Below, piece after piece: positions 1 through 64,000 of a stretch of DNA of 64,000 nucleotides. Source of the stretch: a virus; IMG/VR virus record IMGVR_UViG_3300017977_000066, positions 90,897 to 154,896 of that record. One strand, 5' to 3'. The notes below the pieces were generated by a model that was not told the DNA's origin, did not search any database, and worked only from the letters and a program-made list of their open reading frames with translations. The position numbers were made by a program, and so were the translations under genes. Each line of letters begins with the position of its first letter. The stretch's first letter is position 1.

Positions 1-2
1 TA

Positions 3-755
3 TTTAAAACTATCAGAGGTGAAGATGCGGTAGCTATAGATATGAGACCATTTATGAAGTCTAAACTAGTAGACATGATAACTGTTAGAGAGAAGCTACA
101 AGATAAGTATAATGGTATGCTCATGCTCTATAGGCTTATATTAACTAAGTTATTATTAGATGGTGAAACATTCTTGTTAGGGTCTCTACATAACCCTACC
201 ATGGAAGCTTTTAGTTCTATAGTTAAAACTACAACTTCTATGTTACTATATGACGAAAGTATTAAAGAGCCTGTAGAGTTAGTATCTGATCTACATTTTA
301 TATCTATGGATATGACTGAAGATGTTAAGGATAAAACTAAGATCATAGAGTTATTACCTAGAGATAAAGTAGCTAAGATACTAAAAGGTGATTATAGCTA
401 TATCTATAATAAAATACTAGATGATACTATAACACTACCTAGTACTACTATAGGTAGTTTAACCACTAATATACGAGAAGCTATAAATAATAAGAGAGCT
501 AAGGGTTTAACAGCTGATATTCTTATGCAATCTTTATCTAGAGGGTTCTATAGTCTAGATAGTAGAGATCTTGCTATAGCTATGGTAGAAGATAAACCTA
601 CTTTAACTGCATTACTATATATGACTATAACTGAAAGCATTAATTCTAAAGGTGCATTTAATAAAGTTATACATGGTAATAGTAGATTTATTAAACCAAA
701 AGAGTTCGCTAAATCTTTTTTAAATATTGTAAATTCACAATTAGTAGATGGGTAG
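3..755 (+). CDS. Unknown protein, 5' end cut by window edge
   Basis: The reading frame is open from the first bases of the window and has no stop before the first ATG at 42, so the gene most likely starts upstream and only the last 250 residues are visible. The visible part is mostly helical in character, rich in Thr, Ser, Leu and Lys, with no recognisable motif. It ends in a small palindrome (752-765) followed by an early-type promoter for the next gene. I do not recognise the family. Function unknown. Confidence 0.75.
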   Translation, partial: FKTIRGEDAVAIDMRPFMKSKLVDMITVREKLQDKYNGMLMLYRLILTKLLLDGETFLLGSLHNPTMEAFSSIVKTTTSMLLYDESIKEPVELVSDLHFISMDMTEDVKDKTKIIELLPRDKVAKILKGDYSYIYNKILDDTITLPSTTIGSLTTNIREAINNKRAKGLTADILMQSLSRGFYSLDSRDLAIAMVEDKPTLTALLYMTITESINSKGAFNKVIHGNSRFIKPKEFAKSFLNIVNSQLVDG

Positions 756-794
756 CTTATGCTACTTGTCTATAGTTCCATTTCTTTTCAGTTA

Positions 795-811
795 CATATT
801 ACTTACATGAG
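795..811 (+). promoter_or_regulatory. Class 1 (early-type) promoter box, CATATTAC variant
   Basis: CATATTAC at 795-802 followed by TTACATGAGCC, one mismatch from the TATATTAC box repeated elsewhere. It is preceded by a pyrimidine-rich tract and lies about 45 bases before the ATG at 849. Confidence 0.6.
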
Positions 812-848
812 CCTAGAGTTCTAATAAAAACAAAACAAGGAGTTGCAA

Positions 849-1223
849 ATGTTAGATTTTACATCACTGGTTGAAGAAGCTCTTTTTTCAAGAGCCTCTG
901 ATGTCAAGCAAGAGTTTTTTATTGATGTTGGTTATTCTAATCTTATAAAGGTTTCTTTTGCGACTGAAGGATATATCTTAACTTTAGTTAGAGATGATGA
1001 AAACTTATCAACACTGATTAGATGTGTTCATAATGAGATAGAGTTAAACTATCTCTTAAAAGAGTTATTTGGAGTAGAGTTAGCAGATGATATCGCTCGT
1101 ACACTTGGTCTTATAAGCCAAGGTTTAAACGGGATGTATTTAGCTACCAGAGTGGTTAGCCGAAGGGCATTAAATTCAACTCTTAAAGAAAACTATATAA
1201 AGGCTTGGGAAAGAGTAGCTTAG
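849..1223 (+). CDS. Small unknown protein (124 aa)
   Basis: The start at 849 is chosen because AAGGAG lies seven bases upstream; a TTG at 843 is in frame but sits too close to the ribosome site. The protein is a mixed helix/strand 124 residues with no Cys-metal motif, no membrane segment and no motif I recognise. It is the first gene behind the early-type box at 795 and precedes the DNA polymerase C-terminal gene, so early expression is likely. Function unknown. Confidence 0.75.
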   Translation: MLDFTSLVEEALFSRASDVKQEFFIDVGYSNLIKVSFATEGYILTLVRDDENLSTLIRCVHNEIELNYLLKELFGVELADDIARTLGLISQGLNGMYLATRVVSRRALNSTLKENYIKAWERVA

Positions 1224-1288
1224 GCTATTATTTTTTTTATTTACTTTCCTATCTATCGTTCTTACCATGAGAATATTAGGAGGATGAT

Positions 1289-3469
1289 ATGGAATTAAAG
1301 GAAGATGCCACAGAGTATTTTAAGTTTAAACCAGAGGAGTATAAGAGAGATGTTAGCCCTTTAAAACACTATATGGATATCTCTAGTTTTGTATTAGAGA
1401 AGATGAACCATACTAGAGAACCTAAGGCTAGTATAAAAGAGTATATAAAAGAAAAACAGAGATTTAGTAACCCACTAGTATATTTCAAGCAGAGAGATAT
1501 GGATGGCAAGATAAGTAAACAAGCAGTTGGACTTAAGGATTATCTAGATGATGTTGTAAGAGATAAGAATATCATAGTGCCATCATTCACTGTCTACTTC
1601 CCACCATCTAAGAAACCCTCACTTCACTCTGAGTTCATGGATGTGAATACTAAAGAGAGATCTGTACATAAGAAGCTAGCCTTTAAGTATAAGATGGGTA
1701 AGATGTGGGATAAGTTTAATTACCACAATACCATACAGAAGACTAAGAAGATATTTAATAATAGTTTATCAGGAGCTTATGCTTCAGCAGGTACTATATT
1801 AAATAACCCTAGTAGTCACTATACTCTAACTAGTATAACAAGAGCTATCTCTGGTATAGGTAACGCAGTATCGGAATCTCTTATCATAGGCAATAGACAC
1901 TATAGGAACCCTGATGTCATGATAGCCCACCTAGCTACTATAGCTCAGAATGCAGATCTTACTAAGATAGAGTATGTTGTTAATAAATATCATTTAGCAA
2001 CACCAGATGCTCCTGAGGTTATGAACTACTTATTAAGAAGTAGTGCTAAGTACTGGAAAGATACTGAAAAAGAACTTGTTATTTTTAATTTCTTAAAATC
2101 ACTTAGTAAATATGAAAGAGCTGCTGTACTATACCATATAGATCTTAATGCGATTAGAGAGTTCAATGATACTTTCATGAGGAGAGTTATAGGTAAGTTC
2201 CTTAACTATGAAGATAAGCATCATGACGAAGCTACTTCTAATAAGATCATAGATGCTGCTTCAGAGATGACTCGTAGTATATCTATCTATAGTTTATCAG
2301 ATAGCCTTAAAGGTAAGGTTAAGGGTAAAGGTGATTATACTAAAGAAGATCTATCTAGTCTAGCTTCTCTTATAGAGCATACTGAACAACTTCTAAAATA
2401 CCTAGGAGAGATCGTAAATGCATTCTTCATAACAGATGTAGTACCTGCTAATATATCTAGGATAAAAGATATGGTTAGAGAGGTTATCGTATTATCAGAT
2501 ACAGATAGTACATGCGCTAGTTATGAAGACTGGCCTACTTGGTATTTTGGTAAGAGAACATTAGACTCTAAAGCTATCTCTATAAGTAGTCTTATACTAT
2601 TCATTAACTCTGAAGTTATGGATCACTTCATCAAACTCTTCGCTGTTAACCTTAATATCAGTTACGAGAAAGCCCAGATACTAGAGATGAAGTCAGAGTT
2701 CATGTTCAAACTTTTTGTTGCTACTAATGTAAGTAAACACTACTATGCAACTACTGATATACAAGAAGGTAATATCTTTGATCCTGAATCCCTACATGAT
2801 ATCTTAGAGAAGAAAGGTGTTAATCTTATCGTACCTAATGCATATGGTCCTATAAGGAAACTCATAGATGATGTTATGGTAGGTATCATGCATGATGTAG
2901 GTACCTTAGGTACCATAGAGCTTACTAAGTATCTTAAGATAGTATTAGGGGCTGAACAACTTATCATCAGTAAGATTAAAGATGCCTCTCCAGATATATT
3001 TAAGACAGAGAAGATCAAAGATGGGAGTGTTTATAAGAACGAACCAGCTAAGTCTCCTTTCTTACATTATCTATTTTGGAATGATATCTTCGGTAGTAAA
3101 TATGGTAAAGCTCCTGACCCTACTTATATGGCTATTAAGGTACCACTTAAGATCAACACTAAGAAAGATATGTCTGACTTCATAGAGAACTTAACCGACC
3201 CTGTATTAAGGGATAAGATAAAAGAGTTCTTAAAAAAATACAATAAAGACTATATAGGTGTTCTAAGGCTACCTCTTATAAAGGTATACGAGCATGGTAT
3301 ACCACCTATCTTCAAAGACTGGATAGATATAAAACGAGTTGTTAAAGATAACTGTAATGCACTTTATATAGTACTAGAGACCATAGGGTATTTTATTAAG
3401 CCTGATGAGATACTGAGTGACCGTGAGTTAAAATTAATAGAGCATAAGGAAATAATAGATGAAAGATAA
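1289..3469 (+). CDS. DNA polymerase family B, C-terminal half (palm motifs B and C, thumb)
   Basis: Catalytic C-terminal part of a family B replicative DNA polymerase. Motif B is seen at residues 154-165 (K-K-I-F-N-N-S-L-S-G-A-Y, the K-x3-NS-x-YG type helix) and motif C at 404-407 (DTDS, in the context VLSDTDST), which supplies two metal-binding aspartates. The exonuclease motifs and motif A are absent; they are found in the minus-strand gene at 60409-62061, which ends shortly after motif A. The two proteins therefore probably assemble into one polymerase. The start has a strong AGGAGG five bases upstream. The 3' end overlaps the dNMP kinase gene by 11 bases, implying one replication operon. 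The assignment rests on motif reading. The fold of the N-terminal 150 residues, possibly the docking part, is not recognised. Confidence 0.85.
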   Translation: MELKEDATEYFKFKPEEYKRDVSPLKHYMDISSFVLEKMNHTREPKASIKEYIKEKQRFSNPLVYFKQRDMDGKISKQAVGLKDYLDDVVRDKNIIVPSFTVYFPPSKKPSLHSEFMDVNTKERSVHKKLAFKYKMGKMWDKFNYHNTIQKTKKIFNNSLSGAYASAGTILNNPSSHYTLTSITRAISGIGNAVSESLIIGNRHYRNPDVMIAHLATIAQNADLTKIEYVVNKYHLATPDAPEVMNYLLRSSAKYWKDTEKELVIFNFLKSLSKYERAAVLYHIDLNAIREFNDTFMRRVIGKFLNYEDKHHDEATSNKIIDAASEMTRSISIYSLSDSLKGKVKGKGDYTKEDLSSLASLIEHTEQLLKYLGEIVNAFFITDVVPANISRIKDMVREVIVLSDTDSTCASYEDWPTWYFGKRTLDSKAISISSLILFINSEVMDHFIKLFAVNLNISYEKAQILEMKSEFMFKLFVATNVSKHYYATTDIQEGNIFDPESLHDILEKKGVNLIVPNAYGPIRKLIDDVMVGIMHDVGTLGTIELTKYLKIVLGAEQLIISKIKDASPDIFKTEKIKDGSVYKNEPAKSPFLHYLFWNDIFGSKYGKAPDPTYMAIKVPLKINTKKDMSDFIENLTDPVLRDKIKEFLKKYNKDYIGVLRLPLIKVYEHGIPPIFKDWIDIKRVVKDNCNALYIVLETIGYFIKPDEILSDRELKLIEHKEIIDER

Positions 3470-4007
3470 ACGAGTTATAGCATTAGCAGCATATGCTAGA
3501 TGTGGTAAGAACTATGTAGCTTCTAAGTTAAAAGAAGTTTACGAACAACAAGGGTTAGTAGTAGAAGAAATAGCATTTGCGGATTCTTTAAAAACTATAA
3601 CAGCTGGTATAGTTGATGAGGATGTTACCATATTGGACACTATGAAAAATAATGATGAAAAGATTTGCATACATTATGAACAAGTGCTAGTTAGAGACAT
3701 GCTTACAAGAGTAGCAGCTGGTATTAAGAAGGTAGATGAAAGTTTCTTTGCTAGAGAGACTTTAACCAGGGTTAACAATTCTACTGCAGATATTATTATC
3801 ATAACTGACCTTAGATTCCTAATAGAAGAGGACATGCTTAAGACTAGTTATCCAGCATCTAAGATCATAAAGATAACTAGAGATAGTAAAGCTTGTAAAA
3901 AGAGATCTGGTGATGTAGAGGTAGATCTTTTAAAACACGATATGGTTTACATTAACGATAGTACTGTTAATATTGGTGAGCTTATAGCCAGTATAGAAAA
4001 TAATTAG
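3459..4007 (+). CDS. Deoxynucleoside monophosphate kinase (T4 gp1-like)
   Basis: Predicted P-loop kinase that phosphorylates dNMPs to dNDPs, feeding nucleotide supply for phage DNA synthesis. The N-terminus has a strand-loop-helix with A-A-Y-A-R-C-G-K-N at residues 10-18, a variant Walker A in which the usual second Gly is Arg and GKS/T is GKN, as in phage dNMP kinases. A second feature is T-D-L-R-F near residue 117, matching the acidic D-x-R-F segment of this family. The length (182 aa) is a little short of T4 gp1. The start codon lies inside the end of the DNA polymerase gene, suggesting translational coupling. Confidence 0.8.
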   Translation: MKDKRVIALAAYARCGKNYVASKLKEVYEQQGLVVEEIAFADSLKTITAGIVDEDVTILDTMKNNDEKICIHYEQVLVRDMLTRVAAGIKKVDESFFARETLTRVNNSTADIIIITDLRFLIEEDMLKTSYPASKIIKITRDSKACKKRSGDVEVDLLKHDMVYINDSTVNIGELIASIENN

Positions 4008-4027
4008 ATTCACATATTTTATAATTT

Positions 4028-4044
4028 TATATCACTAATACGAG
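4028..4044 (+). promoter_or_regulatory. Class 1 promoter variant (TATATCAC)
   Basis: TATATCAC at 4028-4035 followed by TAATACGAGACTAAG. It differs by one base from the TATATTAC box and has the same downstream layout, with a second CTTAGCT-like segment before the AAAGG ribosome site of the gene at 4090. Confidence 0.5.
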
Positions 4045-4089
4045 ACTAAGGTTAAATACTTAGCTCTAATATAAACAAAGGGATTACCT

Positions 4090-4572
4090 ATGAGACAATT
4101 TGATGCTAAATTAGAAATAAACGGAAGTAGTTTTAAAGTGAGAACTTTAGATACAGTTTTACTAGCAAAGGCTACATGTGGAAACAAAGAAGAGCTGGAG
4201 GAGAAGATAAGTGAAGAGACTATCGAACATTGTACTGATGAACAGATAGTTATTAGGATAGCTTTTAACATAATACCATATATCCAGCTAGATGTATCTG
4301 AAGAAACTACTCTTAGAGTATTTAACCTCATGATCGATGTCATTAATATCCTTATGAAAGGCGATGGTGCTACTTTAGCTGAGACTAAAGAGTGTAATAA
4401 TGTACTAGACCTTATAGAATGCTTCGTATTGAGATTACAACACATAGAAGATTCTGATATCTATGATGATAAAGCTGAAGAAAGATACCTACCTAACTAC
4501 TTAGAAGCAGCTAGAGCTTTTGATGAGAAGAGAGATCTTGAAAGCTACTATGAGGTAACTAAACATTTCTAA
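4090..4572 (+). CDS. Unknown acidic protein (160 aa)
   Basis: The start follows AAAGGG and lies behind a class 1 promoter variant. The product is acidic (many Glu and Asp), probably mostly helical, with Cys at three scattered positions that do not form a metal motif. It resembles in a general way small phage assembly proteins, but I cannot name a family. It ends at a perfect bidirectional terminator shared with the convergent gene at 4611. Confidence 0.75.
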   Translation: MRQFDAKLEINGSSFKVRTLDTVLLAKATCGNKEELEEKISEETIEHCTDEQIVIRIAFNIIPYIQLDVSEETTLRVFNLMIDVINILMKGDGATLAETKECNNVLDLIECFVLRLQHIEDSDIYDDKAEERYLPNYLEAARAFDEKRDLESYYEVTKHF

Positions 4573-4575
4573 CAT

Positions 4576-4613
4576 ACATAGTAACCCATGGGTTACTATG
4601 TACATCTTTTTTA
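4576..4613. terminator. Bidirectional terminator
   Basis: A perfect 26-base palindrome (4576-4601) followed by CTTTTTT on the plus strand, between convergent genes. Confidence 0.8.
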
Positions 4614-4988
4614 GTATTCTATATGGTAACCATCTTCACTATCATCATATATTATCTTACATATCTTATTACCAGTGTTGTCTATAAGATAGTTCTCTTT
4701 GATAACAGTATCGTTAAGCTTAGCTATATACCAATCACTATCGTAAACTTTACCCATGTTCTCACTATGTATCTTACACCTAACATATAGCTTAGTATTC
4801 TCATCATACATACCAGGACCATCTATCCTATATAGGGAACTGAACCATACTTCTACATTATCTCTATATTCAGATACTTCATCTACCATGATAGTAAACT
4901 CTTCATCTAGTGCTACTTGCCAACTAACAGCTACTACACCACTAACATCATTAGCCTTCACATAATCCTTCACATAGAACTTAGCCAT
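4611..4988 (-). CDS. Unknown protein (125 aa)
   Basis: A lone minus-strand gene facing the gene at 4090. The start follows AAGGAG on the minus strand. The product is acidic and beta-rich with several Trp and Tyr residues and no membrane segment or known motif. A class 2 promoter-like signal (TTGAA..ATAAGG) lies directly upstream at 4997-5013. Function unknown. Confidence 0.7.
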   Translation of the reverse strand: MAKFYVKDYVKANDVSGVVAVSWQVALDEEFTIMVDEVSEYRDNVEVWFSSLYRIDGPGMYDENTKLYVRCKIHSENMGKVYDSDWYIAKLNDTVIKENYLIDNTGNKICKIIYDDSEDGYHIEY

Positions 4989-4996
4989 ATGATACT

Positions 4997-5013
4997 CCTT
5001 ATTTTAAGTTCAA
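4997..5013 (-). promoter_or_regulatory. Class 2 (TTGAA...AAGG) promoter-like signal
   Basis: The minus strand reads TTGAACTTAAAATAAGG. The same arrangement, TTGAA then an AT-only spacer then the AAGG ribosome site, precedes many structural genes here. Confidence 0.45.
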
Positions 5014-5055
5014 GTTAAAACTACTCATATATGTTTCCATTTCTTTTTTCAGTTA

Positions 5056-5072
5056 TATATTACTTATGTGAA
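5056..5072 (+). promoter_or_regulatory. Class 1 (early-type) promoter box
   Basis: Exact TATATTAC (5056-5063) followed by TTATGTGAAC, with the usual T-rich tract upstream. It drives a short transcript that ends at the 5226 terminator. Confidence 0.65.
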
Positions 5073-5096
5073 CTTAGAAATTTAAAGGAGTATAAA

Positions 5097-5220
5097 ATGC
5101 TAAAAAATACTATAGGAAGAACTCCATAACCCAAGTGAGGAGTTAGTATGTGAGGCTACTAAGCCGTACTTATCAGATCCAACTTGGCAAAATCTTAAGA
5201 AGGTAGCGGTTGTTTTCTAA
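5097..5220 (+). other. Possible small gene needing a +1 frameshift, or a small RNA
   Basis: An ATG at 5097 with AAGGAG upstream begins a 10-codon frame ending at 5129. The +1 frame is open from 5116 to the TAA at 5218-5220 and reads like real protein (34 residues containing NPSEELV, KPYLSDPTWQ and NLKKVAVVF), but has no start codon of its own. A single +1 shift between 5113 and 5127 would give a product of about 40 residues. The segment also holds a hairpin (AACTCC pairing with GGAGTT, about 5120-5145), so a structured small RNA is the alternative. An early promoter lies upstream and a terminator downstream. Confidence 0.4.
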
Positions 5221-5225
5221 CACTG

Positions 5226-5243
5226 CCCTTAAGGGGTTTTTTA
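5226..5243 (+). terminator. Rho-independent terminator
   Basis: CCCTTAAGGG palindrome followed by GTTTTTT, closing the short transcript from the 5056 promoter. Confidence 0.6.
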
Positions 5244-5273
5244 TTTAATAAAAACACTCTACTATTTTTTTCT

Positions 5274-5293
5274 TTGAAATATATATAAAAAGG
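5274..5293 (+). promoter_or_regulatory. Class 2 promoter-like signal
   Basis: TTGAA, an 11-base AT spacer, then AAGG, directly before the gene at 5301. Confidence 0.45.
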
Positions 5294-5300
5294 ATACCGC

Positions 5301-6767
5301 ATGCTAAAAGCAGGAACAGAGAGCATTATGTTACAGAAAGATACTAGGTTCTTAAAGAGCCTAGAAAGAGATATAGAAGAGACCAATGATATCATTAACA
5401 TAAGCTTACCAGACATAGTAGCTAGTAATGAAAATGATAGTAAGTCTTTTAAAGAGTATGATGCCTATAAGAGAAGCCTTAAAGCCAAGTTATTCGATAA
5501 GGTAACTAAGAGTATGTCTAAGACTCTAGGTAGTAGATTCGGCATCACATTTGAGCTAAAGAATACTTATAGTACTGGAGACTTAGTTAAGATAAACATA
5601 CCACCTCTTAATAGCAAAGTCTTAAGTTCAGCTATGAGTGATCTAGATAGTTTATTCCCTAAGAAGCAAACTAGTTCCATACTATGGAATGTAGTAGCTA
5701 ATAAAAATGAACAGATGCTATATAGTAACCTAAAAGATATTAAAGAAGCTATACAAACAAACAAGTTCCAGTTAGACCTTAAGCATGCTAAGATAAAAGG
5801 ATTAGACCATACTACTATAAGTATTAAAGTAAACTTCTTAAGAGCTGCTATGTTAAGACTTAATCCAGGCGAAGTAGCTTCTCTTATACTACAGAAGATA
5901 GGTGTTCTATTTACTCATCTAGAGTACATGTATACTACTACTAACAATAACTTTGTATTACTAGATACATTCTTAACAGAGAGATTTACTAAACAGACTC
6001 CAGCTTTAGATGCCATTAAGATAGCTATAGATAAAACAGATGCTGATGTTAAGGTAGATACCAGTTCTCCAGTAGCATTCTTAAATACCCTAGATATCTA
6101 TATGCTAAGGACTTATAGATTCGATGCTAGTAAGAAAAGTATTAAGATAGACTATGAAACTTTAAGTGATCAATTTGTATCACTATTTGGATATGGCTCT
6201 GATCTAGCTAATGCTATTATAAAAGCTAAGACATCTGCAACAGTTGCTCCTGATGGTAATACTAACTTGGGTATAACTACATTAGTATTCTTACTTAAGA
6301 CATATATTTATCTAAGCATGTTCATCATGAGTCTTTTATTTTTCTCTGTATTTGGTTTAGTAGCTATCTTAATAGCAGCAGGGTTAGTAGCTTTCAAGAT
6401 GGTTATCTCTTTTATCTTAGACATCATAGCCTCCATACTAAACGCTTTCTTCTCTACTGATGTAGAAACTGATGTTACTAGTAATGAGATGGTAACTAGA
6501 CTTAACAGAATAAAGCTAGATGTTATAAAGCAACTAAGAACAGAAGCTGATGGGAGTAAGGCAGACCAAGCTATATTAGTATCACAGATAGATGAGATCA
6601 AGCATAGTATAGATTTCGTTAAAGAGAAGACTGGGTTGCTATATGAGTATGGCGAAAAGACAGCTAACTATAAGAATGAAGATACTATGCAACTACAAAA
6701 TGAATTCATTGAACAGCTCTCTGAGAACGAGCTACACTTCTTTAAAGCTAAATTTAAAAACACATAA
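5301..6767 (+). CDS. Membrane-spanning protein of unknown function (488 aa)
   Basis: Residues about 325-385 form a long hydrophobic stretch, enough for two or three membrane passes. It is flanked by a soluble N-terminal region of about 320 residues rich in Lys, Asp and Ser and a helical C-terminal tail of about 100 residues. There is no signal peptide. The start follows AAAAAGGA. The next gene begins 12 bases downstream, so the two are probably co-transcribed. Either a virion protein that acts on the host membrane or an infected-cell membrane protein would fit. No family is recognised. Confidence 0.75.
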   Translation: MLKAGTESIMLQKDTRFLKSLERDIEETNDIINISLPDIVASNENDSKSFKEYDAYKRSLKAKLFDKVTKSMSKTLGSRFGITFELKNTYSTGDLVKINIPPLNSKVLSSAMSDLDSLFPKKQTSSILWNVVANKNEQMLYSNLKDIKEAIQTNKFQLDLKHAKIKGLDHTTISIKVNFLRAAMLRLNPGEVASLILQKIGVLFTHLEYMYTTTNNNFVLLDTFLTERFTKQTPALDAIKIAIDKTDADVKVDTSSPVAFLNTLDIYMLRTYRFDASKKSIKIDYETLSDQFVSLFGYGSDLANAIIKAKTSATVAPDGNTNLGITTLVFLLKTYIYLSMFIMSLLFFSVFGLVAILIAAGLVAFKMVISFILDIIASILNAFFSTDVETDVTSNEMVTRLNRIKLDVIKQLRTEADGSKADQAILVSQIDEIKHSIDFVKEKTGLLYEYGEKTANYKNEDTMQLQNEFIEQLSENELHFFKAKFKNT

Positions 6768-6778
6768 AGGAAAAGTAA

Positions 6779-7234
6779 ATGATAAAGTATAAAAACATGG
6801 AGCTAGATATTAACTCCATTAGCGAGGACTTCACTAATATGTTCCTAGGTGCATCTAAGATGCTTAAATCCAACCACCCTAACTTAGACGTTATGCCTGT
6901 AAGTAAAAGTAAGAGTGTGTTAACAGGAGTTGTATTAGCTATCGTAGATAGTATAACTATAGATGCTACTGACATAGTTGATATGGAGGTGTCTACAGCT
7001 AGAAGATTAACTAACATGTTAAGTAACTCTATAACATTAGCTATATTAGAAAGAAATGTTATAGATACTAAGTTTGTTAATACATTAACAAAAGATACTC
7101 TTATGCTTAAGCTAGATATGCTATTAGGTAACACTAGAACTGTAGATATTACTATGGGATATAAAACAAAACCCCAAGATGAAGATATCGTTAGAAATAT
7201 TGTTCTAAAAGAGTACAATGAGTTCTCGGATTAA
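6779..7234 (+). CDS. Unknown protein (151 aa)
   Basis: The start follows AAAGGAAA. The product is alpha-helical in character, rich in Leu, Thr and Asp, without membrane segments or recognised motifs. It is co-directional with the membrane protein gene and ends at a perfect bidirectional terminator facing the large minus-strand structural gene. Function unknown. Confidence 0.7.
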   Translation: MIKYKNMELDINSISEDFTNMFLGASKMLKSNHPNLDVMPVSKSKSVLTGVVLAIVDSITIDATDIVDMEVSTARRLTNMLSNSITLAILERNVIDTKFVNTLTKDTLMLKLDMLLGNTRTVDITMGYKTKPQDEDIVRNIVLKEYNEFSD

Positions 7235-7241
7235 AATAAGT

Positions 7242-7275
7242 ACATGTATACCTAGCTATAGCTAGGTATACATGT
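7242..7275. terminator. Bidirectional terminator
   Basis: A perfect 34-base palindrome centred at 7258/7259, followed by TTTAT, between convergent genes 6779 and 7277. Confidence 0.8.
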
Positions 7276-7276
7276 T

Positions 7277-10123
7277 TTATATTTTCATTACTACGATATC
7301 AACATCGGAGGCTACTACAAGAGTACCATCAGCTTGCTTAATAAGTTTCTTATTGATGATGAACTTAGAACTATCTTTAACATAGTTAAGAACAGTTATA
7401 ACATTATCTGGAGATATGTCAGTAAGCTTAACTGATAACACATCAGTACCTATGACAGTTTGTATCTCGTTCTCTATACTAGCTATAGTAGTTGGCTTTA
7501 ATAACTCTTTCTGTAGTGTAAGGGTTATAAGTTTCTTTATAGCAGTAGTTATGACAAAAGTAACTTCTTTATGTATATATAATATAACCTTAGGTTTTAT
7601 GAAGTTATCGAAGGCTACATTAACATAGTTAATATTAAGAGTAACTTTATCTAAGTTGTTATAAGGCATGTACTTAATAGTAGTGTTGTCTAAAAGATAA
7701 TCATTAGCGACATCTAACTCATCAGTTATGACATTAGTAAGTTCTTTAAAATAACCTATCCTATACTCTTTATAGACCCTATCTGTAACTCTTAAGAAGT
7801 AATCCTCTATAAGTAACATATTAGGAACATGGATGATGCCATAAGTGTTGTCTATGATAGGAGTTTGATTCTCATCTAACATGACCTCACCTTCTTTATG
7901 TAACATTATAACATCGCCCTGATCATCTAAGACAGGATCTCCTTTAGTATGTTTAACTACCAACTCTACGTCATCATTAGTACCATCATTATTAGTATCT
8001 ATATAGTTAAGCTTAACAGTACCATCATCATCTAACTCATATACTGTCTCTGTATAGGTTAGTATAACATCAGCATCATAAGTCTTGAACTTCCTAGAGG
8101 TATAGTCTAGTCTATAGTTAGAGAATAAATGTTTTAAAGCTATACCGAATGTTAATGTAGCTGACTCTTGATAGAATACTGTCTTAGGAGTCTCTAAAAC
8201 TACTAGTGTGTTATCTACATTAGTACTGAGCCCATCTTCTGTACTATAGAACACTGCAGTTAATGAAGAATCTAAAGCTAAGGATACTCTTAATAAATCA
8301 CCACGCATAGTAGTGAATGTTACCTTATCATCAGCATCTATATAGCCATCTGTATATAGATCATACTTAACAAAGATCCTACCATTAAGTATGCTAGTAT
8401 TTCCTTTTATAACGAACTTACTACCATTAAGAGTAGTATACACTAGTTCGGAAGAGAACTTGCTTAGGTCTAGGTTAAATAGCCAATCGTCAGGCTGTAG
8501 TTCATATGTTAGTACATACTTGTCTAGCTCATATGTTAGACTTCTATCTAATATGGTTAAGAAGGTATCTAGTAGATCATTAATATATAATGTATCAGCG
8601 TTTGTTATACTTAACTGGTTAACATCATAAGCTCTTATAAACAATCCATTTTTATTATCTAGAACATATTTATAGATATTAAAGAAATACTTATTTTTAT
8701 TATACTCTACGATATCGGTACTGGCTACATCTTTTATAGTAGCTGCTTCACTAGTAGTCATAGCTACTGTAGAACCATTTATATATTTAAAGAACTGATA
8801 AGGCTCTATAATAACATGTGTATCATTACTCTTGATCTTCTCACTGTTGATAGTAGGTAGGTATAACTTAACATCATCATAGAACTCATCCATAGATGTA
8901 AATAGATCGTAGTCTAGACTACCTAGAGTCTTATTAACCATAAGCTCTCTTTCAAATATAGTATTAAATGTACCAGTATAGTTAAACCCGTATTTCTTTA
9001 TCTTCTCTTTTATCTCATATGTAGTTATAGGGAGCTTGTTATCTCCAGTACTACTATCTATGACCCTATCTTTAAGCTCTTGAAATGTTATCTCATCTCG
9101 TCCACCATATGTATATGTACTAGCTGTTATAAGGTAGTTGATGTTCTTTATACCAGTTATCCTAGGATCTTCTGTATCAGGAAGTGTTATAGTAAACGTG
9201 AACTCAGAGCTACTACTCTTAACCAGAGGTTCTACTATGTTACCTAGTGAAGTATAAATATCAGATTCTACATAACTAGAGATCATGTTGTTGAACATAT
9301 ATATAGATGGTACTTCTATAAGAACTCTGTTATCTAGAGGTTTGATTAGCATAGTAGGAGTACTAGGATTATAAACGAAGTTACTATATGTCTTATCAAG
9401 CTCTATGATAGAACCATCAGGAGTACTTATAGTTTTAGATGTTAGATATACATATCTCTCAGCATCATTAAGCACTATCTCAGAAACAAAAGGAGAGCCT
9501 TTTATGATAGTTTCGTTATGGGTATACTTCTTGATCTGCTGTAGTTCCATATCTAAGAATACCCACTCTTGCCCATCATCGTCAGTTACTAGATTACTGT
9601 TAATAACTTCACCACTATTATAGCTTATGTCTAATGTGTTAAACATGAACTTAGCAAATGTCTTACCATTAGCATAGCTTCTCACTAAGATATCATTCAG
9701 TAATGTAAATGTTATATCGTTAATAAGTATAAAGCTATACTTAGGTAATATGATATCAGTAAAGTTATTTCCATTATGACCAAATGTTAGCATATCTTTT
9801 TTATTTATCATGAAGTTAAATTTAGCTTTACTAGGTATAGCAAAAACATCATTAAGCTCATCATTAGTTAGATGGTGATAAAGTTCTTCTTTACTAGTAG
9901 CCAGATAGGGATACATGTTCCTCATACTTGCACTTACTTCATTAGTTATGGCAGAGCTTAAAGCAGCCATGTTCTCTTGTAAAAATGTAAATGGGTTACT
10001 AGGGTCAGGTAACTCTACAACTCCATTTAAACCTTTATCTATACGATCCATACTATCTACCATGATGAGATTGGGATCATAGATGTATTTAGTTAATTCT
10101 TTCTTTTCAGTTTCACTTAGCAT
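7277..10123 (-). CDS. Large virion structural protein, probably tail or baseplate (948 aa)
   Basis: The second largest structural-type product in the window in overall length and clearly beta-rich: many Thr, Tyr, Val and Asp residues and almost no Cys. The first 120 residues are helical and then switch to strand-rich sequence; this layout is common in baseplate wedge proteins of jumbo phages. There are Asp/Gly/Thr-rich loops near residues 720-770. The start has AAGGA upstream and lies 14 bases after the stop of the gene at 10138 on the same strand, so they form one operon. The specific baseplate role is inference from size, composition and context; no diagnostic motif was found. Confidence 0.6.
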   Translation of the reverse strand: MLSETEKKELTKYIYDPNLIMVDSMDRIDKGLNGVVELPDPSNPFTFLQENMAALSSAITNEVSASMRNMYPYLATSKEELYHHLTNDELNDVFAIPSKAKFNFMINKKDMLTFGHNGNNFTDIILPKYSFILINDITFTLLNDILVRSYANGKTFAKFMFNTLDISYNSGEVINSNLVTDDDGQEWVFLDMELQQIKKYTHNETIIKGSPFVSEIVLNDAERYVYLTSKTISTPDGSIIELDKTYSNFVYNPSTPTMLIKPLDNRVLIEVPSIYMFNNMISSYVESDIYTSLGNIVEPLVKSSSSEFTFTITLPDTEDPRITGIKNINYLITASTYTYGGRDEITFQELKDRVIDSSTGDNKLPITTYEIKEKIKKYGFNYTGTFNTIFERELMVNKTLGSLDYDLFTSMDEFYDDVKLYLPTINSEKIKSNDTHVIIEPYQFFKYINGSTVAMTTSEAATIKDVASTDIVEYNKNKYFFNIYKYVLDNKNGLFIRAYDVNQLSITNADTLYINDLLDTFLTILDRSLTYELDKYVLTYELQPDDWLFNLDLSKFSSELVYTTLNGSKFVIKGNTSILNGRIFVKYDLYTDGYIDADDKVTFTTMRGDLLRVSLALDSSLTAVFYSTEDGLSTNVDNTLVVLETPKTVFYQESATLTFGIALKHLFSNYRLDYTSRKFKTYDADVILTYTETVYELDDDGTVKLNYIDTNNDGTNDDVELVVKHTKGDPVLDDQGDVIMLHKEGEVMLDENQTPIIDNTYGIIHVPNMLLIEDYFLRVTDRVYKEYRIGYFKELTNVITDELDVANDYLLDNTTIKYMPYNNLDKVTLNINYVNVAFDNFIKPKVILYIHKEVTFVITTAIKKLITLTLQKELLKPTTIASIENEIQTVIGTDVLSVKLTDISPDNVITVLNYVKDSSKFIINKKLIKQADGTLVVASDVDIVVMKI

Positions 10124-10137
10124 AACTTATCCTTATT

Positions 10138-11307
10138 TTAATTTAGTGCGAAAGGGTCTTGGTTAAGACCTAAGACATCGTTGAGATTATCACTTTGTGT
10201 GTTATCCGTGAGACCGAACTGTGATGGCGGTGCTATAGGCTTATCCTCTTTAAGAGCATCCTCTTTACCAGCATCTATGAAATTCCTATAGCTAGCACTA
10301 TCTTTACTTATCAACCATACCAATTCAAATGTCTCTAGATTTATGACGGGATAGCCTCTAAAATCAAATGTCTTAAGCAGGTCATATGCTATAGGAACCA
10401 TCCTAGTAGGACTACCAGTTAAGAAGTTCTTAACATCAGGATGAAAAGTAGCTGCTAGTTTATTAAAGTCTAAGAGATATCTACTGTAGTTATATCTAGC
10501 TCCCATACAAGTAAAATTAATATTAATGTCATTAGTCTGCTCGTTATATGGCTTATCTCTACTATAGTCAGCATACTTACCACTAGGCCATGTATTAGGA
10601 AAACTAGCCCCTGTTACAAATGACTTAATTATGAATCTATTAGACTTGTCTAATGTGAACTTATATATCCTAGTGTTATAATCAAACTCATTCTCAGTTA
10701 TGAAGTCTAGATATGGATATACCATACCCTCAAATTCTAGTGATGAGTATTGGCCCCATTTTTCAAAGAGTGTAGATATAGGTTCGTTAATGAAGTTCTT
10801 AAATGTAGCACTTAATGAGAAGACATCGTTTATCTCGAACGTACCATCTATCATGGCTATCTGTTCTTTCCTTAACCCAGCTTTAGAAGTAAAAGTAGGA
10901 ACTGTACTATCTGGCCATCCAGACAGGTTAGTTAAGGTGTTGGTTAGTATAGGTATAAAAGGCATATGCTTATCTACAAAAGGACAGTCTATTTTTTCTG
11001 TACTATAGAACTCACTATTTAGCTCATAAGGGCATCTTGGATCTAATGTAACCCTAACGAATCTGTTAACAGTGTTAGGATTATCATCTAGGAGATTCTC
11101 TAAAAAATTACTATTCCTTATATTACTAGTCTGCATGTTTAGCTGTGGCCTAGTAAAGAACACTATACCTTGGCTCTCTTGGTTAGATTCTAATGATGGT
11201 AGTTGTTGACCATGACTAAAACCATATAGTGCATTACCTACTACTTTATCATTAGGTTTATTCTCAGAGGTATCCATAACCTCATTAATATTAATACGTT
11301 TTTTCAT
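10138..11307 (-). CDS. Putative virion structural protein (389 aa)
   Basis: The start at 11307 (ATG) is preferred over the in-frame TTG at 11313, because TGAGGA lies seven bases from the ATG. The N-terminus of about 60 residues is polar and probably flexible. The middle is beta-rich with many aromatic residues, and the tail is Asp/Asn/Pro-rich. It is the upstream member of a two-gene minus-strand operon with the 948-residue protein. This pairing and the composition point to a tail or baseplate component. No exact family is recognised. Confidence 0.55.
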   Translation of the reverse strand: MKKRININEVMDTSENKPNDKVVGNALYGFSHGQQLPSLESNQESQGIVFFTRPQLNMQTSNIRNSNFLENLLDDNPNTVNRFVRVTLDPRCPYELNSEFYSTEKIDCPFVDKHMPFIPILTNTLTNLSGWPDSTVPTFTSKAGLRKEQIAMIDGTFEINDVFSLSATFKNFINEPISTLFEKWGQYSSLEFEGMVYPYLDFITENEFDYNTRIYKFTLDKSNRFIIKSFVTGASFPNTWPSGKYADYSRDKPYNEQTNDININFTCMGARYNYSRYLLDFNKLAATFHPDVKNFLTGSPTRMVPIAYDLLKTFDFRGYPVINLETFELVWLISKDSASYRNFIDAGKEDALKEDKPIAPPSQFGLTDNTQSDNLNDVLGLNQDPFALN

Positions 11308-11315
11308 ACTCAAAT

Positions 11316-11330
11316 CCTCATTTTTTTCAA
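11316..11330 (-). promoter_or_regulatory. Class 2 promoter-like signal
   Basis: The minus strand reads TTGAAAAAAATGAGG, with a short spacer, ahead of the minus-strand structural operon. Confidence 0.35.
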
Positions 11331-11401
11331 GTTAACATCTCCCATATAAAAGATAGGCTCAAGCATTTGTTTGAAAAATGAAATTCAGCAAGGAGTTAAC
11401 C

Positions 11402-12661
11402 ATGACGGGTAATGCTTTAAGTAAAAGCCTATTAGTTATAGGTAATGTAATCAAAAACACAATCAACGACGAAGAGGATCTTTTAAAACTAGAACCCGAT
11501 GTAGTTACATCTGGTAAAATAACTAGACTTATGTCTAAGTTCATCATGACACCTAACATCATCATAGATAAAGACCTTAGTTATATCGACCAGTCTAACC
11601 TAGATAAGGTTATTAAAACAGAGATAAACTTATTCACAGGTATCGTTACTAATGCTTTCCAAGTACTAGCTAGTGTATATGGTTCAGAACCTAGTGTTAT
11701 AATAGAGAAGTTAGGTAGAGACTCTAATAAAGATTATCTGTCTGATATCAACCGTGTTAGAGATTTGATAGATGGCATAGAAAGCTTCGATTATGTAGCT
11801 GATGCTCTTTTCAATACCGATGGTATCTTGCCTATAGCTGGTGTAGAAGCTACCCAAGGGGGTAGAAACGTTAGACGTAATAATGGTAAAGGTGGAGCAC
11901 ATGTGCATATTAAGCCTAACATTAATGTTAAACCTAACATTAATATAGCTGCTAATAAAAAAGAGGGTGGTAATAAAAAAGACCCTATCAATAACACTGG
12001 TGATGTTACTGCTCAGAAACTTCATAAAGATGCTAATGGCTTTATGAATGTCTATAATATAGAACTTAACCTCACTACCGCTAAAGGTGAACAGAGAGTT
12101 ATAACCATCCCTATCATCATTTATCCTAACATCACTTATACAGATGCTAATACATTAGTAGGTAACATGTTAGATTCCGATGTAGATAAAGGTTTCTTAG
12201 ATAGAATAGACCAATACAGAGCTGGACTAGTTTCACTTTCAGATATTATATTCGCTACAGATTTAGTTAAGAAATATAGAGATAAGAAAATAACTAACCA
12301 AAATGAGGTAGCTTCTTATCTTAATGCTGTTGATAAAACAACTACAGTTAAAGAACTCTTACATAATAAGAAAAGCTTCTCTAGAAACTATAATATCTAC
12401 ATCTTCGATATAAACAAGAAACCTCTTGTAGAGAAACAAGTTAAAGGTTCTCTATTTAAGAACAGGTATAAAGATAAACTTATGAATTCACTTTCGGCCT
12501 TCTCTATTTGTTTTGTAGATGATGCTAAAGAAGAAGTAGTTAACTATGTAGATGACATACCTGGTTTTAGTGCATTAAGTTATAAGATGCTATCTAAGGA
12601 TAAAAATGATGATGTTAACAGTATCATGAAAGATCTTTTCAATGGCAAACAACCTTTTTAA
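11402..12661 (+). CDS. Probable head-interior protein with AGVE processing motif (419 aa)
   Basis: The start at 11402 is preferred over an in-frame ATG at 11378, since AAGGAG (11390-11395) is six bases before it. Residues 146-150 read AGVEA, the same motif found in the capsid protein and the protein at 15581, and match the small-x-Glu type site cleaved by phiKZ-like prohead proteases. Right after it comes a Gly/Arg/Asn-rich stretch and a short tandem repeat (KPNINVKPNINIA, about residues 163-175), likely disordered. The remainder is helical and Lys-rich. It is first in a run of four co-directional genes to 17017. The internal-head role is inference from the motif and neighbours. Confidence 0.55.
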   Translation: MTGNALSKSLLVIGNVIKNTINDEEDLLKLEPDVVTSGKITRLMSKFIMTPNIIIDKDLSYIDQSNLDKVIKTEINLFTGIVTNAFQVLASVYGSEPSVIIEKLGRDSNKDYLSDINRVRDLIDGIESFDYVADALFNTDGILPIAGVEATQGGRNVRRNNGKGGAHVHIKPNINVKPNINIAANKKEGGNKKDPINNTGDVTAQKLHKDANGFMNVYNIELNLTTAKGEQRVITIPIIIYPNITYTDANTLVGNMLDSDVDKGFLDRIDQYRAGLVSLSDIIFATDLVKKYRDKKITNQNEVASYLNAVDKTTTVKELLHNKKSFSRNYNIYIFDINKKPLVEKQVKGSLFKNRYKDKLMNSLSAFSICFVDDAKEEVVNYVDDIPGFSALSYKMLSKDKNDDVNSIMKDLFNGKQPF

Positions 12662-12672
12662 TGGAGTAAAAG

Positions 12673-13626
12673 ATGAGCAAACATGTAAAGAAAAAATTAG
12701 AAACATTGTATATAGAAAGAGATCAGCTTCTAGAGGTACTTAATGAGGTAGAGAAGAACATAGGTACTTCTACTATACCTACTTTAAAAAGCACTCTAGA
12801 TATAGTTAAGGGAACTAAAGTTCTTAAAGAGAGTATTTTATTTTCAGAAATGAAATTAAGAAATGATGAGGATTTCTTTAAGAGACTCATTAGTGTTACT
12901 ATTAAGTACTCCAAAATACTTCCTGTATTAAAGAATAAGGTTAATGAAGAGTTACCTGATACATTCGGTTCTAATACTAGTAATGTTAATATTAAGATAG
13001 CCTTATCATTAGTTAGTGAAGGTATCTTCTTAGCTGATAATGTAACAGACATAGTATCCTATATCATAAATACTTACTATACTAAGTCTGGTACTGAGCT
13101 AGAGTCTGGTTATAATCATAAGCTAGGGCATACTCTCATAAACCTTATAAAGCTTATACCCGAGTTAGAAAAAGCTAATCTTAGTGAGATAGTAGATATC
13201 ATCGGTAATGTACCTACTATAAACACATTAAGAAAAGAGACTAAGTCAGTTATACCTACTGATGTAGTTATAGGTTTTATTAGTAATACTTTTAAAATAA
13301 AAGGTGCTTATACTCTAACTTACATTAAGAGATCATTACGTTTTATTAATTTTAAAAAAGAGAATAAGACTAGAAAGATAAGTATAGCTGGTAAGAGTTT
13401 TATAGGTAATCCTGTTTATCACATAAGACTTTTTCTAATCGACTTAGAAGAGTTAAGATTTGAAAGACTTAAAGATAGTAGAAGACTTATGGAACTTAGA
13501 GTTTTAGAACTTAGACAGAAACAGCAGTCTGGGGTTACTGATGAAAAAGTTACAACAGCTATAAAGTATTATGAAGAAAAACTTAATAAGTTAGATATGA
13601 AAATAGAGAGATACCTTAGAGGGTAA
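12673..13626 (+). CDS. Unknown helical protein (317 aa)
   Basis: It starts 11 bases after the previous stop, with GGAG upstream, so it is co-translated with it. The protein is Lys/Glu/Leu-rich and largely helical. The last 80 residues look like a coiled coil with heptad-like Leu spacing and alternating Arg, Glu and Lys. No AGVE motif is present. Position within the internal-protein cluster suggests a morphogenesis role; the function is not known. Confidence 0.65.
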   Translation: MSKHVKKKLETLYIERDQLLEVLNEVEKNIGTSTIPTLKSTLDIVKGTKVLKESILFSEMKLRNDEDFFKRLISVTIKYSKILPVLKNKVNEELPDTFGSNTSNVNIKIALSLVSEGIFLADNVTDIVSYIINTYYTKSGTELESGYNHKLGHTLINLIKLIPELEKANLSEIVDIIGNVPTINTLRKETKSVIPTDVVIGFISNTFKIKGAYTLTYIKRSLRFINFKKENKTRKISIAGKSFIGNPVYHIRLFLIDLEELRFERLKDSRRLMELRVLELRQKQQSGVTDEKVTTAIKYYEEKLNKLDMKIERYLRG

Positions 13627-13656
13627 TCTCTTTATTACATTTTTAAGGAGAAATAA

Positions 13657-15405
13657 ATGTATGTGGTAACAAAAGAAGATGGTAATAATAGTAATTTTAC
13701 TAGTACATGTGAAGATGGTTATAGTTGTGACCCTTCTACTATGTATGAGGAGATAACTAAGGTAGATGTTATGGTTAACACACTGAATGTTAAGAAGCAC
13801 GCATTAGAGTCATCATTAGCGCTATTTAACAGAGTAGATGATGATGAGGAATATGTTAACATGTATGCTGCTTCTGAAGCTATGGTATATGCTAGGTTAG
13901 CAGATGTGGCTGATGATATAACAGTAGGTGCTGAAGGGTTCTTTAATGTTGTCTATAAGGTCATAGCAGCTATATTTAAATCTATCATATCCCTTATATC
14001 TAAGATCATAAAGTTCATAAGCAGCATCTTTAAAGCTATCTTTGGTTTTCTGAACCATGATGATGTAACAACTTCTAAAGGTAGAGAAGATAAATTAGAC
14101 ATCGTGAAGGATAAGTTTAAAGATACTATAGACGAGTTCGTTAAGCTTAAATCTGAAGGTTATAAGGTATCTGAAATCTATACTAAGAGCCAAGAAGCAG
14201 TTATAGAAGCTTCTATAGCTAAAATAATCGATATGGTTAATAAAAACCTACCTTTAAAAGCTTATAAAAATGGCATAGGTGCTGATAACACAGTCAGTCT
14301 AACATCTGTTATATCTGCATATCAGAAGTACATTAATGGTATAGATAATGTATCTAACCTACTAGGTAACAAAACATTCATAGACACATTAAGTATAGGT
14401 GTACTAGAGTTCAAGCATAAGAGTAAAACTGATAGGATAAGTAGTACTAATATATCCGATATCGTTAAAAACATTATGGAGGCTATACATAACGTTGACC
14501 TTAACAATCCTAATTTAAGTGATGATCACGCTTACCCTGTAACTTCTCCTGATATAGCTAGCTTGCATACTCTTGTAGAAGCTGTTACTGAAAAGATAAA
14601 TATCGTTGCTAAAAATCCATTCGCTGGTCTGTCTGCACATGTAAATTTACATACTACAACTGAGCTTAGAAAAGAGGTTATTAATGAGCTTTTCATAGAT
14701 GACAAAAACACTAATGCTGCTTTAATAGCTATAACTCCTAAGAAGGCTTATGTATTAAGTACTACAGAGAAAGATAAAGCTACTCTAGATGATATCGTTA
14801 GACAACTAAAAAAGGCGTCTGAAGATCTAAGTGAGCATGTACATGATAATGATAGTACGATGCTAGAGATACTAAGTGAGCTAGCTTCTATCATTAAACT
14901 TATAGCTGATAATGTTACTGTAAAATTAGAAGTCATTGCTATGGATAATATAGTAGCCCTAGATGATGTTAATGCTACTGGCGTTAATACCGATGACTTA
15001 GATTATATAGACTCTACATTCACCATGAAAGGTAATACCATTATAGCAGATGCGTTTAGACTATACACTAGAGAGCTTAATCTTACTAACACATTAAAAA
15101 AAGCTAAAGATACTATGGAAGCATTAGAATATGGATTCAAAGCTGAAGAGAAGAAATTAAAAGCTTTAGAAAAAGATATTAAAGATATTTTAAATAATGG
15201 CGATAAGAAAACTAGTTTAGGTAATAGTGTTAATAGTTTAGTAAATAGTGTAAACTTTGTATCTACTGCATATGCCCATAATGTTAAATCATTAACTACT
15301 CTCATAGGCGATGCTACTATTAGTTATAATAACTCTAAGTTCACTGACATCTGCTCAGAGATATTAAAGTTATATCGTAACAGATTAGTTAACATACAAC
15401 TATAG
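13657..15405 (+). CDS. Probable head-interior protein with amphipathic segment (582 aa)
   Basis: The start follows AAGGAG. A possible processing site VGAE-G lies at residues 90-94. It is followed directly by a striking Ile/Phe/Lys-rich amphipathic stretch (about 95-140) in which SIISLISKIIKFIS-type repeats alternate. The protein at 15581 has the same order: AGVE motif, then an amphipathic Lys/Trp/Phe helix. The rest is helical with many Asp, Lys, Asn and Thr residues. Such proteins resemble the cleaved inner-head proteins of phiKZ-like phages that are packed or ejected with DNA. This role is inference; membrane interaction of the amphipathic part is possible. Confidence 0.55.
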   Translation: MYVVTKEDGNNSNFTSTCEDGYSCDPSTMYEEITKVDVMVNTLNVKKHALESSLALFNRVDDDEEYVNMYAASEAMVYARLADVADDITVGAEGFFNVVYKVIAAIFKSIISLISKIIKFISSIFKAIFGFLNHDDVTTSKGREDKLDIVKDKFKDTIDEFVKLKSEGYKVSEIYTKSQEAVIEASIAKIIDMVNKNLPLKAYKNGIGADNTVSLTSVISAYQKYINGIDNVSNLLGNKTFIDTLSIGVLEFKHKSKTDRISSTNISDIVKNIMEAIHNVDLNNPNLSDDHAYPVTSPDIASLHTLVEAVTEKINIVAKNPFAGLSAHVNLHTTTELRKEVINELFIDDKNTNAALIAITPKKAYVLSTTEKDKATLDDIVRQLKKASEDLSEHVHDNDSTMLEILSELASIIKLIADNVTVKLEVIAMDNIVALDDVNATGVNTDDLDYIDSTFTMKGNTIIADAFRLYTRELNLTNTLKKAKDTMEALEYGFKAEEKKLKALEKDIKDILNNGDKKTSLGNSVNSLVNSVNFVSTAYAHNVKSLTTLIGDATISYNNSKFTDICSEILKLYRNRLVNIQL

Positions 15406-15445
15406 TATATACTAAGTACTCTAGGGTACTTGGTAGCTTTATTTT

Positions 15446-15526
15446 GCATAGTTAATATATTATGAGATAGAACTATAAAGAAAATAAAGTGGAACTATAC
15501 CTATACGGGCATACATATAACTATGC
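15446..15526 (+). promoter_or_regulatory. Structured leader with long-range 9-bp stem
   Basis: GCATAGTTA at 15446-15454 is the exact complement of TAACTATGC at 15518-15526, enclosing 63 bases. It lies in the 175-base gap before a gene with highly expressed codon use. The gap also holds a weak hairpin at about 15412-15433. Function is unproven. Confidence 0.35.
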
Positions 15527-15580
15527 GAGTGTACTGCACTTAAAACATTTTATAAAAATAAAAATATGAAGGATTTCATT

Positions 15581-17017
15581 ATGGGTTTCAAAATTGACTT
15601 AGGTTTAAATGAAAAAAGAGAAAGAAATACAACTGTAGATGTGGTTGCTGCTGCTGAGGCTATGAATGCTGCTGAGATGAGTCTTGTTAAATGTGAGACT
15701 GAAAAGGCTATCGTAGTTGCTGCTGCTGAGAACCTTGAGAGAGGTGTTCAACTTTCACAAGCTATCGCTGAAAAAACACAAGATGAAGGTGTTGCATTGG
15801 CTGTTGGTAATGAAGCATTAGTTGCATCTATGAGAATGTTAGGTCAAGCATCTGTTGGTGAATCACTTACTGCTGGTACTGAATCATTTACTGCTGGTGT
15901 AGAGGCTTCTGAGGGTATGCTTAAGAAGATGATCGATAAAGCTAAAGAGTATGCTAAAAAAGTATGGGATTTTATCCGTAACTTAATTGCTAAAGTTGTA
16001 AAATGGGTTAAGGCTCTTTTTGGTAAAGGTGATGATACTGCTACACAACTTAAAGAACTTCTTAAAAAAGCTAAAGATGACAAGCGCACTAAGCTTAATA
16101 CTAGCGAGTTCGATACTACTACTGCAACTAGACTTATTAAACAAGTTAAATATATCGCTAAACTTCGTGGTGACAAAGGTGTCGATGAGACTGCAGTTAT
16201 GGATAATCTAGGTGTCCTTTCTAAAGGCATATCTGCGGTTAAAGAGTTATCACTTAAAGATGCTTTAGGTGGGACTATGATAACAGAGGCTACTGCTGCT
16301 ATTGAAAACGCTGATGATAACATTACTTTAGATTCTTTAAAAAATAGTATTATTAGTGATATAGATATTCTGGATGAGAAAAATCAAGGTAAAATTCAAT
16401 TCACTGATGAACTTAAAAATGACCAAGATATGATTGAAGAAGAGTTAGATTCAGATATTGAAACTGCTATGGTTATGCCTTTATTTTTGGGTGCTGATTC
16501 TTTATCTGTTCTAGTTATCTACACTAATATCGATGATGCTACTATGTCTGATTTTAAAGCTGCTACTAAAATTGGTAAAGAAGCTGTTGATGTTGCTAAA
16601 AAAGCAGTCGATGGTATTAAAGTTAAAGTTATTACTATATCTCCGAGTTATGATGATGTAAAAGAGTATGAAGGTAAAATGGAGCCTATCCCATTTAACT
16701 CTGCTGATAACATCGTTAAAAAATTAGAAAAAGTTACTAAAAATGCAGATACGATAGCTAACAAATTAGAAAAAAATGCTGATAAAGTAGCTAAAGAGTT
16801 TAATAAAGCTTTAGATGATCTTGAAAAAACTGAGGCTGTTAAAAATAACACACCAGGTGTTAAAGGTTCTTTAGTACAACTTACTCGTTCACTAATTAAT
16901 CTTGCTGAAAAATCAACACAAGAAGTTGCTAAACACATGGCTTCACAAATTAGAGAAGCTGCTCGTCCTAAATGGGGTGATATCGTTAAAGAGTCTATTA
17001 GACTATACGAAAAATAG
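15581..17017 (+). CDS. Abundant head-interior protein candidate with AGVE processing site (478 aa)
   Basis: The start at 15581 is preferred over ATG 15566 because AAGGA (15569-15573) is well placed only for the second ATG. Codon use differs from neighbours: Ile is mostly ATC/ATT rather than ATA, and Ala and Gly are mostly GCT and GGT, as in the capsid gene, implying high expression. The N-terminal 108 residues are Ala/Glu-rich, like a removable propeptide, and end in ESFTAGVE-A. A Lys/Trp amphipathic helix (about 113-145) follows. The mature part is Lys/Asp/Ala-rich and helical, with a basic C-terminus. The best guess is a cleaved internal head protein; its amount and role would need proteomics. 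Confidence 0.6.
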   Translation: MGFKIDLGLNEKRERNTTVDVVAAAEAMNAAEMSLVKCETEKAIVVAAAENLERGVQLSQAIAEKTQDEGVALAVGNEALVASMRMLGQASVGESLTAGTESFTAGVEASEGMLKKMIDKAKEYAKKVWDFIRNLIAKVVKWVKALFGKGDDTATQLKELLKKAKDDKRTKLNTSEFDTTTATRLIKQVKYIAKLRGDKGVDETAVMDNLGVLSKGISAVKELSLKDALGGTMITEATAAIENADDNITLDSLKNSIISDIDILDEKNQGKIQFTDELKNDQDMIEEELDSDIETAMVMPLFLGADSLSVLVIYTNIDDATMSDFKAATKIGKEAVDVAKKAVDGIKVKVITISPSYDDVKEYEGKMEPIPFNSADNIVKKLEKVTKNADTIANKLEKNADKVAKEFNKALDDLEKTEAVKNNTPGVKGSLVQLTRSLINLAEKSTQEVAKHMASQIREAARPKWGDIVKESIRLYEK

Positions 17018-17030
17018 TCTTAGCTATTAA

Positions 17031-17067
17031 TAAGTCATTAGCCTTATGGCTAGTGGCTTATGACTTT
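17031..17067 (+). terminator. Probable terminator
   Basis: A 13-bp stem (17031-17043 with 17048-17060, TTAT loop, one wobble/mismatch) after the abundant protein gene, followed by TGACTTT. Confidence 0.5.
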
Positions 17068-17089
17068 AATAAGTTTTACAGATTTTCTT

Positions 17090-17108
17090 TTGAATTTAAT
17101 TATAAAGG
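17090..17108 (+). promoter_or_regulatory. Class 2 promoter-like signal
   Basis: TTGAATTTAATTATAAAGG, just before the structural gene block starting at 17118. Confidence 0.5.
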
Positions 17109-17117
17109 ATATATACT

Positions 17118-17648
17118 ATGGTAAATATAACACTAAATAAGGAAGAGAGAGTAGGAACTGATATCAGATATTACGATACTGCATTATACAACATGCTAGT
17201 AGGTACAGGAGACATCCCTAGTGGGGTAGATGGTCTTAACCTAGTTAACCAGTATAAGAACAAAACTATAAGCAATGATAACACTATGTTATCAGACGTA
17301 CTTAAAGAAGCTAATAGTACTACTAGAGTTCATGAGGGACGATACTATGCTATCAGAACCGTATCTCTATTAGTAGACTTCTTTAATACTAAACCTAACT
17401 ATAAGGCTAATGCCGATACTTATAAATATGGATTAGCAGAACTTGTAAGAGAAAAAATGGCTGGTTATTACGTAGATGAGGAAGAAGCAGATGGTATCGT
17501 ACTCAGAGGTAAGATAGATTTTAATAAGACATTACAGCCTCATGCTGATATGGATATCTTAACTGCTATCTCTATACTATACTCTACCATAGGTTTCCCA
17601 GCAGCTATTTTACTTATTAGATCCATCCATACCCTACATAGGGGTTAA
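17118..17648 (+). CDS. Putative tail/virion protein (176 aa)
   Basis: First gene of a compact co-directional block (17118-22638) with gaps of 1-80 bases. The start follows AAAGGA. The protein is mixed alpha/beta, with a hydrophobic C-terminal segment (about 155-170) that may be a buried helix rather than a membrane anchor. No motif is recognised. The link to the virion is inferred from the block. Confidence 0.6.
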   Translation: MVNITLNKEERVGTDIRYYDTALYNMLVGTGDIPSGVDGLNLVNQYKNKTISNDNTMLSDVLKEANSTTRVHEGRYYAIRTVSLLVDFFNTKPNYKANADTYKYGLAELVREKMAGYYVDEEEADGIVLRGKIDFNKTLQPHADMDILTAISILYSTIGFPAAILLIRSIHTLHRG

Positions 17649-17650
17649 CC

Positions 17651-19030
17651 ATGCTTACAAGATTAGTTATGGTAGACGGTATAGAGCAGACTATCATAGC
17701 TCCCATAGTTAAAGATGTTGTTAAGGACATACAAGATAAGTTCATCAAAGACGAGCATGTTAAAGTGTATACTAGTAGCTTCTATGAAGAAGATAATGTA
17801 GAGGTAGGCGATCATGTCACTACTAATGAGATAGGTAAATCTAAATTATTCGTTAACTTCGAGTATGAGGATAATGAAGAGATGTCTTATAGCCCTAGCA
17901 TGTATCGAGCTAAAGATAAGATAATCTTATTAGATAAGCAGACAGGGTTTAGTTTAAGACCTATATCTACTAATACTACTCTTACACTTACATTTAGCTA
18001 TAAGAATAAATCTAAAGTATCTGTACAGAGAGTTATTAATAAGCTTAAGAACTTCTTTAAATTTACAGGGCATACATTAGTACATAGTCTTACTTATAGC
18101 TATCTGTTCCCTGATGTACTTATGAGTCTTATGAGTAATGTATCTTCTTTAAAAGGTAACAGTAATGTCTTTGATTTTATAGACGATGCTGCTGTATATA
18201 ACTTTGATTATGCTGTTAAGAGAGGTTCTGATTTTAAGGTACCTAGTTTTAGAGGTAAGGCTGCCGGAGTTATGGGTGTTATGGAAGGTGATGGTTCTTC
18301 TCTTAAGATAAGTAAAGAAGAGGAGTTATATACCCTAGAGTTCTCTTATAACATAACATTCGATAAGCCTAATGCTTTAGCTGTGCATTATCCTATAACA
18401 GTTAACAACTTACCCATAGATAATAGTTGGCTTCCTAAGGAGTCTATAGTTAAATCTAGAGAGAGAAGCTCTGGAGCTTTTGATATTAATAGGATCATAA
18501 AGGATAAGTTCCGCACTGGAGATATTCAGAATGATATACTTATAAGAGTACCAGATTATGATCAGTTCACACCTAGTCTGAATCACAATGGCACTATGCT
18601 AACTTTACTATCCATATTAATACAACTAGATCCAGATGAGCCTGAACTCTTATTAGACTTAAACGATCTTGCTTATATAGGGATACCTGATTTCGTTATA
18701 GTTTATATGAAAAAAGCTGGTATAAAAGATTTCTTTAAACTAGGTTCTTCATTATTCTATTTCATGCTTTTTGAAAACAACTATATAAAAGATAAAGATA
18801 TGTCCAAGAATGCTGATGATCAGATAGTAGCTACTAAGCCACTAGATACTACTAAGACTTATCACTTAGTAGCTAATGTCTTAGTTAACAGAAGATTCTT
18901 AAGATTCTCTCATCATCCTGAAAGTATCGCTATGGTTGAAGCTATAGAGGTTATGAGGAAGATGGGTATAGAGTTCAAAGATGATACATTTGCCTTAGTA
19001 CAAGATGGTAGAAATACGAATGATTTTTAA
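17651..19030 (+). CDS. Putative virion structural protein (459 aa)
   Basis: It begins two bases after the previous stop, with AGGGG upstream. It is strand-rich with many Asp, Ser, Tyr and Phe residues and a helical centre. The pattern of an N-terminal strand domain followed by an F-x-S-Y-N-I-T-F segment is typical of tail or baseplate proteins in jumbo phages, but I have no diagnostic motif. It ends at a hairpin, and a new class 2 signal precedes the next gene. Confidence 0.55.
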   Translation: MLTRLVMVDGIEQTIIAPIVKDVVKDIQDKFIKDEHVKVYTSSFYEEDNVEVGDHVTTNEIGKSKLFVNFEYEDNEEMSYSPSMYRAKDKIILLDKQTGFSLRPISTNTTLTLTFSYKNKSKVSVQRVINKLKNFFKFTGHTLVHSLTYSYLFPDVLMSLMSNVSSLKGNSNVFDFIDDAAVYNFDYAVKRGSDFKVPSFRGKAAGVMGVMEGDGSSLKISKEEELYTLEFSYNITFDKPNALAVHYPITVNNLPIDNSWLPKESIVKSRERSSGAFDINRIIKDKFRTGDIQNDILIRVPDYDQFTPSLNHNGTMLTLLSILIQLDPDEPELLLDLNDLAYIGIPDFVIVYMKKAGIKDFFKLGSSLFYFMLFENNYIKDKDMSKNADDQIVATKPLDTTKTYHLVANVLVNRRFLRFSHHPESIAMVEAIEVMRKMGIEFKDDTFALVQDGRNTNDF

Positions 19031-19038
19031 AATAGAAG

Positions 19039-19065
19039 TATATAGGTTTTTACCTATATGCTTTC
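19039..19065 (+). terminator. Probable terminator
   Basis: ATATAGGT pairs with ACCTATAT across a T-rich loop, followed by GCTTTCTT. Confidence 0.5.
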
Positions 19066-19083
19066 TTGAACTCTAATTTTTGT

Positions 19084-19102
19084 TTGAATAATAAATATAA
19101 GG
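19084..19102 (+). promoter_or_regulatory. Class 2 promoter-like signal
   Basis: TTGAATAATAAATATAAGG, almost identical to the minus-strand signal at 33759-33778. Confidence 0.5.
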
Positions 19103-19109
19103 ATATGTC

Positions 19110-20372
19110 ATGGCTATTTTCGGTGTTAATAAAGAAATAAATAGTAATATAGAAAGAAAAGAAGAATCATCCATAGTACCGCATTATGAATCAGATGCTG
19201 TAGATACTAGGCTGGTAGCTACCGTAGCAGGTCAAGCTTGGCCAGTTACATATTTTCATAGGTTGGTAGATGACAACATGAGTGTGACAGCTTATGACCC
19301 TAACCTTAATATAACACTACAGGATTATAACAGGATAGATGACTTCATCATTAAAGTTGATTCTGCTATACCAGTAGGTACTCCAGATGGCATGTCTGGT
19401 GATGGTATCATAGATGTTAATTTTGTACCTAACCCTAATGATCTGTTCTTAGTTAAGTCTCCAGATGGTAGAGTTTTTATATATGTCATAAATGCTATCA
19501 GTAGGATCAACTACAACGAGAGTTATCTGTTTAAGATAGAATATAACATACAGTCAGAAATAACTAATCCTAGTGATCCTATACTAACTAAACTTATGGG
19601 TGCTACTACTAATGAATTTGTTTATAATAAAGATTTCAGGATCAATGATGATAAGCCAGTTTATAGTAAAGCAGAATTTGATGTAAGAGAGAGATACCTA
19701 TTATACATAGAGACACTCATGAATGACTGGACCGAGAACTTTATAGTACAAGATAACAAATCCTATATGTCTTATAAAGCTGGTGATAATATAATATTTG
19801 ATCCTAATATGGAAGCCTTCATCAAGAGCACTATAGGTATCAGTAACTTACCGTCTATAGTTAAATTATTATCTCTAGATGTTGATGTTAGTATCTTAGA
19901 TACGTTCCTTAGGAATGATGTTATCTTTAATAGGATAAAACAGTATACACTTCTAAACAAGATAGGAAGCTATGGTAACAACCCATACCTATTTACTATA
20001 TCATATACTGGTATAAACAAAGTCTTAGCTTTAACTAGCATAGAAGATGATACTAATGTTAGTAACAATGAAGTTGTTAATGAGTTGTTCCCTAAGGTAG
20101 ACAATAAGTTCTATATATTTAGAGAGTATATCTATCTAGTATTAAGAGGTAGCGATATAACACTATTTAAAGATAACCTAACAACATTTGAAAATATGGT
20201 GTTAAGTATGGTTACTGGTAATATATTAGCAGATGCTGATATAGAGCTTATCTATAAAAATATCATGCAGCTAGATGAACAAGAGAGATTTTACTTCATG
20301 CCTATATTTGCTTATATGCTTAGATATACATTAGAAGTTCATACCGTAGAGTTCATAAGTAGTAGGAGTTGA
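19110..20372 (+). CDS. Putative virion structural protein (420 aa)
   Basis: A Pro/Asp/Tyr-rich beta domain in the first 150 residues is followed by a mostly helical C-terminal half. A segment near residue 110 reads DLFLVKSPDGRVFIYVI, a strand-turn-strand feature often found in phage neck or baseplate proteins. The stop is followed after one base by the next start, so the genes are translationally coupled. The specific role is unknown. Confidence 0.55.
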   Translation: MAIFGVNKEINSNIERKEESSIVPHYESDAVDTRLVATVAGQAWPVTYFHRLVDDNMSVTAYDPNLNITLQDYNRIDDFIIKVDSAIPVGTPDGMSGDGIIDVNFVPNPNDLFLVKSPDGRVFIYVINAISRINYNESYLFKIEYNIQSEITNPSDPILTKLMGATTNEFVYNKDFRINDDKPVYSKAEFDVRERYLLYIETLMNDWTENFIVQDNKSYMSYKAGDNIIFDPNMEAFIKSTIGISNLPSIVKLLSLDVDVSILDTFLRNDVIFNRIKQYTLLNKIGSYGNNPYLFTISYTGINKVLALTSIEDDTNVSNNEVVNELFPKVDNKFYIFREYIYLVLRGSDITLFKDNLTTFENMVLSMVTGNILADADIELIYKNIMQLDEQERFYFMPIFAYMLRYTLEVHTVEFISSRS

Positions 20373-20373
20373 T

Positions 20374-20985
20374 ATGGATGCTTCTACACTAACCTTTAAT
20401 AGAGTAACTGTACAGTCTATCATAGAGGATCTACATGGTAAGAAGATAACGGTCATCGTACCTGCAGCAGCACTCTATAGTGATGATGAACTAACTGCTC
20501 AAAATGAGCCTACTATGTTCATGGATAATGCTCCTATAAGATCTAAATCTAGCATGGGTAACGAAGTAACATATACTGGTACTAGTGCTAGTATAGTAGA
20601 CAATGAGATTAACAATAACTCTTCTAACAATAAGACTACTGTTAGGCTATCATTATCAGTAGTTATAGACCTTTATCATAAGCAGTTCTCTATTTATATA
20701 CCTAAGCATAATAATGACCTCATCAAGCTTGTAGACTTCATCAACGACATATTAAACAGATTAGAGAATAGTAGTGATGGCAGAGCTAATGAGATGTTCG
20801 AGTATATAGATGAGTTTTATAAAGTAGTTATAAAGAATCAGAAATCTAATATATCTAAGAAACTATCTTTAGATGCTATGTACCTACCAGACATGAAACC
20901 TGTAGTAGGATTCACTAGTAACACATTAGAAGAGGATGCTATCAATACTGCTACTTTTATAGATATAGACAGCATAACAGTTTAG
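20374..20985 (+). CDS. Putative tail/baseplate protein (203 aa)
   Basis: The start follows TAGGAG, which overlaps the end of the previous gene. The protein is beta-rich at its ends, with an Asn/Ser/Thr-rich flexible loop at about 60-90 and a helical segment at about 110-150. No family is recognised. It sits between two structural-type genes with gaps of one and eight bases. Confidence 0.55.
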   Translation: MDASTLTFNRVTVQSIIEDLHGKKITVIVPAAALYSDDELTAQNEPTMFMDNAPIRSKSSMGNEVTYTGTSASIVDNEINNNSSNNKTTVRLSLSVVIDLYHKQFSIYIPKHNNDLIKLVDFINDILNRLENSSDGRANEMFEYIDEFYKVVIKNQKSNISKKLSLDAMYLPDMKPVVGFTSNTLEEDAINTATFIDIDSITV

Positions 20986-20993
20986 GAGTTAGC

Positions 20994-22304
20994 ATGGCTA
21001 AAACATTACCCATAACATTAGACAACGAAGTAAATGATCTCTTAACCAAGTCTAAAGAGTTCATCATGCCAGAGCCAACACTTATCATACATACAGAAGA
21101 TGGTGATGTGACTATAGTACATTTTAATAGCATAGATGTAGAACGTAACTACACTACTAACTTATCAGATATAATATATGTTAACTTTAATGCAGGTCTT
21201 GGTTTTGCTAGTAAGGTTCTATATAAGCATAGAGATAAACTAGAAGCTACCGTTAAGCTAAAGTTCTCTAATAAGAAGATACAACAGAGAAGATTCAAAT
21301 TTGTACTCATGACTAAGTTCGAGGATATACATGATAGCTCCATGAGTAAGATAAGTCAAGAAGACCTTGATACCCAGGATTATATAGAGATAAAAGCACA
21401 ATGTATAGATACTAAGCTTCTTAAGTTCAAGAATGAATATGTAGAAGGTATCTTCCATGATATGGATCTCAGGAAAGTAATGAAGAATATTTTCAGTAAG
21501 AAGATGAGAGAGGCTGGTACTGATAGCTACATCAATGTCTATGTTCCTAAGAATGTGAAGAGCTATGAGAATATCTTCATAGAGCCATTCACTAAGTTTG
21601 TAAGACTACCATTTATATTTCAGAATGATAAGTATGGTCTTTATGATCATGGTGCTGGTATATACTTCAGTAATATCTCAGAAGCTAGCGAGTCTAAATA
21701 TGATGTAGATATATTCCCTATATTTGATTATGAGAGGTTCGATGCTGAGGCTAAGAGACCTAAGCTTATTATCATAAATCCTACTAAGTCACATATGAGT
21801 AAACATGAGATAGATTTCTACTATAAAGATGGCATCTATAAATCATTAGTATCTAATGTTAAGTTCCAGCATGATAGCGAGGATAAGAGATATGATACTG
21901 GTAATGGTTTCATCATAGAGGATTCTGGTAACACCATCAACCAGAGTCTACTTGATATAAAAGACGATATAGTAAAATATGCAAATGACCAATCTTTCTC
22001 TATAACCAAGCTAGATGAAACTAGGAGTTATAATAATCTAGTAGAGACAGGCGGAGATGATAATCTCTATAAATATAATAGCACTCTTAATAGGCTACAA
22101 GGTGTTATAGGTAGTGTCATGTTACCTAAGGTTAATCCCGAGATCATTTATCCAGGCATGCCTTTTAAATACATGTTCAACAAGGATGGTAAGGTTGCTT
22201 CTACTACAGGAGTCGTACAAGGATTACAATATAGCTATGACTTCATCAATAAGACTACAGTTGTCATGCTGGTATGTATATTTAAGAGATTAATAAAGGA
22301 ATGA
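20994..22304 (+). CDS. Putative baseplate hub-like protein (436 aa)
   Basis: The layout resembles gp27/late-gene-D type hub proteins. An N-terminal strand domain introduces IIHTEDGDVTIVHFNS-like sequence, followed by long mixed domains. The end of the protein has a proline/glycine turn (PEIIYPGMPFKYMF) and a closing strand pair (GVVQGLQYSYDF), like the surface-exposed barrel of hub proteins. The match is by general pattern only. It is co-translated with its neighbours, and a small gene follows one base later. Confidence 0.4.
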   Translation: MAKTLPITLDNEVNDLLTKSKEFIMPEPTLIIHTEDGDVTIVHFNSIDVERNYTTNLSDIIYVNFNAGLGFASKVLYKHRDKLEATVKLKFSNKKIQQRRFKFVLMTKFEDIHDSSMSKISQEDLDTQDYIEIKAQCIDTKLLKFKNEYVEGIFHDMDLRKVMKNIFSKKMREAGTDSYINVYVPKNVKSYENIFIEPFTKFVRLPFIFQNDKYGLYDHGAGIYFSNISEASESKYDVDIFPIFDYERFDAEAKRPKLIIINPTKSHMSKHEIDFYYKDGIYKSLVSNVKFQHDSEDKRYDTGNGFIIEDSGNTINQSLLDIKDDIVKYANDQSFSITKLDETRSYNNLVETGGDDNLYKYNSTLNRLQGVIGSVMLPKVNPEIIYPGMPFKYMFNKDGKVASTTGVVQGLQYSYDFINKTTVVMLVCIFKRLIKE

Positions 22305-22305
22305 T

Positions 22306-22638
22306 ATGTTAAAATTTGTAGGTGATAATAGACACTTTACCATCATAGTTAAGAGTGAGAAGGAACTACTTGATGTTATGAATCTTAAGCTAAGCATGCT
22401 TCTTAACGAAGATAATATGGATATATATAGTAAGGTCTATAAGACTAAGATGTATGAGACTATCTTAGAGAACATCATCATGGAAGAGCTAGCTAAAGCC
22501 AATGTAATAACTGAGAAGAATAAGTCCTATATATTTTCGCTATTACTACAGGATGAGAAGTATCAGTATCTGGTAGCTAATCTAGAACTAGGAGACCAAG
22601 ATAAAGGTCTTATAATAAACAAAACGTTACAAAACTAA
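22306..22638 (+). CDS. Small unknown protein (110 aa)
   Basis: Last gene of the 17118-22638 block, starting one base after the previous stop with AAAGGA upstream. It is helical, Lys/Glu/Leu-rich and has no recognised motif. It terminates at a perfect palindrome. A small tail assembly or completion factor would fit the position, but this is only inference. Confidence 0.6.
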   Translation: MLKFVGDNRHFTIIVKSEKELLDVMNLKLSMLLNEDNMDIYSKVYKTKMYETILENIIMEELAKANVITEKNKSYIFSLLLQDEKYQYLVANLELGDQDKGLIINKTLQN

Positions 22639-22639
22639 T

Positions 22640-22665
22640 CATATGGTAGAACTTTCTACCATATG
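22640..22665. terminator. Bidirectional terminator
   Basis: CATATGGTAG pairs with CTACCATATG (loop AACTTT) between convergent genes. Confidence 0.65.
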
Positions 22666-22667
22666 TA

Positions 22668-23270
22668 TTAAAATTCTAATTCGTCTAGAAAGTCATCATC
22701 GTTGCTGTTGATGCTGTTAGTTTCAGTAGCTTCTTTAATACTACTATCTTTATTTATTCTGTTTTTATAGTACTCATAGAACTCAGTACTATATTTTCTA
22801 TATTCAGCTAGCTTCTCACCATCTTTAGACATACCTTTTACAACAGCCTTAGTTACTGCTTTTAAATTAATGTCAGCTGCTCTAGGATTGGATTCTTTTA
22901 CCTGCTCGAACGAAACTATAGCATTCCTTAGTTTAGCCTTTTCTAGCCCCTCTATGTTAGTACTAGTTATCATAGGAGGAAGTTTGAAGATAATTTTACT
23001 AGCATCATTATCATCTACTACTAAAATCGTAGTCCTATATCCACCTACAAGATCTTTTAAGTTATTAATGAATACCATGTTATTAGCATCATTATGTTCT
23101 AGCTCTTTTAGTATATAAGGGAGTAGATAAATTTCAAAAGTAGATAAGCTTATTTTAGCTTCATCTATATCTATGTCTTTGAAGCTCTTACTAAGTTCAG
23201 CTATCTCAGACATCTCCTCTGCTTGATTGTTCTCTACTATTTGTTGCATCTCTTCGTCTGGCTTAAACAT
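22668..23270 (-). CDS. Unknown protein (200 aa)
   Basis: Acidic, with Asp/Asn/Ser-rich ends and a helical middle; the last residues (DDDFLDELEF) form an acidic tip. The start overlaps the end of the gene at 23263 by eight bases, so the two are coupled. An acidic tip can mark a protein-interaction tail, but no family is recognised. Confidence 0.65.
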   Translation of the reverse strand: MFKPDEEMQQIVENNQAEEMSEIAELSKSFKDIDIDEAKISLSTFEIYLLPYILKELEHNDANNMVFINNLKDLVGGYRTTILVVDDNDASKIIFKLPPMITSTNIEGLEKAKLRNAIVSFEQVKESNPRAADINLKAVTKAVVKGMSKDGEKLAEYRKYSTEFYEYYKNRINKDSSIKEATETNSINSNDDDFLDELEF

Positions 23271-23685
23271 TATCTGCTCCTAAGAAATATTCTATTTTTT
23301 TATCTATATTGGTTATATCGCCTTTATCTACTAACGCTGATTTAGATAACGTATGTACGATACCATCTACTGTAATTTTTATGTCTATGTTAACTCTGTA
23401 GTTAGTTTTATCAACTGTTTTGTTAGTAGTTTGTACACTAGTTATAACTTCAACTTCTTTCCAGTACCTACCATACATAGTAACTAGTGTATCTCTTACA
23501 CTAACCTCTAACTTCTCCATATCAGGACCAGCATCTCTTATAAGATATGGTAAGCTAGATATCTCTGTATAAAATAGTTTGGTCTGCGAATATTCTGATA
23601 ATAAGAAGTACTCGAATAACTTATTTATCATGAGGTCTACATCAGCCACATAACCGTCTAATGTTAGTGTTGGTACTTGCTTCAT
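23263..23685 (-). CDS. Possible gp25-like baseplate protein (140 aa)
   Basis: The first half is helical (ADVDLMINKLFEYF and following residues). It then changes to paired strands (V-E-V-I-T-S..., Y-R-V-N-I-D-I-K-I-T-V), the order seen in gp25-like baseplate wedge subunits of about 130-140 residues. This is a layout match only, with no conserved residue I can vouch for. Together with the downstream gene it forms a small minus-strand operon inside plus-strand genes. Confidence 0.35.
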   Translation of the reverse strand: MKQVPTLTLDGYVADVDLMINKLFEYFLLSEYSQTKLFYTEISSLPYLIRDAGPDMEKLEVSVRDTLVTMYGRYWKEVEVITSVQTTNKTVDKTNYRVNIDIKITVDGIVHTLSKSALVDKGDITNIDKKIEYFLGADNV

Positions 23686-23693
23686 TAATAACT

Positions 23694-23710
23694 CCTATTA
23701 TAAATTTCAA
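23694..23710 (-). promoter_or_regulatory. Class 2 promoter-like signal
   Basis: The minus strand reads TTGAAATTTATAATAGG, upstream of the gene pair 23685-22668, overlapping the leader of the plus-strand gene at 23725. Confidence 0.4.
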
Positions 23711-23724
23711 AACAAAGGATATGC

Positions 23725-24813
23725 ATGTTAAAAGCATTGATATTATCAGATATACATCTAGGGCATGATGTTAATAAAACAGAAGATATTATATTTAATC
23801 TTAAGAGGTTTTTTATAACTTATGATAAAGATATAAAACTACTAGATGTTATATTCATCTCAGGAGACATATTTGACCAATTACTTCCTAGTAATGGTAT
23901 TGATATGCAGATTATATATTTATGGCTTGTAGAGCTTGTGAAGGGGTGTGAGAAGTATGGTATAAGTTTAAGGATACTAGAAGGAACTCCAGGGCATGAT
24001 TGGAAACAGTTTAATCTATTCTATAGTATGCTTAAGAAATTACTTCCAGAGGCTGATATCAAGTATTTCGATACACTATATATAGACTACGATGATATAA
24101 CAAGAAAACATATACTCTATATACCAGATGAGTGGAAACCTACTGCAGAAGAGATATTCCAAGCAGCTAAACAAAAGCTACAAGATGAACATCTAGATAG
24201 TGTAGACATGATTATCATGCATGGAGCTTTTAGTTACCAGTTACCAGACTTCATAGAGAACACATTAGACCCTGAGAAATTTCTCTCACTAACAGATGGG
24301 CCTATAGTAGTAGGACACGTACATAGACACTCTAAGTATAAGAACATTATAGTACCAGGAAGCTTCGATGCGTTAACACATGATGATGATTATAGGAGAG
24401 AGAAGAAAGGGGGGTTACTTCTTAATATCAAAGAGGATAACAGCTATACCTTTAAGTTCCTACAGAATAAGCATGCTTTAAAGTTCATAAGCATAAATGT
24501 TAAAGATAAGACTATAGATAAATTAACTAAAGAATTAGATAAGTTCAAGAACACTACCATAAGGGTTAGGCTACTAGTAGATAATGATAGCCAGCTGACT
24601 AAGAACCTAGAAGAGCTTAAGTATAAGTATCCAGAGCTTAACCTCGTGATCAAGAAGGCTAAAGGTATGAAAAAAGATGATGTTGTTAATAAGGTAGTTA
24701 AGAAGCTTAATATCATCAAGCTTGATAGAGAAGCTATATCTAAGTATATAGATGATAAAGATAAGAATCCTAAGGTTACTGCTACTCTTATGGAACTTAT
24801 GGATTCTTTATAA
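23725..24813 (+). CDS. SbcD/Mre11-like metallophosphoesterase nuclease (362 aa)
   Basis: A calcineurin-type phosphoesterase, predicted to act as the nuclease subunit that processes DNA ends during phage recombination and replication. Motifs in order: SDIHLG (8-13), GDIFD (47-51), a third block reading GTPGHDW where the family usually has GNHD, IMHG (about 173), and GHVH with a following PGSFDAL (about 200-222). The C-terminal 130 residues are Lys-rich and probably form the capping and partner-binding part. The variant third motif keeps the His but replaces the Asn, which may weaken metal binding. No SbcC-like ATPase is in the window. It sits directly upstream of the SSB-like gene. Confidence 0.85.
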   Translation: MLKALILSDIHLGHDVNKTEDIIFNLKRFFITYDKDIKLLDVIFISGDIFDQLLPSNGIDMQIIYLWLVELVKGCEKYGISLRILEGTPGHDWKQFNLFYSMLKKLLPEADIKYFDTLYIDYDDITRKHILYIPDEWKPTAEEIFQAAKQKLQDEHLDSVDMIIMHGAFSYQLPDFIENTLDPEKFLSLTDGPIVVGHVHRHSKYKNIIVPGSFDALTHDDDYRREKKGGLLLNIKEDNSYTFKFLQNKHALKFISINVKDKTIDKLTKELDKFKNTTIRVRLLVDNDSQLTKNLEELKYKYPELNLVIKKAKGMKKDDVVNKVVKKLNIIKLDREAISKYIDDKDKNPKVTATLMELMDSL

Positions 24814-24873
24814 TATATACTTTTTAACATCTCTTAACTGTAATGAAAATAAAAAACATAAAAAGGATAGAAA

Positions 24874-25518
24874 ATGAATGTAAATGTATTATTAAGCAGG
24901 TTAGCTTTATATAGGGAAGTAGATAAAAATACTCTACATGCACTAGGACTAGGAGTTTATAAAAATACTCTTAGAGTTTATATTAAAGAGTCTCCTAAAG
25001 AAAATGTTAGAGATAACAAGTTAGTGTTTAACTTCGGTCTTGTGCATATGAATGCTAGGCTCATAGCTGCTGAGTTACAGACTCTTAATGATCAAAAAGA
25101 GGGTTACAACAAAGCTTTTGCTCTATATGGTAGGAAGTTCGAGAACAACCAACCAGTTGAGAATGAGAGAGTTCTTACAGCTACCATAGGTGTTGCTAGA
25201 TCTAAAAACAAAGAGGGTGATGTTGTTAATATCTTATATGTTACTAACACTGCTGGTACTAAGTATATCTTCACTCTTTTACCAACTCCATATGTAGATG
25301 TTATAGAAGATGGCAAGCTAGTATCCGATAAGAAAAAACTTAGTGTCATATGGACTAAAGCTTATAGTGATACATTTAATGCTGTATTAAACAAGATACC
25401 TGAGGCTATAGCACAAGAGAGACCTAGTACATCTAACAATAGCTCTTATGGTAACCAATCTAACCCTAATGCTAAACCTACATTAGTGAGCGGTACCGAT
25501 CTACTTGATGACCTATAA
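24874..25518 (+). CDS. Candidate single-stranded DNA-binding protein (214 aa)
   Basis: Three features point to SSB function: a beta-rich body (residues 1-165), a Ser/Asn/Pro/Gly-rich linker (about 180-205) and an acidic tip ending in DLLDDL, the layout used by SSBs to recruit partners. The gene follows the SbcD-like nuclease in the same direction. No OB-fold signature can be proved by eye, so this is an inference from architecture and context. The start follows AAAAAGGA. Confidence 0.5.
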   Translation: MNVNVLLSRLALYREVDKNTLHALGLGVYKNTLRVYIKESPKENVRDNKLVFNFGLVHMNARLIAAELQTLNDQKEGYNKAFALYGRKFENNQPVENERVLTATIGVARSKNKEGDVVNILYVTNTAGTKYIFTLLPTPYVDVIEDGKLVSDKKKLSVIWTKAYSDTFNAVLNKIPEAIAQERPSTSNNSSYGNQSNPNAKPTLVSGTDLLDDL

Positions 25519-25522
25519 CACA

Positions 25523-25556
25523 TATAGATGGACTCTATGAGTCTGTCTATATACTT
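25523..25556 (+). terminator. Probable terminator
   Basis: TATAGATGGACTC pairs with GAGTCTGTCTATA (one G-T wobble), followed by a T-rich run that leads into the next promoter. Confidence 0.5.
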
Positions 25557-25574
25557 TCATACTTTTTTTACTTG

Positions 25575-25593
25575 TATATTACTAATATGAGCC
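25575..25593 (+). promoter_or_regulatory. Class 1 (early-type) promoter box
   Basis: TATATTACTAATATGAGCC, exact core, about 50 bases before the gene at 25627. Confidence 0.7.
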
Positions 25594-25626
25594 AAAAGCT
25601 CTAATAAAAATTAAGGAGGCTGATAA

Positions 25627-26133
25627 ATGCCTAATGTAAGAGAAAAATTCGATATCATCAAGCCTGTAAAACTATTTTCTATAGACAATGACTCTGGTAA
25701 AGAACGATATGTTTTTAAGGGTCTAGACGGTAGAATATATTATGTGGACAGAAAAGATCCAGGAGTAGCTTGTGGTAGACTTAAGCTAGGGGATGTTATC
25801 TTAGTATGGGTTATAAAAGAGTTAACTACTTATGGGTTCATCCGTGTAGAGGTAAATGGTATGTTCATCAGTGAGTATATAGCAAGCTTCCCTAATCTGA
25901 GTGCAGATGATCTGTTCGATGAAGATGGTAAGAGAACAGAGTTACTTTATATATCTAACTATGTTAAGTTCTCTGATATAAGCTATGAGCAAGACATCAT
26001 CAAGAACCATAAGCACATAGATACATTATCTAACTTTGAAGGTACTGAGCAGTCAGAGCAAGTTGTAGGTGCTACTAGAGCATTATCATATTTATACTAT
26101 AAACACATAGAAGGAGTAGGCTATGGAAAATAA
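25627..26133 (+). CDS. Unknown protein (168 aa)
   Basis: First gene of an operon running to 28023, with AAGGAGG before the start. It is strand-rich in the first 90 residues, with GLDGRIYYVDRKDPG-type turns, and helical towards the end. No motif is recognised. Its end overlaps the next gene by 11 bases. Confidence 0.7.
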   Translation: MPNVREKFDIIKPVKLFSIDNDSGKERYVFKGLDGRIYYVDRKDPGVACGRLKLGDVILVWVIKELTTYGFIRVEVNGMFISEYIASFPNLSADDLFDEDGKRTELLYISNYVKFSDISYEQDIIKNHKHIDTLSNFEGTEQSEQVVGATRALSYLYYKHIEGVGYGK

Positions 26134-26569
26134 GAAGATCATGAGTGACCAAGCTATAACAATAGGGGCTATATTACATAACCTCATGTTCCAAACAGAT
26201 AAGAGTGAGCCTAAAGCTAAGATACCTAGAAAAGCTATCATACGTTCAGTCAAAACTACATTGGCTACAAGAAGATCTGTAGAGTATGAGAAGTTCAATG
26301 AGCTAGTATATGGTTCGGCTCCTATTATGGGTGAGGCTAGAAACAATATGCTCCTAGGTGGTAAGCTTTTAGATCCGTTCATGTCACCGGATATCTTCTT
26401 GAAGTTCCTTAAATTCCGTTATCCTCATATCTTCAATGAGCTCGGTGTTAAAGAGTCTGACATACATAGATATAGTGCTGAGATATCTGAAAATGTACCA
26501 GTCATGGCTACTATAGTTTTCGTTAACAGGATCTTTGACGCTATGGATAAATATGGCATCAGTGCTTAA
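26123..26569 (+). CDS. Unknown protein (148 aa)
   Basis: Overlaps its neighbours on both sides, showing tight coupling. Basic N-terminal half with several Arg/Lys, helical overall, no recognised motif. The ATG at 26123 follows AAGGAG; a second ATG at 26141 is possible but has no ribosome site. Function unknown. Confidence 0.65.
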   Translation: MENKKIMSDQAITIGAILHNLMFQTDKSEPKAKIPRKAIIRSVKTTLATRRSVEYEKFNELVYGSAPIMGEARNNMLLGGKLLDPFMSPDIFLKFLKFRYPHIFNELGVKESDIHRYSAEISENVPVMATIVFVNRIFDAMDKYGISA

Positions 26570-27392
26570 ATTACAAACCGAAGCTATCAGCACTGGCTTC
26601 GGATGTAACATATCATCTGGTATCATACTGGAGAAACTAGTAGAGGATAAACCTAAGAAGCTTCCTATTTATTTTAATGTAAAAACATTATTCAGGAACT
26701 ACATAGGATGTTTAGACGGTAATGCTGATGCTAAGATAAAAGCTCTTAAGAATCATGTAAGCGCCAGACCTGTTATAAATGGGTTTATAGACGATACTAA
26801 ACTGCTCATCAATGGGTTCCTAGACTCAGGCTTCGAGTTACACTTCTATAACATAGATTATAAGCCATTCTTAAAGAATGTTTTAAATGCTAGGAAAGAA
26901 GAAGAGTTCAAGGGTCTAAAGTCAGTAGTTAGGAAGATAGAGAAGTTCGCTATAACAGAAGTTAAAAGGAACTTCCCTGGTATATATATAGAGTATAAAA
27001 ACCCTAAGCTAAAAGGTAAAGTACCTAAAGAGATCTATGTGGTAACCCATATAGGTATAGAATTATTAAACTTCGTAGGTAATGTTAAAGTAAAACTTAT
27101 AGAGTCTCATACCGGGGTTATAAAAGAGTCTACCGAGTGGTATTCTAAGTATGCTAAAATAGGTAACAGGAAGATGTCCGTATTTCCACTAGATGAATTA
27201 CTATATAATATACTAGGTGATAATGATTATGTTAAGCAGGGTGATATTAAGCTAAGGAAACATCTTTATAACATAGCTGTCGAGATGGCCTGGAGTGGTT
27301 TTATGCTACCTAACGAGATAGAAGTTAATTTAAGAAATAAAGATCCTTTACTATTAAATGGATTGAAATCTAGGTACAAAAAATATTTCTAA
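26553..27392 (+). CDS. Unknown basic protein (279 aa)
   Basis: The first ATG of the frame is 26553, within the end of the preceding gene; an in-frame TTG at 26535 is less likely. The product is Lys-rich and mixed alpha/beta. It contains PIYFNVKTLFRNYIGCL near residue 38 and SHTGVIKESTEWY near 195. Co-transcription with early replication-type genes suggests a nucleic-acid role, but no nuclease or helicase signature is visible. Confidence 0.6.
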   Translation: MASVLKLQTEAISTGFGCNISSGIILEKLVEDKPKKLPIYFNVKTLFRNYIGCLDGNADAKIKALKNHVSARPVINGFIDDTKLLINGFLDSGFELHFYNIDYKPFLKNVLNARKEEEFKGLKSVVRKIEKFAITEVKRNFPGIYIEYKNPKLKGKVPKEIYVVTHIGIELLNFVGNVKVKLIESHTGVIKESTEWYSKYAKIGNRKMSVFPLDELLYNILGDNDYVKQGDIKLRKHLYNIAVEMAWSGFMLPNEIEVNLRNKDPLLLNGLKSRYKKYF

Positions 27393-27408
27393 TCAAAAAG
27401 GAAAGTAA

Positions 27409-28023
27409 ATGTCATTATTCATCTGTAACAACTGTGGGTGTGTTGAAAACTCTGCATTAATACATAGTGGCTTAGATGCTACGAGAGCTGATATGTTATG
27501 TAGTGAGTGCGAAAGTGGTAGCTGGCATGGAGAGTTTGATAAGCGAGCTGCTAAGCCTATCGAACTCTTAGTTAGTAAATTCTCTCCATTAGGCTATATA
27601 ACACCATATGACCATGTTGTTAAACTGGTTAAATCTGAATTAGTCCCATCTGGCTATAATGTAGACCCTGTCATCTATGAGTTCATATCACAGTCCAAAG
27701 GACATATACTAGAGCATCCGTTATATAAAACTTATGTACAGAATAAAGATACATTTGTTTATGATGTAGTAGGTACACTATATGTTATAGAAGATCTTTT
27801 AAATCCTACTGAAACTGAAGAGAAGATAATAAGAGAAGCCAGGATAAATGCTACTGGTAAAGCTCTTGTAAATACTGGAGATGACTCATTACTAATGATG
27901 ACAGAACCTAAGCCTTCTGTAAGAAGAAGAGATCTCTTAAGTCAAGAAGAGCAAGATGATAGAATAGAAGCTGCTAAGAAGAAGAGAGAGAAACGAGAAC
28001 TTAAAAGAAAAAAACCAGGATAG
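27409..28023 (+). CDS. Zinc-finger protein (204 aa)
   Basis: The N-terminus has C-N-N-C-G-C (residues 6-11) and a second pair C-S-E-C (31-34) followed by GSWHGEF. This is a four-cysteine zinc ribbon found at the start of many small phage and bacterial proteins of unknown role. The middle is helical and the last 25 residues are very Lys/Arg-rich, fit for nucleic-acid contact. The start follows AAAGGAAA. It is the last gene of the operon from 25627. Confidence 0.65.
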   Translation: MSLFICNNCGCVENSALIHSGLDATRADMLCSECESGSWHGEFDKRAAKPIELLVSKFSPLGYITPYDHVVKLVKSELVPSGYNVDPVIYEFISQSKGHILEHPLYKTYVQNKDTFVYDVVGTLYVIEDLLNPTETEEKIIREARINATGKALVNTGDDSLLMMTEPKPSVRRRDLLSQEEQDDRIEAAKKKREKRELKRKKPG

Positions 28024-28072
28024 GGTACTCCTATCTTGGTATATATTTTTTTTTTCATTTCTTTTATAATCA

Positions 28073-28089
28073 TATATTACTCATATGAC
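28073..28089 (+). promoter_or_regulatory. Class 1 (early-type) promoter box
   Basis: Exact TATATTAC (28073-28080) followed by TCATATGACC; upstream tract CATTTCTTTTATAATCA is shared with the 33833 promoter. Confidence 0.7.
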
Positions 28090-28122
28090 CAAATAGGTCT
28101 AATAAATATAACAGGAGATATA

Positions 28123-29724
28123 ATGGAAACATATACTATAATCAACAATGACATAGATGCGGAAGTCATAGTTAAAGATAGTAAAGGTAATGAAGTAGAT
28201 CTATGGCTAGAGACTATAGTTAATAGAAGACTTCGTACTGGATTAGAGCCAGGTGGTATGTTCGTCATCTTGAATAAATACATAGATCATAAAGGTAAAG
28301 ATTTTAGAGATAAACTTTATCGCTTAAATGCAGAGGGTAAGAATATCATAGTACCATATCTGACTAAGGATACTGACATAGTTCCCTTTAAGGTAGTACA
28401 TAACATCTTAGATATGTTTAATATCAACGATGTAAAAGATTTCATTAAAAAATCTGGTTTAGTAACATCTCCTACAACTCTACCAGATGTCTATGATATT
28501 AACATAGAGATAGATGAGAGAGGTAGTAGATCTCAGACTTATCTAAAAGAGGATTACTATGACCTTATAGCTCTTATAACTATCTTAAAAGCTACTATAG
28601 GGTTAGTAGGAGAGTATGCTAGTGTTAGAGATACTGTACTTAGTAAGACTACTTATAAAGAGTACATACTTCTTAACTTCTATAGATCACACCCTATCTT
28701 TAATACAGATCCATTTGTTAAACTACATAGCTCCATTAATAAGCTAGTAGATAGGCTTTTCAAAGATACTGAGAAGACAGCTGTAAGGGTCATAGACACT
28801 GGGCTAAGTAAAGAGAACATGCCACTACACATACTAGCTTTAGTTACTATACAGAAGTTATTAGTGAATGATGAGTTAACTGACGATGATACTAAACATA
28901 CCGTTACTAAGATATATAGCTATGCTTCTGATAAGCTTAAGCTAAAAGATAACAACAATAGTAAGTATAGGATCAAATACTTTTCTGAAGAGGAGGCCGA
29001 TGGTTCTGAATCAGAGTCCATCTTAGAGAGTTATCGTAAGAACTCTGATGTTACTCCTGGCCATGTGGAAGAGTTTGAATCTGCTGTATCTGATATGTAT
29101 CATATGGCTAGGCTAATAAATATAAAAGCTAGTGATAAAGAACTTACTACTCTTAGACATGCTATGGAAGAGCTAAATGATAAATTACCTATATACCAAT
29201 GTGCAGTCATGGCTTCTTGGGTTCTAAAAGGTGTAGTTGAAGTCAGATCCCTTAAACACTTAAGTCTTAACAGTGTCATCAACATCATCACCCTAGCCAC
29301 CATGTGGTGTATAGAGAATGATAACAAAGACATGGCATTAGTATTATCTTGTTATAGCATCGAGTCTAATGCTACTAGAGTTAACTTCTCATTAAGGAAT
29401 AAGATAACTGTGGAGTATAAAGAGAAGTTAAAAGAGTTATTCCCTTATGAGAGAGTTGCTGTTATTAATGGCTCATTATCTACTATAAACTTTGTAGAAG
29501 AGACACTTAATAATGTCAGTAAGAAACTCATGGGGTACCGTATGATGTCAGTACTTCCTGATGAGACATTAGAAAGAATAACTGGTAGTAACTTAAGGAG
29601 TATAAAAGTTCCTGAAGCTATAAGAACCATCTCTGCTAAATATGTAGTAGATATAGAAGAGCAGTATAAAGAGAGATTGAAAGCAAGAGCTTCTGTTCTA
29701 GAAGAGTTAGGTTTTAATGTTTAG
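28123..29724 (+). CDS. Unknown protein (533 aa)
   Basis: The start at 28123 follows ACAGGAG; the frame extends upstream to 28036, but that stretch contains the promoter and cannot be translated sequence. The protein is mixed alpha/beta for 130 residues and then mainly helical, with an acidic Ser-rich segment (about 288-310). It stands alone behind a class 1 promoter identical in layout to the RNA polymerase beta gene promoter at 33833. An RNA polymerase accessory or other early function is conceivable, but nothing in the sequence proves it. Confidence 0.65.
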   Translation: METYTIINNDIDAEVIVKDSKGNEVDLWLETIVNRRLRTGLEPGGMFVILNKYIDHKGKDFRDKLYRLNAEGKNIIVPYLTKDTDIVPFKVVHNILDMFNINDVKDFIKKSGLVTSPTTLPDVYDINIEIDERGSRSQTYLKEDYYDLIALITILKATIGLVGEYASVRDTVLSKTTYKEYILLNFYRSHPIFNTDPFVKLHSSINKLVDRLFKDTEKTAVRVIDTGLSKENMPLHILALVTIQKLLVNDELTDDDTKHTVTKIYSYASDKLKLKDNNNSKYRIKYFSEEEADGSESESILESYRKNSDVTPGHVEEFESAVSDMYHMARLINIKASDKELTTLRHAMEELNDKLPIYQCAVMASWVLKGVVEVRSLKHLSLNSVINIITLATMWCIENDNKDMALVLSCYSIESNATRVNFSLRNKITVEYKEKLKELFPYERVAVINGSLSTINFVEETLNNVSKKLMGYRMMSVLPDETLERITGSNLRSIKVPEAIRTISAKYVVDIEEQYKERLKARASVLEELGFNV

Positions 29725-29769
29725 TCTATCTCGACTAAACAGATCTGATTTTCATTTCTTTTTTAGCTT

Positions 29770-29786
29770 TATATTACTTATAAGAG
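29770..29786 (+). promoter_or_regulatory. Class 1 (early-type) promoter box
   Basis: Exact TATATTAC (29770-29777) then TTATAAGAG; T-rich tract upstream, ACAGGAG ribosome site 50 bases downstream. Confidence 0.65.
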
Positions 29787-29832
29787 TCTAAGACAATTAT
29801 ACTTAGCTTAAATAATAAAAACAGGAGAAAAC

Positions 29833-31380
29833 ATGTATCGTAATGGTAATGCATATGGTAATACACAAGCCACTAATGTGGTGATGAAGAAGTTTTTCTT
29901 GATAGAATCAGATGGCTATCAAGACCAATATATAAGACCTTATAACATGGAAGCTGGTTATGAAGATCTCAATAAGGTTAAAGATATAGTTACAAGATCA
30001 GTACAGCTTAACAGTGTAGGTAATATAGGACAAGAGGTTAGCAATAGTATCTCTAATATACTTACACCATCTAGTATGGTTATAGGTGCGGCTAATATAG
30101 CTGGTGAGGGCTGGGGTTCTAAGAGATTTAAATTTGTGATGCTCATAGAGGAGTCTAGTAATACTAGTAACTCAGTCATCATCAACTATGTACAAGGTTA
30201 TACGGATCAGTTAGGCATCAGCTATAAAGATACACTAGATCCTAACATGAGATTCTTTGTTAATACTGTTAATGTATTAAGGAAGACATTTGATAGGAAT
30301 ACTGGTGGGTTTAGTATCGTACCTGTAAAATCCTATAACTCTGTACATGATGAGTTAAACATGCTGGATTATGCGGATACAAGATTCGTTCCTAACTCAG
30401 GACCATCTTATACACCAGATCATGAAGCATTAAAGTTAGCTAGACCCGAAGATATCTTAGTTAATGCATCTACTCTATCGGCTGCAGATAGCGACACCAT
30501 GATATTCTCATCAGTGGGTACTGTTAATAACTTTAACATAGTAGATAATGAAGACATATTGCCAACTCAGCATCTATCCAAAACTATCTCTAGCGCTGTT
30601 AGTAACTCTATGAATGATTCTGCATTTACAGATGATGTAGATATGTATGGTAATCTACAGAATAGTAATGTTATTAATGCTATGTTAGGTGATACACTAA
30701 GTTGTAGTGCAGAGCAGATAACCATCTTCAAAATGATCTTAAGGACTACAGGCTCGCTTAGACCTAATATGTCACTGTCAGAGATCAACGATATGTTCGC
30801 TCCGGCTCCAGTAGTACCAGATGTTATGCTTGGTAACGATGTGGCTATAAGAACTGGTGGTACAACTACACCCTATGAGCTATCTGGTACTGAAACTGAA
30901 AATACATATGGTGCTGATATAGAGACTAGAAAATCTGTCTTAGTACATGAAGCTGTTATAACAACTCTTAACGATTCGCTACTATCACATATAGTGTTCG
31001 AGATAGACAACATGACAGGCCAGCCTTTGTGTAACATCTTACATGCTGGTTCAGAGATAGAAGGTCTTAATACTATAGCATATAGTAATAAGTTCACAAG
31101 CATGTTCATGAGTAGGATATGGAATAGCTTATCTGAGAACAATATGATACAAGTTAAGATATTAGTTTCATCATTGTTAGTATCCGATACTACCATCTCT
31201 ATATCTATAGATGGTAGACCTCCAGTGGTATATAGATATCCTACATTTGCTAATAGTAAGTATCTACCTATTATCATGAATAACGAGAACCTAGACGATC
31301 TTAGTAGATCTTATACTACAGTTATATCTGAAGCTATAACCTCTAGTAAAGAAGCTATGAGTAATGCTTCTAGATTTTAA
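29833..31380 (+). CDS. Unknown protein, structural-like (515 aa)
   Basis: Ser/Thr/Asn-rich with many short strand segments and Gly turns, and no Cys cluster. The composition is like a virion or shell-forming protein. The promoter, however, is class 1, which suggests early expression, so an abundant early structural protein of the infected cell cannot be excluded. No chimallin signature can be claimed by eye. It ends in an A-rich run and the next gene starts 25 bases later. Confidence 0.55.
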   Translation: MYRNGNAYGNTQATNVVMKKFFLIESDGYQDQYIRPYNMEAGYEDLNKVKDIVTRSVQLNSVGNIGQEVSNSISNILTPSSMVIGAANIAGEGWGSKRFKFVMLIEESSNTSNSVIINYVQGYTDQLGISYKDTLDPNMRFFVNTVNVLRKTFDRNTGGFSIVPVKSYNSVHDELNMLDYADTRFVPNSGPSYTPDHEALKLARPEDILVNASTLSAADSDTMIFSSVGTVNNFNIVDNEDILPTQHLSKTISSAVSNSMNDSAFTDDVDMYGNLQNSNVINAMLGDTLSCSAEQITIFKMILRTTGSLRPNMSLSEINDMFAPAPVVPDVMLGNDVAIRTGGTTTPYELSGTETENTYGADIETRKSVLVHEAVITTLNDSLLSHIVFEIDNMTGQPLCNILHAGSEIEGLNTIAYSNKFTSMFMSRIWNSLSENNMIQVKILVSSLLVSDTTISISIDGRPPVVYRYPTFANSKYLPIIMNNENLDDLSRSYTTVISEAITSSKEAMSNASRF

Positions 31381-31404
31381 AAAAAAAAACAAAAGGAATT
31401 AAAA

Positions 31405-32787
31405 ATGGTTAAAGTTGAGAAATTTTATGCAGGTCTATTAGACATGCTTAATCTTAAGATGGATAACAGCGGTACTATCATGATAAATCATGGTGGCGTG
31501 GATACACCTATATTAGTAAATGGGCTAGAGATGGTTCTACCTACTACTATGAATATTAAAGAGGCTGTAGTTATTAAAGATGGTGTACCTACTCCAAATA
31601 AGTATATATTCAACCCTCTAAGTGAGTCTGTAGTAAGTGGGAGTAACGAGTCTCTTAATAAGTTCAAGATGATACTAGAGCTTAAGCTACTAGGTACTAT
31701 ATTTGCTATAGGTGAGAACCTGTTTAGCATACTATCTGATAAAGATGTTGAAGTTAACGATATCATCATCAGCAAGTACTTAGTGAAGCTTAACAGATTC
31801 AAGACTTCAGGTGTTAGACAGATGATAGATGGTAAGACAGTTAGTGTTTGGGCAGACCTCTATAATAATGTCATAACTAAATTTGATAAAGATAAGTTCC
31901 TATCTCTTTATATTAAGAAAGGTGGGCTCTTAGACTCTGTTAAATATAATCGTTTAGGTGTTATAACATTCCCATTTATAGAGGCTTTAGATAAACATGC
32001 TGTTAAAGATGGTAAGTTCATGGATGTTAGTATCAGAAATAAAGATAAGAGTGCTATCGTAAGTCTCTTCGAGTTCCTATTCTGGGATAAAGAAGAGTTA
32101 TTAAATGGTAAACAATATGGTAGCCTTAATAAGATATCTCCTAGCATGCATACATTACTCATGATGTATAATGATATCTATGACTCGTTAAAAGATATAT
32201 TAGCCTCACTAGGTGAGTTAGACATGGATGCCAATATCAAAGAGATGATAACACTTAAACCTTTGCCTTTTAACATAGCTACTCTATCTGACATCATAGA
32301 AGATCTAAGCACTGATGTTAAACAGATACCAGCAGTTGGTGATGTAACAGCTATGCAGAACTTCGGTAAAACACAAGAGCCTGTTAGTAACCAACAAGCT
32401 ATTACACAGCAAGTTGAAGAAGCCCCTAAGAGTTATAGTAACCCATGGGATAAGTTAGCTTCTGAAGGTAATAGAAGACCTACTGCACAGGCTAACCCAT
32501 TACCACTCATGCAAGGCACTCCCATAAATGCTAGCTCTCCAGTTATGCAGACACCTGTAACACAACCAATGACCAACCCTCCTTTATATGGACAACAACA
32601 AATAGGTTATGGTAACCAACAACCTGTATATATGAACCAACAACAGCAACAACAACAGTATGGCGGACCATCAGTTAGACAGATCAACCCTATGAGCAAC
32701 CAGCCAGTTTATGGTAACAACACGGGCATGCAGCAACATGTACCCATGATGCATGGACAACAAATATCTTCAGACCCTTGGGTATGA
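31405..32787 (+). CDS. Protein with long Gln/Pro/Asn-rich disordered tail (460 aa)
   Basis: Residues 1-310 form a folded, helical domain. From about 335 to the end the sequence is Gln/Pro/Asn/Met/Gly-rich, with a run of seven Gln and repeated YGNQQP/PVYGN-like units, and closes with SSDPWV. Such low-complexity tails support condensates or multivalent binding. The same transcript carries the 515-residue gene upstream. The function is unknown; the disordered tail is directly visible. Confidence 0.65.
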   Translation: MVKVEKFYAGLLDMLNLKMDNSGTIMINHGGVDTPILVNGLEMVLPTTMNIKEAVVIKDGVPTPNKYIFNPLSESVVSGSNESLNKFKMILELKLLGTIFAIGENLFSILSDKDVEVNDIIISKYLVKLNRFKTSGVRQMIDGKTVSVWADLYNNVITKFDKDKFLSLYIKKGGLLDSVKYNRLGVITFPFIEALDKHAVKDGKFMDVSIRNKDKSAIVSLFEFLFWDKEELLNGKQYGSLNKISPSMHTLLMMYNDIYDSLKDILASLGELDMDANIKEMITLKPLPFNIATLSDIIEDLSTDVKQIPAVGDVTAMQNFGKTQEPVSNQQAITQQVEEAPKSYSNPWDKLASEGNRRPTAQANPLPLMQGTPINASSPVMQTPVTQPMTNPPLYGQQQIGYGNQQPVYMNQQQQQQQYGGPSVRQINPMSNQPVYGNNTGMQQHVPMMHGQQISSDPWV

Positions 32788-32790
32788 TGC

Positions 32791-32829
32791 ATGATAGGTT
32801 AGCATATGCTAACCTATCATTTTTTTTTT
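32791..32829 (+). terminator. Strong terminator
   Basis: A perfect 30-base palindrome (32791-32820) followed by nine T. Confidence 0.85.
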
Positions 32830-32873
32830 AGTTCAGCTTCGATGGCTTGAATAACCAATCACTAGGAGTTAAC

Positions 32874-33224
32874 ATGGCTTCCGTTTTAGAACTGTTAGAT
32901 AGCGATACTATGGGTATCAGTAAAGATAATATACATGATGTCCTTTCATTAATAAAAGGTAGTGGTTTTAGTAGCAACCTTATAACTACTATGGTAGACC
33001 CAGTAGATGCTAGGAGATATAAAGGTAATTTCTTTGGTCTCTTAAAGAATGTCTTAGGTGTACCTAACTCTGCTATATACATGAACATTATATTAAATGG
33101 CTATGACTCATCACTAGACTATGAAGGTAAACTACACATCAGCCTTCTCAGTAACGATGTAGCACAGAGTATCATGATCTACCTACAAGAAGAAAAAACA
33201 ATAAAAGCTAACATAGGATTTTAG
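32874..33224 (+). CDS. Small unknown protein (116 aa)
   Basis: The start at 32874 follows TAGGAG; an in-frame TTG at 32847 lacks a ribosome site. The protein is helical with a Gly/Ser loop near residue 30. It ends inside a terminator shared with the convergent gene 33232. It probably has its own promoter in the 50 bases after the 32829 terminator, but none is clear. Function unknown. Confidence 0.65.
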   Translation: MASVLELLDSDTMGISKDNIHDVLSLIKGSGFSSNLITTMVDPVDARRYKGNFFGLLKNVLGVPNSAIYMNIILNGYDSSLDYEGKLHISLLSNDVAQSIMIYLQEEKTIKANIGF

Positions 33225-33239
33225 TCCTATGTTAGCTTT
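33204..33239. terminator. Bidirectional terminator overlapping both gene ends
   Basis: AAAGCTAACATAGGA pairs with TCCTATGTTAGCTTT; the stem contains the ends of both convergent genes. Confidence 0.75.
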
Positions 33240-33747
33240 CTAATCTTGTAACGTTGTTTTCTAGTTTTTCTATATCTTTTCTTATATGTGTTAACTCATA
33301 TGTAGCTATACTCTTAATCTCATTCTCAAGACTCATTAACTTACTAGCATTATCAGAACCCACATCTCTAACATCATCTACTTTACTATATACCTTATCA
33401 AGGGCCTCAAAATTATCTTTTCTAACAGCCTCTAGTTTAATACTAAGTTTTTCAGAATAGCTACTCTTTAAAGTAGATAGCTCATTAACTAGGTTTTTAA
33501 CTTCATTTTGTAATTTTGTATCCAGTAAAACAACCGTATCAGCTACTTCTTTATTTCTAGAGTTAACTTCTTTCTCATACTCTTTTTTTAATGTATTTAT
33601 TTCACTATATAAGGAATCTATGTTAGAACTGTTTTTCTTAGCTATTAATGTATTTTTCTCAGAGTCACTCTTAACTTTAAAAAATACAGCTAACCCAGAT
33701 ACTACTGCTACTATTATAGATATAAATGTACTACTCTCGAATACCAT
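33232..33747 (-). CDS. Membrane-anchored coiled-coil protein (171 aa)
   Basis: The N-terminus has one hydrophobic segment (about residues 7-24: FISIIVAVVSGLAVFF) without a cleavage site. The rest is a continuous coiled coil rich in Lys, Glu, Ser and Leu. This suggests a single-pass protein with a helical rod. Lysis-related spanins and fibre-like membrane tethers share this plan. No Rz signature or lipobox is seen, so the role is open. A class 2 signal lies upstream. Confidence 0.6.
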   Translation of the reverse strand: MVFESSTFISIIVAVVSGLAVFFKVKSDSEKNTLIAKKNSSNIDSLYSEINTLKKEYEKEVNSRNKEVADTVVLLDTKLQNEVKNLVNELSTLKSSYSEKLSIKLEAVRKDNFEALDKVYSKVDDVRDVGSDNASKLMSLENEIKSIATYELTHIRKDIEKLENNVTRLES

Positions 33748-33758
33748 GTTATCCCCCT

Positions 33759-33778
33759 CTTATATTTATTTAATTCAA
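33759..33778 (-). promoter_or_regulatory. Class 2 promoter-like signal
   Basis: The minus strand reads TTGAATTAAATAAATATAAG, followed by AGGGGGAT before the ATG at 33747. Confidence 0.5.
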
Positions 33779-33832
33779 CAAATTAAAGCATCTGCTTATA
33801 CTTTTTTTATACTTTCATTTCTTTTATAATCA

Positions 33833-33849
33833 TATATTACTCATATGAG
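33833..33849 (+). promoter_or_regulatory. Class 1 (early-type) promoter box for the RNA polymerase genes
   Basis: Exact TATATTAC (33833-33840) then TCATATGAGC; same upstream tract as the 28073 box; ACAGGAG and the start at 33896 follow. Confidence 0.7.
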
Positions 33850-33895
33850 CTCAGGACTTAAAACCCTAGCTATAATAAAAAAACAGGAGTAATAA

Positions 33896-35122
33896 ATGTT
33901 AGAACAAAACATACCGTATCTAAATGAAGTAAAACATAACTTCATAGAGCAAGATCCGAACTACCAGTTAGATGCTAAATATTTTAGTGCATCAGCTATG
34001 AACTCATTCGCAGATCACTCTAGTTCATCAAGATCAGTGATGTTCTCATCTCACATGTCACAACCAGTAGTTATAGACGACCCAGATATCAACATGGTGC
34101 AGTCAGGATTAGAATATGACTTCGCTAAGTATACCATATCTAAGTATGTAGATAACCCATCTGAAGTAGTAGCCATAATAAAGAGATATAGATCTCTAGA
34201 TAGGAACGATGAGTCTAGTACCGCAGAAACTATTGTTATGTTCAAAGATTTAACTACGGGTGTACTAGATGCTTTAGAGATACCTACCTTTAATAAATTA
34301 CACCCATATTTTGGATATAAGTTCAATACTGAGAAGCTATCGGAGTTATCTATAGGTGATACTATAACTAGTGATGATAAACTAGGAGCCTCACCTTCTA
34401 ACATAGGTGATCATGACTATGGTTATGGTAAAGACTTAAATGTAATACAGATGACCATACCAGCTGTTGATGAAGATGGTTTTGTTATAAGTGAATCTTG
34501 TGCTAAGAAATTCCAGTTCAGTGTTTTTGATACTAGAACCATAGAAGTAGGTGAGTCTAGTTTTCTACTAAACCTGTATGGAGAAGATGGTGAGTATAAA
34601 CCATTACCAGATATAGGTGAAAAGATAAGTGATACTGGAGCTATAGCCGTTATAAGGAACTATGATGAAGATTTCTCACCTGTAGCTATGGGTATAGAAG
34701 ATGTTAAGAAGTTTAACCCTATATTCGATAAGGCTGTATATGGTAGACATCCTAGATCTACTATAGTTGACATCAAGATCCATAAGAACAACAAGAGGAA
34801 GAAAACACTTCCTACTGGTACTGAGAAGTATTGTGAGGAGTATAGCGATAAGCTAGTTAACTTCTACCAGCAGATCATCAACACCTATGATAGTATTAAT
34901 GATGCTAACAAAAGATCGTTAGGTAGAGAGGTGGAAGTTGGTAATACTTTATACACACTATTATCAGAAGCATATGGTGTAACTGAAGCTAGTAAACCAA
35001 ATTCAAAACTACGTTATAAATATAGAAAAGATAATGTAGATCTGTATAGAATAGAAGTCACTACTGAGACTCATTTCGATAGGCTGTTTATAGGAGCAAA
35101 GATTACAGATAATATAGGAGGC
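33896..35122 (+). CDS. RNA polymerase beta-like subunit, C-terminal region, exon 1 (409 codons)
   Basis: First exon of a phage RNA polymerase subunit equal to the C-terminal part of bacterial beta. DEDGFVISESCAK (near residue 195) matches the beta segment around FEDSIVISE. The exon ends with GAKITDNIGG, which corresponds to GDKMAGRHGN of bacterial beta and includes the first catalytic-site Lys. The frame then runs five codons into a group I intron and stops at 35140. Joined to the second exon at 35751, the protein would have about 746 residues and an intact GxK-x7-KG motif. The class 1 promoter upstream suggests early expression, as for the non-virion polymerase of phiKZ. The beta N-terminal half is the separate gene at 51551. 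Confidence 0.85.
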
Positions 35123-35750
35123 GATTTATTAACGGATTAGTTAGGTGTTGATTTGTACATATATAGATGTTCTATACGGGATAAACTTTGAATACTAAAA
35201 CCTATTTTAGGGGTAGGATGTTTAAAGCTGTATACAGCATGCATGTAACTTGTATAAATAAATGTTAACTAACTGTTAAAATATTACCAGCTTAGGTAGA
35301 GATGCTTAAGTTAAAATCTTGCTAATGACGGGAAGCGACTAAAGATCCATATACTAACCGAACCTGGGAAACCAGATTAATAGAGTTCGGGGCATAGTTA
35401 ACTACTATGGTATAGTAAAAAGTATGGATATGGTATTAAGTTACCAGTGCAGACGATCACTCTACTTGACTAACACTTAAAGTATGACATAACATGTACA
35501 ATGCGTAATCCGCAGCGAAGACCCTAACTCTATTAAAGACACGGGTTGTGCTCAACGACTAAGGGATTTTCCACCCTGTAGGACCCAAGTGGGTAGACAT
35601 AAGTCTTTAAATCGAAATGCTAGAGATCCTAACCTGTAATATAAGTAGTGTTATGCTTAGGAAGGATCTAGATATAGTCTGGACATGTATGGAAAGCATA
35701 CAGAAGTTCATAAGAGAACTGGTTCATCTAACGAATGGGCTGAACACACG
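35123..35750 (+). ncRNA. Group I self-splicing intron without an endonuclease gene
   Basis: The gap between the two beta exons carries the conserved group I core. A P-like element GCTAATGACGGGAAGC is at 35321-35336, Q-like AATCCGCAGC at 35507-35516, R-like TCAACGACTA at 35552-35561 and S-like AGATATAGTCT at 35670-35680. GACTA of R (35557-35561) pairs with TAGTC of S (35675-35679) to form P7. After S comes a P9-like hairpin, TGTATG (35686-35691) with CATACA (35697-35702), and two further short stems. The 3' boundary at G35750 fits the final-G rule. The 5' boundary after 35122 is set by protein alignment and lacks the usual U. A 7-bp P1-like pairing (35132-35138 with 35150-35156) would instead place it after 35138. 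No open frame for a homing endonuclease is present. Confidence 0.88.
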
Positions 35751-36764
35751 AAAGGAACGATCGTAGACATCTTACCTGATGATAAGATGCCTAGAGATAA
35801 ATTTGGGAATGTAGCAGACATCATCATAGATCCAAAATCTACCATATCTAGACTTAATATAGGCAGACTTTATGAGATGTATACTAAGGCTTCTATAGTT
35901 AAGGTATCTGCTATGATAAAACACGAGGTGTCTAAGATATCTAAGAAGTTAGACTTGGACGAGTTAAAAGATGAAGACATCTATAGCATATATGATATCA
36001 TCATAGACTACCTATCTATATACGACAATGACTATACTAAAGTCATCATAGCTGTTAAACAAGAGAAAGATCTTGATGCTATGCTATCCGTCATAAGTGA
36101 AGCTGTAACAGATAAGCTAAGAGTATATCTTCCATTAGATAACACTAAGAGGAAGTATGAGATAGTTAATGATATAGAATTAAGTAAATATGCCCCTATA
36201 AATGATAAAGTGTATATGGATGCTAGCATGACTACTGAGTCTGTAGACCCTATGCTCATAACTCCATTATACATGTTCATGCTTAGTAAGATAGCTGACT
36301 CTACATTAGCATCTGCTTCTAGTAAAGTAAATCACTTTGGTTTACCTGTAGTTGCTAATAAGACTGATAAGTTTGATTTCCCACATAAGAACTCTCCTGG
36401 TAGATTCTTAGGAGAGACTGAGCTTAGAATATTATCTGCTTATACAGATCCTAAATTTGTAGCTGAGTATAGGGATAGGAATGCTAATGTTAATACCCAT
36501 AGGGAAGTCTATAAGAATCTACTCTCTGCTGACAAGCCTACTAATGTAGAAACTTTAGTAGATCGTAGTAAACATCCTTATGGTAGAGATCGCGCATTAG
36601 AGATACTTATGTCTCTATGGAACAGCGCTGGTTTTACATTAGGGCATGTGGAAGATAAACATCCTGATTATGAGTATGTAGGACAAACTGATGATGGGAT
36701 CATAGGTGCGGGGGAATTGGTTTCTATGTCTGATATAGATATAGAGAATGAAGATGAAAATTAA
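35751..36764 (+). CDS. RNA polymerase beta-like subunit, C-terminal region, exon 2 (337 aa)
   Basis: It begins with KGTIVDILPDDKMP, which aligns directly with KGVISKINPIEDMP of bacterial beta, so the first codon encodes the second catalytic-site Lys. Next come ADIIIDP and SRLNIGRLYE, matching VDIVLNP and SRMNIGQILE. Further on, SPGRFLGETELRILSAY resembles the beta FGEMEVWALEAYG segment. An ATG at 35685 is in frame but lies inside the intron P9 stem and has no ribosome site, so it should not be taken as a start. The next gene (beta' part) starts nine bases after the stop. Confidence 0.85.
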   Translation, partial: KGTIVDILPDDKMPRDKFGNVADIIIDPKSTISRLNIGRLYEMYTKASIVKVSAMIKHEVSKISKKLDLDELKDEDIYSIYDIIIDYLSIYDNDYTKVIIAVKQEKDLDAMLSVISEAVTDKLRVYLPLDNTKRKYEIVNDIELSKYAPINDKVYMDASMTTESVDPMLITPLYMFMLSKIADSTLASASSKVNHFGLPVVANKTDKFDFPHKNSPGRFLGETELRILSAYTDPKFVAEYRDRNANVNTHREVYKNLLSADKPTNVETLVDRSKHPYGRDRALEILMSLWNSAGFTLGHVEDKHPDYEYVGQTDDGIIGAGELVSMSDIDIENEDEN

Positions 36765-36773
36765 GGAGATGTG

Positions 36774-38813
36774 ATGGTTAATGTCCATAACATATTAAAG
36801 TACGATAGAACGAAAATCTTAGATCTAAAAGATAACCTTAACATCATGTTCGATGATGGTGTATCTGTCTATGATGCTTCTTATAAGAAGGTTATCATGT
36901 TCAGGTATATACTGGACTTCATAAGCAGATACGATATAAGCATAACATCTGATCTTTGGATAGATAACAATGCTAAGAATGGGTTGTTTACAAGTGGCAC
37001 TTATCTTAACATCTATAGTAATATATTTAAGACCATAGTTAAGAGGCAGATCCAGTTGGAACAATCTAACAGCATCATGCATCCTCTTCTTATAGATATG
37101 TATACTGCTATAACAAGAGTGAACGCTGTACTAGTTAGTAAGTTCGCTAACTACTCTGTATCTACTAGTATATTAGATATCTTAGAGATACAGTATAACA
37201 AAGAGCTCTTGGATGCATTAATAGTATCTAACGAGAAGAAGAGTGTACCTGCTGTTAATGAGACTTATAATGTAGTAGATAAGATCATGAAGTATGAGGA
37301 GTATAAATATAACCCTATCAATTTGTTCTACACATCTGGTATCGTTAGTATAGATCAGATCAAACAGCTATTAGGAAGTAGGGGTTTTATAACAGAGATA
37401 GATAGTAAAGTATTCTCAGTACCTATGACTAATAGTTTTGCATTAGGGTTCAAGAATCCTTATGAAGCTGCCATAGAATCTAGAGCTGGTGCTAAAGCTT
37501 TATTCCTAGCTAGTAAAGCTATACAAGATTCTGAGTATATGTCTAGAGAGCTTCAGTTAGTAACCATGGTTATAGAAGGTATCTATCTAGGAGATTGTGG
37601 TAATCCATCATATATAAAATACTTTGTTAAGCCTAAGGAGTATGATAATGATGGTAAGGAGGTTTATAATGGAGATATAAAACTTCTTATAGGTAAGCAT
37701 TATAAGATAGATGATGACTCTCCTGAGTCTATCATAGACGGTACTGAAGAGCATTTAGCTGGTAAGTTCATATTACTTAGATTTGCAGCATCATGTGGAC
37801 TTAAACATAAGAACAAGATATGTAGTGCTTGTGCAGGTGAGCTAACTGAAACTGTATTTAGCCATCAGAACTTAGGTAACTTATCTACTGTTAACCTAAC
37901 TTCTAAACTATCGCAATCTTTATTAAGCGCTAAGCACTTATTGAAATCAGCTTCAGCATCTACAACATCATTACCAGCAGTTGCTAAGAAACATTTCCTT
38001 ATTAAGAACAGTGGTCCTTATATTAACAATGTGTTCTTTAAGGCTAATGTAATTAATAAGAAAGTTAAGAAAGTATATCTTAAGATAAAGCAATCTGAAG
38101 CTTGGGGTTTAAGTAGCATCATGGATATAAAAGATCTGTTCTCTATTAATATAGCTAAGATAACTAGGTTATCAGAGTTGGTATTAACTACAGATCCAGA
38201 AGATGCTAGTAGTGATATAACATTACCAGTTAAAGCAGGTGCTAAATATGCTCACTTAACTATGTATGCATTATCACATATCATCAATCATGGTTATGAT
38301 GTATTCGATGAAGAGTATTTTATCATAGATATCAATGATTTCTCTACCGCCTCTCCGTTGTTTAAATATGACGATGTGGAATTTGATTTCTCTGCACTAG
38401 GTAAAGAAGTTAAAAGGCTACTTAAGACTAGGAGTTATAAGTATGTTAATGATAAGATAAGATCTGAATATACCGCCGATGTTCTAGTACAGAGACTATT
38501 CGATCTCATTAACAAGAAGCTTAATATTAACATCACCATCTTAGAGGTCATAGCTTATGCTTTTACAGTACAAAATCTTAATGAGCTTAACTATGACTTA
38601 GGTAGGAATGCAACTACTAAAAATATAGTTGGGTTCAAAGAGGCCATCAACTTTAGAAGTATAGGAGCATCATATGGTTGGGATGCGCTACAGCAGAAGA
38701 TACTTAATCCTACACTCTATATAGCCGACAATAAACCCGATCATCCGCTAGATACTATATTTGCACCTAATGAGGTAGTTAATAAGTTCCTAAAAGAGCC
38801 AGCTAATAGATAA
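36774..38813 (+). CDS. RNA polymerase beta'-like subunit, C-terminal region (679 aa)
   Basis: The start ATG 36774 is placed five bases after AAGGAG; an in-frame GTG at 36771 is too close. The C-terminal half of a beta'-like subunit is recognisable. LGSRGFITEID then TNSFALGFKNPYE lead into a trigger-loop-like segment (ESRAGAKALFLASKAIQDSEYMSREL split around residues 233-260), matching [23 protein letters not shown] in bacteria. LGDCG follows, as in EDDCGT. A Cys pair near 346-349 (ICSACAGE) and the SKLSQSLLSAKHL segment match the QSIGEPGTQLTMRTFH region. It is co-transcribed with the intron-containing beta gene and is thus probably from the same enzyme. Confidence 0.8.
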   Translation: MVNVHNILKYDRTKILDLKDNLNIMFDDGVSVYDASYKKVIMFRYILDFISRYDISITSDLWIDNNAKNGLFTSGTYLNIYSNIFKTIVKRQIQLEQSNSIMHPLLIDMYTAITRVNAVLVSKFANYSVSTSILDILEIQYNKELLDALIVSNEKKSVPAVNETYNVVDKIMKYEEYKYNPINLFYTSGIVSIDQIKQLLGSRGFITEIDSKVFSVPMTNSFALGFKNPYEAAIESRAGAKALFLASKAIQDSEYMSRELQLVTMVIEGIYLGDCGNPSYIKYFVKPKEYDNDGKEVYNGDIKLLIGKHYKIDDDSPESIIDGTEEHLAGKFILLRFAASCGLKHKNKICSACAGELTETVFSHQNLGNLSTVNLTSKLSQSLLSAKHLLKSASASTTSLPAVAKKHFLIKNSGPYINNVFFKANVINKKVKKVYLKIKQSEAWGLSSIMDIKDLFSINIAKITRLSELVLTTDPEDASSDITLPVKAGAKYAHLTMYALSHIINHGYDVFDEEYFIIDINDFSTASPLFKYDDVEFDFSALGKEVKRLLKTRSYKYVNDKIRSEYTADVLVQRLFDLINKKLNINITILEVIAYAFTVQNLNELNYDLGRNATTKNIVGFKEAINFRSIGASYGWDALQQKILNPTLYIADNKPDHPLDTIFAPNEVVNKFLKEPANR

Positions 38814-38817
38814 CATC

Positions 38818-38857
38818 ATACATGGGTAAATTACATTACCCATGTATATATGCTTTT
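38818..38857 (+). terminator. Terminator after the RNA polymerase operon
   Basis: ATACATGGGTAA pairs with TTACCCATGTAT (38818-38847), followed by GCTTTTTTATTT. Confidence 0.75.
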
Positions 38858-38917
38858 TTATTTTATATTTTGAATATTTTTTACTAAGATATTAAATGTA
38901 AGCTATAAAGGATGACC

Positions 38918-39280
38918 ATGGATGAAGAGTGCGATTTTGGCAATATGTCAAAGACTATAGATGATAGAGAGACGATGCTTAAGTATTCGTTATTTTTTAT
39001 TTTAGGAACTAACATAGGTATCTTTATGATGATATGCCTACTGTTTAATAACATAGAGTATAACTCAGTAATGCTTATGATAACTTTACTAGCTATAGAT
39101 GTTGTAGCTGCTGTTAGAATCTATTATGCTATTTATAAAGGAAATAAATTAAAAACATTTTTAAAGGAGTACAAGGAATGTAACTCTGAAGATAGAGTTA
39201 AGAAATTCTTTAGGATTATCATATATGTTATTCTAAATGTGCCCTCTTATAAGAAGTTTCTTAAGAAGGATCAGATATGA
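38918..39280 (+). CDS. Small two-TM membrane protein (120 aa)
   Basis: ATG 38918 is six bases from AAAGG; an in-frame ATG at 38912 directly abuts it. Two hydrophobic segments (about residues 23-43 and 49-67) are separated by a short turn. A cytoplasmic-type Lys-rich helical tail follows. It overlaps the next two-TM gene by four bases. Pairs of small membrane proteins can act in lysis or membrane sensing, but no family can be assigned. Confidence 0.65.
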   Translation: MDEECDFGNMSKTIDDRETMLKYSLFFILGTNIGIFMMICLLFNNIEYNSVMLMITLLAIDVVAAVRIYYAIYKGNKLKTFLKEYKECNSEDRVKKFFRIIIYVILNVPSYKKFLKKDQI

Positions 39281-39753
39281 TGTTTTGTGTAAGAAAAATA
39301 AATGCTTGTATAAAGAAGAATCATGGCGAGAAAATCCTAGATGCCTTAGACTACATCATAACAGACTTAAAGTATACTGGTAAAATGGTATGGTTGAGAC
39401 TAATGGTAATGATGGTTTTAGCTGCTGTTATAGCAGGTGCATATCAAGGCGAACGGTTCAGCTTAACCGATGCTTATATAGCATTAGGTATATTGTCAAT
39501 TATGTTTCTTAGTAGCCTTATGAAACTCTCACATGTTAAACGGATAAAGAGTATAACTATTATTTATCTAGACGATGTTAGTATATTACTTAATGACAGC
39601 ACCTTGGACGAAGCTACATTACGACTTCGTATAGATAGCTTAACTAGAGTATACTCTAATGAGCTAGAAGCTATAAACAATATAGACGTATCTACATTAT
39701 TAGATGCCGCTTTTAATAAGAATAAACATGATCTACATCTCATACTGTCATAG
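39277..39753 (+). CDS. Second two-TM membrane protein (158 aa)
   Basis: It starts within the stop of the previous gene (ATGA overlap), so the two are coupled. It has a basic N-terminal helix, two hydrophobic segments (about 40-58 and 68-84) and a helical soluble tail of about 70 residues. The plan (helix, two TM, helical tail) is the same as in its partner. No hit to a known holin motif can be made by eye. Confidence 0.65.
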   Translation: MMFCVRKINACIKKNHGEKILDALDYIITDLKYTGKMVWLRLMVMMVLAAVIAGAYQGERFSLTDAYIALGILSIMFLSSLMKLSHVKRIKSITIIYLDDVSILLNDSTLDEATLRLRIDSLTRVYSNELEAINNIDVSTLLDAAFNKNKHDLHLILS

Positions 39754-39790
39754 ACTAATGTCTATGGTGGTATCGTTTACTTTTTAAGCT

Positions 39791-39809
39791 TATATTACTA
39801 ATATGACCA
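39791..39809 (+). promoter_or_regulatory. Class 1 (early-type) promoter box
   Basis: TATATTACTAATATGACC, exact core, upstream of the SF2 helicase gene. Confidence 0.7.
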
Positions 39810-39853
39810 ACTAGCTATAACTATATACAAGTAGCTATAAAAAAGGATGACAT

Positions 39854-41401
39854 ATGATAAGGATAGATAAATTTAAACAATATTTAACTATAACCTCTCT
39901 AACATTTTCTAAACTTTTATTTACCTTATATGATTTTAATAAGTCGCTCACTACTTATAAGATGGATATAAAGAGAAAGAACTATAGAGAGAAACCAGTT
40001 CTAACTAAGGAGATAGATAAGAAGTTCTTCATACTAGAGACAGAGAACCCATCTATACCTGATAGCAAGAACCAGATAAGATATAACATATCGCTATTAG
40101 ATACTTTATTAGAGTATCTAGGAGAGCGCGGCATAGATACATCTACTATAAAGATAGTAGAACATGAGTGTTATGTATTCGATCCTATAGAGATAAAACA
40201 TAATCCTGACTATACTCCAAGACCCTATCAGCAAAAATGTGCTGATACTACTGTTAAGTGGGATAAGAACAGCATCCTATATAACATAGGTACTGGTCTA
40301 GGTAAGACATTTATATCTATGTACACTATGAGCCTTATGAAGAAACGATTCAGTGTTATAGTACTACCTAGATATATAGAGAAGTGGATAGGAGATGTAA
40401 CCCATCTTACCGATATCAAGAGGGAGGAGATATTAGTGATACAAGGTAGTAAGGCTCTTATAGATATGTTATTAACTCCTGTAGATGAGCTTAAGCATTA
40501 TAAGGCCTCTATCATCAGTCTTAAGTCTTATACTCTATTCATCAAGAATTACTTAGAACATACATTACCTAGTATAGAGGGGTTAACACCTGATAATGTT
40601 TTTAAACATCTCTCTACAGAGATAGTAGTTAGTGATGAGTCACATCAAGAATACTTCAGAGTTAATGAAGTTAGCTTATTTGGTAACCTTAGATTAGTGA
40701 TAGGGTTAACAGCTACACTATTAAGTAAAGATGAAGATATGGAGAGGATGTACCAGTTATTATTTCCAGATAAGCATAGGATAACTAATATCATCCCTGT
40801 AGATAAATACATACTAGTTTATGCTATCAGATATACATTCCAGAATAAGAATAGGATAAGATACAAAACCCAGTTCGGTTATAACCATGCTACATTTGAA
40901 TCCTCATTATTTAAGCAGAGTGTTATAAGGAATAACTATTTTAAGATGGTGAGTCTGTTCTTAGAGAAGAGTTATCTTATCCGAAGAGATAAAGGTGACA
41001 AAGCTTTAGTGTTTTTCGGTACTGTAGATATGTGTTCTAAGTTCATAGAGTTCCTATCTAGTGATAATAAATATGGTGGTTTAAATATCAACAAGTATAC
41101 CCAAGAGGACGACTACTCTATTATAGGTGAGAGCGATATTATAGCTAGTACTATAGGTAGCTCTGGTACAGCTTTAGATATACCTAACCTTATAACCGTA
41201 TTACAAACAGTATCGGTAGGTTCCTACCAAGCTAATATACAAACCTTAGGTAGACTAAGGAAACAAGAGAAAGATACCTTATTCATATACTTCTATAGCT
41301 CTGACATACCATCGCAGATAAAACATAGTAGTACTAGATATAAGCTATTCAGAAATAAAGTCAAGCAGATAACATCTGTATCATATAGAGACTATGTATA
41401 A
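39854..41401 (+). CDS. Superfamily 2 DNA helicase (UvsW-like) (515 aa)
   Basis: ATP-dependent helicase, probably acting on branched DNA in recombination or replication restart. In order: Q-like RPYQ at about 123-126, Walker A GTGLGKTF at 146-153, motif II DESH at 261-264 (S replaces the usual A of DEAH), motif III GLTATLL at 284-290, an FFGTV segment at 387 for motif IV, and motif VI QTLGRLRKQ at 463-471. The N-terminal 120 residues carry an additional domain. The start follows AAAAAGGATGACAT. The gene stands alone between a class 1 promoter and a perfect terminator. Confidence 0.88.
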   Translation: MIRIDKFKQYLTITSLTFSKLLFTLYDFNKSLTTYKMDIKRKNYREKPVLTKEIDKKFFILETENPSIPDSKNQIRYNISLLDTLLEYLGERGIDTSTIKIVEHECYVFDPIEIKHNPDYTPRPYQQKCADTTVKWDKNSILYNIGTGLGKTFISMYTMSLMKKRFSVIVLPRYIEKWIGDVTHLTDIKREEILVIQGSKALIDMLLTPVDELKHYKASIISLKSYTLFIKNYLEHTLPSIEGLTPDNVFKHLSTEIVVSDESHQEYFRVNEVSLFGNLRLVIGLTATLLSKDEDMERMYQLLFPDKHRITNIIPVDKYILVYAIRYTFQNKNRIRYKTQFGYNHATFESSLFKQSVIRNNYFKMVSLFLEKSYLIRRDKGDKALVFFGTVDMCSKFIEFLSSDNKYGGLNINKYTQEDDYSIIGESDIIASTIGSSGTALDIPNLITVLQTVSVGSYQANIQTLGRLRKQEKDTLFIYFYSSDIPSQIKHSSTRYKLFRNKVKQITSVSYRDYV

Positions 41402-41434
41402 CTACATGGATTAATCCATGTAGTTATACTCTTT
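41398..41434 (+). terminator. Terminator
   Basis: A perfect 30-base palindrome (41398-41427) that includes the helicase stop codon, followed by ACTCTTTT. Confidence 0.75.
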
Positions 41435-41455
41435 TACTGTTACCGATTTTTTATT

Positions 41456-41478
41456 TTGATAAATTACATTACATAAGG
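41456..41478 (+). promoter_or_regulatory. Class 2 promoter-like signal (TTGAT variant)
   Basis: TTGATAAATTAC... with ATAAGG at the end, immediately before the gene at 41486. Confidence 0.35.
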
Positions 41479-41485
41479 ATAGGAT

Positions 41486-41998
41486 ATGTCTAGGATAAGT
41501 GAGTATACACAAAATGAGATAGATAAGATAAACACCGATAGGAATGCTAATAGGACAGTTAAGTACTTCTTCACATCTGAAGACATAGTAAATATGAAGG
41601 GTTATATAAATGAAGATAATAATCCTAGTATAACTGGATTAGTACAATACTTCAATGCTAAGATAGAGTATAATAGAATAGCTGATATACTAGAACAGAT
41701 AATACTTAATGGTGTTAATATATTACCTAAAGTAGCATTTAAACCTATAACAGAAGCTTGTGCTGTAGTAGATGGTAAGTTTACACTAACTAATGCTCCT
41801 TATGAGATGGATGGCTTCTTCTTCTTGAACAATCTAGTAGTTATGAAGAATGAAGATGGTAGCTTTGATTTCTATATGGATGTAGTAGTAGATGCTGAAT
41901 CTAAGGTATGTACTATAAATACCGATAAGGATGGCATAGTCACTGTTTCTTATTTTATAATGAATACAGGTGCTACTAGTATATTTACTCCTAGCTAG
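41486..41998 (+). CDS. Unknown protein (170 aa)
   Basis: The start follows AAGGATAGG. The first 80 residues are polar and helical. The remainder is beta-rich with DGKFTLTNAPYEMDGFFF and repeated Val/Asp strands. It could be a small virion or fibre-associated protein, given that the next gene is fibre-like, but no family is recognised. Confidence 0.6.
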   Translation: MSRISEYTQNEIDKINTDRNANRTVKYFFTSEDIVNMKGYINEDNNPSITGLVQYFNAKIEYNRIADILEQIILNGVNILPKVAFKPITEACAVVDGKFTLTNAPYEMDGFFFLNNLVVMKNEDGSFDFYMDVVVDAESKVCTINTDKDGIVTVSYFIMNTGATSIFTPS

Positions 41999-42072
41999 GC
42001 GTATAGTTTTTTATTCTATATTATGATATACTTTTTATGGTATACAAAAACTAAAATCGTAAAGGATTTAAA

Positions 42073-42891
42073 ATGGGTAGAATTATATTTAAAAAAGATG
42101 TTGATCAGGACATACTTATTGATGGGCTACAAAGTGGTAAGGTAGATCTTACTGCTTACAACTCTGCTATGAATGATGTGAGTAATCAGTTCACTACATT
42201 ACGTAATGACATGAATACTGGCGACACTGATGCTAGAGCTTATACTGATACTGTTAAACAAGCACTAATCGATAATGAGATTCAAGCTACTGTTGATGAT
42301 ATCGCGCTTATCAATGCCGATGCTCTTACAACTGGTTCTGTAGATAACAAAATCAAAACTGCTTTTGATTCTATTGTAAATGGTGCTCCAGAAGCATACG
42401 ATACATTACAAGAGCTATTGTCTCTTATCAATTCTGATAGTACAGATCTTAATGGCCTTATCACACAGCTTAATACTAAAGTAGACGACATCGTTGGTAC
42501 TGCGAGTGTTGATTGGGATACACTAGGAGAAATCGAAACTTCTACTAAAGCTATCCAAACTTCATTACAAAACCAAATTGATAGTCTTAACTCAGGTACT
42601 AGTGACCTTGGTAACTCTATCCCTGTTTACAAATATGACGATGAGTTAGCTATCGATAGTAGTAATAATATTATCGTATCTCTTGTACCATATGGTGATG
42701 TAATGTCTAGACGTGCTACCGTTTACTCTGTAGATGCTGCTACTGGTGACATCACTATCCAAGGTATTTATAGCATTACTGTAGATACTAACGATACTAC
42801 TGGTAAAACTTTACATGTTGAAACTACTGACGACCAAAGCTCTTATAAAGCTAGTGTCGAGTACTTCTACAGAGCTATCGATAACGCATAG
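42073..42891 (+). CDS. Fibre- or decoration-like virion protein, highly expressed (272 aa)
   Basis: The centre carries NGAPEAYDTLQELLSLI (about residues 109-125), the A-P-x-A-x-D-T-L-x-E-L motif common in phage tail fibres and collar/decoration proteins. It is flanked by coiled-coil-like helices (NQIDSLN, TQLNTKVDDI), and a beta-rich C-terminal domain of about 70 residues follows. Codon use (ATC, GCT, GGT, GAC) resembles that of the capsid gene and differs from neighbours, implying high copy number. An abundant trimeric head or tail fibre is the best guess. Confidence 0.6.
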   Translation: MGRIIFKKDVDQDILIDGLQSGKVDLTAYNSAMNDVSNQFTTLRNDMNTGDTDARAYTDTVKQALIDNEIQATVDDIALINADALTTGSVDNKIKTAFDSIVNGAPEAYDTLQELLSLINSDSTDLNGLITQLNTKVDDIVGTASVDWDTLGEIETSTKAIQTSLQNQIDSLNSGTSDLGNSIPVYKYDDELAIDSSNNIIVSLVPYGDVMSRRATVYSVDAATGDITIQGIYSITVDTNDTTGKTLHVETTDDQSSYKASVEYFYRAIDNA

Positions 42892-42926
42892 TAACTGTTC
42901 AGGTATAAGTAAGTTATCAAAACTTC

Positions 42927-42957
42927 ACATAGTGGTAGGTTATACCTACTACTATGT
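42927..42957 (+). terminator. Probable terminator hairpin
   Basis: ACATAGTGGTAGGT pairs with ACCTACTACTATGT (one mismatch); no clear T tail. Confidence 0.45.
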
Positions 42958-43000
42958 TACCATCTTACCGTCATCAGTGGGTTCATTTGCTTTTTAACTT

Positions 43001-43019
43001 TATATTACTTATATGAGCC
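43001..43019 (+). promoter_or_regulatory. Class 1 (early-type) promoter box, reference copy
   Basis: TATATTACTTATATGAGCC, the sequence closest to the consensus of all copies, followed by CTTAGCATTATTAAAG and AGGAGG. Confidence 0.75.
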
Positions 43020-43063
43020 TAGGACTTCATTGTCTTAGCATTATTAAAGTAACAGGAGGTAAA

Positions 43064-43681
43064 GTGAGAGCTAATATAATAAGAGTACCTAACCCAGACA
43101 TGGCATATATGTTAACATCTGGGGCTCAGCAAACACAGCAAGCAGCGGAATACTTTAAACAAGGTTATGAAAGTTTCACTGACAGGATGTCGTCTCTTGG
43201 TCAGGATTTTGCTAATGGTGTAAGCAATATGTTTAACTACTATAACGATAGCAGTATTATACAGAGTACTAAAGAGTTATTAACTACATCTGGTCTTATA
43301 ACTGGTGAAGATGTTATCTATAGACTAGGTGATGATAGCATACATAATCCAGGGTATTTGATGCGAAGATATATTATGGCTGAACCTAGTATGTACGATA
43401 AGTATGCTAACAATCGTTGTAGTGGTTATGAAGATGAGTGGTTCAACCCTGAGCCTTATGAAAAAGTAGCTACTATGAGAGAGGATTATCTTAATGTAAC
43501 TGAAGGGTTAATACAGTATGATGAGGATGATCATTCTTATACTACATTTACTTCTACAGAAGATGGTAATAACTTAAGTGTTATAGATAGGTTCACTATA
43601 CAAGATGCTTGGGATATAGTAAGAGACAAGATGATACATAATATAGATCCATCAGATATGGAGATGGGTGAACTTGGTTGA
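43064..43681 (+). CDS. Unknown protein with GTG start (205 aa)
   Basis: The frame opens upstream at an ATG (43013) that lies in the promoter. The real start is GTG 43064, four bases after AGGAGG. The protein is acidic, with a Gln/Ala-rich helix near the N-terminus (QQTQQAAEYF) and Asp/Glu/Tyr-rich C-terminal half. No motif is recognised. Early expression is expected from its class 1 promoter. Confidence 0.65.
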   Translation: MRANIIRVPNPDMAYMLTSGAQQTQQAAEYFKQGYESFTDRMSSLGQDFANGVSNMFNYYNDSSIIQSTKELLTTSGLITGEDVIYRLGDDSIHNPGYLMRRYIMAEPSMYDKYANNRCSGYEDEWFNPEPYEKVATMREDYLNVTEGLIQYDEDDHSYTTFTSTEDGNNLSVIDRFTIQDAWDIVRDKMIHNIDPSDMEMGELG

Positions 43682-43730
43682 TGAGTAGGGCATATTAGCC
43701 TTACCCATAACTTCTCACTCCTTTTTTTAT

Positions 43731-43748
43731 TTGATAAAACAAATAAGG
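43731..43748 (+). promoter_or_regulatory. Class 2 promoter-like signal (TTGAT variant)
   Basis: TTGATAAAACAAATAAGG directly upstream of the gene at 43757. Confidence 0.35.
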
Positions 43749-43756
43749 ATACCAAT

Positions 43757-44674
43757 ATGATTATACTTTATATACCTAATATAGAGATACCAACTGACAT
43801 AGGTTATGTTCATACTCATACTGACTGGATGATAGCTACCTCTCCTCTATTCAGAGATGCCGATATAGTTAAACAATCTTTGTCTGATGATGTACACTTA
43901 ACCTCTATAACTATGGATGTAGATGTAGCCCCAGGAACTATGCTATATGCTAGAGCTAGGGTTATATGTAATATAGCTATCTTCGAGTGGTCTAACATAG
44001 ATGTTATTAATGTAGAAGATTTTGTTAATGTATCTTTCGAATATCCCATCCCATCTAAAGTTATTAAACCTTTACTAACATTAGACTTCGATAAGAGTAA
44101 CTTCCCTACAACTATGTTCACTATAGATACTGGTAACATGCATAGTACTGGTAATGCTGATCTTGTAGAGACTACTTATATCATAACTGATATAGATGGC
44201 ACACCATATTACTTCGATGCTACTAGAGATAATGTTACTAAGAAACTAGTTAATGAAGTAGTGTTACCAGAAGATAAACTCTATATCATATCTGCTGCAT
44301 TTAAGAGTAGTAGTAATGATGTTAGTACCATGGCTAGTGAACTTGTATATGTTAAGCCTGTGCCTGGTGTAAACATCAGGACTACTATAGATAACATAGA
44401 TACATCTGTAGATGTTCCATTAGCTATCGATGACATTAATGCTTTTAAATCTATGGAAGTAGTTATTTATGGTGCTGGTGTTGATGTTAAAGAGGAGTTA
44501 TTCCGTACTACACAAGAGTCCATGTCTATAGTAGTACCTAAAGAAACATTCACTGATTATATGTCTTCTGTTATCATGATAGGTATAGAAGTTACTTATA
44601 GTGATGATACTAAGTCTGGTATGAAATATTACCCAGCTACCATACTTATAGATCTTAATAATACCCCATCTTAA
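43757..44674 (+). CDS. Beta-sandwich virion protein, tail/fibre-like (305 aa)
   Basis: It is almost wholly strand-rich, in three repeats of about 90-100 residues. Thr/Asp/Val alternate and each ends in a TYIITD- or EVTYSDD-type strand, the look of tandem immunoglobulin- or fibronectin-like domains. The first gene after 62 kb (62159) has a comparable pattern. Such proteins decorate tails or bind receptors. Repeat boundaries are estimates. Confidence 0.5.
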   Translation: MIILYIPNIEIPTDIGYVHTHTDWMIATSPLFRDADIVKQSLSDDVHLTSITMDVDVAPGTMLYARARVICNIAIFEWSNIDVINVEDFVNVSFEYPIPSKVIKPLLTLDFDKSNFPTTMFTIDTGNMHSTGNADLVETTYIITDIDGTPYYFDATRDNVTKKLVNEVVLPEDKLYIISAAFKSSSNDVSTMASELVYVKPVPGVNIRTTIDNIDTSVDVPLAIDDINAFKSMEVVIYGAGVDVKEELFRTTQESMSIVVPKETFTDYMSSVIMIGIEVTYSDDTKSGMKYYPATILIDLNNTPS

Positions 44675-44712
44675 GTGTCCAACTGTAACTCTTAAGACTA
44701 GTAAAACAAAAG

Positions 44713-44750
44713 CATGCTAAGGGCTTCCTTAGTATGTTCTTTATTTTTTT
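44713..44750 (+). terminator. Terminator
   Basis: CATGCTAAGG pairs with CCTTAGTATG (one wobble), loop GCTT, followed by TTCTTTATTTTTTT. Confidence 0.75.
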
Positions 44751-44766
44751 ACACCTTGGTAAAATA

Positions 44767-44791
44767 TTGAAATTATAAAAAAACAAAAAGG
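44767..44791 (+). promoter_or_regulatory. Class 2 promoter-like signal
   Basis: TTGAAATTATAAAA, A-rich spacer and AAAAAGG, before the helicase gene. Confidence 0.4.
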
Positions 44792-44799
44792 ATTAGTCT

Positions 44800-46287
44800 A
44801 TGCACATAGAAACTCTTATAAAGTTATTAATATTACTTTTATCCGAGTATAAAGTTTCAGGAAGATTAGACTCCGTAGCACTAGCTAAGAAAGTTCTAGA
44901 AGAAACTACTATTAATAAGAAAGCCAAAGTATTCAACGATGATACTGAACTCATAGTTAAGCTAAGAGAACTTATAACTAGTATCATAGAGGAGCAGATA
45001 ACTCCTAATGAAGAACTACTACTTAGTATAGAACTCATGCTTACTGATAAGCCCATGCTTACTAAAGTCATAAGCAAGTATGTAGATAGAAGGGATCAGA
45101 ACAGAGTCATCAGTAATCTACTAGTAGAACTTAATGCTAAAGTTAAGCAGATGGGTGCTAAGAGATTACTTCAGAAAGCATTAGCATTAGTAGCCAGTAA
45201 TAACACAGATACTGATACAGTATTAGAGTCGCTTATAGATAACCTTACTGATGTTAAGACTATGAGGGATATAACTAATCCTGCTATAGTGGATAAGATA
45301 GACTTCAGTGATGAGAATAGCATCAAAGATGCTGCTGATAGAGCGGCTCAGTTAGTCACTGGTGGTGATGCTCTACAAACAGGATGGGCTTGTCTTAACA
45401 AGATGACTCAAGGTGGATTCAGAAGAGGAGAGACAGTTTGTGTTGGTGCATTACCACATAACTATAAATCTAGTTTTACTAAATCTGTTTTCATGCAAAT
45501 AGCTACTCTTAATAAGCCAGTACCTGATAATGTTAATAAGATACCTACATTACTATTAATAAGCTTAGAGGAAGAGGTTGATAATATCATGTCTTTTTTC
45601 TATCTGTATCTTAAGCATACTGTAAATGGTATTACTTTTAACAATAAAGAACAAAAGAACTTAGACCCAGTAGACATGAGGAACTATGTTACAGAGCACC
45701 TAGCTAAGGCTAGTGGTTATCATATAGAAGTTCTTAGATTCAAACCCGAGATGCTTACTTATAGCGTTCTATTTAATGCTGTAGATATGCTAGAGAAACA
45801 AAACTATGAGATCCATGGTTTATTCCTAGACTACGCTAAGAAGATGAATAGAGCTGGATGTAAATCTACTGGTCCTATGGGAACTGATCTCTTAGATCTA
45901 TTTAGTAGACTTCGTAATAGATTCTCTGCTAGTAATACATTGTTCTTTACTCCACACCAACTTAGTACTGGAGCTAAACAGCTATTAAGAAATGGTATGC
46001 CTCCACTAGAGTTTGTTAAAGCCATACAAGGTGGCGGTTACTATGCCGACTCTTCTCAGATAGACCAAGAGTTAGATCTTGAGTTGTTTATACATATAGT
46101 TAAAGTAGGTAGTGACTCATTCCTATCTATACAACGAGGTAAACATAGGATACCTACAGTTATCTCTACTGCTGATAAATATGCTTTGTTAGAGTTCGCT
46201 GATGAGTATAGTCCTATCAGAGGTGATAGTGAGAATTATAAAGCTTGTAAGAAAGAAGCTAAGAGTGATGATGAATTTGATTTTTAA
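44800..46287 (+). CDS. Replicative DnaB-like helicase (495 aa)
   Basis: RecA-fold hexameric helicase for unwinding at the replication fork. TGWACLNKMTQGGFRRGE (about 194-211) is the entry to the core, as in DnaB/gp41. The Walker A block is GALPHNYKSS (216-225), a degenerate loop that keeps Lys-Ser. LLLISLEEE (251-259) is the H1a/Glu strand, LFLDYAKKM (341-349) the Walker B strand and FFTPHQLS (382-389) the sensor-like H3 motif. The N-terminal 180 residues are helical, as in the DnaB N-terminal domain. The Walker A variant is unusual and should not be read as inactive without further evidence. Confidence 0.82.
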   Translation: MHIETLIKLLILLLSEYKVSGRLDSVALAKKVLEETTINKKAKVFNDDTELIVKLRELITSIIEEQITPNEELLLSIELMLTDKPMLTKVISKYVDRRDQNRVISNLLVELNAKVKQMGAKRLLQKALALVASNNTDTDTVLESLIDNLTDVKTMRDITNPAIVDKIDFSDENSIKDAADRAAQLVTGGDALQTGWACLNKMTQGGFRRGETVCVGALPHNYKSSFTKSVFMQIATLNKPVPDNVNKIPTLLLISLEEEVDNIMSFFYLYLKHTVNGITFNNKEQKNLDPVDMRNYVTEHLAKASGYHIEVLRFKPEMLTYSVLFNAVDMLEKQNYEIHGLFLDYAKKMNRAGCKSTGPMGTDLLDLFSRLRNRFSASNTLFFTPHQLSTGAKQLLRNGMPPLEFVKAIQGGGYYADSSQIDQELDLELFIHIVKVGSDSFLSIQRGKHRIPTVISTADKYALLEFADEYSPIRGDSENYKACKKEAKSDDEFDF

Positions 46288-46288
46288 T

Positions 46289-46316
46289 AAGTTATAGGTT
46301 CTTTAGCCTATAACTT
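46289..46316 (+). terminator. Terminator
   Basis: AAGTTATAGG pairs with CCTATAACTT with an eight-base loop, directly after the helicase stop. Confidence 0.6.
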
Positions 46317-46332
46317 AGGTTATGACTTTTCT

Positions 46333-46357
46333 TTGAAATTATAACACAATAAAAAGG
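46333..46357 (+). promoter_or_regulatory. Class 2 promoter-like signal
   Basis: TTGAAATTATAACACAAT then AAAAAGG; TTGAAATTATAA is repeated exactly at 44767. Confidence 0.45.
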
Positions 46358-46364
46358 ATCTAAA

Positions 46365-47108
46365 ATGTCAGAAAAAAACATTATAGTATTACCAGATACT
46401 ATAGAAAATAAGAAAGTAGACATCACTATCTGTTTAACAGTATTACTTAACCATGAGTATGACTTCTACAACATCAATGGTGGGTTAGAGTTAACAGATG
46501 ATGACAAGAACCATATAGAGTATCATCTAGATACATTAGCTATATATGTTAGTCCTAAGTATATAGAGCTTATTATCAATGATAGTTTAAGTCTTTATTA
46601 TAATACACTCGTAGTTGCATTGTTTAGTAGTGATGCTAGTGAGATAAAAATAGATAGAGAGGCCATGACTGCTAGAAATAAACAACTACTAGCTATCAGA
46701 GCTATAAAGAAAGTTTATAAAGACATGGTAGGTGACACTGATACACATGATGATTCTACATTACCTACTATAGTAAAGAACCTTATAAAGTCACCTATGA
46801 ATTTAAATACTATACATGAATCTGATAAGATAGTGATAGCATTTGTAGACATGGAAGGTCTGTTAGATACAGCTAGATTCCTTAATATTAAAATAGTCGA
46901 TATAGCTAATGGTATTAATGGTGATAAAAATGTACCCATTTTATTACTTGAACAAATAAGAATATTGAAAGGAACAGTAGAAGTATACCTTAGTACATTA
47001 GAAAAATGTAATCTTAACGTAAGAGTAAACGACAGATTCAGTGAACAATTTGCTAACTTAAACAATGTCTATCTCCATCTTTTAAATAAGATAACTAATG
47101 AGCAATAA
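46365..47108 (+). CDS. Unknown helical protein (247 aa)
   Basis: Helical throughout, rich in Asp, Asn, Leu and Ile, without membrane segments or metal motifs. It lies directly before the capsid gene and could be a scaffold-like or capsid-related assembly factor; this is inferred only from position. The start follows AAAAAGGA. Confidence 0.6.
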   Translation: MSEKNIIVLPDTIENKKVDITICLTVLLNHEYDFYNINGGLELTDDDKNHIEYHLDTLAIYVSPKYIELIINDSLSLYYNTLVVALFSSDASEIKIDREAMTARNKQLLAIRAIKKVYKDMVGDTDTHDDSTLPTIVKNLIKSPMNLNTIHESDKIVIAFVDMEGLLDTARFLNIKIVDIANGINGDKNVPILLLEQIRILKGTVEVYLSTLEKCNLNVRVNDRFSEQFANLNNVYLHLLNKITNEQ

Positions 47109-47179
47109 CCAGGTCTTATAACGGACATAAATATATGTCGATTACAAAAAATAAAATAAAAGAAAATAAGGATTTTTTC

Positions 47180-49312
47180 ATGAATAGCATTAAAAATATC
47201 GTTGGATCATTAAAAGCACACTTAGCTGTAGATGATTCTTATAAAAACATCGTAGCTGGAATGGAGTCTAAAGACCCTATTCTTAACCAAAATGCATCTG
47301 AAAAAGCAGATACATTAGCATTATCAGTAAAAGCAGCATTTGATGATGTTGTAGTTGGTAATGAAGATGCTAGCGCTATGCAACTTACAGATGTACAAAT
47401 TCAAGCTGCAAAAGCTGTTGCTTCTTATGCAGTAGAGCCTGTTACTACACTTGAAAGATTTGCTGCTGGTAGAACTCCAGTTGAAGCTGGTGTTGAATCT
47501 ATCAATATCGATACTACTGCTTTCACAGGTGACGTTGTTACTTCTGAAGAGTTCAAAGCTGGTGTTGAAGCATTTGATGGTCAAGTACTTTCTAACTCGC
47601 TATACTTCTCTGTAGCTTACAATGCGTTAGCTATTAAACAAGATGCTGTAGTTGAACTTTTCTATCCTGTTATCGTTATCGACCCTAGCCAAAACGGTGC
47701 AACTGTTACAGCTAAGATCACTAACATCATGCAAGCTACTAAAAGAGATATCTCTGGTAGACCAACTAACTTCAAACGTGAATCTTTAATTAAAAAATTA
47801 AATGAAACTTCACTATTTACTTTAGATGCTAATAGATTATTCCCTGTTAAAAGAGATGAGTCTTTAGATAACCTTCTTGTAGTAACTGGTGTAGATGGTT
47901 TAGTTAAAAAACAAGAAGTACTTGATGGTGTCTCTATCGACACTGCTCCACTTTTAACTAACAAATCTATCGATATCCTTTCTATAGCTCAATCTGATGA
48001 ACTTATCTCTTTAGGTTACATGGATGAAACTGATGCTCTTAATGGTTCTGTAAATATCTCTAGTCTTTACTTTAAACTAACTGGTAAAGATAGTGCTGGT
48101 AATGATGTAACTGAATATATGGAAAAAACTCTTAAAGGTCTTCCTGCTACATTCACTTATACTCCAACTGGTTCTTCTAGAGAGTTACAACTAGACTATA
48201 AAACAACATCTATGGCTATGGTTGGTGGTAGTATCACTAAAGTGGACGGAACTCCAACAGCTATCGCTGATCTTGCTGACGTTCCTGCTGGTTATACTAT
48301 CAAACTTGCTGTTAATATCAAAGGTGATGGTAATACTCAAGATGGTACTCTCGCTGTATATCCTACTGTTCTTGAACTTAACAGTATCCTTAATGCAAGT
48401 GGTGTAGAACTTCCTGAAGATGATACTACATATATCGCTGTTAAAGCTATCATCGATGCTGCAAGTATCGAAGGTTATGATGCTGAAGCATATGCTGCTA
48501 ATACGAATGCTAGATTCCGTGGTAAACTTTTAACTAACAACACTTACACTTATGCGTATACTGTTCCAGTTAGAACTAAAATTAGAGAAATTGTTTCTAC
48601 TGTAAATGCTGGTGCTGAAGCTGATGCATCTGGTATCCTTGCACAAGTAGATTTTACTAAGCGTGCTATGGGTAAACTAGGTCTTACTGAACTTAACAAT
48701 ACTGCTGCTGTTCTAGATACTGTTAGTGGCGACACTGATGATTTCGGTATCAGTACTAAACTTGTTAACAAGTATCTTTACAAAGGTGTTATTGATTTCA
48801 GTACTGGTATTAACAGTATTAAGTCTTCTGAGCGTGAAGATGATATCGCTGGTTCTTTAAGATTAACTCTTAGAAATGCTGCTATCTCTATGTATAACGA
48901 CTCTAACTACGCTTATGCGTTTGATGCTGTATATCCTGGTGTTAAACCAACAGTTATCATCGGTACTGATTATAACACTGCTAGATTCTTAACTAGCTTC
49001 GAGGATGAGATCTTTAACTATGTTGTTAAAGCTAGTAATGATAGTCTTATCCAAGGTAAACTATTTATGTCTTTTGGTGTTATGGGTGCTACTAGAAATA
49101 AAGAAGCTAACATGCTTAACTTTGGTGTGTGTTTCTGGTCTCCTGAAGTTGTTGTGTCTCTACAAAGAAATGAAAATGGACGTGTAGCACAAGAAACTAT
49201 CACATTACCAAGATTTAAACACCAAACTTTTATGCCTATACTATCTGTATTTGAAGTATCTGGTATCGAAGCTGCAAGTGGTAAACAAGCTATCGATTTT
49301 AACCAAATCTAA
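47180..49312 (+). CDS. Major capsid protein candidate with N-terminal propeptide (710 aa)
   Basis: The start at 47180 is preferred over the in-frame ATG 47135, as ATAAGGA lies upstream of the former. The N-terminal 130 residues are Ala/Glu/Lys-rich and end with two processing-type motifs, VEAGVE-S (E106) and FKAGVE-A (E130), the layout of phiKZ-type capsid proteins whose propeptide is cut after Glu. The mature part is beta-rich, with long Thr/Gly loops, and has a typical capsid composition with only one Cys in the visible sequence. Codons are those of a very highly expressed gene (Ile ATC/ATT, Leu CTT, Gly GGT), distinct from most neighbours. The assignment rests on size, motif and codon bias. 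Confidence 0.72.
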   Translation: MNSIKNIVGSLKAHLAVDDSYKNIVAGMESKDPILNQNASEKADTLALSVKAAFDDVVVGNEDASAMQLTDVQIQAAKAVASYAVEPVTTLERFAAGRTPVEAGVESINIDTTAFTGDVVTSEEFKAGVEAFDGQVLSNSLYFSVAYNALAIKQDAVVELFYPVIVIDPSQNGATVTAKITNIMQATKRDISGRPTNFKRESLIKKLNETSLFTLDANRLFPVKRDESLDNLLVVTGVDGLVKKQEVLDGVSIDTAPLLTNKSIDILSIAQSDELISLGYMDETDALNGSVNISSLYFKLTGKDSAGNDVTEYMEKTLKGLPATFTYTPTGSSRELQLDYKTTSMAMVGGSITKVDGTPTAIADLADVPAGYTIKLAVNIKGDGNTQDGTLAVYPTVLELNSILNASGVELPEDDTTYIAVKAIIDAASIEGYDAEAYAANTNARFRGKLLTNNTYTYAYTVPVRTKIREIVSTVNAGAEADASGILAQVDFTKRAMGKLGLTELNNTAAVLDTVSGDTDDFGISTKLVNKYLYKGVIDFSTGINSIKSSEREDDIAGSLRLTLRNAAISMYNDSNYAYAFDAVYPGVKPTVIIGTDYNTARFLTSFEDEIFNYVVKASNDSLIQGKLFMSFGVMGATRNKEANMLNFGVCFWSPEVVVSLQRNENGRVAQETITLPRFKHQTFMPILSVFEVSGIEAASGKQAIDFNQI

Positions 49313-49322
49313 TCGCTTAACT

Positions 49323-49370
49323 AGCTTACTATAGTCTAGCCTTATGGTTAGGCTATAGATAGCTTTTTTA
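49323..49370 (+). terminator. Terminator after the capsid gene
   Basis: TATAGTCTAGCC pairs with GGTTAGGCTATA around TTAT, followed by GATAGCTTTTTTA. Confidence 0.75.
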
Positions 49371-49417
49371 ACTTACTATTATTAAATGAAACTAAATTTT
49401 AACATAAAGGAAATACC

Positions 49418-50008
49418 ATGGCAAAACGTCGTGCTAAAGTAGAAGATACTACACCTAAAGAAAATGAGCAAGTTGCTCCTGAGGTAAAAGAAGAAGTCCC
49501 TGAAGTTGCTCCTGAGGTAAAAGAAGAAGTTAAAGCTCCTGTTACTAAAGTTGTTAGCTTAGAAGATCTCATAGCTAGTGCTAAAGAAGATGCTGAACTT
49601 AAAGCTGTTGCTAATAGTATAGAAAGATATATCAAAGTTGTATATGGTACACATGCTTCTAATGGTGACATGGTTGCTAATATGTCTCATGAGCTATTTG
49701 TTACTATCAACAATGTTATGAGTATAGCTGACTATAAAACATTTAAAAAACAATTTGATTTTATTAACAAGTTGTTCCTATTAGGTACTAATGGTAAATT
49801 CTCACCAGTAGCTTTATCTAGATATGACTTCAACTGGGGTTTTGGTACTGATAAGAGACATAAGTACATTCAACTAGTAGAGTTCTTATCTTCTATGGCA
49901 AACGTTAACAAACGCAAGTCTACAATAGCTAGAATTAATGTAGATGCTATAACTAACATGCTTCCTAAAGATGCTGTTAAAAATGTAGTTAGATATTACA
50001 ACATGTAA
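49418..50008 (+). CDS. Protein with acidic N-terminal repeat (196 aa)
   Basis: Residues 1-12 are basic. They are followed by a tandem repeat containing APEVKEEV twice (about 20-43), a flexible Pro/Glu/Lys segment, and then a folded helical domain of about 145 residues. It is located just after the capsid gene and its terminator, behind an AT-rich leader with ATGAAAC...ATAAAGG. The role is unknown; a capsid-associated or DNA-associated protein fits the context. Confidence 0.65.
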   Translation: MAKRRAKVEDTTPKENEQVAPEVKEEVPEVAPEVKEEVKAPVTKVVSLEDLIASAKEDAELKAVANSIERYIKVVYGTHASNGDMVANMSHELFVTINNVMSIADYKTFKKQFDFINKLFLLGTNGKFSPVALSRYDFNWGFGTDKRHKYIQLVEFLSSMANVNKRKSTIARINVDAITNMLPKDAVKNVVRYYNM

Positions 50009-50017
50009 TGAAACTTA

Positions 50018-50056
50018 GAGTATATGTAGGTTAACCTACATATACTCATACTTTTT
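50018..50056 (+). terminator. Terminator
   Basis: A perfect 30-base palindrome (50018-50047), followed by ATACTTTTTT. Confidence 0.8.
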
Positions 50057-50063
50057 TCACTTT

Positions 50064-50080
50064 TATATTACTTATATGGT
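50064..50080 (+). promoter_or_regulatory. Class 1 (early-type) promoter box
   Basis: Exact TATATTAC (50064-50071) followed by TTATATGGTC, right after a terminator. Confidence 0.7.
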
Positions 50081-50113
50081 CTAGAGCTAATAATAAGTAA
50101 TGTAGGAGTCTTT

Positions 50114-51145
50114 ATGTTAAAGGTATTGAAGAAAGAAGAAGGTACTGGAGTACTAATAGAAGAGGAGAAGTTCGACGATAAGATTTTTTCTAGTGACGGT
50201 ATAAGATTTAGTAACAATATAGACGATGATCCTGGGTATAAGAGACCAGCCATCAAGACTTGGATATACAAGAACATAACAGATGTAGAGAGTAAAGATG
50301 ATTATTGGGTAGACAATGGAGGCATGCCATTACCAGCTGAGTATAAGGATAGCTTAAACTCTTTGAATGGTGGTGGTAAGAAAGGGGTTTATATCATAAA
50401 CTCCTATAGCATACCATTAAGTAACATAAAGGTTCTAGAGTTCCTAGTTCCTGTAATAAGAGGTAAGCTCTCGTTCCTCTCACATGAGGTTAGAGAGAGC
50501 ATAGTACATAAGATAAGAACCAGACTCACAGAGTATAATTCTGGGGGAGACTTTAAATTTAGAATAGTTACTTATATAAGTAAAGAGCTCTATGATAAGT
50601 ATGATGTTATCTCACTTGGTAATGTCAGAACTTCTAAGAGTTTAGATGACCTGTACGATCAGAGACTAACTACTACTATAGATAAAAATATAACTTCTGA
50701 GGAGTTAACTGCTAGTAGTATAGCTGTAGTCATGGAGTATGCACACCCTACTGAAGGTGTTATAGAACTAGATATATGTGGGAGTAGCATGAAGCTAAAC
50801 TCTACACAAACCATAGGGGAGCCTAGTCTTAATGTTAGCACATATAGCTATGATAAGATAGGTAATGCGAGAAAAATAGCTGGTACCAATATAACTGGTA
50901 CTGAGCTTGATAACATAAAGATGTTCCATGAAGATAATAAGGAACTTACTACTAAGATAATAGACCATGAGAACTCAATGATGAACGCAGTTGCAGACCT
51001 TGTTAAAGTAGCAACTGAAAATGATATCAGCATGCATAAATTATTAGCACAGGAAGGTAAGAGTTTAGCAGCTGCATATGGAGTAGATAAAGATCAGATG
51101 TCATTAGCTAAAGAAGGCATCAAACTTGTAGGAGGATTTCTATAG
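50114..51145 (+). CDS. Unknown protein (343 aa)
   Basis: The start follows TAGGAG. Mixed alpha/beta for 230 residues; the C-terminal 80 residues are helical. The front part carries several aromatic residues and Gly-Gly-Gly-Lys at about residue 93, not in Walker A context. It is followed 25 bases later by a small gene, probably in the same operon. No family is recognised. Confidence 0.65.
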   Translation: MLKVLKKEEGTGVLIEEEKFDDKIFSSDGIRFSNNIDDDPGYKRPAIKTWIYKNITDVESKDDYWVDNGGMPLPAEYKDSLNSLNGGGKKGVYIINSYSIPLSNIKVLEFLVPVIRGKLSFLSHEVRESIVHKIRTRLTEYNSGGDFKFRIVTYISKELYDKYDVISLGNVRTSKSLDDLYDQRLTTTIDKNITSEELTASSIAVVMEYAHPTEGVIELDICGSSMKLNSTQTIGEPSLNVSTYSYDKIGNARKIAGTNITGTELDNIKMFHEDNKELTTKIIDHENSMMNAVADLVKVATENDISMHKLLAQEGKSLAAAYGVDKDQMSLAKEGIKLVGGFL

Positions 51146-51170
51146 CCTCCTTATTACTTAAGGAATAAAA

Positions 51171-51449
51171 ATGTACGATGAAGGGACGGTAGTGAAGAAG
51201 ACATTAGTAAGATTAGGGGAGCTTAATACTGAGCTTAATGTAACACTTAAGCTAGTTAAGAGAGAAACTAAATTAAATACTTTTATAGTAAGGTGTAATG
51301 AATATCCTACATATGAGTATATAGTAGCTTATGAGAAGAAGAACCCTTTCTATAGCAATAACTTATTAGTATCAGATATAGAAGATGATCATACTTTAAG
51401 TAAACTAAAGAATGATTTAAGTAATTTCATACTAGCTAGTATAGACTAG
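51171..51449 (+). CDS. Small unknown protein (92 aa)
   Basis: The start follows AAGGAATAAAA. It is Lys/Glu/Leu/Thr-rich and beta-then-helix in character, with no recognised motif. It is the second gene behind the 50064 class 1 promoter. Function unknown. Confidence 0.6.
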   Translation: MYDEGTVVKKTLVRLGELNTELNVTLKLVKRETKLNTFIVRCNEYPTYEYIVAYEKKNPFYSNNLLVSDIEDDHTLSKLKNDLSNFILASID

Positions 51450-51486
51450 TTAGTATATATAATTTTTTTCATTTATTTTTTACTTG

Positions 51487-51505
51487 TATATTACTAATAT
51501 GAGCT
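51487..51505 (+). promoter_or_regulatory. Class 1 (early-type) promoter box
   Basis: TATATTACTAATATGAGC with exact core; the downstream segment CTTAGCTATATTAAAA and ACAGGAG match the 33833 and 43001 copies. Confidence 0.7.
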
Positions 51506-51550
51506 TAAGACTTCGCTATCTTAGCTATATTAAAAAAACAGGAGTAATAT

Positions 51551-53263
51551 ATGAACGACGTTCTTCAGAGAGTGTTAGAGAGGACTGATAGGAACAGACC
51601 TAATAAGTGCATATTACAAGGAGACATATCTAGAGAGAATGTAGAGATCTTACCAGAGTATCTATCTAAGGTCATAGAGTCTGCTGTATCTACATTACCA
51701 CCAGAAGCTAACTTTAGATATATGGGCTATAGGAAGCTAACTCCTATAGAGGATTTCTACCACACTATCAATGCTAGTATAAGTAAGAACCTAGTGGATC
51801 TATCTAGGAACTCACTATTTAAGATAGAACTAGGTTTCCAATATGGAGACATAGAGATAAAGAGGATATTATCATTACCTTATGTAGACAAAGGCGGGTT
51901 CTTAAAACTATCTGATGCCAACTATGCACTAGTACCAGTATTATCCTCATACCCAGTAGCACCCTCACCATCTGAGTTATTTATAAGATTACTTAGAGAT
52001 AAGCTTATCATCAAGAAGATGAGAAGAAATGTTTATGTTAATGGAGTTAAGACACCATTAGATGTATACCATAGCAAGACTTATAAGCTTATCAGCAAGG
52101 TTAACAACATCATACCTATAGCTTTATATCCGTTAATAAAATATGGCTTTAAAGATACGTTTAAAGAGCTTATGAATACAGAGCCACTAGTATTATTTGG
52201 AGATGAGGATATAAGTAAGTATCTAGATGAGTATGATGTTTATCAATCATTAGGAGTCAGACCTAGAGCCATACATGTTAATGTTTATATACCACATACT
52301 ATAAGGATACTTGTTAAGAAATCTGAAACTACACCAGCTGTAAGATCTTATATAGGATCATTAATCTATAGCTTCGATATGAGTCCAGAGTTCGCTATGG
52401 AACTTAAGAAGGTTATAGGTAAGAAGAAAGTACATGGTACTGACATCAACCTAGACAACATAGATGAAGAGACCCTATACTGGATAACTCTATTAGGTAA
52501 GATCATATTTAAAAATAAGTATACCTTAGACAGGATACAAATAGACATGTTAGAGCATATTAATATACTTAATAACTATCTAGATAACATCATTAAAGAT
52601 AGGCTTAAAGAGACAGGTATCATACTTGATGACTTCTATAGTTTACTACACTGGTCAGTAGTTAACTTCGATGAGTATGTTAGGATGTATGAGTCCCATA
52701 CTAGTGATCTTGCTAATCGCTATCTAGACATGCCTTACTATGTCTTATATAAACATATAGAAGGAGCTAACAAAGCTTTTCTAGAGCTTAAGAGGAACTT
52801 GGTTAAGAAGACTCTAACTGAGAAGGATATCCATAAGGTATTTAATGATTTCTTAAGTACTAAGAAGATATTCGGTTTAATAAGCTCTAGTGGACTTAAC
52901 CTATCTCTTATACCTATAGATGTCACAGGTGATCAGTTCTATTGGAAAGTAACTTCCATACTAAGTGATCAAGCACAAGGTCAAGGTGTTATCAGAAGCA
53001 AGAGGGAAGCATTCCCCCCTAACACTAGGAAACTTAGAGCTGAAGATCTTATTTTAGGTTCCATGTCTCACTTACCTAAGAAGACTCCATCTCCTAGATT
53101 TAGACTTAATATCAATGCTGATGTTGATCTACATACTGGTAAACTATTACTTACTGAAAAAGATAAGTATTTTATCAACAAGACTGACGCTATGCTTAAT
53201 GCTAAACATGAGGGCGCTGATATAAAAGAGATGACTAACGAGATAGATGTAAAAGATATGTAA
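51551..53263 (+). CDS. RNA polymerase beta-like subunit, N-terminal region (570 aa)
   Basis: Predicted N-terminal half of a phage beta subunit. YRKLTPIEDF lies near residue 57. LPYVDKGGFLKLSDANYALVP follows at about 115-135 and resembles the bacterial pattern ...NGTFVINGTERVVVSQ. Near the end, FPPNTRKLRAEDLILGSMSHLPKKTPS (about 494-520, read in parts) recalls the rif-region segment RDVHPTHYGRMCPIETPEG. The match is by pattern and weaker than for the other polymerase pieces. The class 1 promoter groups it with the intron-containing beta C-terminal gene, suggesting the same enzyme. Confidence 0.6.
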   Translation: MNDVLQRVLERTDRNRPNKCILQGDISRENVEILPEYLSKVIESAVSTLPPEANFRYMGYRKLTPIEDFYHTINASISKNLVDLSRNSLFKIELGFQYGDIEIKRILSLPYVDKGGFLKLSDANYALVPVLSSYPVAPSPSELFIRLLRDKLIIKKMRRNVYVNGVKTPLDVYHSKTYKLISKVNNIIPIALYPLIKYGFKDTFKELMNTEPLVLFGDEDISKYLDEYDVYQSLGVRPRAIHVNVYIPHTIRILVKKSETTPAVRSYIGSLIYSFDMSPEFAMELKKVIGKKKVHGTDINLDNIDEETLYWITLLGKIIFKNKYTLDRIQIDMLEHINILNNYLDNIIKDRLKETGIILDDFYSLLHWSVVNFDEYVRMYESHTSDLANRYLDMPYYVLYKHIEGANKAFLELKRNLVKKTLTEKDIHKVFNDFLSTKKIFGLISSSGLNLSLIPIDVTGDQFYWKVTSILSDQAQGQGVIRSKREAFPPNTRKLRAEDLILGSMSHLPKKTPSPRFRLNINADVDLHTGKLLLTEKDKYFINKTDAMLNAKHEGADIKEMTNEIDVKDM

Positions 53264-53274
53264 AAGTAACTATG

Positions 53275-53310
53275 CCATAGTAACCTTTTGGTTACTATGG
53301 TTAGCTGTTT
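53275..53310. terminator. Bidirectional terminator
   Basis: CCATAGTAACC pairs with GGTTACTATGG (53275-53300), followed by TTAGCTGTTTTT, between convergent genes. Confidence 0.75.
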
Positions 53311-54014
53311 TTGTTTATGAAAGCTTCTATATACACTTTCCTTATATGGAAGTGTTGCACAGGTATGCTTGTAACATCTATATATGGCTTATATAGTTCG
53401 TTAACAGACTGAAGCATAGTCTCTATATCTTTTTCTTTTTTAACACTCAGAGGCTTCATAAGCATCGCTGGTATGTATAGTTTAGTTTCATTAGCCTGAC
53501 CATCCGATAACCCTATATGATATTCTAACCACTCCATGCCATCATACATGATCATGACATTATATTTGTTATCAGCATAGCTTAGAGTTAACTCAGTAGG
53601 TTTTAGATAGATGAACTCTATATTAACAAAATCGCTAAGAACACTTATGAAGATGGCATTGGCTAGTTGGTTCTTCATATGGTCACTTAGAGTATAAGGA
53701 TAAGTATTAACTTCTAATGTTACTACACCAGAGTCATTAGTCTCTATGAGCTTACTTAGTAACATATTAATCTCCACACTAGCAACCTCTAAGACATTAC
53801 TAGCGAATGACTCAGTCAGCTTAGTACTAAGATCTACATGTTTAAAATATGCTAATATATCATTAGAGAGATAGTCATACTCTTCATATACTCTGTTAAT
53901 ATAGTTATCATCACGAACAGCTCGTATAGCTAACTTCTTATCTAATAAAGCTATAGTAGTTAGTCTAGTATCTAAGACATCTCTTAACTCTATATATAAA
54001 GTACTGTTAAGCAT
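53301..54014 (-). CDS. Unknown protein (237 aa)
   Basis: Third gene of a minus-strand operon from 56520, starting nine bases after the stop of the frameshift partner, with AAGGAGGAA upstream. Helical at first (about 110 residues), then beta-rich. Given the neighbours it may be a baseplate or tail assembly protein, but no family is recognised. Confidence 0.55.
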   Translation of the reverse strand: MLNSTLYIELRDVLDTRLTTIALLDKKLAIRAVRDDNYINRVYEEYDYLSNDILAYFKHVDLSTKLTESFASNVLEVASVEINMLLSKLIETNDSGVVTLEVNTYPYTLSDHMKNQLANAIFISVLSDFVNIEFIYLKPTELTLSYADNKYNVMIMYDGMEWLEYHIGLSDGQANETKLYIPAMLMKPLSVKKEKDIETMLQSVNELYKPYIDVTSIPVQHFHIRKVYIEAFINKNS

Positions 54015-54023
54015 GGTTCCTCC

Positions 54024-54587
54024 TTAAAACTTATACAAGTTATTATTATTATTTTCTATCTCAGCTTCTACTAGTGTAGCATCTACATTATCAGTATCAT
54101 TCTTAAGATCTAGATACTCTAACATAAGCATCTGTTCTTTCCTAGTCATATTCATGAACTCTGTATATGAGATACCTGTAGTCTTATAGATATCTAGTCT
54201 GATGAAGTTCTCGAATAGCTCGAATGTATTAGCTATGTTAAATGATTCGAAGTTCTTAGAGTATTTAACTGTATCTAAGTTGTCTATATTACTAACCTTA
54301 TAACCTAGTATAACATTAGTTATTTTTTTATTTAGGATCTCTGCATCCAAGTAGCTACAATGTATTTTTTTAGGTAGCATTTTTTTAACATGCGATAAAT
54401 AGTTCCTGAAGACCTCTAATGGGTTCAAATCCATTAAAGATCTCATTTTTACTAGAACATGGTTCTTAACATCGTATTTATCAAAATGTTCGTGATAGAT
54501 GGAACGGAGCTTTAGATATCTGTCTCGCTCTCTTTTTCCTTTTGGTATCTGTCCATCACTTTCTCGTATCTCGAATGCAGTAGGATA
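54024..54587 (-). CDS. C-terminal frameshift extension of the chaperone-like gene (187 codons in -1 frame)
   Basis: The -1 frame is open from about 54640 down to 54024 and overlaps the end of the 501-residue gene. Its ATG at 54446 (140 residues) has no ribosome site, unlike almost every gene here. In the overlap the -1 frame reads like real protein (FYPTAFEIRESDG, RERDRYLKLRSIYHEHFDKY). Slippage at U7 (54587-54593) would fuse 477 plus 187 residues into about 664. The tail contains TGISYTEFMNM, a pattern common in small tail/hub assembly chaperones. Independent translation from 54446 cannot be fully excluded. Confidence 0.6.
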   Translation of the reverse strand, partial: YPTAFEIRESDGQIPKGKRERDRYLKLRSIYHEHFDKYDVKNHVLVKMRSLMDLNPLEVFRNYLSHVKKMLPKKIHCSYLDAEILNKKITNVILGYKVSNIDNLDTVKYSKNFESFNIANTFELFENFIRLDIYKTTGISYTEFMNMTRKEQMLMLEYLDLKNDTDNVDATLVEAEIENNNNNLYKF

Positions 54588-56017
54588 AAAAAATACTCGA
54601 ACACCGCCAATGGTATAAGCTCGTGTTTAGATTGCGCTATATTACAAGACTCACATCTGAAGTTAGGTATACCTACTATAGATACTAAACTGTTATCTAT
54701 ATAAGCATGGATATCTGCTAAGAACTTAGTTCTAGTGTCATCGTTGCTAACCATGGTATTAAGAGCTTCTTTTATATCTTCTATAGAAGTAAGCTTAGCA
54801 TCGTCTATCTTAATGGATTTTATATAGTGGATATAAAGTTGTAGATAGTAAGATTTAACTAATAGCTCTTCAGCATCTTCTGGTTTATCTACATGAGTAC
54901 TCTCTTTAAGTATCTGATTAGCATTATGTCTAAGAGTACTGATAAAGTCTTTACCAGCTTCTAGATAGTAGCTTATATTAGGAGATTGGAAAGTAACATC
55001 TACTGTTAAAGATTCATCTTCATATGGTAATGTAAACGTCTCTATGACTTCACCGTTAGTAGGTAGTGTTTTCTGATACTCTATAACATCTTCTATAGAT
55101 ACTGTCTTAGGGTTAGTTTTGTTCATCTGCTGGATGTGTTTAGGAGTTAACTTAGTTAAGTCTTCCCACTGTAGTTCATCTAGAGCAAGCTTGACTCTTT
55201 TAACATTATTACAAGCCGGCTTACCATCTTTAAGCTTAGTGTCATTAGAGCACGGGATAACAGCATTAAAACCATTAGGGAATATACTCATAGCTATATT
55301 AATAGCGACTGCATTAACATCATTAATATGGATGTAATCTAGGATGTCTTGATCATCGCCTATATCTAAACTACTAGCTATTATCTTACCTCTAAAATGT
55401 TTGAAGATAACTTCTGTAAATATAACAGAGTAGTTACTAAATATCAGTGTGTTAGTAGCTTTACCTATACGAGTAAGCTCTTCAGTTATCTCTAACTCTA
55501 ATCTTAAGATCTCTTCGTCTGTAAGAGGAGCCATAGTAATATAGAAACCGCTATGCCATAATGCGATATTAACATGGCTACCAAGACCACTAGCTTGTTT
55601 AAGTTTAAGTAGCGCGGCTTTACCAGAAGATACTTTCTTATTAAACTTAAGAGCTTTAGAGTGTAAAGGTTTTTCACCATCTACTTTATTAGTGAAGCTA
55701 ACCATATCTTCACGATAACCAGTATCTTCACTCTCTATAAAACCTTTGTTGTTTCGTTGTAAGATGATGGATACCTGTTCATCTTCAGTTAGATCTTCTA
55801 GCTCTATGTCATCTACAGTGTCTTTGATAGTTTTTCTACTAGCAGATGGAGCTGGTCTAGGCTCTTTAAGTTTAGAAATCTCTTTAGCATCTATAGCCTC
55901 ACCATCATCGAAGACCTCTTCTAACATCTTCTGGTTCTCATCTTGTTCAGGAACCTCTTTAGCAGGAACTTCATTAACTACTTCTTCAGTAGTTTCTACT
56001 TCTTTTTTATCAGACAT
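54512..56017 (-). CDS. Tail/baseplate hub assembly protein, gp26-like, short frameshift form (501 aa)
   Basis: The first 90 residues are Glu/Asp/Pro-rich and likely disordered. The middle is mixed, with VNIALWHSGFYITMAPLTDEEI at about 148-169. The end carries a Cys pair, FRCESCN (about 453-459), followed by hydrophobic VFEYFF. T4 gp26-type hub proteins also end in a Cys-x-x-Cys then aromatic pattern. Slippery heptamer T-TTT-TTT is read in the zero frame at codons 475-477, and the short form stops 24 codons later. The start follows GGAGACATC-type sequence. The functional label is moderate confidence; the gene itself is certain. Confidence 0.6.
   Translation of the reverse strand: MSDKKEVETTEEVVNEVPAKEVPEQDENQKMLEEVFDDGEAIDAKEISKLKEPRPAPSASRKTIKDTVDDIELEDLTEDEQVSIILQRNNKGFIESEDTGYREDMVSFTNKVDGEKPLHSKALKFNKKVSSGKAALLKLKQASGLGSHVNIALWHSGFYITMAPLTDEEILRLELEITEELTRIGKATNTLIFSNYSVIFTEVIFKHFRGKIIASSLDIGDDQDILDYIHINDVNAVAINIAMSIFPNGFNAVIPCSNDTKLKDGKPACNNVKRVKLALDELQWEDLTKLTPKHIQQMNKTNPKTVSIEDVIEYQKTLPTNGEVIETFTLPYEDESLTVDVTFQSPNISYYLEAGKDFISTLRHNANQILKESTHVDKPEDAEELLVKSYYLQLYIHYIKSIKIDDAKLTSIEDIKEALNTMVSNDDTRTKFLADIHAYIDNSLVSIVGIPNFRCESCNIAQSKHELIPLAVFEYFFILLHSRYEKVMDRYQKEKESETDI
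54587..54593 (-). promoter_or_regulatory. Slippery site for -1 ribosomal frameshift
   Basis: U UUU UUU on the minus strand: the zero-frame codons are TAT-TTT-TTT-ATC, so both tRNAs re-pair perfectly after slipping back one base. The -1 frame is open for 187 codons to 54024. Confidence 0.6.
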
Positions 56018-56025
56018 GATGTCTC

Positions 56026-56520
56026 CTATTTTTCTTCAGTAGGCTTTTCAGCTTCTTGTTTAGCAACTTCAGCTCTTATTAAACCTAATAGATGTGTCTC
56101 TATAGACTCGAATGTAGTTTGTATCTTCTCATGTAGGCCACTATAAGCAACTACTACAGTAACATATAGTTGTTGTTGTTTATCATCATTAACATCTACA
56201 TCACCTACATATGCGTTATAGGCAGTACTACCATTTTTTAATTTATTAGACTCACTGTGAGTACCTAAGATATTGATAAGCTCTTGCGAGTAGTCTGTTA
56301 GTGATTTTATAGCACCTACATAAGTAGTAGCGATCTCTCTATTGGACTCTATAATAGATCCAAAAGTCTCACCAGTATTTTTAGTTACATTTAGAGACTG
56401 TTCTAAAAAACCCTTGATTTCATTATACATAGATATAAGCTCATCCCACTTAACAACTTCTTTCTCATTGATAGCAGGAATCTCGATACCAGCTTCTTTA
56501 TTAACTTTATTCTCGGACAT
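56026..56520 (-). CDS. Helical/coiled-coil protein (164 aa)
   Basis: First gene of the minus-strand operon, eight bases before the 501-residue gene. It is almost entirely helical, with a central stretch (about 35-110) rich in Glu, Ser and Leu, and a Glu/Ala/Lys-rich C-terminal tail. It may be an assembly cofactor of the chaperone-like gene that follows. No motif is recognised. The start follows AAGGAAAAAAAC. Confidence 0.6.
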   Translation of the reverse strand: MSENKVNKEAGIEIPAINEKEVVKWDELISMYNEIKGFLEQSLNVTKNTGETFGSIIESNREIATTYVGAIKSLTDYSQELINILGTHSESNKLKNGSTAYNAYVGDVDVNDDKQQQLYVTVVVAYSGLHEKIQTTFESIETHLLGLIRAEVAKQEAEKPTEEK

Positions 56521-56583
56521 GTTTTTTTCCTTATGTTATTTTTCTTCAGATAAATGAATATCTTACATAAAAATGATACTTTA

Positions 56584-56600
56584 TTGAATAAACAATAAGG
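56584..56600 (+). promoter_or_regulatory. Class 2 promoter-like signal for the second RNA polymerase gene pair
   Basis: TTGAATAAACAATAAGG, eight-base spacer, directly before the gene at 56608. Confidence 0.5.
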
Positions 56601-56607
56601 ATATATT

Positions 56608-57522
56608 ATGGATAATGTTTTACTAGGTTATTTACAGAATACTATAAGTAGTGAAAGGGTAGCTACAATAACTTCGCTTTATGATTTACTACATGAGGCA
56701 GCTGTAGATAATACTATAGATCTGATAGATGCCATAGGTGCTAAGGATACTTTAGATGTTGATACTGGTAGTGTTGGTAATGAAGTAGAGTTGCTATTAA
56801 AAGAGGGTTTGATAGCATATTTAAAACATATAGGTATATTAGTAGATGAAGAGGTTCTTGTCTCTACATCTCTTCATAAACTTGTAGCATTTATGGATGC
56901 ACTTAAACATATATCAGAGTTAGATGTAGACCAAGCTGAGTATATCTTAGATAACATAGATGTAGAAGAGACTGACGAAGTAGGGACTTTATTCTTTATA
57001 TTAAGCAATACTGATAATACTTTAGATGCAGAGTTATATTTTAATCTTGTTACTGATGTAGTACCTACTACTTTAAAAGTATTATTGCTAGCTATTAATA
57101 CTATAGTAGAAACCATAGGTGTAGAAGATGAAGATGATGTACAACCTGATGCTAAAGTATTAGACATGCTTCATGAGGAGTTAGAGTTAAGTGTTATGCC
57201 TGATCTATTAAATGACATCATAGGTGATAGAGTTAATACAATATCTAGGATAGGAAATAACTTCACTGATATGAGGTCTAGTATATTTAAGAAACTTAAC
57301 TTCTTCGCTAAAGAGCTAGGGTTCGAAAAGAGAGTTGTAAATAAATACATAGTAGACCTAGTCTTATTATATGCATTCAGTAATAATACCTATAATGATC
57401 TGGTACTAGACCTATATGATAAGTGTAGTGACAAGCATGATTTTAGAGGTGTTATTAATAAAACCATAGCATTGTTTATAGAGTTAGGTATTATAGAGAA
57501 TAAAGGTGATATAGATGAATAA
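56608..57522 (+). CDS. Unknown acidic protein upstream of the beta'-like gene (304 aa)
   Basis: Acidic, with a high content of Asp, Leu, Val and Ile, mostly helical. A basic segment lies near residues 205-240. It overlaps the following beta'-like gene by eight bases, so the two are translated together. It could be a virion polymerase partner or a structural protein; no motif decides this. Confidence 0.6.
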   Translation: MDNVLLGYLQNTISSERVATITSLYDLLHEAAVDNTIDLIDAIGAKDTLDVDTGSVGNEVELLLKEGLIAYLKHIGILVDEEVLVSTSLHKLVAFMDALKHISELDVDQAEYILDNIDVEETDEVGTLFFILSNTDNTLDAELYFNLVTDVVPTTLKVLLLAINTIVETIGVEDEDDVQPDAKVLDMLHEELELSVMPDLLNDIIGDRVNTISRIGNNFTDMRSSIFKKLNFFAKELGFEKRVVNKYIVDLVLLYAFSNNTYNDLVLDLYDKCSDKHDFRGVINKTIALFIELGIIENKGDIDE

Positions 57523-58798
57523 TTTTAATATTAAAGAGTTCCTAAGATATAGTTTTAAAAACAACTTACCTACAGAACTAAATTGGGTTATAGGGTTATT
57601 TGCTACTATGGCTGAATCTGATTTTGAGAACAAGTTCTTTATTATAAAAAATAAAGAGTTCTACGGTAAGACTGATGATGGTGAGTTATTATTAGTTAAA
57701 AACTACACCAAACCAGTATTATTAGCTAGTGATACTATAGATGTGGAGAAAGGTTTTATCTGTAACATAGATAATAATATAACTACTACATATGGTAGAC
57801 TAGTTATGAACTACCTTATAGGATGCCATGCTTTTAATGGTAAGATAAATTTTATCAATGAGAAGTTCACTATTAAAGACATAGAGAAGAAGTATGTTAC
57901 TAAATCACTTACTGATGATGCCAATGATACAAATGGTATATCTGTAGATGAGTTCAAAGAGTTTCTAGATGTGGGTCTATATATAGAGAGCTTCAGTAAG
58001 TATCTAAGCATAGCTATAACTGAGAAATCAGCTCTGCCTCCTAAAGGTCTAGATAAGTTTAAAAAAGATACTCTTAAACTCATGAAAGATAAGTATGGAG
58101 AAGATTTTGCTAAGAACCCCATAGCTATAGCTGAACTAGAGAAACTTATGTTAGACTTTGATGACGACTACCTTAAAGATGATCCAGCCTATGGTAAGCT
58201 CATGTCTGGTAAAGTCACTAACATGGCTAGGAAGAAGATGTTCCTATTATTTGGTATAGGTAATAGTTTTGAAGAAGCTCCTGATGGTATATTAGATTCT
58301 TTACAAGAGGGCTGGGACCTAGACCCTAAGAAACTTACCGCATATGCTAATGATAGTAGAAGTGGTTCTTATGGTCGTGGTAAAGAGACTAGTCAGGGTG
58401 GTGTTATGGCTAAGGTTTCATTAAGAGCTACATCTGACATTAAGATAGAGAAAACAGATTGTGGTACCAAGATGGGTAGACCAGTTCGTATAACTGCTGA
58501 GAATTATAATAGGTATATAAAACGTTATATGATAGGAGTCAATGGTAAACCTGAACCTCTTACTGAAGATAAGTTAAAGTCTCTTGTAAATAAAATCATC
58601 TATCTAAGGACTCCACTGTACTGTCATCTAGATACTAACTACTGTAGTACTTGTGCTGGTGAAAACATAAGTGATTATGAGAATGGGGTTTCATTACTAG
58701 TATCAGGTGCTAGTGGTAAAGTACTCGATATCTCTTTAAAAGCTTTCCATGGTAATAGCTTAACCATCGGTACATTAGACCTTAGTACCATACATTAA
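57515..58798 (+). CDS. RNA polymerase beta'-like subunit of the second polymerase, C-terminal region (427 aa)
   Basis: RARKKM-like lead-in (MARKKMFLLFGIGNSFEE, about 235-252) precedes a trigger-loop-like segment. This contains ANDSRSGSYGRGKETSQGG and VSLRATSDIKIEKTDCGT, the latter equal to bacterial ...VTEDDCGT. Near the end, YCSTCAGE is a Cys pair and SGASGKVLDISLKAFHG corresponds to the QSIGEPGTQLTMRTFH segment. The sequence differs clearly from the beta' piece at 36774, so it belongs to another enzyme. The class 2 signal upstream and coupling to an acidic protein suggest late expression, as expected for a packaged (virion) polymerase. Confidence 0.78.
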   Translation: MNNFNIKEFLRYSFKNNLPTELNWVIGLFATMAESDFENKFFIIKNKEFYGKTDDGELLLVKNYTKPVLLASDTIDVEKGFICNIDNNITTTYGRLVMNYLIGCHAFNGKINFINEKFTIKDIEKKYVTKSLTDDANDTNGISVDEFKEFLDVGLYIESFSKYLSIAITEKSALPPKGLDKFKKDTLKLMKDKYGEDFAKNPIAIAELEKLMLDFDDDYLKDDPAYGKLMSGKVTNMARKKMFLLFGIGNSFEEAPDGILDSLQEGWDLDPKKLTAYANDSRSGSYGRGKETSQGGVMAKVSLRATSDIKIEKTDCGTKMGRPVRITAENYNRYIKRYMIGVNGKPEPLTEDKLKSLVNKIIYLRTPLYCHLDTNYCSTCAGENISDYENGVSLLVSGASGKVLDISLKAFHGNSLTIGTLDLSTIH

Positions 58799-58820
58799 AG
58801 TTTCATATATTTTTTAGTAT

Positions 58821-58839
58821 TATATTACTTATATGAACC
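58821..58839 (+). promoter_or_regulatory. Class 1 (early-type) promoter box
   Basis: TATATTACTTATATGAACC, exact core. Confidence 0.7.
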
Positions 58840-58917
58840 TGTAACACACAGTGAAATAGCGATATATTGAATAAAAAAAAACAAGTAAGTCTAATCTTAC
58901 TTATAAAAGGAATGATG

Positions 58918-59679
58918 ATGGAAAATAATGAAGAGGATTTCTTAGGAGACTTACTACCAGCTTCTAGTAAAAAAGAGGATGATTTTTTAGATGGCATCAA
59001 TGCTACTACTGAAACGTCTAAGAAAACTGACTTCTCTAGTAAGAAGAGTAAGTTCACTAATGTTAGAGGTAAGAATGATATCAACCTCTGGGATAAGCCA
59101 GTTGTGCAACCAGCTGTTTTAGATACCAATAAATTTAAAACTGAAACTAATTATGCTACTATAGTATTACCTAACCCTACATACCAGCCAACTGAACAAG
59201 AGATGCTTAAGTTCAAGAAACTTTTAACATCTTTAAAAGCTAAAGAGTATAAGATAAGAGTTATCTGTAACTTTGTTAAAGCTATAAGAGAGACTCTGAT
59301 AGAGACTATGGGTATGGAGAACATCACATTCATAACACCTTGGAAAAGCTACTGTAAAGAAGATACTAAGACAGAGATGTTTATGCCTAGTGACGATAAC
59401 ATCAGAGCTGCTGCTAACTACTTCAAGAACTTCCATAAGTTCAACCCTTCTTTACAATTAATAGTAACTGGTATCTTCAGTTCTTGCTTCGGTCTTGAAA
59501 ACAATGAGCCTAGTAATATGATCATCATGTGCGATCCTTTCTATGATGGTAAGAAGTTAGACTTCACTAAGTCTAAGGATAGTAGTAATTACATCTTCTT
59601 ATCTAGAACACTAGAGCTAAACGTTTATAACATTTACAAAGATGAAGACTATGTTAGTGCTATGAAATTAGTTAACTAA
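58918..59679 (+). CDS. Unknown protein with possible Rossmann-like domain (253 aa)
   Basis: Three ATGs in a row (58912, 58915, 58918) follow AAAAGG; the third has the best spacing. The first 75 residues are polar and acidic, with repeated DDFLD/EDFLGD-like units. The remaining domain alternates strands and helices (YATIVLPNP, YKIRVICNF, ENITFITPW, SLQLIVTG, NMIIMCDPF), which reads like a nucleotide-binding or SLOG-type Rossmann fold. No catalytic motif is visible. An A-rich run follows the stop. Confidence 0.6.
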   Translation: MENNEEDFLGDLLPASSKKEDDFLDGINATTETSKKTDFSSKKSKFTNVRGKNDINLWDKPVVQPAVLDTNKFKTETNYATIVLPNPTYQPTEQEMLKFKKLLTSLKAKEYKIRVICNFVKAIRETLIETMGMENITFITPWKSYCKEDTKTEMFMPSDDNIRAAANYFKNFHKFNPSLQLIVTGIFSSCFGLENNEPSNMIIMCDPFYDGKKLDFTKSKDSSNYIFLSRTLELNVYNIYKDEDYVSAMKLVN

Positions 59680-60050
59680 AAAAAAAAACTGGATGAGTGG
59701 TTCATGCATGCTATATTTTTGTCGCGCGATAAGTATAGCGGTAGTCATGTTTGGGAAAACTAACTGTCATTCCTACGGTTAGTGTGTAGTTAAAAACGGG
59801 ATCTGCACATCAGGCTTTATTGCTTGCTAATATATATGAGTTCGTCTTGTTACCTCCTTATGATGGGACTTACTTGTGACTTTTGTTTCCATATACATTT
59901 TGTTGTTCCAAATATGTATATTGCTACCTTTTTTCTAATTTACAAGTGTTCCGCAAATATCACTTGTAGATAGTCTATTTATGCAATGCTAGCTTTTTAG
60001 CTAGTGTTGTTTGGATAGTTATTGTTTTTTTTTTAGTATCTGAATATGTA
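59680..60050. other. Gene-free block of unusual composition
   Basis: About 370 bases without a credible gene. GC is visibly higher than in the surrounding genes in parts (GTCGCGCGATAAG near 59721). Several hairpins are present: CTAAC/GTTAG near 59761-59781, CAAGTG (59943) with CACTTG (59962), and CTAGCT-TTTT-AGCTAG (about 59988-60003). A 29-codon frame at 59693 has no ribosome site. It could be a small RNA, decayed genes or a replication element; nothing decides between these. Confidence 0.4.
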
Positions 60051-60056
60051 TGGCCA

Positions 60057-60073
60057 TATATTACTTATACGAG
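60057..60073 (+). promoter_or_regulatory. Class 1 (early-type) promoter box
   Basis: Exact TATATTAC (60057-60064) then TTATACGAGCC; downstream CTTAGCTTAATATG like other copies. Confidence 0.65.
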
Positions 60074-60097
60074 CCTAAGGTTATTACTTAGCTTAAT

Positions 60098-60365
60098 ATG
60101 AACAAGGGGGGGTCTTAAATGACTCGCATGACATAGCTATGTCTAAAGGGCTGTTTAACCTAAGTGATAGATAAGTGGTGCTAAATATGAAGATATGGAA
60201 GAAGTACTAACATTAACTTTAGCTTATACTACTGATATCATAAATGCCTTAGACGAGAGAGCAGAAGGTAATTTAGATCAGTTAGGATTATTATGTAAGG
60301 GTAATGGTATGTTAGAATTAAATATGGCCAACAAGTACATAGATAGAAAAACAAATAACGATTAG
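60098..60365 (+). pseudogene. Small gene with interrupted frame (about 80 codons)
   Basis: Three overlapping frames read like one protein. Frame at 60097-60174 gives NDSHDIAMSKGLFNLSDR then TAA (an ATG is at 60139). One base back, the frame from 60171 continues as ISGAKYEDMEEV and stays open to TAG at 60365, with an ATG at 60195 giving 56 residues. The strong AAGGGGGGG ribosome site sits before ATG 60119, which yields only five codons. A perfect palindrome GACATAG-CTATGTC (60130-60143) lies in the leader. Decay, programmed shifting or a homopolymer error at the G7 run could explain this. The early promoter is intact. Confidence 0.4.
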
Positions 60366-60366
60366 T

Positions 60367-60411
60367 ATAAGAAGAACCATAATAGGTTCTTCTTATCATT
60401 CTTTTTTTTTA
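60367..60411. terminator. Bidirectional terminator
   Basis: ATAAGAAGAACC pairs with GGTTCTTCTTAT (60367-60396), followed by CTTTTTTTTT, between the small gene and the DNA polymerase half. Confidence 0.8.
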
Positions 60412-62061
60412 TTTTACATTTTCTATAAGTTCATATAAGCTAGGCATATTGAACATATGTGTACAATACTCGATAGCATTAGTTCTACCATAACTAATGT
60501 CTATATTAAACTTCTTAAAAGAGTCCTTATCAAGATCCCCTATCTTATATATCTCTCTATGAGTAGTTGCTGTAGATATATTAGCAGCCGCTGTAGCACT
60601 AGGATATGCGGATGTAATATCTAAGTCATATATAAGAGTTCTTATGTTAGTATTTATGTTGGTAAGTTCGCCATCTACTTTTATATATTTATTTTTACTA
60701 TCTTCTATATAATGGCTTATAAGAGTTATAACCCAACCATCTAATCCTAGTATCTTATCATTCTCATTAGAGTAAGCTTTAACGCCTAAGACTTTCTTAT
60801 GTTCCAGGTAGAATATAAACATAGCGTCTACGATCTTACGAGGACCTGAGTTAAATACATCACTATGACTGATGCCTGATAATAAAGGCAATGAGATGGA
60901 TAGATCGTTGGTCTTCATCTCCATAGCGAATAGTGACATAACATCCCATATATTATAGATAATATATTCTAATGGTTTACTCTTAACCATCATGATATGC
61001 CACTCTAGCCCTCTGTATTTTTCATCTACAGTATCATCGAATTTTAGCTTACCACTGATGCCTTCTTTTTTTAAGATATTATCTAGACTATAACCACCTG
61101 GTGTAGTAGCGGTACCAACCCTTATGAATCTATGAGCTGCCATAGCATCCAATATGGTATAGTTAGCAGTACACTTAATGGTGTTCCAGATATCTTCTGG
61201 ACTTAGACTCATCTCTCTACCAGCTTCAGTTATCTTCTTAGCTCTCCCCTCTCTAAATTCAAAATACTTATACTCTTCTGGTATCTCATCATAGTGAAAT
61301 ATGGAAGCAGGATCTACTTGTCTCTCTTGTAGCTTATCTAAGATCTCTGTTATATCATACTTAACATTCCATGCTGCTAATGTATCTATATCCGAGTAGT
61401 TAGCTGTTTGGAATATGAATCTTATCATATCTATCTCATCATCGAAGAACTTAAGTTCTAACTTAACATTGTTCTTGAGTGACTCTCCATCATCAGGTAC
61501 ATATCTAGTATAGAGTTCTTGTAGTCTATCCTTATTAAGCTTAGTATCATCTACGAAGCTTTTTAAGATAGCTGTTACAACTTTACCTTTAGTGATAAGA
61601 GAGATAAGTATGATATCATTCTTTAAGGTATCTACTTCTATATCGAAGAACCCTATCCTATCTGGAGATGGATCTCTGTTTAGTTTTTTATTATAGACAT
61701 GCTTCAAGATGGTTCTAGAGTCAGTATCTAGTCCATATACATATGGAGACTCTTTTATCCGTCTTGGATCTGTTATACCTATATACCTAGAGCCTAGTCT
61801 TCTAGATACACTCTTATAAAGAGAGCTCTGAGTAGAAGTGAACATATCTACTCTATTTAAGTCTTCATACTCTAGCTTATCTATATATTTCTGATAGATA
61901 GGTTTGGTAACCCAGAAGGGCCTTTTAAAGTCTTTTATAACTCTGATGTTATCCTCATAAACACCATCTTTATATTTTACTTCTTTTACTATATGAATAT
62001 CATCCCCTACCTCTCTAAATGAGAAGTAATTCACTATCTTAGCTTCTACTTGTTCTCCCAT
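60409..62061 (-). CDS. DNA polymerase family B, N-terminal half (exonuclease domain and motif A) (550 aa)
   Basis: Proofreading 3'-5' exonuclease motifs are complete: Exo I DIE at 140-142, Exo II N232-V-K-Y-D236 and Exo III Y369-N-I-W-D373. Polymerase motif A follows as D-L-D-I-T-S-A-Y-P-S at 479-488. The protein ends 62 residues later; motifs B and C are missing but occur in the gene at 1289-3469 on the other strand. Together they form a complete polymerase in two polypeptides. The start follows AAGGAGCAGT. The gene ends at a strong terminator, so no frameshift or intron can join it to anything downstream. Confidence 0.88.
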   Translation of the reverse strand: MGEQVEAKIVNYFSFREVGDDIHIVKEVKYKDGVYEDNIRVIKDFKRPFWVTKPIYQKYIDKLEYEDLNRVDMFTSTQSSLYKSVSRRLGSRYIGITDPRRIKESPYVYGLDTDSRTILKHVYNKKLNRDPSPDRIGFFDIEVDTLKNDIILISLITKGKVVTAILKSFVDDTKLNKDRLQELYTRYVPDDGESLKNNVKLELKFFDDEIDMIRFIFQTANYSDIDTLAAWNVKYDITEILDKLQERQVDPASIFHYDEIPEEYKYFEFREGRAKKITEAGREMSLSPEDIWNTIKCTANYTILDAMAAHRFIRVGTATTPGGYSLDNILKKEGISGKLKFDDTVDEKYRGLEWHIMMVKSKPLEYIIYNIWDVMSLFAMEMKTNDLSISLPLLSGISHSDVFNSGPRKIVDAMFIFYLEHKKVLGVKAYSNENDKILGLDGWVITLISHYIEDSKNKYIKVDGELTNINTNIRTLIYDLDITSAYPSATAAANISTATTHREIYKIGDLDKDSFKKFNIDISYGRTNAIEYCTHMFNMPSLYELIENVK

Positions 62062-62070
62062 AATACTGCT

Positions 62071-62090
62071 CCTTATGCAATTAATCTCAA
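62071..62090 (-). promoter_or_regulatory. Class 2-like promoter signal (TTGAG variant)
   Basis: The minus strand reads TTGAGATTAATTGCATAAGG, directly before the ATG at 62061. Confidence 0.35.
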
Positions 62091-62158
62091 ATATGTAAAA
62101 AAAGAGCTAATGTTAATTTGAACATATGAGTACATAAATTAAATAACAAGGATAAGAT

Positions 62159-62905
62159 ATGGCGATCAGCAATATTTCTATACGATCCATAAGCCTGCCT
62201 AATGGTAAGGAGATAGGGTCTACTAGCTATCAAGTATCTAGTAGTGGTCTATTTGAAACAGATGACATCATCATCGATATCGAGAATGATACAGAGAATA
62301 TATATAGTAAATCTTTCGATTTAGATTACACTACATTTGCAGTGTACTATGCTAGGATAAAACTAAACTTCACTGATGGTAGTTTCTATGGTTGGACTAA
62401 GCCTATCATGCTTACTAAAGATGGTGATAGCTATAGTTATAATAATACCATTATAGTAACACCAGAGTTAACTATAGATAGCGATGTTAACAATTGTGAG
62501 TTAGGAGGGTTCAAGATCTATGGTAGTGAGTTTAAAGTTTTTGATGGAGGTAGTTTACATAAATATACAGATTGGAAAATAAAGGATGCACTTGGTGACG
62601 TAGTCTTCATGTCTGAAAAAGATAAAGATAACTTAACTAGCATCAGGATGCCCCATGGTAAGTTTACTCCTAATGGTATCTACCTTATAGAGGCTAGTTA
62701 TGTTAGTAGTGATAACAACAGAAGTAATGTTGGTAGATTATACCTTAAAACATCTGGTATAGCTCTAGATGAAACTGTAGTTGGATATGATGATACTACT
62801 AGAGCAGTAGGCTATGGTGACGACTTGATGCAAGCTTACAATAGCTTGTTACAACAATATGTCAACCACCTAGCTCTAGAAGATCAAAGATGTAGTCAAA
62901 AATAA
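62159..62905 (+). CDS. Beta-rich virion protein, fibre/adhesin-like (248 aa)
   Basis: Strand-rich with Ser, Tyr, Asp and Gly turns and two apparent sandwich-like units. The C-terminal 45 residues are helical (DDLMQAYNSLLQQYVNHL), as in trimerising fibre segments. It resembles the gene at 43757 in pattern. The start follows AAGGATAAG. It is the first of three co-directional genes running off the window, probably tail fibre or adsorption proteins. Confidence 0.5.
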   Translation: MAISNISIRSISLPNGKEIGSTSYQVSSSGLFETDDIIIDIENDTENIYSKSFDLDYTTFAVYYARIKLNFTDGSFYGWTKPIMLTKDGDSYSYNNTIIVTPELTIDSDVNNCELGGFKIYGSEFKVFDGGSLHKYTDWKIKDALGDVVFMSEKDKDNLTSIRMPHGKFTPNGIYLIEASYVSSDNNRSNVGRLYLKTSGIALDETVVGYDDTTRAVGYGDDLMQAYNSLLQQYVNHLALEDQRCSQK

Positions 62906-62925
62906 AAAAAAAAAGGAAAGAAACT

Positions 62926-63810
62926 ATGAAATTAGATTATGAAATATCGGATTTTACTCTAAGAAATTTACTAGGCCAGTTTAATGCAATTTTTGGTCCT
63001 GATAATATCGGTATAACTTATAGTGTTATGGATGCTGATGGTAATACTTCTACTGTAGATGTCGATAGTTGGAAGAAAATAAAGAGTGAGGTTAGAACTG
63101 ATTTAGAGCCTTTGGCTAATATAAACGCCATGTTGTTAAACTATATTAGCTTCACAGATAATATAGCTACTATAAGTGGTACTATAGACGAAACTAAAAT
63201 TGGTGATAATAAATTAGTACTTGGAAAAGATACTAAAGGTATTTATACTAAAAATCAATATGGTGGTATGGTTAAAAGCTTAGACAGTGGTACTATAGCT
63301 GATGAGTTTTTAAAGTTATTGAAAAATGGTGAGCAGATAATTTTTGGTAACGGTATTCCTTTAAATACTGTTGGTACTGATGATGCTTTATACATAGACA
63401 TCGGTGGTAGAAATATACTATATAAGAAAAATGGTTCATGGGTTAGCATCATAGTAGTTATGAATAAAACTGAAACCCCTATAGTATCTGGTGTTACAGA
63501 TATACTAGAACTGGATACTAAAACATTTAATATAACTAACTTCGACAACACTATCACATATGATGTTTATGTAACATCTGGAGAGGCTACCGTTAACATA
63601 AATGATGGTACCATAACATATATAGCTGGAAGTGTTAATAGTGACTATTCTGCAAGATTAGAGATAACCGGTATTAAAGAAGGGTTATTAAGAAGTGAGG
63701 TGGGTGTATATAATTTTACTGTTAACAACATCCCTACAGATGTAGATGATGCTATCATTGATAATGCTTTTAGTTCTAATGCCGATATTAGTACTGGTAT
63801 ACAATTTTAA
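62926..63810 (+). CDS. Putative fibre/tail protein (294 aa)
   Basis: The start follows AAAAAGGAAAG. The first 60 residues are mixed. The centre includes a GNGIPLNTVGTDDALYIDIGGRNILYKKNGSW segment (about 140-175, read in parts), typical of phage fibre tip or attachment domains. The C-terminal region has Thr/Ile strand repeats like bacterial Ig-like domains. The assignment is by composition and neighbours. Confidence 0.5.
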   Translation: MKLDYEISDFTLRNLLGQFNAIFGPDNIGITYSVMDADGNTSTVDVDSWKKIKSEVRTDLEPLANINAMLLNYISFTDNIATISGTIDETKIGDNKLVLGKDTKGIYTKNQYGGMVKSLDSGTIADEFLKLLKNGEQIIFGNGIPLNTVGTDDALYIDIGGRNILYKKNGSWVSIIVVMNKTETPIVSGVTDILELDTKTFNITNFDNTITYDVYVTSGEATVNINDGTITYIAGSVNSDYSARLEITGIKEGLLRSEVGVYNFTVNNIPTDVDDAIIDNAFSSNADISTGIQF

Positions 63811-63825
63811 TATAGGAAATAAAAA

Positions 63826-64000
63826 ATGAAAAGTTTAATAAATGGTTCTAATTTTATAGAAAAAAGTGTTGTGCAAAATAGTGGTGAAACTGATTGGTTA
63901 GATTATATGGCTACTACATTACCATATAGACCTGAGAGTATAAAAGTAGATGCTAATAGCAGCTCTACTAGTCTAATATATAAAAATGACAACGCTACTG
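63826..64000 (+). CDS. Unknown protein, 3' end cut by window edge
   Basis: The ATG at 63826 follows TAGGAAAT and the frame is open to the window end (58 codons). Ser/Asn/Thr-rich, in line with the two fibre-like genes upstream. Too short to classify. Confidence 0.6.
   Translation, partial: MKSLINGSNFIEKSVVQNSGETDWLDYMATTLPYRPESIKVDANSSSTSLIYKNDNAT

What the first reader, a model, noticed from the sequence alone, without database searches (positions are those of the whole stretch)
54587..54593. Probable programmed -1 frameshift at a U7 heptamer in a chaperone-like operon
On the minus strand the zero frame reads TAT TTT TTT ATC, a perfect slippery heptamer. The -1 frame is open from about 54640 to 54024 and reads as protein throughout the overlap. 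The inner ATG at 54446 has no ribosome site. Long and short forms (about 664 and 501 residues) would result, as in tail assembly chaperone genes of many phages, but the short form is unusually large for that role.
Basis: partly seen in the sequence, partly recalled or inferred. Interest (0 to 1): 0.7.

Follow-up and report, generated by a model that had tools for sequence, protein, structure and literature searches.

The report
Frameshifted tail-assembly gene in giant phages
A giant phage makes a short and a long version of one protein, which looks like a tail-building chaperone, by letting ribosomes slip back one base at a run of seven T; the same slip site is kept in nearly all relatives examined, where databases list the two halves as separate unknown genes.

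Summary
The minus-strand gene at 56017-54512 (501 aa) carries an in-frame T_TTT_TTT heptamer at 54593-54587. The -1 frame is open from 54626 and gives a 187-aa extension (664-aa fusion). The gene is the phiKZ gp077 family (phrog_4585). In 28/28 jumbo phages (27 named, plus the window) the same Phe-Phe is N_TTT_TTY with the -1 frame open across it. The first Phe codon is TTT 28/28 times, against 9.2 expected. In IMG/VR, 73 of 78 complete loci have the heptamer, five have a T5 variant, and all 78 keep the extension in the -1 frame. The extension is under purifying selection, before any ATG too, and the -1 frame almost never has a ribosome-binding site. A profile made without the window finds the window's -1 ORF as its only hit (E 7e-12). 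Sequencing error, pseudogene and a separate gene are thus very unlikely. The 0-frame protein folds like T4-type gp26/gp51 hub-assembly proteins, and the slip site sits where gp26 ends. Best reading: a tail assembly chaperone whose short and long forms come from -1 frameshifting. No stimulator was found; ratio and function are untested. Frameshifted chaperones are a known kind. No report for phiKZ-like phages was found, but Vladimirov 2022 could not be read.

The parts
54512..56017 (-). 0-frame gene, short product (TAC-N-like), 501 aa; homolog of phiKZ gp077 / phrog_4585
   Evidence: (phrog_4585 E 2.8e-68)
56023..56027 (-). Shine-Dalgarno AGGAG of the 0-frame gene
54644..54655 (-). CESC motif (Cys455/Cys458), the CxxC preceding the slip site; aligns with CPECGK near the C-terminus of T4 gp26
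54587..54593 (-). slippery heptamer T_TTT_TTT; slip -1, next codon TAT starts at 54587
54512..54586 (-). 0-frame tail of the short product (ILLHSRYEKVMDRYQKEKESETDI stop)
54024..54587 (-). -1 frame extension, 187 aa (YPTAFEIRESDGQ...NNLYKF stop), all-helical AlphaFold model, mean pLDDT 84.6
54024..54446 (-). 140-aa ORF from the inner ATG, as a gene finder would call it; no ribosome-binding site, and the ATG is not conserved in the nearest relative L142
56026..56520 (-). upstream gene of the same operon, 164 aa, in the position of phiKZ gp078
   Evidence: gene order
53301..54014 (-). downstream gene, 237 aa, phrog_3328, own ribosome site (ggagg); not a tape measure protein by size

Best explanation
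This is the phiKZ-family (gp077-type) tail assembly chaperone gene, expressed as two products by programmed -1 ribosomal frameshifting. Most ribosomes read through U_UUU_UUU and stop 24 codons later, giving the 501-aa short form. A fraction slips back one base on the tandem Phe codons and continues in the -1 frame, giving a 664-aa form with an added helical 187-aa domain. By analogy with lambda gpG/gpGT and T4 gp26/gp51, the short form would coat the tape measure protein, and the few long copies would recruit tail tube subunits through the extension. Strongly supported by comparison: the slip site, the -1 continuation and its coding selection. Inferred from fold: the T4 gp26/gp51-like chaperone class. 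Not tested: slip ratio, partners and absence from the virion.
For: N_TTT_TTY in register at the conserved Phe-Phe in 28/28 phages (27 named plus the window), with the -1 frame open across it. Among 79 distinct IMG/VR loci, 73 have the heptamer, 5 have a CTT/GTT_TTT variant and 1 is truncated; the extension profile hits the -1 frame in all 78 complete loci. First Phe codon TTT in 28/28 against 9.2 expected from each gene's own Phe usage; FLC8 uses TTT 0/17 times elsewhere. Where estimable, dN/dS of the extension is 0.06-0.45, and 0-0.35 between the 0-frame stop and the first Met. 0-frame starts have SD-like sites in 28/28, whereas -1 frame starts with SD of four or more occur in only 2/28. The leave-one-out profile gives the window -1 ORF as its only hit, E 6.6e-12. 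Fold: Rhizobium AF3 baseplate hub subunit (prob 0.99), T4-like hub assembly protein (prob 1.00), tape measure chaperones (prob 0.63-0.75). C-terminus versus T4 gp26 C-terminus: profile score 26.5, null maximum 17.2, aligning FF[I/T]L with FFEL, the end of gp26.
Against: No conserved downstream RNA structure: mean z -0.41 at the site versus -0.43 in control stretches; window z -0.76. No upstream SD stimulator (4/92, background level). The gene is not next to a tape measure gene. No Pfam hit to PF12322. The extension shows no detectable similarity to the gp51 tail. The Foldseek matches to named hub and chaperone proteins have E about 1e-3 to 1. No solved structure and no proteomics at hand. In the five T5 variants the heptamer is not canonical.
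Confidence: 0.85

Rival explanations
1. Two separate genes: the -1 ORF is translated on its own from an inner start (54446 in the window), as databases annotate it in the relatives.
For: Inner ATG at 54446; separate CDS annotated in the annotated relatives.
Against: No ribosome-binding site at inner starts in 26/28. First Met of the extension lies anywhere from residue 18 to 139 and is not shared by the nearest relative L142. The region before any Met is conserved as protein.
Confidence: 0.04
2. Transcriptional slippage at the T run makes mRNAs lacking one U, so the frame change happens in RNA, not on the ribosome.
For: T7 in 49/92 and T6 or more in most others; phage-encoded RNA polymerases have unknown slippage behaviour.
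Against: Several sites have runs of only five T (PS119XW A_TTTTT_C, Noxifer G_TTTTT_C, L138, L157), short for known transcriptional slippage (general knowledge). Register to the reading frame is strictly kept.
Confidence: 0.06
3. Sequencing error or recent pseudogene: the true sequence has another number of T and one continuous ORF.
For: Homopolymer errors are common in metagenome assemblies.
Against: Same break at the same site in 27/27 named phages and all 78 complete IMG/VR loci, including finished isolate genomes such as phiKZ. Both halves are under purifying selection.
Confidence: 0.005
4. Frameshifting is real, but the products are structural baseplate hub parts, not transient chaperones.
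For: Closest named folds are called baseplate hub; T4 gp26 has sometimes been placed in the hub (PMC3004832).
Against: PMC3004832 tabulates gp26 and gp51 as hub assembly chaperones and says gp51 is not in the final particle. A short/long pair from one gene is the typical chaperone arrangement (PMC5009743). No solved structure contains phiKZ gp077.
Confidence: 0.15

Closest known systems
Lambda gpG/gpGT-type tail assembly chaperones with -1 frameshift (Xu, Hendrix and Duda 2004; reviewed in PMC5009743)
   Same: Short and long product from one gene, -1 slip near the 3' end, extension in the overlapping -1 ORF often annotated as a separate gene.
   Different: Short form about 480-670 aa here against about 140 aa for lambda gpG (general knowledge); U-rich slippery site; not beside a tape measure gene; no sequence match found.
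T4 gp26 and gp51 (PF12322; T4 chaperone genes identified by Vladimirov et al. 2022, Virology 566:9, title only seen)
   Same: Related fold of the 0-frame protein; CxxC followed by FFxL at the end of gp26, which coincides with the slip site; in T4 the shorter (gp26) and longer (gp51) proteins share one domain.
   Different: T4 uses two genes on opposite strands; gene 26 ends TTC TTT with no -1 ORF. phiKZ-type uses one gene plus a frameshift. No PF12322 hit for gp077-type proteins. The extensions are not detectably related.
Chaperone gene with GTTTTT slip site in Vandenendeviridae and Andersonviridae (PMC12846349)
   Same: Poly-T slippery site near the 3' end, -1 extension lost from annotations, conserved over divergent genomes.
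   Different: Different phage families; adjacent to the tape measure gene there. Here the motif is mostly T_TTT_TTY and the gene is not beside a tape measure gene.

Membership tests
[quoted passage not shown]
   T_TTT_TTT at 54593-54587; 27/27 named and 73/78 complete IMG/VR relatives
Tail assembly chaperone gene with -1 frameshift (G/GT type) | Overlapping -1 ORF extending the protein, under coding selection, no own start | tested here: met
Tail assembly chaperone gene with -1 frameshift (G/GT type) | Gene lies directly upstream of the tape measure gene | tested here: not met
   Next gene is 237 aa, phrog_3328; relatives have small hypothetical or opposite-strand genes there
Tail assembly chaperone gene with -1 frameshift (G/GT type) | Fold of known tail assembly chaperones | tested here: inconclusive
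   Foldseek: tape measure chaperone Scapp prob 0.63-0.75, chaperone K1H prob 0.38; stronger to T4-like hub assembly proteins
Tail assembly chaperone gene with -1 frameshift (G/GT type) | Binds tape measure and tail tube proteins, absent from virion, fixed short:long ratio | not testable with these tools
   needs experiment
T4 gp26/gp51 family (PF12322) | Match to the Pfam model | tested here: not met
   no hit for window, DT01 or FLC9 proteins; T4 gp26 and gp51 both match
T4 gp26/gp51 family (PF12322) | Shared fold | tested here: met
   Foldseek prob 0.99-1.00 to Rhizobium AF3 hub subunit and a T4-like hub assembly protein, though E only 1.7e-3 to 8e-3 and TM-score over target 0.43-0.49
T4 gp26/gp51 family (PF12322) | C-terminal CxxC followed by FFxL at the end of the short form | tested here: met
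   profile score 26.5, 0 of 100 permutations reach it, null maximum 17.2
T4 gp26/gp51 family (PF12322) | Long form has a gp51-like C-terminal tail | tested here: not met
   93 of 100 permutations score as high

The most novel reading that the evidence does not exclude
The single frameshifted gene of phiKZ-like jumbo phages and the two-gene gp26/gp51 pair of T4 descend from one gene: an ancestral chaperone made its long form by slipping at Phe-Phe, and the T4 lineage replaced the slip with a gene duplication, so gp26 ends exactly where the slip used to be.
Probability: 0.35. Interest if true: 0.65.

Novelty: new member of a known kind. Interest (0 to 1): 0.5.

Why it matters
phiKZ-like jumbo phages (including nucleus-forming ones) are heavily studied and tried in therapy, yet I found no tail assembly chaperone named for them in the literature held. 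This finding would name one, and would correct two wrong gene calls (a truncated protein plus an orphan) in the annotated phage genomes examined and probably in most of the 208 phage records that match gp077. It gives a family-wide slip site that seems to work without a recognisable stimulator, in phages that grow on laboratory strains, so the short:long ratio can be measured directly. It also offers a testable link between the frameshifted chaperones of most tailed phages and the exceptional two-gene arrangement in T4.

Tried and rejected
Direct profile comparison of full-length gp077-type alignments with T4 gp26 or gp51 was not significant; only the C-terminal part stood out against permutations. 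Similarity of the -1 extension to the gp51 tail looked good by eye but failed the permutation test (93/100) and is not claimed. A downstream hairpin or upstream SD as stimulator: individual sites fold well (for example D6, Psa21), but over 92 sites there is no excess over control stretches. A slip site in T4 gene 26 was looked for: it ends GAG TTC TTT GAG with the -1 frame closed just after. Searching viral contigs with the window protein alone found nothing, and the first broad alignment had no conserved stretch; narrower alignments worked. tblastn of the window extension alone finds no phage; only profiles do. Pfam gives nothing for either half. The literature searches found no report for phiKZ-like phages; the key T4 paper (Vladimirov 2022) is not held.

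Full report
Observation. On the minus strand the gene at 56017-54512 (501 aa) has the codons GAG TAT TTT TTT ATC, with seven T at 54593-54587. The -1 frame is open from 54626 to the stop at 54024, so a one-base backward slip would add 187 residues and give a 664-aa protein. The inner ATG at 54446 has no ribosome site, while the gene start at 56017 has AGGAG. T7 runs by themselves are frequent in this AT-rich window (59 against 16 expected), so the case rests on comparison.

What the gene is. The 0-frame protein belongs to phrog_4585 (E 2.8e-68) and is a distant homolog (about 22-27% identity) of phiKZ gp077 and its relatives; 145 to 208 phage records match members of the family. The window is the end of a 154,896-base IMG/VR record. 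In most of the named phages fetched the gene order is the same: opposite-strand genes (annotated as RNA polymerase, head protein or hypothetical), a small gene, the gp077 homolog, then a short orphan ORF. None of the annotated records joins gp077 with the orphan.

The frameshift. In 28 of 28 phages (27 named ones plus the window), with hosts from Pseudomonas, Erwinia, Salmonella, Klebsiella, Serratia, Vibrio, Burkholderia, Xanthomonas, Aeromonas, Proteus and E. coli, the conserved Phe-Phe near the C-terminus is coded N_TTT_TTY and the -1 frame is open across it and for 371-491 bases beyond the 0-frame stop. In IMG/VR, 79 distinct loci were found. Of these, 73 have the heptamer, one is cut off, and five have CTT or GTT followed by TTT and a non-Phe codon, so that only a single-tRNA slip is possible. 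In all 78 complete loci the extension profile hits the -1 frame and never the 0 frame. The first Phe codon is TTT in 28/28 against 9.2 expected from each gene's own Phe usage (nominal log10 P -15.7, assuming independence); FLC8 uses TTT in none of its other 17 Phe codons. The heptamer tally over 92 distinct sites is T_TTT_TTT 49, T_TTT_TTC 23, G_TTT_TTT 10, A_TTT_TTT 6, G_TTT_TTC 3, A_TTT_TTC 1.

The -1 frame is translated as part of the upstream protein. Its dN/dS is 0.06-0.45 over the pairs of relatives where it could be estimated, and 0-0.35 in the stretch between the 0-frame stop and the first Met (simple counting method, some dS values saturated). Starts with a Shine-Dalgarno match of four or more occur in the -1 frame in only 2 of 28, while all 28 gene starts have one of at least three. 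The first Met in the extension lies anywhere from residue 18 to 139. The nearest relative, L142, keeps the site TATTTTTTTATCCTACTGCATTC and a 187-aa extension but not the inner ATG. A profile built without the window, L142 and L140 finds the window's -1 ORF as its only hit among all window ORFs (E 6.6e-12).

Stimulators. No downstream structure is enriched (mean z -0.41 at the site versus -0.43 in control stretches of the same genes), and SD-like sequences upstream are at background (4/92). The window's own downstream fold is unremarkable (z -0.76). The slip is probably of modest efficiency and driven by the U tract; the ratio is unknown.

Function. AlphaFold models are good for the 0-frame protein (mean pLDDT 81.8, pTM 0.81) and fair for the extension (84.6, pTM 0.60, all helical). 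Against viral structures the 0-frame model first hits its own family and then proteins annotated as T4-like baseplate hub or hub assembly: Rhizobium phage AF3 (prob 0.99, E 1.7e-3) and a T4-like hub assembly protein (prob 1.00, E 8e-3), together with an unnamed Campylobacter phage F361 protein (prob 1.00). Tape measure chaperones of phage Scapp follow at prob 0.63-0.75. Nothing solved matches. T4 gp26 and gp51 both match PF12322 over their shared domain, gp51 having about 48 extra residues at the end. The C-terminus of gp077-type proteins aligns with that of gp26 (score 26.5, best of 100 permutations 17.2), putting FF[I/T]L on FFELL, the last residues of gp26. So the slip site sits where the T4 short form simply ends. 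PMC3004832 tabulates gp26 and gp51 as hub assembly chaperones, and Vladimirov et al. 2022 (title seen in PMC10885494; paper not held) assign the T4 tail assembly chaperones and say a mechanism other than frameshifting is used. Together this makes a tail assembly chaperone the most likely role, by analogy with gpG/gpGT (PMC5009743), but this step is inferred.

Relation to the known. Frameshifted tail assembly chaperones are a well known kind, and a poly-T version was recently described in Vandenendeviridae and Andersonviridae (PMC12846349). I found no report for phiKZ-like phages in the library held. Membership in PF12322 is not claimed: the Pfam model does not hit and the extension is not like the gp51 tail. 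The gene is not next to a tape measure gene, unlike the classical arrangement. I file it as a new member of a known kind, unusual in the size of its short form (about 480-670 aa in the family) and in spanning a whole group of jumbo phages.

Limits. All evidence is comparative. Relatives are not independent, so the codon probability is nominal. The function rests on fold similarity with modest E-values and on analogy. The 664-aa fusion itself was not modelled.

Noticed in passing
L138, L139, L157, L159, L160 near the end of the gp077-type ORF: Slip site reduced to CTT_TTT_A or GTT_TTT_(A/T), yet the extension stays in the -1 frame; would need a single-tRNA slip on U_UUU. A natural test of what the site minimally needs.
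   Followed up: partly
L029 4303-5729 (T4 genes 26 and 51): T4 gp26 and gp51 share the same Pfam domain (PF12322) and are divergent neighbours; gp51 is gp26-like plus a C-terminal tail, consistent with a short/long pair made by gene duplication.
   Followed up: yes
window 60409-62061 (-): 550-aa ORF with a DLDITSAYPS motif like family B DNA polymerase motif A, ending soon after it; no PF00136 match anywhere in the record. Possibly a split or very divergent polymerase.
   Followed up: partly
window 57515-58798 (+) and 51551-53263 (+): Likely pieces of phage-encoded RNA polymerase (the second hits phrog_2943 'polymerase'; the first was judged by eye from its Cys motif and position); Pfam recognises neither.
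   Followed up: no
window, both strands: T7 runs are 3.6 times more frequent than dinucleotide shuffles predict (59 versus 16), several of them at gene ends or between genes.
   Followed up: no
L015 2601-3149 (Simmy50 gp271): Annotators extended the downstream ORF upstream into gp272 (overlapping CDS), the only annotation seen that covers the -1 frame across the slip site.
   Followed up: no
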